Both the position numbers and the translations under genes were made by a program. Positions 1 through 37,032 of a stretch of 37,032 bases of DNA are shown piece by piece. The notes beneath the pieces were generated by a model, which saw nothing but the letters and a program-made list of their open reading frames with translations, searched no databases and had not been told where the DNA came from. Origin of the DNA: Deltaproteobacteria bacterium (GTDB lineage: Bacteria; Myxococcota_A; Bradymonadia; REDH01); NCBI GenBank assembly GCA_007693585.1, contig REDH01000189.1, positions 1 through 37,032 on the forward strand, given 5' to 3'. The stretch's first letter is position 1; every line of letters starts with the position of its first letter.

Positions 1-32
1 GGGTGTGCAACGACGACCCCGGGGAGGGTGCG

Positions 33-509
33 GTGTCGGAACCGGTGAACATCGAGGAAGTACTCGAGCGCTTCCACGAGCGGCTGAGCGAGGAGGGTCT
101 GAAGTCCACCCGCCAGCGGGACATCATCGTGGAGACATTCTTCCGGCTGAACAAGCACATCTCGGTGGAGGAGCTGCTCGATGCGGTGCGGGAGAAGGCC
201 TCGCACATCGGCTATGCCACGGTGTATCGAACGCTGAAGCTCCTGGTCGAGTACAGCTTCGCGCATCCGCGGCAGTTCGGGGACGGGCAGACCCGGTATG
301 ACCCGATGGCCGAGGAGGACGACGAGCACGACCACCTCATCTGCGTGACCTGTCGGCGGGTGGTCGAGTTCGACGATCCGGTGGTGCAGGCGCGCATCGA
401 ACAGATCGCCCGGGAGCTGGGGCCGTTCGAGCTGAGCCGGCGGCGGCTGGAGCTCTACGCCCGGTGCACGGCTGACCCGTGCCCCTATCGCGACGCCGCC
501 GGCGGTTGA
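33..509 (+). CDS. Fur-family metal-dependent transcriptional regulator
   Basis: Ferric uptake regulator family: a DNA-binding repressor that senses a divalent metal or peroxide. The N-terminal winged helix is clear (TRQRDIIVE, then IGYATVYRTLKLL, the recognition helix). The dimerisation and metal half has DEHDHLICVTC with a CxxC zinc-site motif, and a second Cys pair, CTADPC, near the C-terminus. I chose the GTG at 33 because GGGGAGGG lies about 5 bases upstream; a GTG at 3 is in frame and would add ten residues. The sequence upstream lies outside the window, so the start is uncertain. Whether it senses Fe, Zn or peroxide (Fur, Zur, PerR) cannot be decided here. Its 3' end overlaps the convergent lipoprotein gene by 25 bases. 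Confidence 0.88.
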   Translation: MSEPVNIEEVLERFHERLSEEGLKSTRQRDIIVETFFRLNKHISVEELLDAVREKASHIGYATVYRTLKLLVEYSFAHPRQFGDGQTRYDPMAEEDDEHDHLICVTCRRVVEFDDPVVQARIEQIARELGPFELSRRRLELYARCTADPCPYRDAAGG

Positions 510-880
510 GCGGACGGGGAGCAGGCTCCGTCGACGCAGCGGAGGTCGCCGTCACAGTCGGCGTCGCTTCCGCACTCGGGGAGCCCGATTCCGCCCCCCT
601 GGCAGGTCGAGCTCGCGAGGTCGCACCGCAGGCCTTCGTTGCACTCGCGCTCGTCGACGCACGCCTGCCCTTCGCCGCCGGGAGCGCGCGTCAGGCACAG
701 GCGCGCCTCGAGCCTGGGGACGTCATGGCACTGGAGGAGGAGGCTGGGGCAATCCGCGTTCGATGAGCAGGGCTCGCCGTAGCCCTCGCTGAGCGACCAG
801 CAGGCCGCCAGAAGGACGCCTGCGATCAGGGCGGCCCCTCGGATCAGGAGCCCCGGTGGCGGTGTTGGGGGGGTCGTCAT
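485..880 (-). CDS. Small Cys-rich lipoprotein
   Basis: A 131-residue predicted lipoprotein. A short N-terminus leads into a hydrophobic stretch ending in a lipobox, LLAAC, with the lipidated Cys near residue 27. The mature part is Cys-rich, in three modules of the type C-x4-D-C ... L-x-C ... C (for example CGSDADCDGDLRC near the C-terminus). This spacing is frequent in secreted and surface proteins of myxobacteria. Function unknown; such modules are usually disulfide-bonded, so an extracytoplasmic location is likely. The ATG at 878-880 is followed at once by the signal sequence. The gene converges on the Fur-family gene and overlaps its last 25 bases. A TTGACA on the minus strand at 954-959 could be a -35 box, but no convincing -10 follows. 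Confidence 0.8.
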   Translation of the reverse strand: MTTPPTPPPGLLIRGAALIAGVLLAACWSLSEGYGEPCSSNADCPSLLLQCHDVPRLEARLCLTRAPGGEGQACVDERECNEGLRCDLASSTCQGGGIGLPECGSDADCDGDLRCVDGACSPSAQPPAASR

Positions 881-1095
881 GGTCCTGTGCTTCGTCGTTC
901 GTGAATGTGCGGGTTGGGGACCGATGCTGCGCGTTCCCGGATGATCCGGACGTTGTCAAGGGGCGAACCATTCACGGTGCGCTCTCCGCGACCAATCCCC
1001 GCTTCACTCCGGCTCGGCAACGCGGTACGGTGATCGCAGCGTACTTCGCCTCCGCTGGTTGGGGGCGGCTGCCTGTCCATCAGCCCCCGGTTTCC

Positions 1096-1596
1096 ATGAT
1101 CACGCCGACCTCGCTGCGCGCCCGTCTCGATGGCCCTCCCGCGCTTCGCGCCCTGTGGAAGACCCTCTCGCCGCTGCCCGGCGGGCGAACCCTGTTCAGT
1201 CGTGCCATCGGCAGGCTCGCGCCCTACACGGGCACGATCGACGCGCGGGTGGAGGAGCTGGAGCATGGGCGCTCGGTGGTGTCGATGGAGGACCGGCGTC
1301 CGGTGCGAAACCATCTGAACTCGGTCCATGCGATCGCGCTGATGAACCTGGCGGAGATGAGCACCGGGCTCGCACTGGTGAGCTCGCTTCCGGCGGGGAG
1401 TCGCTCGATCCTGACCGGGCTGTCCATCGCGTATCTGCACAAGGCGCGCGGCCGGCTGGAGGGGCGGTGCACGTGCGATCCGCCCGAGGTGGTGCGCGAG
1501 CGCCTGGAGCTGGTGATCGTGGGGACCATTCACGACGCGTCGGATCGGATCGTGGCCCGTGCCGAGGCGCGCTGGCTCGTGGGGCCGGCGAGATGA
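1096..1596 (+). CDS. DUF4442 hotdog-fold thioesterase-like protein
   Basis: A 166-residue protein of the DUF4442 family, a hotdog-fold group related to PaaI/YiiD acyl-CoA thioesterases. The family signature is well kept: PYTGTID near residue 42, VRNHLNSVHAIALMNLAE in the middle (the segment forming the hotdog helix and active-site rim), and YLHKARGRLEG before the last strands. It probably hydrolyses or binds an acyl thioester in the cytoplasm; the substrate is unknown. The in-frame reading extends upstream to 856, but similarity begins at the ATG at 1096. The stop TGA shares bases with the kinase ATG (ATGA at 1593-1596), so the two genes are almost certainly translated together. Confidence 0.88.
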   Translation: MITPTSLRARLDGPPALRALWKTLSPLPGGRTLFSRAIGRLAPYTGTIDARVEELEHGRSVVSMEDRRPVRNHLNSVHAIALMNLAEMSTGLALVSSLPAGSRSILTGLSIAYLHKARGRLEGRCTCDPPEVVRERLELVIVGTIHDASDRIVARAEARWLVGPAR

Positions 1597-3146
1597 CGAC
1601 GGATTCGCCATCCGCGTTTCCTTCGGAGCCCGGGGTGGGCGAGGTGCTCGACGGCAAGTATGCCCTCGAGGGGCTTCTCGGGGAGGGGGGGTTCGCGCGG
1701 GTGTTCGTCGCCCGGCACACGGCGGTCCGCAACCTGCGCTGTGCGGTGAAGCTGCTCCGGCCGCAGTTCGCGAGTGATCCGGATGCCGTTCAGCGGTTCC
1801 TGCACGAAGCGGAGACGGCGGCCGCGCTGCGCAGCCGGCACACGGTACGGATCACCGATGTGGGCACCGCCTCGGGCCGGGTGCCGTACATCGTGATGGA
1901 GCTGGTCGAGGGCGTGCCCCTGGATGAGGTGCTCCGCGCGGAGGGATGTCTTGCCCCGGCTCGCGCAGCGGCGCTGACGATCGACGTCCTGCGATCGGTC
2001 GAGGAGGCCCACGAGCGGGGCATTGTCCACCGCGATCTCAAGCCATCCAACGTGCTGGTGGTCGAGGAGCCTGGCGAGGAGCGTCCGATCGCGCGGGTGC
2101 TCGACTTCGGCATCGCGAAGATCCTGGAGCCGAGCGGGGACCTCGAGGCCGGGCCGCTCACGCAGGCGGATCTGGTCATGTGCACGCCGACCTATGCGGC
2201 CCCGGAGCTGCTGGTGGGCCGGCCCGGGTACGGCACGGATCTCTATGCGCTGGGGCACATGCTGGCGGAGCTTCTGGACGGGAGGGCGCCGTACGAGGGC
2301 GGTCAGCCGATCGAGGTGGCGACCCGGCAGATGTCTCCGTCTCCCGTTCCGCTGGGTCCGCGGGCGAGCATCTCCGGCCTCGAGGGCGTGCTCGATCGCG
2401 CCCTGGCGAAGGATCCGGAGTCGCGGTTCTCCTCGGCCGCCGCGATGCGCGAGGCGCTCCTGGAGCGGCTTCCGCACCTGTCGGCCACTGTCGCTTCGCT
2501 CCCGGAGGGCGATGCACTCGACGCCGAGGCCACCGCACGTCTGCGGGCGCCGACGGTCCGGGGGCCGGATGCGCCCCCTCACCCGCTGACCCGTGCGCTG
2601 CGACGGCTGAGTACACCGATGCTCGCGGCGGTCGTCGGTGGGTCGGTGCTGGTGATCGCCGTTCTCCTCCTCGCCCTTCGCCCTGCGCCGGTTCCCCTTG
2701 CCGTAGCGGCCGCTCAGGATCTCGTGCAGGAGGCGATGGTGGCGACGTCCACCCGCCTCGTGCTCACCGCGGACGATCCGGGAGAGATCGAGGCTCATGT
2801 GGACGGTCGTTCGGTGGGCACCCTTCCCCTGGATGGCGCGCTGTTGCCCGTGTACCGTCCGGTCGAGCTGACGCTGACGTGGCCGGACACCGAAGGGTCC
2901 GGCACGACCCGGGTGATCCAGCACATCGAGCGGCCGGGGCCTTTCCGCTGGCATGCGAGTCGACCTGGCGCGGTGCAGGACGACGACTCCGGGTCTGCGG
3001 AGACGCGACCGAGCACGCGCAGCCGGAGTTCGGGTGGCAGTTCGGGCGGCCGGGGGCGCGCGGGCAGTTCCGGCAGCAGCAGCCCGCGCATCCAGCTCTT
3101 TGGTGGGGGAAGCGGGGGGAGCGAGGGCCGCGGGCGAGGGCGTTGA
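1593..3146 (+). CDS. Membrane-anchored Ser/Thr protein kinase (PknB-type)
   Basis: A 517-residue eukaryotic-like kinase. The catalytic domain spans about residues 23-295: glycine loop GEGGFARVF (30-38), ATP-anchoring Lys 53 in AVKLL, catalytic loop HRDLKPSN (147-154), DFGIAK (171-176) and APE (203-205). The kinase should be active, since all key residues are present; the third Gly of the loop is Ala, as in many bacterial kinases. A single transmembrane segment lies near 343-362. A roughly 100-residue extracytoplasmic region follows, then a Ser/Gly/Arg-rich tail of low complexity (470-517). No PASTA or other named sensor domain is visible. Coupled by ATGA to the upstream thioesterase gene, which may share its regulation or pathway. 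It ends 9 bases before a convergent gene. Confidence 0.93.
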   Translation: MTTDSPSAFPSEPGVGEVLDGKYALEGLLGEGGFARVFVARHTAVRNLRCAVKLLRPQFASDPDAVQRFLHEAETAAALRSRHTVRITDVGTASGRVPYIVMELVEGVPLDEVLRAEGCLAPARAAALTIDVLRSVEEAHERGIVHRDLKPSNVLVVEEPGEERPIARVLDFGIAKILEPSGDLEAGPLTQADLVMCTPTYAAPELLVGRPGYGTDLYALGHMLAELLDGRAPYEGGQPIEVATRQMSPSPVPLGPRASISGLEGVLDRALAKDPESRFSSAAAMREALLERLPHLSATVASLPEGDALDAEATARLRAPTVRGPDAPPHPLTRALRRLSTPMLAAVVGGSVLVIAVLLLALRPAPVPLAVAAAQDLVQEAMVATSTRLVLTADDPGEIEAHVDGRSVGTLPLDGALLPVYRPVELTLTWPDTEGSGTTRVIQHIERPGPFRWHASRPGAVQDDDSGSAETRPSTRSRSSGGSSGGRGRAGSSGSSSPRIQLFGGGSGGSEGRGRGR

Positions 3147-3155
3147 GGCCTGTGC

Positions 3156-3845
3156 TCAGTTGAAGGTTGCGCTGAACCGCAATCCGAAGCTCGATCCCTG
3201 CCAGCCATCGATGTTGGGTTCGCCGCTGCCGACGCTGTGGAACATGAAGCCGGCGGCGATCCCGACGCCCCACTGCGGTCCCACCCACCATTCCTTGCCG
3301 ATGCCGACATCGATGGCGAAGCCAGGGTCGGTGGCGAAGGCGAAGCCGCCCCCTTCGAAGCTGGTGAACGCCAGCCCGACGGATCCGGTGAAGTAGACGT
3401 TGGCGTCGCCGAGGTAGTAGGTCACCCCGGGTCCGAAGGCGTTGAGGGTTCCTCCGTCGAGGGGTCCGAATTCCCGTTCGCTGTCGATGTAGAACTGCGA
3501 CTCGGGCATGGTCCAGCCGAAGAAGGTGCCGTGGATGGCGAGGTTCGGCGCGACGATTCCGCCGATGGCGACATTGTAGTCGAGGGTGGCGCCGCGCAGG
3601 TCGAGACGTCCGGCCTCCGAGGCTTCGGAGCGGGTGGAGGCGTACCCGAGGCCGCCGGAGAGTCGCAGCAGGAAGCCGCTGTCGTGGTTGTAGCCGTGGG
3701 CTGCGCCGGGGAACGGCATGGAGTAGGGTGCCGCGCTCCGCGGCTGCGGAGGCGGGCGGTTGTCGAAGTACTGCGCAGAGGCGGCCCCGGTGAGCAGGAG
3801 GGTGGCGGCCAGGGCCGTCAGCGAGGCGATCGGGATGCGTGACAT
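3156..3845 (-). CDS. Small outer-membrane beta-barrel protein
   Basis: A 229-residue secreted protein with a Sec signal peptide (cleavage expected after ASA, residue 24). The mature part is rich in Gly, Phe and aromatic-alternating strands such as DYNVAIGGIVAPNLAIHG and GVTYYLGDANVYFTGSVGL, typical of an 8-stranded OmpA/OmpW-like barrel. The C-terminus, GLRFSATFN, resembles a final barrel strand, although the last residue is Asn rather than Phe. Function unknown. I chose the ATG at 3843-3845 because the signal peptide starts there; the open frame continues 16 codons upstream. The gene stands alone on the minus strand, with 264 bases between it and the transporter gene upstream. Confidence 0.8.
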   Translation of the reverse strand: MSRIPIASLTALAATLLLTGAASAQYFDNRPPPQPRSAAPYSMPFPGAAHGYNHDSGFLLRLSGGLGYASTRSEASEAGRLDLRGATLDYNVAIGGIVAPNLAIHGTFFGWTMPESQFYIDSEREFGPLDGGTLNAFGPGVTYYLGDANVYFTGSVGLAFTSFEGGGFAFATDPGFAIDVGIGKEWWVGPQWGVGIAAGFMFHSVGSGEPNIDGWQGSSFGLRFSATFN

Positions 3846-4109
3846 GCGGACCTCATGGGCGGGGAAGGGGCCGGCGTGCGGCCGGTGGCGCACGGCGCGT
3901 TCGCCCTTCCATGGAGAGCGGGTGACGGGGCGCCGGGACGCTGCGGAGAGACGGACGCGAAACCGTTCGGGCTATTCAAGGGATCTCCCGGCGGCAAGTG
4001 GAAAGGACCCGGCGGCGGGTGTCGTTACCTGTCGGGAGGCCTACCGGGGCCGGCGGTGTTTTCGGTGCCCGCGGATCATTTCGGCGACGCACGATGACCT
4101 CGTGGCAGC

Positions 4110-5903
4110 TCAGGCAGGGTGGAGTCCCCAGACGATGGGCACGACGACCATGGTGACGACGAAGACGATGAGGGCCATCGGGATGCCCACGCGGAGGTAG
4201 TCGGTGAAGCGGTAGCCGCCGGGGCCGTAGACGATGAGGTTGGTCTGGTAGCCCAGGGGGGTGATGAAGGACATGGAGGCGGCGATGGCGACGACGACGG
4301 CCCAGGGCCGAGGATCGACGGCGAGCTGTTCGGCGGTGGCCATGGCGAGGGGGAAGGCGAGGGCCGCGGCGGCATTGTTCGATAGTGTCTCGGTCATCGC
4401 GACGGTGAGCAGGTAGAGGGCGGCGAGGATGACCCAGGGCGGGAATTCTCCGAACAGGCCGAGCAATCCGCCGGCGAACGCGTCGGCGAGACCGGAGCGC
4501 AGGACCGCGGCGGCGATGCCGAAGGAGGAGGCGATGACGACGAGGACGGAGAGATCGACGGCGCGTCGTGCGGCGGGCAGCCCGATGCACCTGAACTGGA
4601 TGAGGATGACGACGGCGATGGCGACGGCGAGGAGGGTGTGGACGACCCCTGTGCCCATGGCGACGACCATGGCGACGAGGGTGAGGAACGCGAGCCGGGC
4701 GAAGCCGTGTCGTGGGCGCTGGGCGTCGGGGAGCTGGGCGACGAGGTAGAAGTCCGTGGAGTCGGCCCATGCGCTCCGGAACCCGGGTGAGGCTTCGAGC
4801 ATGAGGGTGTCTCCGGTCCGGAGGACGACCTCGCCGAGCTTCTGGTCGAGCCTCTGGCCGCCGCGATGGATGGCGATGACGGCGGCGTCGTAGCGGCGGC
4901 GGAAGTTGGCGGAGCGGAGGGTCTTCCCGACGAGAGGAGACGTATCGGAGAGGACGACCTCGTAGATCCTGCGGTCTCGGGTGTCGGGGGGGGGTTCGGG
5001 CAGGTCGTCCGCGGAGACGGGGAGAAGTCCGCGCGTCTTCTGGAGTTCGACGACGGTATCGGCGACTCCGAAGAGGACGAGCCGGTCGCCGGCGCGCAGT
5101 CGGTTGGAGGGGCGGACAGGGGCGATGCGGCGCCGCTGTCGCTCGATGGCGACGAGGAAGAGGCCCTGGAGGCTGCGGAGGCCCGCCTGTTCGATGCTCT
5201 GACCGATGAGGGGGCAGTCGGGGGCGACCTCGAGGGTGACGCCGTACTCTCGGGATGCGGCGCGGGCGGTCTGGTCCGGCGTGCGCCGGTCGGGCAGCAG
5301 GTGTCGTCCGACGAGGAGCAGGAAGAGGACTCCGACCAGTGTGGCCGGCAGCCCCACTGCGGTGAGTTCGAACATGCCGAACGGTTCGTGGCCGGACGCC
5401 GTCAGCAGCCCGCTGACGACGAGGTTCGTGGATGTTCCGATGAGGGTGCAGGTCCCGCCGAGGATCGCCGCGTAGGAGAGCGGGATGAGGAACTTGGAAG
5501 GGGGCCTGTTGTTCTTGAGTGCCCAGTCGCGCACGGCGGGGGCGAACATGGCGACGATGGGGGTATTGTTGAGAAAGGCGGAGAGCCCTGCGGTGGGGAA
5601 GAGGAGCCGCGCGAGGACGCGTTTGCGATCGAGGTGTCTGCCGAGCATCACGCGATTGAGCCCCTGGAGCGCACCGGTCTCCTGCATGGCGGCAGCGACG
5701 ATGAAGAGGAGGGCCACGGTCAGGACGCCGGCGTTGGAGAACCCGGCCACGGCTTCGTCGATGCCGATGACACCGGCGCCCCAGAGCACCACGAGCGCGG
5801 TGAAGAGGATGGCGTCGGGGGGGAGCACCTCGCGGATGAGCGTGATGAACATCGCCACGAGGACGACGAGGGTGAACCAGGCCTCGGGAGGGAGTCCGCT
5901 CAC
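4110..5903 (-). CDS. SLC13/DASS-family anion transporter with two RCK_C domains
   Basis: A 597-residue inner-membrane permease of the divalent anion:Na+ symporter / CitT-type superfamily (carboxylate, sulfate or similar anions). Two membrane halves flank a soluble insert. The first half carries the substrate loops FLNNTPIVAMF (about 110-120) and GTSTNLVVSGL (156-166). The second half repeats them as SNNAAAALAFPLAMA and TPLGYQTNLIVYGPGGY. Between them are two TrkA-C (RCK_C) modules at about 220-290 and 310-385, each ending in a GD-L-L/V-L motif; these are expected to bind a regulatory ligand. This layout is typical of the YfbS/SdcS-like subgroup. The start is GTG at 5901-5903, overlapping the stop of the upstream DUF1636-like gene (GTGA). 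Substrate cannot be assigned from sequence. Confidence 0.93.
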   Translation of the reverse strand: MSGLPPEAWFTLVVLVAMFITLIREVLPPDAILFTALVVLWGAGVIGIDEAVAGFSNAGVLTVALLFIVAAAMQETGALQGLNRVMLGRHLDRKRVLARLLFPTAGLSAFLNNTPIVAMFAPAVRDWALKNNRPPSKFLIPLSYAAILGGTCTLIGTSTNLVVSGLLTASGHEPFGMFELTAVGLPATLVGVLFLLLVGRHLLPDRRTPDQTARAASREYGVTLEVAPDCPLIGQSIEQAGLRSLQGLFLVAIERQRRRIAPVRPSNRLRAGDRLVLFGVADTVVELQKTRGLLPVSADDLPEPPPDTRDRRIYEVVLSDTSPLVGKTLRSANFRRRYDAAVIAIHRGGQRLDQKLGEVVLRTGDTLMLEASPGFRSAWADSTDFYLVAQLPDAQRPRHGFARLAFLTLVAMVVAMGTGVVHTLLAVAIAVVILIQFRCIGLPAARRAVDLSVLVVIASSFGIAAAVLRSGLADAFAGGLLGLFGEFPPWVILAALYLLTVAMTETLSNNAAAALAFPLAMATAEQLAVDPRPWAVVVAIAASMSFITPLGYQTNLIVYGPGGYRFTDYLRVGIPMALIVFVVTMVVVPIVWGLHPA

Positions 5904-6316
5904 GGGCTCTCCCCCCCGGGGTCTTCTCCGGCTGGTTCATCCGGAGGAGCGGAGCGGTGGATGTGCCAGTGGAGCTTCCCGTCCACCCAGACCTGCCAGA
6001 CGCGCCTTCGGAGGGACGGGGGGACTCTTCTCTCTCCGATGTCCCGCAGGTGGTCGAGCACCCGATCCAGTTCGTCGATGCGCCGGATGCCCACGAGGGC
6101 CACCTCGGCGCCGTGCAGCTCCACCCGGACGGTATGGCCGCCGTCACAGGAGTTGAGGCACTGGGAGATCCGCACGTGGGCGTTGATCCCGCGTCGTGCG
6201 CAGGCCGTGCGGGCATGGTCGAGGAGCGTCCGTTCGTCATCGGCTCCCGCCGCTCGGCGCTCCGGCCAGCGGCAGCGTCGACAGATGGCGAGGCGGAGGT
6301 CGGGAACTCGGGGCAT
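5900..6316 (-). CDS. DUF1636-like predicted metal-binding ferredoxin-fold protein
   Basis: A 138-residue protein with CRRCRW near the N-terminus (residues 11-16) and QCLNSCDGG in the middle. This Cys-x2-Cys ... Cys-x3-Cys pattern on a thioredoxin-like ferredoxin scaffold is that of DUF1636 and related [2Fe-2S] proteins. It probably binds an iron-sulfur cluster or metal; the physiological partner is unknown. The C-terminal 30 residues (VWVDGKLHWHIHRSAP and on) are basic, then Pro-rich. The ATG at 6314-6316 is the only in-frame start near the conserved region, and no Shine-Dalgarno sequence precedes it. Its stop overlaps the transporter's GTG start by four bases, so the two are co-translated; this suggests the protein senses or supports transport of a metal-linked or oxidised anion. 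Confidence 0.72.
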   Translation of the reverse strand: MPRVPDLRLAICRRCRWPERRAAGADDERTLLDHARTACARRGINAHVRISQCLNSCDGGHTVRVELHGAEVALVGIRRIDELDRVLDHLRDIGERRVPPSLRRRVWQVWVDGKLHWHIHRSAPPDEPAGEDPGGESP

Positions 6317-6593
6317 TGCGGGAGGAGGCGGGAATGAGATCGGGCGACATGGGTTTCGTCCCCTTGCCCGGATCGTCCGGACAGCGTACGCTGCTTTCGG
6401 ATCCGCGGAGAGGTCAAGCACGATGTGAGGACACTCCGGAGGACGTGCGGCAGGATGGTGACCCCACACTGGCGGGGCCGGCACCGTCGCAGCGACCGCG
6501 AAGCGTTCCTTCCCCGTTGATTGCCTGTCCGTCGAGTCCGTGCGTGCTGCATTCGCGTTGGGGTGGTGCCGAACGGCACACCGAGGAGTGTTC
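6317..6593. promoter_or_regulatory. Divergent intergenic region with adjacent palindromes
   Basis: These 277 bases separate the minus-strand DUF1636-like gene from the plus-strand AraC gene and must hold both promoters. Two perfect palindromes lie side by side: GTCCGGAC (6375-6382) and AGCGTACGCT (6383-6392). Read on the minus strand, the second contains TACGCT, which could serve as a -10 box. No complete -35/-10 pair stands out for either gene. The palindromes are candidate operator sites, perhaps for the adjacent AraC protein, but that is a guess. Confidence 0.3.
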
Positions 6594-7487
6594 ATGTCAC
6601 AGCCACCGGTCACGACCCTGGATGTCCGCTCCGCGATGGAGGGTGCGGGAGCGCTGGTCCGCCGCAGCCGTCCCGGGGAAGGCGTCCCCGAGCCGTTCGG
6701 CCGCCAGTTTCAGTCAAGCGCGGCGCTCCTGCTCGTGGTGGAACGCGGCGAGCTTACCGTGCGTGTTCAGCGTCAGGAGGTGGCCCTCCGGGCGCCGGGG
6801 GCTCTTCTGGTGCGCTCCGGGGTGACGGTGTCGGGCTGGGACGGTCGGTCCTCGGACTACTGGATGGTGCTGATCGAGGCGGGGCTTGCCGAGCACATCG
6901 GGACCGTGGAGGGGCTGCCGATGGAGGTGGCCCGCAACTTCGACGCCTTCCGCGACGTGATGGCGGATCTGGACGAGCCTCTGGGGTTGGGCAGCGCCAC
7001 GGCGCAACGGCTGGGATTCCTTCTTCGCGAGCTCGCGCTGGAGCTGGAGGACCGGGACAGCGGTTTCCGCATGGCGACGAGGAGCCTGCTCGCGTTGATT
7101 CTGGTGCAGCTTCGCCGCCAGCAGCAGCTCCAGATGAGCCGCGAGTTCAGCCAGGATCATGTCCTGTTCAGCGAGGTGCTCGACTACATCGATCGACACT
7201 TCGATCGCCCGCTCGAGATGGGGGAGATCGCCGACGCGGTGGGGCGCTCCCCTGCGCACCTCACGACGCTGCTGCGGCGGTCCACGGGCAAGACCCTGCT
7301 CGGCTGGGTGACCGATCGCCGGATGGCGGAGGCCCGGCGCCTGCTTGTGGAGACCTCCGTGCCGGTCGCCGAGATTGCCACGCGCGTGGGCTACGGATCG
7401 CCCTCGTACTTCACCCGGGTGTTCGGTCGTCATGTCGGCGAGTCCCCTGCCCGCTTCCGCTCCCGGAACCGACGCCGTGTGCGCTGA
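6594..7487 (+). CDS. AraC-family transcriptional regulator
   Basis: A 297-residue activator-type regulator. The N-terminal half (about 20-110) resembles an AraC cupin ligand-binding domain (LLLVVERGELTVRVQ, then GALLVRSGVTVSG). The C-terminal 100 residues hold the double helix-turn-helix: MGEIADAVGRSPAHLTTLLRR and VAEIATRVGYGSPSYFTRVF, ending in the usual G-x-SPARFR. A GAGGAG sequence sits about 6 bases upstream of the ATG at 6594, which fixes the start; the open frame extends 18 codons further up. It lies 28 bases before the RCC1 lipoprotein gene and is probably co-transcribed with it, so that gene is a plausible target. The effector is unknown. Confidence 0.92.
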   Translation: MSQPPVTTLDVRSAMEGAGALVRRSRPGEGVPEPFGRQFQSSAALLLVVERGELTVRVQRQEVALRAPGALLVRSGVTVSGWDGRSSDYWMVLIEAGLAEHIGTVEGLPMEVARNFDAFRDVMADLDEPLGLGSATAQRLGFLLRELALELEDRDSGFRMATRSLLALILVQLRRQQQLQMSREFSQDHVLFSEVLDYIDRHFDRPLEMGEIADAVGRSPAHLTTLLRRSTGKTLLGWVTDRRMAEARRLLVETSVPVAEIATRVGYGSPSYFTRVFGRHVGESPARFRSRNRRRVR

Positions 7488-7515
7488 CCGGAGCAGAACT
7501 CACCGAGGAGAGCGT

Positions 7516-9654
7516 ATGCCCTCGAGGCTTCCCGTGGGAGTCCGATGCCGGACGTTCGTGCTGCCGCTGGCGGCCCTGCTTCTTCCTCCGCTCCTCCTCT
7601 GGGGGTGTGGAGACGGGGACGACGTGCCGATGCGGACCGGGCAGACCGAACGGACGGATCCGGGAGGTCCGGGCGACGGGGTGTCCTCGACACGCTCCAG
7701 CATGGGGCCGTCAACCGAGGAGGCGCTGGCGACCCCGTGTGCGAGTCGAGGCCGGAGCATCTGCACACCGGCGGGTGACGCGGTGCTCCGCTGCGACGAG
7801 GACGGGCGCACGACCGTGCGCGCCCTGTGCGAGGCCGGGTGCCGCGACGGCGCATGCGTGACCGCCTGCAGCATCGACGGCACCGTCTTCTGTCGCGACG
7901 GCGATCGCTGGCGGTGTCGGACCGGGCGATCGCTGGAGCGCATCGGCCCGTGCCCTGCGGGCACGGTCTGCACTGCCGGCGAGTGTCTGCCGCGGGTGTG
8001 CGCACCGGGCACGGTGTCGTGCCGCAACCGGGATGAGGGGTTGGCGTGTGACGGGAGCGGCTACCGGGAGATCCCCTTCGACTGCGGGATCGGCTTTCGT
8101 TGCGAGGACGGCCTTTGTCTCGAGGGGGGCCGCAACGCCTGCGGCGGCAGTGCGGCGCTTCCTGCGCGTCCGGGCACCGTGTGCGGTCCCTGCGGGCTGG
8201 ACACCTGGCGGTGCGACGGCCCGGACGCCATGCGGTGCGACGGCAACACCGAGAACGGATGTGGGGGATGTCGATTCTTCTCCAGGGAGATCGGTGACCT
8301 GTGCGGGCAGTGCGGAACATGGCAATGCGATCCCGCGGATCCCGACCGTCCCGTGTGCAGTGATCCCGGCTTCAATGCGTGCGGCACGTGCGGTCCGCTT
8401 GACGGGATGCCTGGAGCATCCTGTGGGCCATGCGGCCTCGACGCCCTGATCTGCCGGGACGGCGCCCTGACCTGCAACGGGGAGACCACCAACGCCTGTG
8501 GCGGGTGCTCCACCCTGCCGGACCTGCTCGGAGAAGCGTGCGGCACCTGCGCAACCGGTGCGTTCGTCTGCGACGGCGACGACTTCCTGCGCTGCGCCGA
8601 GGTTCCGTCCTGCACCGCTCGCCTCCTCGCCAGCGGGCGCGACCACCTGTGCATCGTGCGGGCGGACGACGGCCTCGTGTGCTGGGGTGCCAACGGGGAC
8701 GGTCAGCTCGGCGTTGGCTCGATCGCCACCTGGCGGCCTCCTCAGCCGGTGGCTTCCGCTGTCGGCCCCGTCCGGACGGTCGCCCTGGGCGACCGCCACT
8801 CCTGCGCCATCCGGACGAACAACACGCTTCGGTGCTGGGGTGCGAACACACGCGGGCAACTCGGCGACGGCAGCACGAGCACGAGGCTCCAGCCCGCAAG
8901 TCAGCCCGTTCTCACCGCGGTGGCGGAGGTCGCCCTCGGGGACGGCTTCACGTGCGCGAGGCTGCTGAACGGTCGCGTGCGTTGCTGGGGTGCCAACGAC
9001 CGCGGGCAGCTCGGCGACGGAGGCGAGGAGGACCGCACCACCCCGGGCAGTGGTTCCATCCTCGACCAGGCTGACGCGCTGGTGGCCGGGGCTCGTCACG
9101 CCTGTGCGCTAGGCGATGGTGAGGTGCACTGCTGGGGAGACGGGGCGCGGGGGAGGCTGGGTCATGGAGAGACGTCCCTCGCCCGGACACCGGTGTCCGT
9201 GAGTCTGCCGCAGGAAGCCGTCGCCATCGCCGCCGGGGAGGAGCACACCTGTGCCCTGCTCGAGGGAGGCGAGGTCCATTGCTGGGGCGCGAACACCTTC
9301 GGACAGCTCGGCGCGGACGGCGGCGATGCCCTCGTGCCCGTTCCCGTCGGCGGGCTCGCCGGCGTGCGCTCTCTTGCGGCGGGTGCTCAGCACACCTGCG
9401 CCGTGACGTCGGACGCCGTCTTCTGCTTCGGCGCCAACGATCGGGGGCAGCTCGGGATTTCCGGCGTCGCGTCCACGAGTACCCCGACGGCGGTTCCCGG
9501 CCTCTCGGGCGGATTCGAGGTCGTGGCCGGTGCCGAGCACAGCTGCGGCCTCCGGGACGACGGAACCTTGACCTGCTGGGGAAGCAACCGCAGGGGTCAG
9601 CGGGGCAAGGCCCCGGAGCCCGGCCCCTTCGCGCCGTCGCCGCTTCGCTTCTAG
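7516..9654 (+). CDS. Cys-rich lipoprotein with seven RCC1 repeats
   Basis: A 712-residue predicted surface lipoprotein. The signal sequence ends in LLLWGC (Cys 31). After a short low-complexity linker, residues of about 75-375 are Cys-rich and repetitive, with units like NACGGC ... G-x2-CG-x-CG ... C-G recurring three to four times. The C-terminal part, from about 375, has seven RCC1/BNR-like blades marked by CWGANGDGQLG, CWGANTRGQLG, CWGANDRGQLG, CWGDGARGRLG, CWGANTFGQLG, CFGANDRGQLG and CWGSNRRGQRG. These should close into one seven-bladed propeller. Every blade carries a Cys before W/F-G, plus a second Cys in HxC, which suggests disulfide-stabilised blades outside the cytoplasm. GAGGAG precedes the ATG at 7516. 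Function unknown; adhesion or protein binding is plausible. Confidence 0.87.
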   Translation: MPSRLPVGVRCRTFVLPLAALLLPPLLLWGCGDGDDVPMRTGQTERTDPGGPGDGVSSTRSSMGPSTEEALATPCASRGRSICTPAGDAVLRCDEDGRTTVRALCEAGCRDGACVTACSIDGTVFCRDGDRWRCRTGRSLERIGPCPAGTVCTAGECLPRVCAPGTVSCRNRDEGLACDGSGYREIPFDCGIGFRCEDGLCLEGGRNACGGSAALPARPGTVCGPCGLDTWRCDGPDAMRCDGNTENGCGGCRFFSREIGDLCGQCGTWQCDPADPDRPVCSDPGFNACGTCGPLDGMPGASCGPCGLDALICRDGALTCNGETTNACGGCSTLPDLLGEACGTCATGAFVCDGDDFLRCAEVPSCTARLLASGRDHLCIVRADDGLVCWGANGDGQLGVGSIATWRPPQPVASAVGPVRTVALGDRHSCAIRTNNTLRCWGANTRGQLGDGSTSTRLQPASQPVLTAVAEVALGDGFTCARLLNGRVRCWGANDRGQLGDGGEEDRTTPGSGSILDQADALVAGARHACALGDGEVHCWGDGARGRLGHGETSLARTPVSVSLPQEAVAIAAGEEHTCALLEGGEVHCWGANTFGQLGADGGDALVPVPVGGLAGVRSLAAGAQHTCAVTSDAVFCFGANDRGQLGISGVASTSTPTAVPGLSGGFEVVAGAEHSCGLRDDGTLTCWGSNRRGQRGKAPEPGPFAPSPLRF

Positions 9655-9710
9655 CCGCTCTGCTCTGGCGCGACTCCGGTTGTCGCCTCCGACCTTCTCC
9701 CCTGGTGACC

Positions 9711-10550
9711 ATGAACGACCTGCAGAAGGAGCTCTCCATCGCCATCGACCTTGCCGTCGAGGCCGGGCGCCTGGCCACGCGGATCGGCGAGGGCCAGTTC
9801 CAGGTGACGCACAAGTCCGCCGACGCCAGCCCGGTCACGGAGGCGGATCGTCGGGGCAACGAAATCATCGTGGCGGGTCTGGAGCGGGCCTTCCCCGATG
9901 ATCGCATCGTGGCCGAGGAGAGCATGAACCCCGAGCCGGGCGAACATCCCCGTCTGTGGTTCGTCGATCCGGTCGATGGCACGAAGGACTTCGTGCTGCG
10001 CAATGGCGAGTGGTCCGTGATGATCGGGCTGGCGATCGAGGGAGAGGCCCGACTCGGCGTGGTGTATCAGGCCCAGACCGATCGCCTCTACCACGGCATC
10101 GTCGGGAGCGGAGCCTGGCTGCGGGCGGGCTCGGAGGAGACCCCGCTCCGGGTCCGGAACACCACCGACCCCGCGCTGCTGACGGTGGCCGAGAGTCGGA
10201 ATCATCCCGACCCTCGGATCGCGGCGCTTTGCGGCGAGCTCGGCATCCGGCAGTCCTACAGCCATGGTTCGGTGGGTCTGAAGCTGGCGCACATCGCCGA
10301 GGGGCGGGCCGACGCCTACTTCAACTTCTCCGGCCGTTGTTCGATGTGGGACACCTGTGGGCCGGACGCACTCATCCGGGCTGCCGGAGGGGATCTCTTC
10401 GACTTTCAGGGTCGGCGTCTCCACTACGGCGGGGCGTCCAGCGGGGTGAAGGGGGCGTTCATCGCCACCACGGCTGCGTTGCGCCCGCACGTACTCGAGC
10501 GCCTGGCCGCCCGACCCGACCTCGATCCGCTACGCGGGAACGCGCGCTGA
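9711..10550 (+). CDS. Inositol monophosphatase / CysQ-like phosphatase
   Basis: A 279-residue Mg2+-dependent, Li+-sensitive-type phosphatase. The metal-binding motifs are intact: AEES (68-71), DPVDGTKDF (86-94), and WDTCGPDALIRAAGG toward the C-terminus. This family includes inositol-1-monophosphatase, histidinol-phosphatase and 3'(2'),5'-bisphosphate nucleotidase (CysQ). The short loop and the IVAEES/DPVDGTKDF wording favour CysQ, which removes the toxic adenosine bisphosphate (PAP) formed in sulfate assimilation, but the substrate cannot be fixed from sequence. The ATG at 9711 follows the RCC1 stop by 56 bases, so transcription from upstream is possible. The ferredoxin gene follows 26 bases later. 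Confidence 0.88.
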   Translation: MNDLQKELSIAIDLAVEAGRLATRIGEGQFQVTHKSADASPVTEADRRGNEIIVAGLERAFPDDRIVAEESMNPEPGEHPRLWFVDPVDGTKDFVLRNGEWSVMIGLAIEGEARLGVVYQAQTDRLYHGIVGSGAWLRAGSEETPLRVRNTTDPALLTVAESRNHPDPRIAALCGELGIRQSYSHGSVGLKLAHIAEGRADAYFNFSGRCSMWDTCGPDALIRAAGGDLFDFQGRRLHYGGASSGVKGAFIATTAALRPHVLERLAARPDLDPLRGNAR

Positions 10551-10576
10551 ACCCTTCACCGTGACAGGTCATCCCG

Positions 10577-10915
10577 ATGGCATCCTTCTACGACCGGCAC
10601 ATCTTCTGTTGCATCAACGAACGCGACTGCGAGCATCCGCGTGGCTGCTGCGGCCGCGAGCGGGGTGAGGCGATTCGGGCGCGGCTGGCTCAGGCCATCC
10701 GCCGCGAGCGGATTCCCGGCCGGCTTCGGGCGAACAAGGCGGGCTGCCTGGATCGCTGCGAGCTCGGCCCGTGCATCGTGATCTATCCGGATGCGGTGTG
10801 GTACCGGATCGAGGAGATCGAGCGGGACGTGGACGAGATTGTCCGCGAGCACCTGGTGGCCGGTCGCGTGGTCGATCGCCTGCGTCTCCCGGACGCGGAG
10901 GAGGGTGGTCCGTGA
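10577..10915 (+). CDS. Thioredoxin-like [2Fe-2S] ferredoxin
   Basis: A 112-residue protein of the thioredoxin-fold [2Fe-2S] ferredoxin family (Shethna-protein / Fd4-like). The cluster ligands are visible: HIFCCINERDC near residues 8-18, and KAGCLDRCELGPCIVIYPD in the middle, the C-x3-C pattern on the second loop. VWYRIEEIERDVDEIVREHL matches the conserved C-terminal helix. It carries electrons in the cytoplasm; its partner is not known. An extra CC and a second Cys pair (HPRGCCG) are present in the N-terminal loop. The stop overlaps the GTG start of the ChaN-like gene (GTGA at 10912-10915), so both are translated together. Confidence 0.9.
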   Translation: MASFYDRHIFCCINERDCEHPRGCCGRERGEAIRARLAQAIRRERIPGRLRANKAGCLDRCELGPCIVIYPDAVWYRIEEIERDVDEIVREHLVAGRVVDRLRLPDAEEGGP

Positions 10916-11919
10916 GGGCAGGCCGAGCGTTGATGGCGCTGTTCGCCGTGGCGGGTCTTGCTGCATCGTGTGCGGGTCCGGGTGCGGCGGCTGCGCCGGC
11001 CGCGGTTCCGTCGGGGCAGCCCGAGGAGGCCATCGCGGCGGCGATGGACGGGTTGGCCGAATTCGTCGCCGGGGAGAGCGGCGCGACCCTCGGCGCCCGG
11101 GATGTGGCGGAACGCATCGCTCGGGCGCGCGTGATCCACGTCGGAGAGCTTCACGGTCACCCGGAGATTCATGCCGTGCAGGCCGGGATCGTGGACGCCT
11201 TCCTCGACGCCGGAGTGCCGGTGGCGGTTGCGGTGGAGATGCTTCCGTGGACAATGCAGGATCACGCGGATCTCTGGGCGCGCGGCGAGGTGGACGAGGA
11301 GGAGTTCCTCACGCTGGTGGACTGGCCGCGGACCTGGGGACACGCCTTCGCCGCCTACCGTTCGTTGTTCGTTTCGGCGCGGCGCGAGGGTGCGTCGCTG
11401 CTGGCGATCAATGCCCCCCCGGGTCTGTCCCGGGACGTGTTCCGCCAGGGGATGGACGGGCTCTCTCCGGAGCGTCGCCGGCTGCTGCCGGCGGACGTGG
11501 ATCGCTCGGACGGCCCCTACCGCGAGGCTGTGATCGCAGCCCTCGGCATGCACGGTCACCTTCCGGAGGACGAGGACGAGCGAGCGGCCATCGAGGCGCG
11601 CTTCTTCGAGGCGCAGCTCGTGTGGGACGAGACGATGGCGGCCTCGATCGCCGATGCGCTCGAGAGCCTCCCGGGCACCGTGCGCATCGTGGTGGCCGCG
11701 GGGGCGATGCACGTTGCGGGAGGGGGAGGGATCCCGGACCGCGTGGCGCGCCGGGTTCCTTCGGTGCAGCAGGTCCGCATCGTCTGTCTGCCGCGGATGG
11801 AGGCGGCCAATCTCCAGGCGGCGGTCGCGCGCGCCCACCCGGGAGACATCGTGTGTCTTCCGCGGGGCGGGATGGATGGGGAGGCGCGGGGTGCCGGGGA
11901 GGATCAGGGCACCCGGTGA
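10912..11919 (+). CDS. ChaN-like haem-binding lipoprotein
   Basis: A 335-residue lipoprotein of the ChaN / DUF399 (cofactor haem-binding, Tiki-like) family. The signal sequence ends in a lipobox, GLAASC (about residue 20). The family signature GELHGHPEIHAVQ appears near residue 80, followed by VAVAVEMLPW, DWPRTWGHAFAAY and AINAPPGLSR, then VVAAGAMHVAGGGGIP near the C-terminus, which matches the conserved G-x-MH. Characterised members bind two haem groups between subunits and are Fur-regulated in some species. The start is GTG at 10912, overlapping the ferredoxin stop. Coupling to a ferredoxin suggests a role in iron or haem handling, but that is inference. Only 9 bases separate it from the convergent decarboxylase gene. 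Confidence 0.85.
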   Translation: MRAGRALMALFAVAGLAASCAGPGAAAAPAAVPSGQPEEAIAAAMDGLAEFVAGESGATLGARDVAERIARARVIHVGELHGHPEIHAVQAGIVDAFLDAGVPVAVAVEMLPWTMQDHADLWARGEVDEEEFLTLVDWPRTWGHAFAAYRSLFVSARREGASLLAINAPPGLSRDVFRQGMDGLSPERRRLLPADVDRSDGPYREAVIAALGMHGHLPEDEDERAAIEARFFEAQLVWDETMAASIADALESLPGTVRIVVAAGAMHVAGGGGIPDRVARRVPSVQQVRIVCLPRMEAANLQAAVARAHPGDIVCLPRGGMDGEARGAGEDQGTR

Positions 11920-11928
11920 GTTGCCGGC

Positions 11929-13188
11929 TCAGTCGAGCATGAGCTCGCGGGCGGGCTGCCGCATGCAGTGGAAGCTGGCCATGGACGACCCGTAGCCACC
12001 GGCGTTGAGCATCACGAGGAAGTCTCCTTCCTGGACGTCGGGCAGCCGTGCGTCTTCGTCGAAGTTGTCGATGACCTCGTTGATGTTTCCGACGACGAAG
12101 TAGTGATTGTCATCGGATCGGGCCGGTCCGCGGTGTGCGTGGATGATCTCCTGCACGAAGCCGTAGTGTGCGGCCTGGGGGTGGGCGTTGAATCCGACGT
12201 TGAGTCCGACGAAGGTTTCTCCGCCCTTCTCCTCGACCATGGTGACCTGGGCGACGAGGATGGAGGAGTCGTTGATGATGTAGTCGCCGGGTTCGCAGCA
12301 GATCTCGATGTGGTCTCCGAGCCGTTCTCGCACGACTTCGGCGATGGCGCTGGCGTAGAGGTCGAGGTCGACGGGCTGGTCGGTGGCGGCGTGCGGCACG
12401 CCGATTCCTCCGCCGACGTTGACGTAGGCGAGATCGGGGAGTTGCTCGGCGAAGTCGGCGAGTCTGCGCACGGCGCGCAGGAAGGTCTCCAGTCCGCGTG
12501 CGAGCCAGCCGGAGCCGACGTGCATGTGCACGCCCTCGACGATGAAGCCGTAGCCGCGGGCGACGTCGAGGGCCTCGTGGAAGCGGTCGGCGTAGATTCC
12601 GAACTTGCTGGGGCGGGAGCCTGCGTAGGTGAGGTTCCCGGAGAGCCCGACCCCGATCTGCGGATTGATGCGCAGCCCGATTCTGCGTCCGGGGAAGCGT
12701 CGTCCGAGCTTGTGCAGCATGCTGATGGAGTCGACGTTGATGCGGATGCCGAGTCCACCGATGCGCTCGATGTCGGCGTCGCTGACCGCGGAGGCGGTGA
12801 AGGAGATGTGTTCGGGTCGGAAGCCGTGCGCAAGGGCGAGTTCGACCTCTCCCGGCGATGCGCAGTCGATGCCGCAGCGGCGGGAGTCCCGCACGGCATC
12901 GAGGACGGGCCCGAACCGGTTGCTCTTGGTGGCGAAGTAGACGCGGTGGGGCTGTCCTGTGCCGGCAAGGGCGGCGGCGAGCCGGCCGATGTTGGCCTGG
13001 ATGCGTCTGCGGTCGTAGACGAGGAGGGGCGCACCGTGGTTCTCGGCGAGTTCTCGCACGCAGCGTTCTGCGAACCACAGGTCGTGGCCGCGGTAGTGGA
13101 GACGTTCGCGCTGCCACCACAGGTCGGTCGAGACCGGCCGTTCGGGTCGCAGGGTGCGGGCGTCGGGAACGACAAGAGTGTTCGTCAT
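11929..13188 (-). CDS. Fold-III PLP-dependent decarboxylase, atypical (LysA/ODC superfamily)
   Basis: A 419-residue alanine-racemase-fold decarboxylase. The barrel domain has FATKSN with the PLP-binding Lys 88, CASPGEVELAL, HVGSG (223-227), GGGIG (259-263) and EPGD (299-302). The C-terminal domain ends in GDFLVMLNAGGYGSSMAS. Two positions depart from diaminopimelate, ornithine and arginine decarboxylases. The EPGR phosphate/substrate motif reads EPGD, and the C-E-S-x-D (or C-D-x-x-D) motif with the catalytic Cys reads VGNINEVID (366-374), with no Cys. It is therefore unlikely to be ordinary LysA; the substrate is open. GGGAGGT precedes the ATG at 13186-13188, with a perfect hairpin directly above it. 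It is the only gene of its transcription unit in view. Confidence 0.85.
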   Translation of the reverse strand: MTNTLVVPDARTLRPERPVSTDLWWQRERLHYRGHDLWFAERCVRELAENHGAPLLVYDRRRIQANIGRLAAALAGTGQPHRVYFATKSNRFGPVLDAVRDSRRCGIDCASPGEVELALAHGFRPEHISFTASAVSDADIERIGGLGIRINVDSISMLHKLGRRFPGRRIGLRINPQIGVGLSGNLTYAGSRPSKFGIYADRFHEALDVARGYGFIVEGVHMHVGSGWLARGLETFLRAVRRLADFAEQLPDLAYVNVGGGIGVPHAATDQPVDLDLYASAIAEVVRERLGDHIEICCEPGDYIINDSSILVAQVTMVEEKGGETFVGLNVGFNAHPQAAHYGFVQEIIHAHRGPARSDDNHYFVVGNINEVIDNFDEDARLPDVQEGDFLVMLNAGGYGSSMASFHCMRQPARELMLD

Positions 13189-13198
13189 GGAACCTCCC

Positions 13199-13213
13199 GG
13201 CCCGAATCGGGCC
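13199..13213 (-). promoter_or_regulatory. Perfect hairpin next to the decarboxylase ribosome-binding site
   Basis: On the minus strand GGCCCGA, one unpaired base, TCGGGCC: seven-base arms, all G/C-rich. As RNA it would need a slightly longer loop, using about six pairs. It ends immediately before the GGGAGGT Shine-Dalgarno sequence, so a stable stem abuts the ribosome-binding site. This position could modulate translation or bind a regulator; there is no U-tract, so it is not an intrinsic terminator. Confidence 0.45.
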
Positions 13214-13351
13214 CAGCGATAGCCGGGGCTCGACCCCCCATCCTCCCTGGGGGCGCTATTCCGGACGGCGTAGAGGATGGACCGGGAACGATCCCCGGCC
13301 GCCCTGTCGCGGAATGTCGGGCGGCCTGAGCCGGCCCGACGAAGGGCAGGG

Positions 13352-13380
13352 CGTGTAGCACCCTCGCGTGGGCGGGGCAA
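13352..13380 (-). promoter_or_regulatory. Candidate promoter for the decarboxylase
   Basis: Minus strand: TTGCCC (13375-13380), a 17-base spacer, then TACACG (13352-13357). The -10 hexamer is identical to the one proposed for the HEAT-protein gene at 21155-21160. Transcription would start near 13345 and give a leader of about 157 bases. The -35 is weak (TTG only), so this is tentative. Confidence 0.35.
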
Positions 13381-13584
13381 GCGAAGCTGGAGGTCGGGGG
13401 CAAAAAACCGTCCATACGGGACATGGCGGGGCCATCCGGTGCGTGGAGACAAAGTGCGTGACGGGGGCCGGGGGGGACCGCTAGAAGGGGGGCGACCCGG
13501 GAACGGATCGCTGTGGCACGGCGGACCCGAGGGGTCGGTGGCGGAACGCCCCCCGCGGCGCGCATAGCATGGGAGCAGTTGAGA

Positions 13585-15165
13585 ATGGCGCAACCCCCGG
13601 CCAGTGGAGAGCACCTGCAGACCCCCCGGGACGAGTCCGCCGAGCGTGCGGTGCTGGGGGCGATCATGCTGCGACCGGATCTCCTTGCGGTGCTGGCCGA
13701 CCGGCTGAAGCCGCACGACTTCTATCTGGAGCAGCACCAGGTGATCTACACGGCGCTGCTCGACCTCGATGCGGCGCGGCTTCCGATCGACATGCTGCTG
13801 GTGAGCAAGCGGCTCAAGGAGCTGGATGCGCTCTCGGTGGCCGGGGGCGCCGCGTATCTGCTCGAGCTCGCGAACAGCGTGCCGACGACGCAGAACGCGG
13901 AGCGCTATGCTGCGATCATCCGGGAGAAGTCGATCCTGCGCGACGTCCAGGGCTTTGCGCGAGCGACGCTGCAGGAGGCGGGCACGGAGGTGGAGGATGT
14001 CCCGGGGTTCGTGGACACGGTGGCGCAGCGCGCGCTCCGCCTGTCGGTGTCGGGGAGCGGGCGCGGCGCGCGGATCCTCCGCGACGTGCTTCGACCCGCG
14101 GTCGAGCGGGCCCAGGAGCGTCACGAGGCGGGGCACAAGGGTTCGCTGACGGGGGTCACGAGCGGGTTCTTCGCGGTCGACCGGATGACGAACGGCTGGC
14201 AGCCCTCCGATCTGATCATTCTGGCGGCCCGTCCGGGCATGGGCAAGACGGCGTTCGCGCTGAACATGCTGCTCAACGCGGCGATGGATCGGCGCAACCC
14301 GACCCCGGGGGTCATCTTCAGCCTCGAGATGAGCGCGGAACAGCTCGCCACGCGCCTGTGGTGCTCGACGGCCCGGATCTCGATGGAGGATCTTCGGCGG
14401 GGCACCATCGAGCCCACGGGCTGGAATCGCCTGTTTCAGGCGGTGGAGCAGCTGGGTCGGGCGAAGGTGTTCATCGACGACACCCCGTCGCTCCCCATCA
14501 CCGAGATGATGCGCAAGTGTCGCCAGCTTCAGCACGAGCACCGCATCGGTCTGGTGATCGTCGACTATCTCCAGCTGATGACCGCAGGAGATGTGGGCCG
14601 GAACACGAGCCGCGAGCAGGTCATCTCCGAGATCTCCCGGAACCTCAAGGCGCTGGCCAAGGAGCTGAGCGTCCCGGTCATCGCGCTCTCCCAGTTGAAC
14701 CGTGGCGTGGAGAGCCGAACGGACAAGCGCCCGATGCTGTCGGATCTGCGCGAGTCCGGCGCCATCGAGCAGGACGCGGACATCATCACGTTCCTGTACC
14801 GCGAGGACTACTACGCCCGGAAGAAGGAGGGGGAGGAGGACGAGGAGCAGATCCGCCCCACGAACGCCCCCGGCCTGACCGAGGTCATCATTTCCAAGCA
14901 CCGGTCGGGTTCCACCGGCACGGTGGAGCTCGAGTTCCACGGCCAGTACACCCTCTTCACCAACCTCCGGCGCGACGAGGACGCCGGCGATCCGGGTGCT
15001 CCCCTCCCGCAGGATCTCCGGCCGCCGGCCCCGCTGGACGAGGGCCCCGCCTTCGCCGCGCCGCCGCCCGATCCCGACGGCACCCGGCCCCCGGTGCGGG
15101 TGGAAGAGCGCCCGTTCGTCGCCGCGGACACCGGCGACGACGGGGATGACGACCTCCCGATCTGA
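13585..15165 (+). CDS. dnaB: Replicative DNA helicase DnaB
   Basis: A 526-residue hexameric 5'-3' helicase that unwinds DNA at the replication fork. The N-terminal primase-interacting domain is at about 15-115 (AERAVLGAIMLRPDLL, FYLEQHQVIYTALLDL). A linker precedes the RecA-like ATPase domain. Walker A is ARPGMGKTA (215-223) and Walker B is LVIVDYLQLM. The later conserved segments LSQLNRGVESRTDKRP, SDLRESGAIEQDADII and ISKHRSGSTGTVEL are complete. The C-terminal 60 residues are acidic and Pro-rich and extend beyond the usual end of the family. The ATG at 13585 fits the family start; an in-frame TTG lies two codons upstream. It converges on rarA with 47 bases between stops. No intein is visible. 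Confidence 0.97.
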   Translation: MAQPPASGEHLQTPRDESAERAVLGAIMLRPDLLAVLADRLKPHDFYLEQHQVIYTALLDLDAARLPIDMLLVSKRLKELDALSVAGGAAYLLELANSVPTTQNAERYAAIIREKSILRDVQGFARATLQEAGTEVEDVPGFVDTVAQRALRLSVSGSGRGARILRDVLRPAVERAQERHEAGHKGSLTGVTSGFFAVDRMTNGWQPSDLIILAARPGMGKTAFALNMLLNAAMDRRNPTPGVIFSLEMSAEQLATRLWCSTARISMEDLRRGTIEPTGWNRLFQAVEQLGRAKVFIDDTPSLPITEMMRKCRQLQHEHRIGLVIVDYLQLMTAGDVGRNTSREQVISEISRNLKALAKELSVPVIALSQLNRGVESRTDKRPMLSDLRESGAIEQDADIITFLYREDYYARKKEGEEDEEQIRPTNAPGLTEVIISKHRSGSTGTVELEFHGQYTLFTNLRRDEDAGDPGAPLPQDLRPPAPLDEGPAFAAPPPDPDGTRPPVRVEERPFVAADTGDDGDDDLPI

Positions 15166-15212
15166 CGGGTGGCTCCGCCGATCCGACGCGCCGTCCTGCG
15201 CGGCGGCCAACC

Positions 15213-16547
15213 TCAGCCCTCCGTCGCGCTGCCCCGGTCGCGCCAGCGGGCCAGCCGCTCGGCGATCTCCCGCTCCAGTCCGGACGAAGAGGGTTCGTAG
15301 TAGCGACGACCCCGCAGCCGGTCCGGCAGGTACTCCTCGACCACGTAGTGTCCGTCGAAGTTGTGGGGATACCGGTACCCGCGCCCGTACCCCATCTGCT
15401 TCATCATCCCCGTGGACGCGTTCACGAGGTGACGCGGCACCGGCAGGTTGCCGTGCTCCAGGACATCCTTGCGCGCGCGACCGTAGGCCATGAGGACGCT
15501 GTTGCTCTTCGGCGCCGTGGCGAGATAGGTCGCCGCCTGTGTCATCGGCAGCACCCCCTCGGGCAGGCCGACGAAGCGGAAGGCCTCGGTGGCCGAGGTC
15601 GCGACCTGCAGGGCGCGGGGATCCGCGTTGCCGATGTCCTCGGAGGCGAAGATCACCATGCGACGCAGGATGAACAGCGGGTCCTCTCCGGCCTCGAGCA
15701 TGCGGACCATGTAGAAGAGCGCCGCGTCGGGGTCGCTGCCGCGCAGGCTCTTGATGAACGCCGAGACCACCTGGTAGTGCGCATCCCCCGCCTTGTCGTA
15801 GAGCAGCGTCTTCTTCTGGAGCGCCTCCTCCACGACCGCAGGCGTGATGAGTCCCGGCGTGCCCGCCGGAGCGGCATGGGCGGCGAGGTCCGCTGCCACC
15901 TCCAGCGTATTGAGCAGACTGCGCGCGTCCCCGTCGGCGGAGGCCACCAGCGCGCGCCGCGCCTCCGGGTCGAGGTCCGGCGGTGTGGGACCGAGCCCGC
16001 GCTCCGGATCGTCGAAGGTGCGCTGGAGGAGCGCATCGAGGTGGTCCGGGCCGAGCGGCCGAAGCTGCAGCACCCGCGTGCGCGACAGCAGCGCGGCGTT
16101 CACCTCGAAGCTGGGGTTCTCCGTGGTTGCGCCCACGAGGGTGATGGTGCCCCGTTCCACGTGAGGCAGCAGCGCATCCTGCTGGCTCTTGCTGAACCGA
16201 TGGATCTCGTCGATGAACAGCAGGGTGGAGCGCTGCTCCATCGAGCCGCGAAGCCGCGCACCATCGACGGCCTCGCGCACCTGCTTCACGCCGCCGAGCA
16301 CCGCGGACAGCGGCACGAACGTGGCCCCGACCGCTTCGGCATAGAGCCGCGCCAGGGTCGTCTTCCCCGTACCCGGCGGCCCCCACAGCACGAGCGAGCG
16401 CAGCGCGCCCCGCTCGATCAGGCCCCGAAGGAAGCGACCGGACCCGAGCAGGTGCTCCTGCCCCAGGTACTCGTCCAGCGTCCGCGGGCGCATCCGCTCC
16501 GCGAGGGGCACCCACTCTCCCGGCTTGCGCTCCTCGCGGTCGTGCAC
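15213..16547 (-). CDS. rarA: RarA/MgsA-type AAA+ replication-recombination ATPase
   Basis: A 444-residue clamp-loader-like AAA+ protein (MgsA/RarA, WRNIP1 homologue) acting at stalled replication forks. Near the N-terminus is the conserved PLAERMRPRTLDEYLGQEHL. Walker A is GPPGTGKT (about 56-63), Walker B is LLFIDEIHRF followed by SKSQQDALLPHVE, and sensor 1 is GATTENPSFEVN. The C-terminal MgsA domain has DPDAALFYMVRMLEAGEDP, FASEDIGNADP and PHNFDGHYVVEEYLP. GGAGGT at 16554-16559 sits six bases before the GTG at 16545-16547, which I chose; another GTG one codon upstream would leave only three bases. It converges on dnaB and diverges from the phosphoesterase gene 48 bases away. Confidence 0.95.
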   Translation of the reverse strand: MHDREERKPGEWVPLAERMRPRTLDEYLGQEHLLGSGRFLRGLIERGALRSLVLWGPPGTGKTTLARLYAEAVGATFVPLSAVLGGVKQVREAVDGARLRGSMEQRSTLLFIDEIHRFSKSQQDALLPHVERGTITLVGATTENPSFEVNAALLSRTRVLQLRPLGPDHLDALLQRTFDDPERGLGPTPPDLDPEARRALVASADGDARSLLNTLEVAADLAAHAAPAGTPGLITPAVVEEALQKKTLLYDKAGDAHYQVVSAFIKSLRGSDPDAALFYMVRMLEAGEDPLFILRRMVIFASEDIGNADPRALQVATSATEAFRFVGLPEGVLPMTQAATYLATAPKSNSVLMAYGRARKDVLEHGNLPVPRHLVNASTGMMKQMGYGRGYRYPHNFDGHYVVEEYLPDRLRGRRYYEPSSSGLEREIAERLARWRDRGSATEG

Positions 16548-16595
16548 CACCCTACCTCCGGTCGACCTGGGTTCCCGTGAACGGAGACATCCCCC

Positions 16596-17318
16596 GTGGC
16601 GAAGATCATCGTGCTTTCCGACATCCATGGCAACCTGCCCGCCCTCGAGGCCGCCTGGCGCGACCTCTCGAGCCGGCCCGTGGACGCCCTCTTCTGCCTC
16701 GGTGATCTCGCCGCCTTCGGACCCTTCCCGGACGAGTGCATCCGCTTCGTCCGCGACGAGATGCGCCCCACAGTGTGCCTCCTCGGCAACACCGACCGCT
16801 ACCTGCTCGAACCGCCCGGGGAACCCGCCACCGAGCGCCCCGAGGACATCCAGGACGCCATCGACTGGGCCCGAAACCAGCTCTCCGCGGACTCCCTCGA
16901 CTGGCTCCGCGAGCGGCCCGGCGAGGAGCGCATCACCCTCGACGGCGTGGACATCGAGCTCGTCCACGCCGCTCCGGGAGACGACGAACGCGGCATCGGC
17001 CCCGAATCCACCGGGAGCGACCTGGACGAGCTCTTCGGCCAGCACGGCCCCGGCGTCACCTTCTGCGGACACACGCACGTCCCCTTCCGGGCGCGCCGCG
17101 GACAGCGCATCATCATCAACGTCGGCGCCATCGGGCTTCCCTTCGACGGAGACTTCCGGGCTGCCTACGCCCGCGCCAAGTGCGTCGACGGACAGCTCGT
17201 CCATTACGAACCACGGCGCGTGGCCTACCCCATGTCCCGCACCATCGAGTCCCTTGAAGAGCGCGACGTCCCCATGCGCGCCCGCACCGAGCGACGCCTC
17301 CGATTCGCCGAGCGCTGA
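16596..17318 (+). CDS. Metallophosphoesterase, YfcE/MJ0936-like
   Basis: A 240-residue calcineurin-like phosphoesterase. The metal ligands are all visible: SDIHGN (8-13), GDLAAFG near 38, GNTD near 74, a His in VHAAPGDD, and GHTHVPF near 150. The core matches the YfcE/DUF2437 group of soluble phosphodiesterases. The substrate is unknown; bis-p-nitrophenyl phosphate or 2',3'-cyclic nucleotides are hydrolysed by relatives. A 50-residue C-terminal tail of basic and acidic residues extends past the last strand. The start is GTG at 16596 after ACGGAG. The gene lies 23 bases before the LolA-like gene and may belong to the same transcript. Confidence 0.9.
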   Translation: MAKIIVLSDIHGNLPALEAAWRDLSSRPVDALFCLGDLAAFGPFPDECIRFVRDEMRPTVCLLGNTDRYLLEPPGEPATERPEDIQDAIDWARNQLSADSLDWLRERPGEERITLDGVDIELVHAAPGDDERGIGPESTGSDLDELFGQHGPGVTFCGHTHVPFRARRGQRIIINVGAIGLPFDGDFRAAYARAKCVDGQLVHYEPRRVAYPMSRTIESLEERDVPMRARTERRLRFAER

Positions 17319-17341
17319 GCCCACCCCCGACCGGACTCCCC

Positions 17342-18130
17342 ATGCATCCTGCCCCACGCTCCCTCGCCGCCCTCGCCCTCGTCCTCCTGCTGGCCGCCCT
17401 GCCCGCCTCCGCGGACGAGGCCCCCCTCTCCGCCCAGGACATCGTCGATCGCGCCCTCGACACCCAGTCCCTTGGCTTTCGCTCCGGCGAGGTCGACATG
17501 ACCCTCATCGTCCAGGACCGGGGTGGGGACATCCGCGAGCGCAGGCTGACCGTCCGGGGCCGCTCCGATGACGACGCCTTCCGCGCCCTCGTCCGCGTTA
17601 CCGCCCCCGCCGAAGTCGCCGGACAGAGCTACCTCTTCCGCGAGAACCCCGGCGGCTCCGATGACGTCTTCGTCTACCTGCCCGCCCTCGACGAGTCCCC
17701 GCGCCGCATCGCCGGCGCACAGCGCAACGCCTCCTTCATGGGCACGCACCTCACCTACGCCGACCTCCAGAGCCGCGACCTGCGCGATGCCACGTACGAG
17801 CGCCACGACGACGAACGCATCGGCCGACACGACGTCTACGTCATCGATGCCCGGCCCGCCGCCAGCACCGAATCCGAGTACGCCCGCGTCCGGATCTGGA
17901 TCCGGCACGGCGACTTCATCCCCCTGCGCGTGCGGTTCTTCGACGCGCGCGATCGCGAGCGGCGCACCATGTTCACCGAGGATCTCGGCCGACACAACGA
18001 CCGCCTCTACGTGCGGCGCCTGACCCTCCGGCCCGCCGAAGGGGGCGCCACCACCATGGTCATCGACCGCGTCGACCTGGACGTCGACGTCCCTGCCAGC
18101 GAGTTCACGCCACAGAGCCTCCTGCAATGA
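17342..18130 (+). CDS. Outer-membrane lipoprotein-sorting (LolA-like) protein
   Basis: A 262-residue periplasmic protein with a Sec signal peptide (cleavage after ASA, residue 24). The mature domain is of the LolA-like type (the group usually labelled outer membrane lipoprotein-sorting protein): ILVDRAL-like helix, then VDMTLIVQDRGGDIRERRLTV, YLFRENPGGSDDVFVYLPAL, RIAGAQRNASFMGTHLTYAD and VDVPASEFTPQSL. In many Proteobacteria this type of gene sits beside a DUF1302/DUF1329 protein and an RND/MMPL transporter, together moving lipid to the outer membrane. Here the next gene encodes a DUF1302-like barrel, joined by an ATGA overlap at 18127-18130, but no RND transporter is in the window. Confidence 0.88.
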   Translation: MHPAPRSLAALALVLLLAALPASADEAPLSAQDIVDRALDTQSLGFRSGEVDMTLIVQDRGGDIRERRLTVRGRSDDDAFRALVRVTAPAEVAGQSYLFRENPGGSDDVFVYLPALDESPRRIAGAQRNASFMGTHLTYADLQSRDLRDATYERHDDERIGRHDVYVIDARPAASTESEYARVRIWIRHGDFIPLRVRFFDARDRERRTMFTEDLGRHNDRLYVRRLTLRPAEGGATTMVIDRVDLDVDVPASEFTPQSLLQ

Positions 18131-20193
18131 ACGTCCGCCGGTGGAAGCCGGGCCTCCGGGTTGCCGCGTTCGCGCTGTGCCTCCTCGCACCCGCCGCATC
18201 CGCCGAGGATCTCCGCATCCTCGACCCCGAGAACCCCGCCAGTCCCGCTCCGGGGGACGACGAAGGCCAAGAGGGCGTTCACGACCTCCGCATTCACGAT
18301 CCCGAGAACCCCGCCACTCCCGCTCCGGGGGACGACGCAGGCGAAGAGGGCGTTGACGACCTCCGCATCCTCGACCCCGAGAATCCCGCCACTCCCGCTC
18401 CGGGGGACGACGCAGGCGAAGAGGGCGAAGACGGCCTCCGCATCCTCGACCCCGAGAATCCCGCCACTCCCGCTCCGGGAGAGGCCAGCGAGGGGGAGGA
18501 CCTCGGCATCTTCGATCCCGAGAACGTCCCGACCGGGCCGGAGCGCCGGACCGGACCAGCCCTCTCCCCCTCACCCGCGTCCCCGTCCGTCGCCCCTGCG
18601 GGCAGCACGGTCTGGCGGGGCGAGGCGAGCGGGCGCCTGAGCAGCGACTTCCGCCGCGATCATCCCGGCGAGGAGACCCTGGAGAGCCTGCAGTCCTTCT
18701 CCCTGCGGGTGCGCCACCGCACCCCGGCGGGTCGGACGGTGCAGGTCGAGGGGAGGCTCTCGTGGTGGCTGTGGGGGGGAGGTCCGGAGACCGGCTCGCC
18801 GTTCCGCGTCCCGGACGATGGGGTTCGGGGCGAGGTGGAGGCGGATCTGCGTTCGGCCTTCCTCGCGGGGCGCAACGGCGGCTGGCTGTGGCGCGCCGGG
18901 CAGCAGACGGTGGTCTGGGGGTCGAGCGACCTGTTGCGCTTCGGGGACGTACTCCACGCACGCGACTATCGGCGCGGTCTCACGGCGGGGGGGTCGGACG
19001 CCCGGATCGCGGCTCCGGGTCTTCTGCTCACGCGTCCGTGGGACCGGACGGTTCTTCAGCTCGTCTGGTTCCCGTTCTACACGGCGGACCGGGTTCCGGT
19101 GCTGGGCACCCGGTATGCGCTGACCCGTGGCGAGCCGTCGCTGCTCGGGGTCGCGGCGCTTCCGGGGGCAGCGGACCTGCTCCTGGATCGACGGGCGCAG
19201 GATGCCGTCGCGGGGGCGTTGCTGGCGACGGGCCACCCCCGACCGACGCCGGAGAACGGAACGCTGGGCGCCAGGGTGACGCGGAGCGGTCCGGGTTGGG
19301 ACCTGTCGGCGTCGTGGATCTGGGGCTGGGATCGCACGCCCTCGCTCGCTCTGTTGCCGGGCAGCGGCCTCGGCGGTCTTCCGGGGGACGGACTGGCGGG
19401 GGGCGGGTTGTCCGAGGGGTTGCTGGCGGAGCTGGCCGACCGCCTGCTGGCGGAGGCCGAAGGGACGGTCGACCGGGAAGCGCTGGCGTCGCTGCTGGAG
19501 GCGCTGGCGTCGGGGGTTCGCGGAGCGGAGTCGGGGTCGGGCGCGCCGTCGTCGACGGAGGTGCGCGATGCGGGCACCGCGCTGGCGGAGGCCGGGGTGG
19601 ATCCCGAGGCGGCGCTCCGGGCGCTGGACGCGCTGCTGGCGAATCCGGACGGTGTGGGACCGTTGTGGCGTGCCGAGGTGGAGCGCCGCCATGTGCTGAT
19701 GGTGGACGGGGTGGTGTATACGGGGGGCGTGGGGTGGCGTGGGGAAGTGGTGTTCAGCCCGTCGCGAACGATCCCCGTGCGCGGATTCGGGTCGGTGCGC
19801 CGGCCGGCGGTGGAGGGGACCTTCGGGCTGAGCCGCGAGGGGAGCGGCGAGGGGCTCGTGCTCAGTGTGGAGGGCTTCGTGCAGCGGTGGTTCGCGGAGT
19901 CGGGGGACGAGCCGGTGGCGCTGTTCCCGGAGCTGGACTTCGGGGTCGCGGGCGGCGTGCAGTTTCCGCTGCTTCGTCGGGAGCGGCGCACGGTCTGGGA
20001 GGCACAGCTCGGCGGGCTGTGGTCCGTGGAGCGGGGGGTGGCGGCGCTCACGCCGCAGGCGACCTGGCGTCCGGCGGAGGGGTGGGCGGTGGACGCGGGG
20101 GTGCTGGTGTTCGTGGACACCGGGCCGGGCGGCGTGGGAGCGGCGTTGCGTTCGGCCAGCCATGCGTTCGTGGGCTGGCGGGCCGCATTCTAG
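18127..20193 (+). CDS. DUF1302-like outer-membrane barrel with N-terminal tandem repeats
   Basis: A 688-residue secreted protein. The signal peptide ends AASA (about 26). Residues 28-133 are four to five tandem units of about 25 residues built on LRILDPENPATPAPG with acidic spacers. From about 160 the sequence turns into a barrel-like region with a DUF1302-like motif, RAGQQTVVWGSSDLLRFGDVL (258-276), followed by RDYRRGL. Residues 405-515 are a Gly/Ala/Leu-rich, mostly helical insertion not expected in a barrel. Barrel-like strands resume and the chain ends HAFVGWRAAF with a C-terminal Phe, the usual outer-membrane insertion signal. Coupled to the LolA-like gene by ATGA. Family assignment is by motif only; export or assembly of a lipid or hydrophobic compound is a family-based guess. 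Confidence 0.75.
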   Translation: MNVRRWKPGLRVAAFALCLLAPAASAEDLRILDPENPASPAPGDDEGQEGVHDLRIHDPENPATPAPGDDAGEEGVDDLRILDPENPATPAPGDDAGEEGEDGLRILDPENPATPAPGEASEGEDLGIFDPENVPTGPERRTGPALSPSPASPSVAPAGSTVWRGEASGRLSSDFRRDHPGEETLESLQSFSLRVRHRTPAGRTVQVEGRLSWWLWGGGPETGSPFRVPDDGVRGEVEADLRSAFLAGRNGGWLWRAGQQTVVWGSSDLLRFGDVLHARDYRRGLTAGGSDARIAAPGLLLTRPWDRTVLQLVWFPFYTADRVPVLGTRYALTRGEPSLLGVAALPGAADLLLDRRAQDAVAGALLATGHPRPTPENGTLGARVTRSGPGWDLSASWIWGWDRTPSLALLPGSGLGGLPGDGLAGGGLSEGLLAELADRLLAEAEGTVDREALASLLEALASGVRGAESGSGAPSSTEVRDAGTALAEAGVDPEAALRALDALLANPDGVGPLWRAEVERRHVLMVDGVVYTGGVGWRGEVVFSPSRTIPVRGFGSVRRPAVEGTFGLSREGSGEGLVLSVEGFVQRWFAESGDEPVALFPELDFGVAGGVQFPLLRRERRTVWEAQLGGLWSVERGVAALTPQATWRPAEGWAVDAGVLVFVDTGPGGVGAALRSASHAFVGWRAAF
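18208..18525 (+). repeat. 75-bp in-frame tandem repeat in the barrel gene
   Basis: Three 75-base units start at 18208, 18283 and 18358. A 66-base unit starts at 18433 and a partial unit at 18499. All are in frame and encode DLRILDPENPATPAPGDD-type blocks with acidic linkers. Divergence is low between the second and third units, so the array probably grew by recent duplication. Confidence 0.9.
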
Positions 20194-20203
20194 CCGACAC
20201 GGG

Positions 20204-20272
20204 TCCGGGCAGCGCCCTCCGCGCCGGGGGGCGAGTGGCACGCGTGGGCACGCTCGATCGGCGTTGCCCGGA
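20204..20272. terminator. Long inverted repeat between convergent genes
   Basis: TCCGGGCAGCGCC (20204-20216) pairs with GGCGTTGCCCGGA (20260-20272): 13 positions with one G-T wobble. They flank a 43-base G/C-rich interior. It lies just after the barrel-gene stop and before the convergent HEAT-gene stop. There is no T-tract, so it may be a transcript-end structure or Rho-assisted terminator rather than a classical intrinsic terminator. Confidence 0.45.
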
Positions 20273-20337
20273 TGGGTGGCGGGTCGCCTTCCGGGGCGAG
20301 CCAATCCGGTCCGGGCCCTCCGGGTCCGGGGATTCGT

Positions 20338-21093
20338 TCAGGCCGCGTTGCGGACGACTCGGCCGTTGACGAGCTTGAAGTCCTCGTGGAGTTCGCTGGC
20401 GACGGCTTCGCGGGCGTCCTCGTCGATGGTCCAGCCCTGCTCGGCGAAGATCTCGGCGATGCGTCGGGCGACGCGCAGGCTCTCCTCTTCGCCGGCGAGC
20501 CGGGGCTGGAGCGACTCGCGCAGTCCGTCGACGCCGTCGGCGCGCTGTGCGTTGGCGAGGGTCTGGATGGCGTTGAAGCGGACGGTCTCGTCCTCGTCGG
20601 CGACGAAGGGCAGGAGGGCCTGGTGGATGTCGGGGTGGGGATGATCGTCGGCGATCATCATGAGGTTCCGCTTCTTCTCGGGGTCGCGGACGTACTCGGT
20701 GTCCATGCTCCGGAGGAGGTCGGCGAGGAAATCGAGGTAGGCGTCCTTTCCGGAGAGGTTCCGGATCACGCGCAGGGGCCAGTAGACGGGATTGTCGGTG
20801 GTGCGGATGAACTCGCGGGTGACCTCCGCGGCGGGTTCGCCGAGGGAGACGAGGAGGTCGTGGACGAACTTCTTTTCTTCGCGATCGTTGGTGGTGGAGG
20901 GAGCGAGGTGTTCGAAGCGGTGGAGGAGCACGCCGATGGCCTCGCGGTCGCCGCGTGCGGCGAGGTCTGCAGCCATCTCGGCTGCGGCGAGGCGGTCGGC
21001 CTTCTGGTAGTACATGTTGGAGAGCTTCTTCAGGCAGGCCTTTCGTTTTCGGGCGCCGGAGGCCTCCGCGGAGAAGTAGTCGAACAGGCCCAT
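20338..21093 (-). CDS. HEAT-repeat protein
   Basis: A 251-residue soluble, acidic protein of stacked helix pairs. HEAT-like units are visible, for example AAEMAADLAARGDREAIGVL, PVYWPLRVIRNLSGKDAYLDFL and DEDETVRFNAIQTLANAQR. No signal peptide, membrane segment or catalytic motif is present. It probably acts as a cytoplasmic protein-binding scaffold; the partner is unknown. The N-terminus (MGLFDYFSAEASGARKRKA) is basic. The ATG at 21091-21093 has only a weak ribosome-binding site. Expression is expected from the divergent TTGACA promoter at 21155-21184, shared back-to-back with the PEGA gene, which may indicate joint regulation. Confidence 0.82.
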   Translation of the reverse strand: MGLFDYFSAEASGARKRKACLKKLSNMYYQKADRLAAAEMAADLAARGDREAIGVLLHRFEHLAPSTTNDREEKKFVHDLLVSLGEPAAEVTREFIRTTDNPVYWPLRVIRNLSGKDAYLDFLADLLRSMDTEYVRDPEKKRNLMMIADDHPHPDIHQALLPFVADEDETVRFNAIQTLANAQRADGVDGLRESLQPRLAGEEESLRVARRIAEIFAEQGWTIDEDAREAVASELHEDFKLVNGRVVRNAA

Positions 21094-21154
21094 GGTGGAT
21101 CCGTGTGGGTTGGAGAGGGGGAGGGTGGGCGGTGCCGAGTGGCCTTCCGCGGGC

Positions 21155-21184
21155 CGTGTAGTGCCCGGAAACGGCGAATGTCAA
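21155..21184 (-). promoter_or_regulatory. Candidate sigma-70 promoter for the HEAT gene
   Basis: Minus strand: TTGACA at 21179-21184, an 18-base spacer, TACACG at 21155-21160. The -35 matches the consensus exactly, rare in sequence this G+C-rich. A start near 21148 would give a leader of about 55 bases before the ATG. It stands 43 bases from the divergent promoter of the PEGA gene. Confidence 0.55.
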
Positions 21185-21227
21185 CCGGTGGGAGGGGTTG
21201 CGGGGGGGGGCCGTCGGGGGAAGGAGA

Positions 21228-21257
21228 TTGACAATCCGCGCGGGCGCCGACTAGGGT
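21228..21257 (+). promoter_or_regulatory. Candidate sigma-70 promoter for the PEGA gene
   Basis: TTGACA at 21228-21233, an 18-base spacer, TAGGGT at 21252-21257. A start near 21264 would leave about 36 bases before the ATG at 21300, a normal leader with AGGGA at its end. It is the best promoter match in the window and sets the start of the PEGA-FAH transcript. Confidence 0.65.
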
Positions 21258-21299
21258 GCCGCGACGCCTGCGGGCTCATCTCAAGCGATCAGGGATGCA

Positions 21300-22595
21300 A
21301 TGGCCGACAACAAGGAAACCGGTGAGGAGGAGCGCGGGGAGTCGCCTGCGGACCTCGTGGATGATGCCCTCGCGGACCTCGCGGAGATTGCGGAGGAGGA
21401 GGAGGCGGATGCAGCGAGTCGGCCGACCCCGTCCCGCGACTACCCTGCGGTCGCGGCCGCGGAGGAGGACGAGGCGGACGCGACCGCGGTCTACACGTTC
21501 ACGGCGGACGAATCTCCGCCTGGGGATCCGAAGAAGAGCGTGCTCTACAGCCCGGGGATGGAGGAGAACTGGGAGGGCCCGCTTCCGCGTCGCAGCCACC
21601 CGAAGGTCTTCCTGATCACGGCGGTGGCGGTGCTCGTGGTCGTCGGCGTGTTCTTTGCCGTGCTTCCCGGCGACATGCGGACCGACGCGATGCGCCTGAT
21701 GACCGGGCACGACATCATCGAGGAGCGGGAGATGCGCGCGGCCGCGCAGCGGGAGGCGGAGCGTCAGGCGATCCTCGACGCCGCACCGCGGTACGGCACC
21801 ATCGAGATCGTGACCATCCCCAACAACCTCCTCGTGCTCGCCGAGGGACAGGACCAGCTCATCTTCCCGGGCACGCGGCGCGACATGGTCGTGCCGACCC
21901 GCTCCCGCGTGGTCTATCAGGACGTCTCGGTCACCGAGCCGTTCATCTTCACGATCCAGGGCGAGGGGGTGTTCCAGGACCGGCGCGTCGAGATCCACCC
22001 GCACGGGCACCCGGACACCGAGTGGGTACAGCGCTTCTCCGGCGAGTACACCGCCACCGTGACCTACACGATGGACGCGCTGCCCGATCAGGCGCGCGAG
22101 GTCGCCTGGCGTCGCGGGTTCCGCCCGGCGGACTGGCCGGATCGTGACTTCCTCAAGGGCACGATCACGGTCAACACCGAGCCCGAGGGAGCGGCGATCG
22201 CGTACAACGGCATCCTGCTGCTGGACGAGAACGGCAACCCGGCCACCACCCCCTTCACCTTCTCGCAGCACCCGGCGCCGCCGAACGCCGAGGACCAGTC
22301 GCCCCGCGACGTCTACCTCTCGCGCGAGGGAATGCGCATCGAGCTGCTGCTCGACGGCTACGTGCGGACCGCCTTCGGCGTCCACGCGCACCAGTACCGC
22401 TGCACCCCGAAGGAAGGGGCCGACTGGCCCGCCGACGACGCCGAGGACCCCGACTTCTACGACCTGTGCGACTACACCTACGAGGTGACCGTCCCCCTCA
22501 TGGAGCCCCCGCCCGAGGAAGAGGGTGAAGAGGGTGAAGAGGGAGAGGGCGACGACGGAGCCGAGGACGCATCCGCCGACGAAGACGGCGAGTAG
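21300..22595 (+). CDS. Single-pass membrane protein with PEGA-like domains
   Basis: A 431-residue protein. Residues 1-100 are acidic, low-complexity and presumably cytoplasmic. One transmembrane segment follows at about 103-122 (VFLITAVAVLVVVGVFFAV), then a coil-forming stretch rich in Glu, Arg and Ala (135-160). Two PEGA-like beta domains lie in the periplasmic part; the second shows the signature literally in TVNTEPEGAAIAYNG near 283-295. A second motif, MRIELLLDGYVRTAFGV, matches the end of a PEGA unit. The last 30 residues are almost all Glu, Asp and Gly. PEGA domains are common on surface and kinase-linked proteins in myxobacteria; the function is unknown. AGGGA precedes the ATG at 21300. 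The FAH gene starts 6 bases after its stop. Confidence 0.82.
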   Translation: MADNKETGEEERGESPADLVDDALADLAEIAEEEEADAASRPTPSRDYPAVAAAEEDEADATAVYTFTADESPPGDPKKSVLYSPGMEENWEGPLPRRSHPKVFLITAVAVLVVVGVFFAVLPGDMRTDAMRLMTGHDIIEEREMRAAAQREAERQAILDAAPRYGTIEIVTIPNNLLVLAEGQDQLIFPGTRRDMVVPTRSRVVYQDVSVTEPFIFTIQGEGVFQDRRVEIHPHGHPDTEWVQRFSGEYTATVTYTMDALPDQAREVAWRRGFRPADWPDRDFLKGTITVNTEPEGAAIAYNGILLLDENGNPATTPFTFSQHPAPPNAEDQSPRDVYLSREGMRIELLLDGYVRTAFGVHAHQYRCTPKEGADWPADDAEDPDFYDLCDYTYEVTVPLMEPPPEEEGEEGEEGEGDDGAEDASADEDGE

Positions 22596-22601
22596 GCCCG
22601 C

Positions 22602-23417
22602 GTGCGGATCCAGCGACGACGGCTCGATCAGGTGGACCACTTCGTGGCCCTCGACGCCGAGGGGCACCCGGCCGGGGCGTCCCTCGACCTCGCCCTGCTC
22701 GGTGGGCGGCACGGCTACGCACCGCGCGAGCTGCTTCAGCGCCTCGACGCCCCGGACGTCACCCTGCTCGCCCCTGTGCTTCCGGGAAAGATCGTGTGCG
22801 TCGGACTCAACTACCGGCACCACGCCGAGGAGATGGGGAAGGCGATCCCTGACGCTCCGCTGCTCTTTCTCAAGCCTCCCTCGGCAGTGATCGGACCGGG
22901 TGCGCCCATCGTGCTGCCCCCGGATTCGAGCGAAGTGCATCACGAGGGCGAGCTCGCGGTGATCATCGGGCGCAGCGCGTCCCGCATCTCCCCCGCCCGG
23001 GTGCCGGAGCACATCCTCGGCTACACCCTGCTCAACGACGTCACGGCGCGGGACATCCAGCGACGGGAGAACAAGTACACGCGTGCGAAGGGCTATGACA
23101 CGTTCGCCCCCCTCGGCCCCACCATCGTGCCGGACCTCGATCCGGCCCAGCTCGTGATCGAGACGCGGGTCAACGGCGAGGTTCGCCAGTCGAGCAGCTG
23201 CGGCGACATGATCTTCCCCGTGGCGGAGCTCATCTCGCACATCAGCCACATCATGACGCTCCTTCCCGGAGACGTGATCTCCACGGGCACGCCCTCGGGG
23301 GTCGGACCGCTGCGTCCGGGGGACGTCGTCGAGGTATCGATCCCGGAGATCGGGGTGCTGTCCAACCCGGTCGAGGCGTTCGAGAGCGGGACGTCGCGGC
23401 CGACCTCCGCGGGCTGA
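22602..23417 (+). CDS. Fumarylacetoacetate hydrolase (FAH) family protein
   Basis: A 271-residue member of the FAH superfamily, which includes fumarylpyruvate hydrolase, acylpyruvase (FAHD1), oxaloacetate decarboxylase and 2-hydroxyhepta-2,4-diene-1,7-dioate isomerase. A short N-terminal domain precedes the catalytic fold. Metal and catalytic elements are intact: VGLNYRHHAEEMG (67-79), HHEGELAVIIG with the metal-binding Glu pair (115 and 117), LNDVTARDIQ (144-153), and GDVISTGTPSGVG near the C-terminus. It should hydrolyse or decarboxylate a 2-oxo or beta-diketo acid with Mg2+. The exact substrate cannot be named. The start is GTG at 22602, immediately downstream of the PEGA gene; the two have no obvious functional link. 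Confidence 0.93.
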   Translation: MRIQRRRLDQVDHFVALDAEGHPAGASLDLALLGGRHGYAPRELLQRLDAPDVTLLAPVLPGKIVCVGLNYRHHAEEMGKAIPDAPLLFLKPPSAVIGPGAPIVLPPDSSEVHHEGELAVIIGRSASRISPARVPEHILGYTLLNDVTARDIQRRENKYTRAKGYDTFAPLGPTIVPDLDPAQLVIETRVNGEVRQSSSCGDMIFPVAELISHISHIMTLLPGDVISTGTPSGVGPLRPGDVVEVSIPEIGVLSNPVEAFESGTSRPTSAG

Positions 23418-23427
23418 GCACTCGCTC

Positions 23428-23451
23428 TCCGGGGCGCTCGGGACGCCCGGA
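23428..23451 (+). terminator. Hairpin after the FAH gene
   Basis: TCCGGGGCG, a 7-base loop, then CGCCCGGA: eight pairs with one bulged G, starting 11 bases after the FAH stop. No T-tract follows. Its position at the end of a transcription unit makes a terminator role plausible. Confidence 0.45.
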
Positions 23452-23507
23452 CGGCGAGGCCGGTTGGAGGGTCTTCGGTTCGTCCAGGGGCGGGGAGGTG
23501 GGAACCG

Positions 23508-23527
23508 CCCTGCTCCGGAGCACAGGG
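23508..23527. terminator. Second hairpin between the FAH gene and hutF
   Basis: CCCTGCTCCGGAGCACAGGG: outer arms CCCTG/CAGGG enclose the palindrome GCTCCGGAGC, with one unpaired base. It lies 20 bases from the hutF stop on the minus strand and may end that transcript. No T-tract is present on either strand. Confidence 0.4.
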
Positions 23528-23546
23528 TGGGGGGATCGGGCGTGGT

Positions 23547-24833
23547 TCAGTCGCCGGTCGCGCGTCCGGCGACGAGGGTCTCGCGGATCCGTCCGCTTCG
23601 GGCGGCGAAGAGGAGCCTGTCGAGGGCTCGGGCGGGGTCGGTGTGGGCCGCTGGAGCGTCGAGGAGCAGGAGATCGGCGGGCGACCCGGGTTCGAGCGAA
23701 GCGTGGGGCAGCCCCACGGCCCGGGCGCCGTGCACGATGCCGGCGTTCAGGAGGGTCTGCGCCGGTCGCAGGAGTCCGCGCTCGGGGTGGGTGAGGGCGT
23801 TGCGGCGTTCGAGGCGCAGGCGTTCGTGGAGTTCGAGGAGCGCGAGCTCGCCGAGTGCGTCCACGTGGGTGTGGCTGTCGGTGCCGACGCAGAGGGGGAC
23901 GTCGCGGTGGAGGAGGTCGCGGGCGCGGACGAGACCGTCGCCGAGGTCCCGCTCGGTGGACGGGCAGACGCAGACGGTGGCCCCGGAGCGGGCGATGATG
24001 TCGAGGTCGTCGTCGGAGAGGTGGGTGGCGTGGACCAGGACGGTGCGGGGGGAGAGGAAGCCGTGGTCCCGGAGGAGGGCGATGGGAGAGCGGCCGTGTT
24101 CGTCGTGGCACTCCTGCAGCTCGCGGCGCTGTTCGGCGACGTGGATGTGGAGGGGGGTGTCTTGGGTGTGGGCCCACTGGGCGATGGGCCGGAGCCAGTC
24201 GGCGGGGACGGCGCGCACGGAGTGCGCACCGATGGCGACGCGAGCGCCGAGGGGGCGGAGCTGCTGGTGGAGCTGGTCGGCGCAGGCGAGGAAGGAGGCG
24301 ACGGACGGGAAGGCGAAGCGTCGCTGTGCGCCCGTGGCGGGGCGACCTGCGCCGGCGCGGTGGTAGGCGACGGGCACGAGGGTGAGGTGGATTCCTGCGC
24401 GACGGGCCGCCCGGGCGAGGGCGCTGGCGAAGGTCCATCCCTGTCCGGGGCGGTCGGGGTCCTCGTGGTGGAGGTAGTGGAACTCGGCGACGCTGCACCA
24501 TCCCTGCTGTCGGAGGGTGCGATAGAGGTCGAGGGCGATGTCGTGGACGCGGTCGGGGGTGAGGTGGAGGGCGTGGTGATACATGGCCTCGCGCCAGGAC
24601 CAGAAGTCGTCGTGGGGGCGGTCGGGGTGGAGGAGGTGGGTGTCGCCGCGCATGGCCCACTGGAAGGCGTGGGAGTGGGCGTTGTGGAGGGCGGGGATGG
24701 CGAGGTCGGCGACGGGGGAGGTGTCGTGGGGGGTGGCGGAGTGGTTCTCGATGTGTCCGTCGCGCAGGTGGAGGGTGACGCGGGGGATCCAGCGTCCGTC
24801 GACGAGGGCGGCGCGCACGGGGAGGAGGGTCAT
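23547..24833 (-). CDS. hutF: Formimidoylglutamate deiminase
   Basis: A 428-residue amidohydrolase-fold enzyme. It converts N-formimidoyl-L-glutamate to N-formyl-L-glutamate and ammonia in the five-step histidine degradation route. Family features are clear: NAHSHAFQ (51-58) carrying the HxH zinc ligands, DDFWSWREAMYHHAL soon after, VAEFHYLHH, IHVAEQRRE in the middle, VHATHLSDDDL, and CVGTDSHTHVD with the metal-binding Asp. The GTGG after the start suits an ATG at 24831-24833, whose bases overlap the stop of the upstream MBL gene (ATGA at 24830-24833). No hutH, hutU, hutI or hutG is in the window, so the pathway must be completed elsewhere, or the enzyme acts on a related iminium compound. Confidence 0.92.
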   Translation of the reverse strand: MTLLPVRAALVDGRWIPRVTLHLRDGHIENHSATPHDTSPVADLAIPALHNAHSHAFQWAMRGDTHLLHPDRPHDDFWSWREAMYHHALHLTPDRVHDIALDLYRTLRQQGWCSVAEFHYLHHEDPDRPGQGWTFASALARAARRAGIHLTLVPVAYHRAGAGRPATGAQRRFAFPSVASFLACADQLHQQLRPLGARVAIGAHSVRAVPADWLRPIAQWAHTQDTPLHIHVAEQRRELQECHDEHGRSPIALLRDHGFLSPRTVLVHATHLSDDDLDIIARSGATVCVCPSTERDLGDGLVRARDLLHRDVPLCVGTDSHTHVDALGELALLELHERLRLERRNALTHPERGLLRPAQTLLNAGIVHGARAVGLPHASLEPGSPADLLLLDAPAAHTDPARALDRLLFAARSGRIRETLVAGRATGD

Positions 24834-25651
24834 GGGGCGTGAAGGGGGAGGGTGAGTCCGGCGAAGGCGGCGGAGGTGTTGGGGAAGATACGTCTGGCGC
24901 GGTGGACGTGGTCGTCGAGGAGGGTGTCGGTGCGCCAGGGGGCGTGGTGGAAGAGCCAGAGTTGGCGAACTCCGGCCTTTCGGGCGAAGTGTGCGGCCTC
25001 GCTGGCGGAGCTGTGTCCCCAGCCGCGGTGTGCGGGGAGTTCGTGGTCGTCGAAGTGGGCGTCGAGGAGGAGGTGGTCGGCGCCCTGGGCGAGTTCGAGG
25101 AGGGCACTGTCCTGGAGGGCGTGCAGTTCGCAGTCGGGCACGAGGACGGTGGAGGTGGAGGGTGTGCGGACGCGAACGGCGGAGGCGCCGCCGGGGTGGG
25201 GGACTTCGCACCAGTCGACGAGGAGGCCGAAGCGTTCGAGGGAGCCGGTGGGGGGGAGGGGGGTGGTGGTGACGGGTGAGGCGCGCAGGTGCGCGGGGTG
25301 GACGGGGAAGAGAGCGGGTGCGAAGAGCAGGTCGAGGAGGGCTTCGGGGGGTTGGTTGTGGCGTGGTGTGGCGGCGATCTCGAGTGGGGTTCGCCCGTCG
25401 TAGAGGGGGGGGAAGTGGGGGAGTCCGCAGATGTGGTCCCAGTGGGCGTGGGTGAGGAGGATGACTCGCGGGGTGAGGGGATCGGCCTTCGGGGCGTCGA
25501 GGAGTCCGGAGCCGGCGTCGATGTGGAGGTGTCCGTGGGGGGTGGTGACGAGGAAGGCTGTGGTGGCTCCGCCGTGCCGGAGAAAGCGATCGCCTGCGAC
25601 GGGCACGGAGCCGCGGCAGCCGAGGATGCGGAGGGAAGGGGGTGGGGTCAT
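24830..25651 (-). CDS. Metallo-beta-lactamase-fold hydrolase
   Basis: A 273-residue MBL-fold protein, of the cAMP phosphodiesterase / RNase-Z-like branch. The zinc-binding motif THAHWDH is at 67-73, preceded by the fold's IDAGSG (44-49). Later ligands are visible: PDCE near 170, LLDAHFDDHE near 195, GHSSASEA near 213, and LFHHAP near the C-terminus. It is related to phnP-type and class-II phosphodiesterases; the substrate is unknown. The ATG at 25649-25651 starts directly at the conserved LRILGCRGSVPV motif. Translation is coupled to hutF by ATGA, which implies a joint role, but no known histidine-pathway step uses such an enzyme. It diverges from the 910-residue gene; the intervening 232 bases must hold both promoters. 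Confidence 0.88.
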   Translation of the reverse strand: MTPPPSLRILGCRGSVPVAGDRFLRHGGATTAFLVTTPHGHLHIDAGSGLLDAPKADPLTPRVILLTHAHWDHICGLPHFPPLYDGRTPLEIAATPRHNQPPEALLDLLFAPALFPVHPAHLRASPVTTTPLPPTGSLERFGLLVDWCEVPHPGGASAVRVRTPSTSTVLVPDCELHALQDSALLELAQGADHLLLDAHFDDHELPAHRGWGHSSASEAAHFARKAGVRQLWLFHHAPWRTDTLLDDHVHRARRIFPNTSAAFAGLTLPLHAP

Positions 25652-25793
25652 GGGGTTCGGGGTGGGAGTTGCGAGCGGGCGGGCCGTCCGGGGATGGTGC
25701 GGGAGGCGGCTCGGGGAGAGTGGGGCATGCGGGCGCGGGATTCAACCTGCGGGTGAAAAGGCGCGGTGGGCGGGGTGGGCGTGGTCTCGGCGG

Positions 25794-25821
25794 TTGCATT
25801 TCCGGACCCATGGGCTACGGT
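25794..25821 (+). promoter_or_regulatory. Weak candidate promoter for the 910-codon gene
   Basis: TTGCAT at 25794-25799, a 16-base spacer, TACGGT at 25816-25821. The start would be near 25828, about 56 bases before the ATG. Each hexamer matches consensus at only half its positions, so confidence is low. Confidence 0.25.
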
Positions 25822-25883
25822 GCGCGCTCTGCCGTGGGGTCCCGGGCGTGGGGGGGTGGCGGCGGTCTCATCCCGGTGTGTCG

Positions 25884-28616
25884 ATGCCTGCGTTTGCTCA
25901 CGTTCGCCTGCTGGATGCCTTCTCCCGTCTGGAGGAGCGTTCCCGTCACCGTCTTCTGGCGCGGTTGTCGACGGGGGAGCTTGCGCAGGGCGTGGGCGAG
26001 CTGTCGACGGAGGCGGGCATTTCGTTGCGGGTCGGGCTGTTGACGGAGGAGGATCGGCGTTCGCTGGCGGATCTTTCGGTGGTGGCACCGGAGATGCTGG
26101 CGGGGATGCTCGAGCCGGGGATTCGGGGGCGTCTGGAGGGGTTGGGGCTGCTGTTCTCGTGGCCGGCGGCGGGTGGGGACGGCGGGGAATCGGAGGAGGT
26201 GGTGCTGCCGTTCGAGGTTCGGATGGCGCAGTGGGGGTTGTGTCCGGCGGAGGATGCGGATCTGGCGATGCTGCTGTCGGCACGGGAGGAGGAGGAGCTT
26301 CACGAGCTTGCGTTGCTGCACGATGTGGAGGGTGTGGAGGAGGGGGATCGTGCGGGGCTGGCGCTGGCGGTGGCGGCGGCGGTGCTGGAGGAGGACGCGC
26401 TGCGGGGGTTGTGGGATTCGCTTCAGCCGTCTTCGCGTCGTCTTCTGCAGTGGATGCTGGGTCAGGGTACGCCGGTGACGGAGGCGTCGTTGCGGGCGCG
26501 GGTGGAGCGTCGGGGGGGTGTGGACGGCGAGGGCGTACCGGCGGCGGAGCGGGTGTTGCTTCGGCTGGGTCTGGTGCATCGGCTGGAGGCGGGTGGCGGC
26601 GTGCAGTTCGTGCTTCCGCAGGATGTGCGGTGGTCCTTGACGCTGCTGCTGGACGAGGTGCTGGCGGAGGAGGCGGCGGAGCGTTGGCAGGATGTGCGTG
26701 GTTCGGCGTTGCCGTCGTTCCGGGACGTGTTTCCTCGCGGGGCGGGTGGGGATCCGTTGCATGCGGCGCGGGCTCGGCTGGTGCAGGGACTGGTGTACGG
26801 TCCGGGTCCGGAGCGTCCGATCGACGGGGTGCTGTCGGTGCTGGGGGTGCTGGACGCGGAGGGTTCGTCTCCGGGGGAGCTGGCGTCGCTGCATCTGGAT
26901 GTGAGCGGTCCGGACGCGATGGCCCGCCATGCGATGCGGACGTGGCTGTCGGTGCTCAACGATCCGTGGACGAGCGGTCTGCTCGGGGCGTTTGGCGGGG
27001 ATGCGCCGGCGATGGCGGTGGCGCTTGCGCCCGGGAAGGCGGGGGAGGCGGATCCGCTGGAGTCGGATCGTCAGCGGTGGAGCGAGTTGCTGGTGCAGCT
27101 TCGGGGGCACCTTCTGTTCGCGCTGTCGGTGCTTCCCGGGGGGCACTGGTTTCGGGTGGACCTCGTGGCGCGGTGGATGACGTCGATGTACGCGCTGGTG
27201 CTGCACCGGACGGATGCGATGGCGGTGTGGGGTCCCGGGGTGCCGGTGGATGCGCTTCCGCTGTCGGTGGCGGACATGGAGTCGGACACGGACGGGGCGG
27301 TGGCGGGTGCGTTGCGGGCGTTGTTCGCGGAGCTGTTCGCGCCGCTCGGGGTGTTGACGCTGGATGCGTCCGGGGGGTTGTTCCTGGTGAACGGCGAGGC
27401 GTTGCGGTCCTTCCGGGACGGGGATCCCGGTTTCGACGTGCTGTGGGGCATGGCGGAGGCGTACCTCGGCGATGATCTCGACCTGTGGCTGCCGCTGCCG
27501 AACGATCCCGGGGTGCGGGTGTCGGGGGTGGCCTCGTTGCGGTGGGTGTCGGAGACGGTGCTGGCGGTGGAGGACGCGGTGCACCTGCACGACCTGCTTC
27601 GGCTGGCGCAGTGGTCGGCGCCGATGCAGGACGGGGCGGGGCTGCTGTTCGTGTTCGACGCGCAGCATGTGGCGCGGGGGGAGGAGAGCGGGGGGGACGC
27701 GGAGGATTTCCTGTTGTGGTTGCGCGTGCGGACGGGGCAGGCGTTGCCGGCGCCGATGCGGGCGCTGTTCTCGATGTCGAGCGCGCAGGCGGACGGGACG
27801 GAGCCGGCGGTGGCGGCGGCGGTGGCAGCTCGGGTGGAGGCGTTGTACGATCGTCTGCGGAGTTGGGGTGATTCGCCGTCGCTGGCCGTGATGGAGGAGC
27901 TTCGGAGCTGGGGTCCTGCGGTGGTACGGCAGCTTCTTCCGCGGGTGGAGGGCTGGGTGAAGCGGCGTCGATTCGAGCGGACGGAGCTGCCGCACGTGCT
28001 GCTCCTGCTGGGGGAGCTCGGGGATGCGCGTGCGTGCCCCGTGCTGCTCCGGACGCTGGCGTATGCGGAGGACGAGGGCCTGGAGGGGGTGGCGGCGATG
28101 GCGTGCGCCCGGATCGGTCTGCCGGCGCTTCAGGGACTGGTGGCGCTGCTGAGCAACGGCACGGCGGGGATGGAGAAGCAGCTGGCGGCGGCGGCGACGC
28201 TGTGTTCGGTGGCGGTGCTTCACCCGTCGCTCTCGGAGGCGGTGTTCGATGCGGTGTCGCGGTTCCTGGAGGGGGAGGAGGTGGAGTCGGACGTGGTGAC
28301 GATCGCGGGGGTCCATCTTGCGGAGACGGGTCATCCGGATGTGGAGGCGTTGCTGTACCAGCTCCGGGAGCAGGGGGTGTGGATGGAGGAGTTGATGCCG
28401 TTCGACGAAGCGGTGTGGGTGGCGGGGATCAGCCCGGGGGTGTGGGGCCATCCGTTTTACGCGGCGCCTCTCGCGCTTATCTTCCCCACATCGTCGGAGA
28501 GCCGGCACCTCACGGAGGAGGCGGGCATCGACGAGCTGCTTCGCGACAGCGGGCTGGCGCGGGACACGATCCTGGGCAGCCTGACGGGTCCGGCCTGGAA
28601 GCGGCGACGAAGCTGA
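25884..28616 (+). CDS. Large protein of unknown function (910 residues)
   Basis: I do not recognise this protein. It has no signal peptide or clear membrane segment and is rich in Leu, Ala, Glu and Val, mostly helical. The first 280 residues alternate short helices with winged-helix-like patches (SLQPSSRRLLQWMLGQG, then RVLLRLGLVHRLE). The middle is rich in Gly/Asp loops. The C-terminal third (about 650-850) shows HEAT/ARM-like units: LLLLGELGDARACPVLLRTL and MACARIGLPALQGLVALL. No nucleotide-binding or catalytic motif was found, so it looks like a scaffold. The ATG at 25884 has no Shine-Dalgarno sequence; an in-frame GTG lies two codons upstream. It begins a four-gene plus-strand run with an M50 protease, a lipoprotein and a flavoprotein. 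Confidence 0.75.
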   Translation: MPAFAHVRLLDAFSRLEERSRHRLLARLSTGELAQGVGELSTEAGISLRVGLLTEEDRRSLADLSVVAPEMLAGMLEPGIRGRLEGLGLLFSWPAAGGDGGESEEVVLPFEVRMAQWGLCPAEDADLAMLLSAREEEELHELALLHDVEGVEEGDRAGLALAVAAAVLEEDALRGLWDSLQPSSRRLLQWMLGQGTPVTEASLRARVERRGGVDGEGVPAAERVLLRLGLVHRLEAGGGVQFVLPQDVRWSLTLLLDEVLAEEAAERWQDVRGSALPSFRDVFPRGAGGDPLHAARARLVQGLVYGPGPERPIDGVLSVLGVLDAEGSSPGELASLHLDVSGPDAMARHAMRTWLSVLNDPWTSGLLGAFGGDAPAMAVALAPGKAGEADPLESDRQRWSELLVQLRGHLLFALSVLPGGHWFRVDLVARWMTSMYALVLHRTDAMAVWGPGVPVDALPLSVADMESDTDGAVAGALRALFAELFAPLGVLTLDASGGLFLVNGEALRSFRDGDPGFDVLWGMAEAYLGDDLDLWLPLPNDPGVRVSGVASLRWVSETVLAVEDAVHLHDLLRLAQWSAPMQDGAGLLFVFDAQHVARGEESGGDAEDFLLWLRVRTGQALPAPMRALFSMSSAQADGTEPAVAAAVAARVEALYDRLRSWGDSPSLAVMEELRSWGPAVVRQLLPRVEGWVKRRRFERTELPHVLLLLGELGDARACPVLLRTLAYAEDEGLEGVAAMACARIGLPALQGLVALLSNGTAGMEKQLAAAATLCSVAVLHPSLSEAVFDAVSRFLEGEEVESDVVTIAGVHLAETGHPDVEALLYQLREQGVWMEELMPFDEAVWVAGISPGVWGHPFYAAPLALIFPTSSESRHLTEEAGIDELLRDSGLARDTILGSLTGPAWKRRRS

Positions 28617-28646
28617 CGGGATTCCCGTGGTTCTGGAGGGAAGACG

Positions 28647-29336
28647 ATGTGGACGAGCGGACGGAGTGCGCACCTGTTCCGGCTGGGGGGGTTCCCGGTG
28701 CGGGCGGACATCGGGGCGGCGTTCCTGCTGGTGCTGCTGCTGATCATCTTCGGGGGTCAGGGTCCGACGGGGCTGCTGCTGGGGCTTGTGATCGCGGTGA
28801 TCACCTTCATGAGCGTTCTCCTGCACGAGCTGGGGCATGCGGTGGCGGTGCGCCGGCTCGGCTACGGGCAGAGTACGATCGTGTTCAGTTTCCTGGGGGG
28901 GGTGACGCAGTGGCGGGGTGCGCCGACGCACGGGCACAGCATCCGGATCGCGGCGGCGGGTCCGGCGGTGAGCCTGCTGCTGGCGATGCTGTCGTTCGGC
29001 CTGCTCTGGGTGTTCCGTGCGGCGGGGGTGGATTCGGTGCTGCTGTTGCGGCTGCTGTGGATCACGGGCTTTCTGAATGTGCTGTGGGGGGTGTTCAACC
29101 TGTTGCCGATCTACCCGATGGACGGCGGGAAGATCGCGCGGAGCTGGATGTCGATGCGGCTGTCGGCGACGGAGGCCCGTCGTCGTTCGCTGATGCTTTC
29201 GGGCGGGACGGGTGTGGTGCTGATGTTCGTGGCGGCGGCGATGGGGTATGTGTTCGTGCTGCTGCTGATGGCGCTGCTCCTGCTCCAGAACTGGAGAGAG
29301 TGGCAGGCGATGTCGGGAGGCCCCGGACGGGGCTGA
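28647..29336 (+). CDS. M50 (site-2 protease) family intramembrane metalloprotease
   Basis: A 229-residue polytopic membrane protein. HELGH (60-64) lies in one transmembrane helix and supplies two zinc ligands and the catalytic Glu. NLLPIYPMDGG (151-161) supplies the third ligand, Asp 159. The order and spacing fit the SpoIVFB-like branch (group III), which cleaves transmembrane segments of regulators. There is no PDZ or CBS domain, so it is a minimal core. GGAGGG sits about 6 bases before the ATG. It follows the 910-codon gene by 30 bases and precedes a lipoprotein gene by 37 bases, suggesting one transcript. The substrate is unknown. Confidence 0.93.
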   Translation: MWTSGRSAHLFRLGGFPVRADIGAAFLLVLLLIIFGGQGPTGLLLGLVIAVITFMSVLLHELGHAVAVRRLGYGQSTIVFSFLGGVTQWRGAPTHGHSIRIAAAGPAVSLLLAMLSFGLLWVFRAAGVDSVLLLRLLWITGFLNVLWGVFNLLPIYPMDGGKIARSWMSMRLSATEARRRSLMLSGGTGVVLMFVAAAMGYVFVLLLMALLLLQNWREWQAMSGGPGRG

Positions 29337-29373
29337 CGGGTCGCCGGAACAGCGAGTCGATGGAGGCCGCGAG

Positions 29374-29883
29374 ATGAGGGAGCGACAGGAGAGGGCACGG
29401 CGCGGCGTTCGTGCGGGTTTCGTTCGTGCGGGCATGGTGAGCGGGCTGGTTCTGCTGCTGGTATCGGCGTGTCGGCCTTCGGAGGAGCCGGGGATGCCGG
29501 AGACGCCGCAGGCCCCGGTGGCCGAGCCGGCGGAGCAGGGGGCTGCGGACCCGGTCCATCGGTGTACGCTCTCGGTGGCGGAGGAGCGCATCGACGCGCT
29601 CGTGCTTCGTTCGGACGACGGGGGCTGTCAGGTGATGCTGCCGCTGGATCCGGCGCCCGGGGAGTATGCGGTGCGGGTGTCGGCGGCGGGCACGACGGAC
29701 CAGGCGGCGGTGGAGTGGCGCGCGGAGGACGGGGACGGACTGAGGCTCGCGGATCGGGGGACGGTGGTGCTGGAGGAAGCGGGCGAGCGGTTGCGTGGGC
29801 AGATGAGGGCGGAGTCCAGTGCGGGGGCGGAGGTGCGACGTGCGGAGGCGCGTTTCGACGTGGCGGCCCCCGAGGAGCCGTGA
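29374..29883 (+). CDS. Hypothetical lipoprotein
   Basis: A 169-residue predicted lipoprotein with a basic N-terminus and a lipobox, LLVSAC (Cys 33). The mature part begins with a Pro/Glu/Ala linker, followed by a small beta-rich domain (CTLSVAEERIDALVLRSDDGG to the end) with two Cys, one at HRCTL and one at GGCQV, close enough for a disulfide. I do not recognise the family. GGAGG lies about 8 bases before the ATG at 29374; an internal ATG at 29434 would shorten the signal. Its TGA overlaps the GTG of the flavoprotein (GTGA at 29880-29883). Confidence 0.72.
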   Translation: MRERQERARRGVRAGFVRAGMVSGLVLLLVSACRPSEEPGMPETPQAPVAEPAEQGAADPVHRCTLSVAEERIDALVLRSDDGGCQVMLPLDPAPGEYAVRVSAAGTTDQAAVEWRAEDGDGLRLADRGTVVLEEAGERLRGQMRAESSAGAEVRRAEARFDVAAPEEP

Positions 29884-31553
29884 GCGACGGGGGCACGACC
29901 TGGCGGGTGGACCAGCTTCCCCGCGGCCTGGAGGAGCTGGACGAGGCGGTACTCGACGAGGCGACGCGCCGCCTCGGGGTGACGGCTTCGGGGGTGGAGA
30001 GCTGGCGGGTCTCGCGTCGTGCGATCGACGCGCGGGGGCGCCGGTCCCCCCGGTTCGTGCTGTCGCTGGAGGTGGATCTGCGGGAGGGGGTGGTTCCGCA
30101 GGTGTCGGATGGTGTTCCTGCGCGTCGGGTGGTGGTGCCTGAGGTGCGCGCGATGCCCCGGCTGCTTCCCGGGGATGCTCGGCCGGTGGTGATCGGCGCC
30201 GGGCCGTGCGGCTACTTTGCGGCGCTGCAGCTCGCGGAGGCGGGGCTTCGTCCGGTGGTTCTGGACCGGGGCCGGGAGGTGGAGCGGCGGGCGAAGGACG
30301 TGTCGCGGCTGATGGGGCGCGGGGAGATCACGGCGGACTCGAACCTGTGTTTCGGGGAGGGGGGCGCGGGGACCTGGAGTGACGGCAAGCTGTACACGCG
30401 GGTGGGGGGCCCACGGGTTCGCGAGGTGCTGGAGACGATCGTGCGTCAGGGGGGGCCGGAGCGGATCCTGGTGGATGCTCGGCCCCATCTGGGGACGGAC
30501 CGGCTGGTGTCCCTGCTCAAGCGGTTCCGGGCGGCGCTGACGGAGCTGGGCGCGGAGCTTCGCTACGACGCGCGGGTGGAGTCGATCGAGTCTTCGGGCG
30601 GGCGGTTCCGGGCGGTGCGGCTGGCCTCGGGGGAGCGGGTGGAGGGGACGCACTGCGTGCTGGCGATGGGCCACTCTGCGCGGGACCTGTACGCACGGCT
30701 GGCGCAGGACGGGGTGGCGATGGAGCCCAAGGCGTTCGCGATGGGGTTTCGGATCGAGCACCCGCAGGCGTTGATCGATCGGCTCCAGTACGGGGAGTGG
30801 GCGGGGCACGAGGCGTTGCCGGCGGCCTACTACGAGCTGAAGGCGCAGGTGGGTCGGGGCGCATCGGAGGTGGGGGTGTACAGCTTCTGCATGTGCCCGG
30901 GCGGGAGTGTGGTTCCCACGCCGACGCGGGAGGGCGAGGTGTGCGTGAACGGCATGAGTCATGCAGCGCGTTCGGGCAGCCGGGCGAACAGCGCGCTGGT
31001 GGTGACGGTGTCGCCGGAGCGGTTCGGGTCGTTGCTCCGGCGTCCGTGGGAGGGACATGGCGCGCTGGTGGGCATGGGGTTGCAGCAGGAGGCGGAGGCG
31101 GCGGCCTGGCGGGCCGGTGGGGGTGCGTTCCGCGCGCCGGCGCAGCGCGTGGCGGACTTCCTGGCGGGGTCTGGGCCGGGGGGGGAGCTTCCGCGGAGTA
31201 CGTACCGTTGCGGGGTGACGCCTGCGGGTCTCGCCGGCCTGTACCCGGCGCCGATCGTCGATGCGCTTCGACTGGCGATCGAGCGATTCGACCGACGGAT
31301 GCCCGGATACGGCGGAGAGGACGGTCTGCTTCTTGGGGTCGAGACGCGCACGAGCGCCCCGGTGACGATGCTCCGGGATCGGCAGCGGCTGGAGAGTCCG
31401 TCCATGGAGGGTCTGTACCCGGCCGGGGAGGGGGCGGGATACGGGGGCGGCATCGTGAGCGCGGCGATCGACGGGCTGCGGGTGGCGGACGCGATCGTGT
31501 CCTCGGTATCGGGGGAGACGGTGGGGGACCGGTTCGGGGGAGAGGGGCGGTAG
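29880..31553 (+). CDS. COG2509-type FAD-dependent dehydrogenase
   Basis: A 557-residue flavoprotein of the uncharacterised FAD-dependent dehydrogenase group (COG2509). The N-terminal 90 residues are the small alpha/beta domain seen in this group. The Rossmann dinucleotide motif GAGPCG (106-111) is followed by VVLDRGREVERRAKD and the family signature NLCFGEGGAGTWSDGKLYTRV. Further on are VVPTPTREGEVCVNGMSHAAR, and at the C-terminus LYPAGEGAGYGGGIVSAAIDG, the conserved FAD-binding end. It binds FAD and probably reduces or oxidises a small organic substrate in the cytoplasm; none is known for the group. GTG start at 29880, coupled to the lipoprotein gene by four shared bases. Confidence 0.9.
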   Translation: MSDGGTTWRVDQLPRGLEELDEAVLDEATRRLGVTASGVESWRVSRRAIDARGRRSPRFVLSLEVDLREGVVPQVSDGVPARRVVVPEVRAMPRLLPGDARPVVIGAGPCGYFAALQLAEAGLRPVVLDRGREVERRAKDVSRLMGRGEITADSNLCFGEGGAGTWSDGKLYTRVGGPRVREVLETIVRQGGPERILVDARPHLGTDRLVSLLKRFRAALTELGAELRYDARVESIESSGGRFRAVRLASGERVEGTHCVLAMGHSARDLYARLAQDGVAMEPKAFAMGFRIEHPQALIDRLQYGEWAGHEALPAAYYELKAQVGRGASEVGVYSFCMCPGGSVVPTPTREGEVCVNGMSHAARSGSRANSALVVTVSPERFGSLLRRPWEGHGALVGMGLQQEAEAAAWRAGGGAFRAPAQRVADFLAGSGPGGELPRSTYRCGVTPAGLAGLYPAPIVDALRLAIERFDRRMPGYGGEDGLLLGVETRTSAPVTMLRDRQRLESPSMEGLYPAGEGAGYGGGIVSAAIDGLRVADAIVSSVSGETVGDRFGGEGR

Positions 31554-31835
31554 TGCGAACGGTGCGTGCCGCCTGGATGGTTCGGCTGGCCCATGCGGGC
31601 GTCGGTGAGCGGTGGCTGGTGCGGGGCGGGTAGTCGCATCGCGTCAAATCCCAACCCGCCGGTTTCGCTACACACTTTCACTCTCCGGGACACATCCTGG
31701 GCGATGCGGGCCCCGAGCGGCACAAGAATACCCAGTGAACGGGTCGGGAATTCTCGTCGAAAGTCATCATTTTGACGTGACACCTCCAGAATTCGTCTGG
31801 TAGGACGGGGGGTGTACGGAGGAGGACACCCACAG
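31554..31835. promoter_or_regulatory. Lower-G+C leader region with repeated and inverted elements
   Basis: No supported gene lies here. From about 31636 the base composition falls below that of neighbouring genes. At 31625-31660, GGCGGGT and ACCCGCC could form a 7-bp stem with a 22-base loop after the flavoprotein. Further on, GAATTC appears at 31748-31753 and again at 31789-31794, 41 bases apart (four helical turns). GTCA-N6-TGAC lies at 31763-31776, and TTGACG at 31772-31777 could be a -35 box. CCAGA-N5-TCTGG (31786-31800) is a perfect inverted repeat. No clear -10 follows. This looks like a regulated promoter of the ADP-ribosylglycohydrolase gene. Confidence 0.4.
31786..31800. promoter_or_regulatory. 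Inverted repeat, candidate operator
   Basis: CCAGA, five bases, TCTGG: perfect 5-base arms, nine bases after the possible -35 box TTGACG. The position is that of a repressor or activator site in the spacer or just downstream. Confidence 0.3.
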
Positions 31836-32021
31836 ATGTCAAGCACCTTGTCCCTGCAGCACACGCCCTTGCCCCTCGCCGGCCCGACCGGGTTGCGGAG
31901 GACGGGTCGGCGCGCGGGAGCGCAGGATGCCGATGGTTGGCCGTACGCATGTGGGGAGACTCCGTCCGTTCGGTCCTTGCCTGTTGTCGAGCACCCCGAG
32001 CACGAGAGGGACGCGCCATGA
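31836..32021 (+). CDS. Possible short leader ORF before the ADP-ribosylglycohydrolase
   Basis: A 61-codon frame starting ATG at 31836, with GGAGGAGGA about 10 bases upstream. Its TGA overlaps the ATG of the next gene by four bases (ATGA at 32018-32021). The product (MSSTLSLQHTPLPLAG and on) has no signal, membrane segment or recognisable domain, and its third-position G+C is lower than in surrounding genes. It may be a translated leader or a chance frame; the good ribosome-binding site and the coupling are the only arguments for it. Confidence 0.3.
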   Translation: MSSTLSLQHTPLPLAGPTGLRRTGRRAGAQDADGWPYACGETPSVRSLPVVEHPEHERDAP

Positions 32022-33151
32022 AGAACGCCCGCCATCGACTGCCCACCGGCCTCCTGGAGACCCTTTCCGCCCGCCGCGAGGCGGAGGATCCGGGGATGCT
32101 GACCATGCCGGAGCCCGCTGCTTCGGGCCAGCGGCGCGGTGCGTTCAAACCGTCCGATCGCCTGACCGGCCTGCTGCTCGGCTGCGCGATCGGGGATGCG
32201 CTCGGGATGCCCGTCGAGGGGGTGGAGAACGACGAGATCCTTCGCGCCATTCACCGGCTCGGGGGGATTCGGGACTACCTGGCGCCGCAGCCGCACGTGC
32301 TGCGTTCGCTGCGCCGGCTGCGTCCGGGTTGCTGGACCGACGACACGCAGCTCACCCTGGCGATCACCCGCAGTCTGGTGCGCGAGCGCGGGGTCGATCA
32401 CGATGCCGTGGCTTCCGCGCACGTTCACGCGTTCGAGAACTTCGAGCTCCGGGGCTGGGATGCGACCACGAAGCAGTCCTGCCGTCGCCTCGCCCAGGGC
32501 ACGCCCCGCACGCGCTCCGGAAAGCTCGGGGGTGCGGCGAACGCGGTGGCGGCGAAGATCGCCCCGATCGCGGCGGTCAGCCACCTCCGCGGCGAGGATC
32601 GCGCCTCGCTGCTCGACCACTGCTGCGCGGTGAGCGTGATGACCCACCATGATCCCCGCTCGGCGGTGGGGGCCTATCTGGTGGGCCTCCTCGTGCAGGA
32701 CGCGCTGGATGCACCCCGACGTTGGGAACCCGAGGCGGATCGGTACGAGAGCCTCATGGAGGAGGCGGCCTGGGCGGAGTCCGAGCTGGCGGGAACCATC
32801 GGCACGACGGACGAGCCGATCAGCCAGCACCTGAGCGAGCTCTCCGACGCCCTCGACTCCGACGCGGACGAGCTGGCCGAGCTCTCGCATGGAGCGACCC
32901 ATCACGCGTGGGCGTCCATCCCGTTCATCATCGCCCTGCTGGCGAGCCGTCCCTGGGAGTTCGAGGGGGGCGTGCTGGCTACGGTCAATGCCGGTGGCGA
33001 CACGGACACCAACGGCGCCATCGTCGGGTCGATCCTCGGTGCGGCGTGCGGTGCGCGGCGCATCCCGCGCCGGTTCGTGGACAAGCTCGAGGAGGCCGAG
33101 ATGATCCGGGAGCTCGGCCACGAGTTCGCGGTCTCCGTCGACTTCTCCTGA
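32018..33151 (+). CDS. ADP-ribosylglycohydrolase (DraG/ARH family)
   Basis: A 377-residue, all-helical enzyme of the ADP-ribosylglycohydrolase family, which removes ADP-ribose from proteins, nucleic acids or small molecules using two Mg2+ ions. Metal ligands are visible: WTDDTQLTLAI (106-116) and NAGGDTDTNGAIVGSILGA (324-342). LLGCAIGDALGMPVEG (54-69) is the conserved N-terminal helix. About 45 residues precede the domain and are not part of the usual family core. GAGAGGGA sits about 7 bases before the ATG at 32018. No ADP-ribosyltransferase gene is in the window, so the substrate is unknown. The 464-base leader region upstream suggests its own regulated promoter. Confidence 0.93.
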   Translation: MKNARHRLPTGLLETLSARREAEDPGMLTMPEPAASGQRRGAFKPSDRLTGLLLGCAIGDALGMPVEGVENDEILRAIHRLGGIRDYLAPQPHVLRSLRRLRPGCWTDDTQLTLAITRSLVRERGVDHDAVASAHVHAFENFELRGWDATTKQSCRRLAQGTPRTRSGKLGGAANAVAAKIAPIAAVSHLRGEDRASLLDHCCAVSVMTHHDPRSAVGAYLVGLLVQDALDAPRRWEPEADRYESLMEEAAWAESELAGTIGTTDEPISQHLSELSDALDSDADELAELSHGATHHAWASIPFIIALLASRPWEFEGGVLATVNAGGDTDTNGAIVGSILGAACGARRIPRRFVDKLEEAEMIRELGHEFAVSVDFS

Positions 33152-33314
33152 CCCGCACGGGTCACCGACCGCGGTTCGGGGAGGGGGCCGGCCATGTGCC
33201 CGGGTCCGAGAGCGTGCCCTTGCAGGGCGGAGTGAACGTGGTCCCGGGCGCCTGCACGGTGCGGGGCGAAACGGGTCCTCGTCGGCAGCCGCGTCTGCGC
33301 CGGGTGGGGCGAAC

Positions 33315-35609
33315 CTACTCCCCGGCGTCCTCGGTGGGATCCGCGAACTCGGCGGGGTCGGGGATCTCGGCGGGTGGCGGCGGCAGCGGGATGCCGCCCT
33401 CGATGGCCTCGGCCTCCGGGGGTGCGGCGTTGTAGGCTTCGCCATCGCCGGGCGGGGTGTCGGCGATGATCACGTTGCCGTCCTCGTCGAGAGGGTTGCC
33501 CTCGGGATCGAAGAGGTTTCCTTCGGCGTCCCGCAGGAGAGCGCGGCCGTCCTCGCTGAGGACGATCCTTCGTTCGGGCCGCTGGATCTCGCAGGGTTCG
33601 GTGGGGTCGTAGTCGGGGTCGAGCCTGGCGCGGTCCCGCCGGTAGATGTCGGCGAGGAAGTTGGCCCGGCCCTGGTCATCGGTGCGCACGACGTAGTACT
33701 CGAAGTAGACGGGCACGGGGGAGCGCAGGACGATGCCGGTTTCCTGGAGGGAGTCGAAGATCCTCTGGATGCGTCGCTCGTCCCACTGGCCGTCGTGTTC
33801 GAGCAGGTACTGCATGAACTCCATGGGTTCGGAGACGCGGACGCATCCGGACGAGGCCTGTCGGATTTCGCGACCGAAGAGGGCCCGCTGGGGGGTGTCG
33901 TGCATGTAGACGTTGTGGGTGTTCGGGAACATGAACTTGATGCGCCCGAGGGCGTTGTTGTCTCCGGGGATCTGCCGGACGAGCTCGACGCCATCGGCGG
34001 TGACGTAGCGTTCGTATCCCATTCGTTCGAAGAACTCGGGATCCTCGAGGAGCTGGGGCAGGAGGTCGTCCTCGACGATGCGTCGGGGGATGTACCAGTA
34101 GGGGTTGAGGACCATGTAGGTCATCATGAACGCGTCCTCGGGGGTCGCGTTGATCATTTCCATCTGGTTGGTTCGGGGGTTGCAGACGCGTCGGTTGTTT
34201 CCGACGACGACGCCGAAGCGCATGTCGCGCTGTCCGTCGCGCCAGACCTCGGCGTGGAAGTCGGGGATGTTGACGAAGACGAAGTAGTCCTCGTCTCCGA
34301 TCCGGCTTTCGCGCCAGCGTTCGAGGGTGAGATCGATCTGCGCGAGGCGGTGTTCGGCGGGGATGTTCAGGCTCTGCCAGAACATGTTGTAGAAGCCGCC
34401 GGTGACGTCCATCTGGTGGGTTTCCTGGTACTCCCGGATGGCCTGGACGAGGGCATCGTCGAGGCGGTCGCTGACGTCGAGTCCTTCGCCGGTGTCGCCA
34501 TGGTAGTAGCCTTCGATGCGGAGTCGTTCGCGCAGGAGGGGGATGCGGGAGTGGCTGCGTCCGGGGGCCACGTCGAAGGGTCGCACTTCGGGCCATCCGC
34601 CCTCGGCGACGATCCGGGCGTAGCGTCTGCGCTCGGCCATGAGGGGCGCGTACTGCTGGTGCTGCGGGCGGAGTTCGTCGAGCACGAGCTCGCGGACGGC
34701 GTCGGCGGTCCGGGCCGCGGCGAGGGCGGCGAAGGCGCCTTCCATGCGCTCGGCGACGATGTTCCGTCGTTCTTCCTCGGAGACGTTTCCGCGGAACATG
34801 CGGACGTTGGCATGGCGGAGGTCGAAGGCGTATCGCAGGTAGAGGTCGGCGAGGAGGGCTTCGGCGGCGGCATCGGCGCCGCGGCGCTCGAGCTCGAGGC
34901 GCAGTCGGAGTTCGTGCAGGGCGTGCAGGTCGGCGAGGGTGCCGGCGGAGGTCCCGTCTTCTGCGGTGTCGGCGAGTGCGGCGCGCAGGGCGCGTCGGGC
35001 GACGGTTCGGGGGTCGTTGTCGGGGTCGACGCGGTCGAGGAAGGGGAGCACCGTCTCGGCGAGCTCGTCGGTGAGCTGGAGGGAGGGACGGTGTGTCCAG
35101 GCGCGGGCCACGCGGGCCTGCAGTTCGAGGGCGTCGAGCAGGGTGTCGTCGAGGTACGTGGTCGGGTCGACACCCTGGTCGATGACGTGTGCGACGGCGT
35201 CGATGAGGGCGTCGGTTCGGGGGGTGGGCTCGCCGTACCGGAAGAAGAGCGGTCGGAACTCGCGCCCGGCGTAGAGGTGGGCGAGGAAGAGCCGGCGGCG
35301 CAGCGGGACGGTCTCGGTGGTGCCGACGAGGAGGTTCTCGAGGGCATTGGCCGGCAGCATCTCCGGGAGGAGTGAGGCCCAGAGTGCGTCGGTCTCCTCG
35401 GCGAGGATGCGGCGCGCCTCTTCGGCGGCGGGGGGTGTGTCGGCGGCGTCGGGCGCGGCTTCGGCGCTGGGGGTGCTTTCCCCCGTGGTGTCGGGGCGTC
35501 CGTCTCCGCAGGCGGTCGCGAGCAGCGCGAGGGCGAGCGCGGGGCCGAGGAGCGCCGACGGGGTGCGCGGGGCGTCGGGCGCGGGGCCGCGGGTACGCGG
35601 CGCGCTCAT
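33315..35609 (-). CDS. YcbB-type L,D-transpeptidase lipoprotein
   Basis: A 764-residue murein L,D-transpeptidase of the LdtD/YcbB type, which forms 3-3 peptidoglycan cross-links or attaches proteins. The signal ends in a lipobox, LLATAC. Residues of about 60-330 are the long, mostly helical scaffold domain of the family, followed by a peptidoglycan-binding region (YYHGDTGEGLDVSDRLDDAL). The YkuD catalytic domain has MHDTPQ with His 570 and SSGCVRV with the nucleophile Cys 589. After the domain, about 150 residues contain two DPEGN-type repeats and an acidic, Pro-rich tail. The ATG at 35607-35609 overlaps the stop of a 58-codon gene (ATGA), so it is co-translated with that membrane protein. 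The enzyme acts in the periplasm. Confidence 0.92.
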   Translation of the reverse strand: MSAPRTRGPAPDAPRTPSALLGPALALALLATACGDGRPDTTGESTPSAEAAPDAADTPPAAEEARRILAEETDALWASLLPEMLPANALENLLVGTTETVPLRRRLFLAHLYAGREFRPLFFRYGEPTPRTDALIDAVAHVIDQGVDPTTYLDDTLLDALELQARVARAWTHRPSLQLTDELAETVLPFLDRVDPDNDPRTVARRALRAALADTAEDGTSAGTLADLHALHELRLRLELERRGADAAAEALLADLYLRYAFDLRHANVRMFRGNVSEEERRNIVAERMEGAFAALAAARTADAVRELVLDELRPQHQQYAPLMAERRRYARIVAEGGWPEVRPFDVAPGRSHSRIPLLRERLRIEGYYHGDTGEGLDVSDRLDDALVQAIREYQETHQMDVTGGFYNMFWQSLNIPAEHRLAQIDLTLERWRESRIGDEDYFVFVNIPDFHAEVWRDGQRDMRFGVVVGNNRRVCNPRTNQMEMINATPEDAFMMTYMVLNPYWYIPRRIVEDDLLPQLLEDPEFFERMGYERYVTADGVELVRQIPGDNNALGRIKFMFPNTHNVYMHDTPQRALFGREIRQASSGCVRVSEPMEFMQYLLEHDGQWDERRIQRIFDSLQETGIVLRSPVPVYFEYYVVRTDDQGRANFLADIYRRDRARLDPDYDPTEPCEIQRPERRIVLSEDGRALLRDAEGNLFDPEGNPLDEDGNVIIADTPPGDGEAYNAAPPEAEAIEGGIPLPPPPAEIPDPAEFADPTEDAGE

Positions 35610-35782
35610 GGTGCCTCGCGCTCCGCGGGCGCTTCGGCGGGCGGCTCTTCGGCGTCGGCCGGGACGAAGCTCACGAGTCCCTGGGGAACCAGAAAGAGCA
35701 CGACGAGGACGAGGACCACCAGGATGAGGTAGGTGGGCTCCTCGTTGCGGAGCTCGATGCGGGGGATCAAGGATCTGGCCAT
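35606..35782 (-). CDS. Small single-pass membrane protein coupled to the L,D-transpeptidase
   Basis: A 58-residue protein. Residues 1-17 are polar (MARSLIPRIELRNEEPTY), a strongly hydrophobic helix runs from about 18 to 35 (LILVVLVLVVLFLVPQG), and the tail is Pro/Glu/Ala-rich. No known family. It could anchor, position or regulate the transpeptidase whose start codon overlaps its stop by four bases. I chose the ATG at 35780-35782 because the hydrophobic design fits and GGAAG lies about 7 bases upstream; the frame continues upstream without similar character. Confidence 0.65.
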   Translation of the reverse strand: MARSLIPRIELRNEEPTYLILVVLVLVVLFLVPQGLVSFVPADAEEPPAEAPAEREAP

Positions 35783-35931
35783 GGGTGTCTTCCGGTGAAA
35801 GACTGGGAGGGCGCCTGCACGTCGCGCGCCCGCGCGGGGACTAAACCGTGACCGCCGGACGGCGTCAACTCCAATCCCCGGGAAAGCGGGCCGCCGACCT
35901 CCCCGACGCCACCGACCAAGCGCCCTTCCCG

Positions 35932-36804
35932 ATGCGTCCCCGGCCAACAGCCCACCCCGCCGTACTCTGGGTGGAGGAGCATGATCACCGCTGGAGCTTC
36001 CTGGGCCCCTATCTGGTGCTCTCGGTCGTCCTGAGCGTCTTCGTCAGCCTGTTCTGGCTGCTGGCGCTCATCGGCATGCACGCCGCCCTCGAGTGGACCC
36101 GCCAGCGCCGGCTGCACCCGAATCCCCGCTGGGTCGCCGGCCGGATCCTCTGGGAGCTGAAGCTGGATCTCGCCCTGCTGCTCTTCGCCCTGGTGATCGT
36201 CGTCTACACCGACGTGGTGCTCGGGCTCCTCGGCCTGGGCGCCGCCGCCCGCGCCGGAACCGCAGGCGCGGCGCGGATCGTCGCGTGGCAGCGCGGCATC
36301 CGCGGCTTCCTCATGACCGTTGACGAGATGATGATCGCCTGGAGCGGCACCCGACGCATCCTCGAGCGACAGAAGAACGGGGAGGACGACGGCGAGCCGG
36401 AGGAGGACGGGACCGGTCGCCCCGATGCCCCGGCGTCCGGCCCGGACCATGCGGCAGACGGCCGCAAGGTGGACGGCGACGACCCGCCAGCGGACGGCGA
36501 TGGACTCACCGGATCCGCCCAGGTCGATGCGCAGGACGGGACGGGCGGCCCCGTCCAGGCGAGTCTGCCGGAGGACGTCCGAGACGACGTGGGCGAGGTC
36601 CTGATTGGCACCACCGGGCGGCCGCTTCCCGTCCACGTGGTGCGTCCCTGGGTGATGCAGTGGGGCCGCGGCGACATGATCTCGGTCCTGCTCCTCGTGG
36701 CCATGGCGGGCCTGCTCGCCCTCGCCCCGATGCTGGGCGGGCTGACCTGGGCGGAGATCGGCCGCGCCGTGCTCGAGGAAATGAACCCGCTCCCCCCCTC
36801 TTGA
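35932..36804 (+). CDS. Multi-pass membrane protein of unknown function
   Basis: A 290-residue membrane protein I do not recognise. Two hydrophobic segments lie near the N-terminus (FLGPYLVLSVVLSVFVSLF and LALLLFALVIVVYTDVVLG) and another near the C-terminus (MISVLLLVAMAGLLALAPML). Between them is a roughly 90-residue Gly/Asp/Pro-rich acidic linker (EDDGEPEEDGTGRPD and on) that is likely disordered. Its early half (DHRWSFLGPYL ... HAALEWTRQRRLHPNPRW) is basic and amphipathic. It starts at the ATG at 35932; an in-frame GTG at 35848 would add 28 residues without matching character. It diverges from the small-TM/transpeptidase operon, which suggests a cell-envelope role. Confidence 0.7.
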   Translation: MRPRPTAHPAVLWVEEHDHRWSFLGPYLVLSVVLSVFVSLFWLLALIGMHAALEWTRQRRLHPNPRWVAGRILWELKLDLALLLFALVIVVYTDVVLGLLGLGAAARAGTAGAARIVAWQRGIRGFLMTVDEMMIAWSGTRRILERQKNGEDDGEPEEDGTGRPDAPASGPDHAADGRKVDGDDPPADGDGLTGSAQVDAQDGTGGPVQASLPEDVRDDVGEVLIGTTGRPLPVHVVRPWVMQWGRGDMISVLLLVAMAGLLALAPMLGGLTWAEIGRAVLEEMNPLPPS

Positions 36805-36829
36805 GTCGTCCATCGCACCACCCTACGAT
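36801..36829 (+). promoter_or_regulatory. Candidate promoter for the PTEPP-repeat gene
   Basis: TTGAGT (36801-36806), a 17-base spacer, TACGAT (36824-36829). A start would fall near 36836, next to an ATG at 36837 that is in frame with the ATG at 36885. So the transcript could be nearly leaderless or carry a 48-base leader. Confidence 0.45.
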
Positions 36830-36884
36830 CCCTCCGATGCGCAGCGATGACCGCCGCGCCCTCCCCTGCCCACCGGCCTCGCGC

Positions 36885-37032
36885 ATGACCCGCACCCTCC
36901 TCCCCAGGCTCCTCCCGCTCGCCGCGCTGGTCGCCGCGCTCTTCATGGTCTCGCCGCTGCTCGCCAACGACCCGGACCCCACGGAGCCGCCTCCCACGGA
37001 GCCGCCTCCCACGGAGCCGCCTCCCACGGAGC
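36885..37032 (+). CDS. Secreted protein with PTEPP repeats, cut by the window edge
   Basis: Only the first 49 codons are present. A signal peptide (MTRTLLPRLLPLAALVAALF with an end at about PLLA) is followed by NDPDPTEPP, then the repeated block PPTEP. The array starts near 36978 and runs past the window, so the number of repeats is unknown. Pro/Thr/Glu repeats are typical stalks in surface or secreted proteins. Neither the ATG at 36885 nor the in-frame ATG at 36837 has a Shine-Dalgarno sequence; I chose 36885 because the signal peptide begins there. Confidence 0.6.
   Translation, partial: MTRTLLPRLLPLAALVAALFMVSPLLANDPDPTEPPPTEPPPTEPPPTE
36978..37032 (+). repeat. 15-bp tandem repeat encoding PTEPP
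   Basis: The unit CCCACGGAGCCGCCT starts at 36978, 36993 and 37008, with a fourth unit cut by the window end at 37023. Units are identical, so the array is probably recent or length-variable. Confidence 0.9.

What the first reader, a model, noticed from the sequence alone, without database searches (positions are those of the whole stretch)
11929..13188. PLP decarboxylase lacking the catalytic Cys motif and the EPGR arginine
The protein has the complete fold-III decarboxylase scaffold: PLP Lys in FATKSN, HVGSG, a GGG loop and a GGYGSSM C-terminal strand. But the C-E-S-x-D / C-D-x-x-D segment that supplies the catalytic Cys and the substrate-end acid in diaminopimelate, ornithine and arginine decarboxylases reads VGNINEVID, and EPGR reads EPGD. 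Both changes sit at positions that set substrate and phosphate binding, while the frame and composition look healthy. I infer a decarboxylase (or racemase-like enzyme) with a different substrate, possibly part of an unknown polyamine or amino-acid route.
Basis: partly seen in the sequence, partly recalled or inferred. Interest (0 to 1): 0.6.

Follow-up and report, generated by a model that had tools for sequence, protein, structure and literature searches.

The report
Cysteine-free decarboxylase related to BurI
This bacterial gene encodes an intact vitamin-B6 enzyme from a widespread family whose best-understood branch makes building blocks of the sulfur compound DMSP; the family has replaced a cysteine thought to be universal in such decarboxylases, and this member lacks the usual partner genes, so its exact substrate is unknown.

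Summary
The gene is real: complement(11929..13188), 419 aa, good start site, coding composition, confident fold-III decarboxylase model. The motifs are as read: GNINE replaces G-P-x-C-E-S and EPGD replaces EPGR. But only the Cys is lost (C to N370); the substrate-end Glu (E371) and Asp (D374) remain. YN has also become HC. These changes are fixed across 96 homologues that form one clade (100%) apart from diaminopimelate decarboxylases (DAPDCs). The genome has a separate LysA. Of 79 scanned family loci, 58 carry an adjacent same-strand SET gene matching BurB (methionine S-methyltransferase; TM 0.89-0.95 to its crystal structure); two plasmid relatives sit beside MmtN-type genes; five loci add an aminotransferase and mostly an aldehyde dehydrogenase. 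That is the S-methylmethionine (SMM) to DMSP route, so that subclade is BurI/SMMDC-type SMM decarboxylase. Charge reversal at the two DAPDC arginines that hold the distal carboxylate fits a cationic sulfonium substrate. The window protein lies in a sister clade (Lujinxingia-type genomes) with Gln/Gly where the DMSP branch has Glu, and with no BurB in any of nine genomes. Best reading: a working decarboxylase for an amino acid with a cationic side chain, SMM or similar; substrate unproven. Known superfamily, new variant.

The parts
11929..13188 (-). fold-III PLP decarboxylase of the N-x-N-E / EPGD / HC family (419 aa)
   Evidence: Pfam Orn_Arg_deC_N 7e-38 and Orn_DAP_Arg_deC 8e-13; AlphaFold2 pLDDT 90.9; relatives at 39-73% identity
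13193..13198 (-). Shine-Dalgarno-like GGGAGG, 4 nt before the ATG at 13188
   Evidence: read from sequence
12925..12927 (-). Lys88 (FATKSN), PLP Schiff-base lysine
   Evidence: invariant in A1 and A3
12283..12294 (-). E299-P-G-D302: EPGR Arg replaced by Asp
   Evidence: EPG[D/E/T] in the family against EPGR in all 17 DAPDCs compared
12175..12177 (-). Gln338, equivalent of the second carboxylate-binding Arg of DAPDC (RPxLY); Glu in all methyltransferase-linked relatives of the main branch
   Evidence: PMC8277567
12076..12090 (-). G-N-I-N370-E371: catalytic Cys replaced by Asn, distal Glu kept
11965..11970 (-). His407-Cys408, replacing the Tyr-Asn of DAPDC (phosphate-binding Tyr)

Best explanation
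The gene encodes an active, homodimeric fold-III PLP decarboxylase of the superfamily whose best-understood branch is the S-methylmethionine decarboxylase of DMSP synthesis (BurI/SMMDC). The substrate's alpha-amine forms an aldimine with PLP on Lys88; the alpha-carboxylate is lost as CO2; the positively charged end of the side chain is held by Asp302 and by Glu371 from the partner subunit, in the pocket where DAPDC uses two arginines to hold a carboxylate. A proton donor other than the usual Cys (His407, Cys408 or Lys88) completes the amine. In the sister branch the substrate is SMM; for the window branch SMM taken up or made by an unrecognised enzyme is a leading candidate (about 0.35), another cationic amino acid (Lys, Orn, Arg or an N-methyl form) about equally likely. 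Shown: predicted fold, residue switch, clade, partner genes of the sister branch, absence of partners here. Inferred: catalysis, charge of the substrate, identity of the substrate, proton donor.
For: PLP-site residues (K88, H221, H223, GGG259-261, E299) invariant in 42 diverse members. N-family monophyletic at 100% against DAPDC; window clade inside it at 99%. 58 of 79 loci of the family carry an adjacent same-strand SET gene (spacing mostly -56 to +86 bp; fused in two) that is BurB-like: 201 bits, E 7e-59 to PDB 9l4t, Foldseek TM 0.89/0.95, 49% identity to the BurB-SMM-SAM complex. BurB makes SMM and a burI mutant accumulates SMM (PMC7496086). L146 sits beside a methyltransferase with 355 bits to 7vvv, deposited as MmtN (PMC9135737); L145's is its relative. 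Desulfopila and Desulforhopalus loci read methyltransferase-metK-decarboxylase-BurB-class III aminotransferase; Desulfopila, both Thiorhodococcus and Desulfobulbus rhabdoformis also carry aminobutyraldehyde dehydrogenase. Arg249/Arg285 of DAPDC bind the distal carboxylate and Glu315 the distal amine (PMC8277567): here D302, Q338 (Glu in the SMM branch) and E371. Own genome has a separate aspartokinase-DAPDC type LysA (L002).
Against: The window genome and all eight other window-clade genomes lack BurB (the same search finds it in G006, G011, G041); the window genome lacks MmtN and over-cut-off aminotransferase and aldehyde dehydrogenase partners. Residue 338 is Gln, not Glu. The gene stands alone between a convergent ChaN-like gene and a divergent dnaB. 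BurI and SMMDC sequences themselves were not in hand; they enter the tree only through proxies next to BurB or MmtN. The structure is a monomer model without ligand. The genome is in 223 contigs (97.7% complete), so a partner could be missing from it.
Confidence: 0.7

Rival explanations
1. The window enzyme is itself an S-methylmethionine decarboxylase that uses SMM taken up from plants or algae, making DMSP-amine without the rest of the DMSP operon.
For: Same residue switch as the BurB/MmtN-linked branch; loss of burD and burE is tolerated in B. thailandensis, so partners can be replaced by housekeeping enzymes (PMC7496086).
Against: No methionine S-methyltransferase of the BurB or MmtN type in the genome; Glu338, present in all 58 SET-linked members, is Gln or Gly in the whole window clade; clade is separated from the SMM branch.
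Confidence: 0.35
2. It decarboxylates a different cationic amino acid (L- or D-lysine, ornithine, arginine or an N-methylated form) for a lineage-specific route.
For: D302 and E371 are predicted to form an acidic pocket; several sister clades without methyltransferase neighbours differ at residue 338 (A, S, L, M, G, Q).
Against: No polyamine gene nearby and no SpeD or spermidine synthase family hit in the genome; no aminotransferase or dehydrogenase neighbour.
Confidence: 0.35
3. Because the Cys is missing, the enzyme performs decarboxylation-dependent transamination, giving an aldehyde and PMP rather than an amine.
For: The Cys to Ser variant of D-ornithine/D-lysine decarboxylase is crystallised with PMP and 4-guanidinobutanal (9cpz).
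Against: In the sister branch the operons carry a separate aminotransferase, and the published pathway passes through an amine (PMC12542666), so Asn there is compatible with amine formation.
Confidence: 0.12
4. Divergent LysA (DAPDC).
For: Best PDB matches by sequence and fold are DAPDCs.
Against: 234.8 bits against a lysA cut-off of 297.9; both carboxylate-binding Arg lost; outside the DAPDC clade; the genome has another LysA (L002).
Confidence: 0.03
5. A pseudoenzyme, like antizyme inhibitor among the ODC relatives.
For: The phosphate-side Tyr and the EPGR Arg are both replaced.
Against: PLP Lys, His, GGG loop and Glu are invariant in 42 diverse members, and the related operons need the reaction.
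Confidence: 0.04

Closest known systems
BurI (Burkholderia thailandensis) / SMMDC (Streptomyces mobaraensis), S-methylmethionine decarboxylases of DMSP synthesis
   Same: By proxy (relatives beside BurB or MmtN: L144, L145, L146 and 58 further loci): same fold, same N-x-N-E, EPG[DET] and HC signature, about 39-46% identity
   Different: Window clade lies outside that branch, has Gln338 instead of Glu and no methionine S-methyltransferase in its genome; BurI/SMMDC sequences themselves not compared
Diaminopimelate decarboxylase LysA (1knw/1ko0, 3c5q, 2p3e)
   Same: Fold, PLP site, Glu and Asp of the CESxD segment; best PDB match, 25-33% identity, TM about 0.8
   Different: Cys to Asn, EPGR to EPGD, RPxLY Arg to Gln, YN to HC; separate clade
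D-ornithine/D-lysine decarboxylase DokD (9cpz, 6n2h)
   Same: Fold-III relative acting on amino acids with a distal cation
   Different: Has the catalytic Cys387; 22-23% identity; 81.7 bits against a cut-off of 700
BtrK, SbnH, FigC (clade 2 of PMC7857480)
   Same: Specialised-metabolism fold-III decarboxylases
   Different: Said to keep the Cys (PMC7857480); much weaker matches (80 and 59 bits with the protein; FigC 69 bits with the profile)

Membership tests
BurI/SMMDC S-methylmethionine decarboxylase | active-site signature shared with the BurB/MmtN-linked branch (N-x-N-E, EPG[DET], HC) | tested here: met
BurI/SMMDC S-methylmethionine decarboxylase | Glu at position 338 | tested here: not met
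   Gln338; Glu in 58 of 58 SET-linked members
BurI/SMMDC S-methylmethionine decarboxylase | placed inside the methyltransferase-linked branch | tested here: not met
   separate clade of 6 rows, 99%
BurI/SMMDC S-methylmethionine decarboxylase | linked methionine S-methyltransferase (BurB or MmtN) | tested here: not met
   none in own genome; BurB absent in nine window-clade genomes
BurI/SMMDC S-methylmethionine decarboxylase | direct sequence comparison with BurI or SMMDC | not tested
   the sequences were not obtained
BurI/SMMDC S-methylmethionine decarboxylase | SMM decarboxylase activity | not testable with these tools
   needs assay
LysA / DAPDC | NCBIfam lysA equivalog cut-off | tested here: not met
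   234.8 against 297.9 bits
LysA / DAPDC | CES motif and two distal-carboxylate arginines (EPGR, RPxLY) | tested here: not met
   NEV, EPGD, Q338
LysA / DAPDC | clade | tested here: not met
   DAPDC rows 100% separate
Fold-III PLP decarboxylase (Orn_Arg_deC) | both Pfam domains over cut-off, PLP Lys, His, GGG, Glu | tested here: met
Ornithine/arginine decarboxylase | NCBIfam cut-off (speA, DokD), polyamine context | tested here: not met

The most novel reading that the evidence does not exclude
The window clade (Lujinxingia and relatives) is a new decarboxylase with its own cationic substrate, and the whole N-x-N-E superfamily decarboxylates by a Cys-free mechanism in which Asn, with the new His-Cys pair, replaces the Cys described as conserved in all fold-III decarboxylases.
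Probability: 0.35. Interest if true: 0.6.

Novelty: new variant of a known kind. Interest (0 to 1): 0.45.

Why it matters
PMC7857480 describes the active-site Cys as conserved in all fold-III PLP decarboxylases; a large, evidently functional family without it makes the role of that residue directly testable. The same signature (GNINE, EPGD, HC) marks candidate SMM decarboxylases, which annotation pipelines name diaminopimelate decarboxylase, and pairs them with BurB in five phyla including sulfate reducers, purple sulfur bacteria and sphingomonads, although a 2022 paper placed BurB only in some Burkholderia (PMC9135737). The window clade is an orphan branch whose substrate, if not SMM, would be a new activity.

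Tried and rejected
First idea, from the SET neighbour: lysine trimethylation followed by decarboxylation to valerobetaine; dropped when the SET profile hit BurB in the PDB and the operon matched the published DMSP route. Fold-III SAM decarboxylase feeding spermidine: no SpeD but also no spermidine synthase in the genome, so no support. Genome-contig scan with the single protein found nothing; the alignment query did. Neighbours of the non-linked clades (aconitase B, FTCD, SLT/LysM, NamZ, T2SSF, Cu monooxygenase, NUDIX-metallo-beta-lactamase, YceI) show no shared pathway. No Rfam hit or tRNA near the gene. The long minus-strand frame 11929-16515 is an antisense extension over dnaB, not a fusion.

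Full report
The gene. The finding's coordinates hold a complete minus-strand gene, complement(11929..13188), 419 codons, ATG start with GGGAGG 4 nt upstream, codon-position GC 0.69/0.44/0.86. It is flanked by a convergent ChaN-like gene (10771..11919, plus strand; 9 bp from stop to stop) and a divergent dnaB (13513..15165, plus), so it appears monocistronic. The host genome is a 5 Mb, 223-contig assembly (97.7% complete) whose relatives include Lujinxingia.

What the motifs say. Pfam gives both fold-III decarboxylase domains; NCBIfam gives lysA as best but well below cut-off. Against E. coli, H. pylori and Aquifex DAPDC the alignment is gap-free through the segment in question: the Cys becomes Asn370, the following Glu is kept (E371) and so is the Asp (D374). 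PMC8277567 assigns the DAPDC residues: Arg249 (of EPGR) and Arg285 hold the distal carboxylate, Glu315 the distal amine, Tyr343 and Ser182 the PLP phosphate. Here the equivalents are Asp302, Gln338, Glu371 and His407. PMC7857480 states that the Cys is conserved in all fold-III decarboxylases.

The family. A profile scan found 255 relatives, 80 of them fetched. The 79 that cover the active site carry the signature EPG[DET], G[NH][IL]NE, HC; no DAPDC does. In 96 members N370, H407 and C408 are 100% fixed, against C, Y and N in DAPDC. The tree separates the family from DAPDC at 100% and shows five parts: a Myxococcota EPGT clade, the window clade (window, its g2 relatives, Lujinxingia), a Chloroflexota/Acidobacteriota clade, a small clade of Desulfobacterales and gammaproteobacteria, and a large branch.

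The large branch has a function. 58 of 79 scanned family loci have a same-strand SET gene next to the decarboxylase, overlapping by up to 56 bp or within about 90 bp upstream, downstream in five, fused in L050 and L085. The SET profile matches BurB (PDB 9l4t, 9l4v) at 201 bits, far above any histone methyltransferase, and the model superposes on the BurB-SMM-SAM complex at TM 0.89/0.95, 49% identity. BurB converts Met to SMM in vitro and a burI mutant accumulates SMM (PMC7496086); PMC12542666 names BurI/SMMDC, BurD and BurE as the downstream enzymes. In L145 and L146 a class I methyltransferase takes that place; L146's matches MmtN (7vvv, 355 bits) and L145's is 50% identical to it over 212 residues. 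L074 and L077 have another class I methyltransferase adjacent, L090 and L111 have one fused, L042 has a HemK-like one. Desulfopila and Desulforhopalus add a further methyltransferase and metK; five loci add an aminotransferase (PRK07036 family) and four of these an intact aminobutyraldehyde dehydrogenase. This is the published Met-SMM-amine-aldehyde-DMSP order. I infer that the large branch is SMM decarboxylase; BurI and SMMDC sequences themselves were not compared.

A residue tracks the partner. Glu338 (DAPDC Arg285) is present in all 58 SET-linked members and in the class I-linked ones, and in none of the 15 non-linked loci outside that branch nor in the window (63/1 against 0/16, Fisher 6e-16). 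Most of this is one event on the tree, so the number overstates the evidence.

The window branch. BurB is found at high score in three genomes of the class (G006, G011, G041), exactly those with the SET-linked decarboxylase, and in none of the nine genomes with the window-type enzyme. The window genome also has no MmtN, no SpeD, no spermidine synthase, and no over-cut-off aminotransferase or aldehyde dehydrogenase of the DMSP type. It has its own aspartokinase-DAPDC type LysA (L002). The window enzyme therefore works like a BurI-type decarboxylase but is not filed as SMMDC: three tested features fail. The model is confident (pLDDT 90.9), with DAPDC as nearest solved fold.

Mechanism. External aldimine on Lys88, loss of CO2, distal cation held by Asp302 and Glu371 (inferred). 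Since the C to S variant of DokD is seen with PMP plus aldehyde (9cpz), either the family has a new proton donor or the window clade may transaminate; the separate aminotransferase in the DMSP operons argues for amine formation in that branch.

Verdict. Real, conserved, functional-looking, outside LysA and ODC; a divergent, partnerless branch of the BurI/SMMDC superfamily. New variant of a known kind.

Noticed in passing
L040-L112 (58 loci; e.g. L056, L068, L072, L096, L043, L048, L050, L092): BurB-type SET genes sit next to the decarboxylase in Pseudomonadota, Thermodesulfobacteriota, Myxococcota, Planctomycetota and Chloroflexota, although PMC9135737 (2022) placed BurB only in some Burkholderia; these are candidate new DMSP producers.
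   Followed up: partly
L072:7871-14680, L084:7495-13215: Compact operon methyltransferase-metK-decarboxylase-BurB-aminotransferase in sulfate reducers, followed by an aminobutyraldehyde dehydrogenase in L072; in L084 only a short dehydrogenase fragment was recognised.
   Followed up: partly
L143, L058, L067, L070, L103 (upstream 10 kb): In sphingomonads and relatives the BurB-decarboxylase pair closes a cluster with PP2C/SpoIIE phosphatase, anti-sigma-like ATPase and STAS genes: a partner-switching regulatory setting.
   Followed up: no
L144 (NZ_CP106953.1, Eleftheria terrae plasmid, 181-214 kb): A bur-like NRPS/PKS cluster with BurB, the decarboxylase, FkbH, aminotransferase, aminobutyraldehyde dehydrogenase and TauD.
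   Followed up: no
L090:9746-11899, L111 from 10001, L074:10422-11174, L077:10958-11659: Decarboxylases fused or adjacent to a class I methyltransferase with only weak PDB matches: candidate further type of methionine S-methyltransferase.
   Followed up: partly
L147:7953-8411 (Rhizobium bangladeshense plasmid p7): A BurB-like SET gene between asparagine synthase-like and S-adenosylmethionine decarboxylase genes on a plasmid with ParB and RuvC-like genes.
   Followed up: no
L148:2961-3443: A divergent SET gene directly downstream of a decarboxylase of the distant EPGT clade (Myxococcota), suggesting the pairing may be older than the main branch.
   Followed up: no
L073: Record titled Klebsiella pneumoniae MAG whose decarboxylase groups with uncultured gammaproteobacteria; the label looks doubtful.
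   Followed up: no
window 11929-16515 (-): 1528-codon open frame antisense to dnaB, a by-product of 70% GC.
   Followed up: yes
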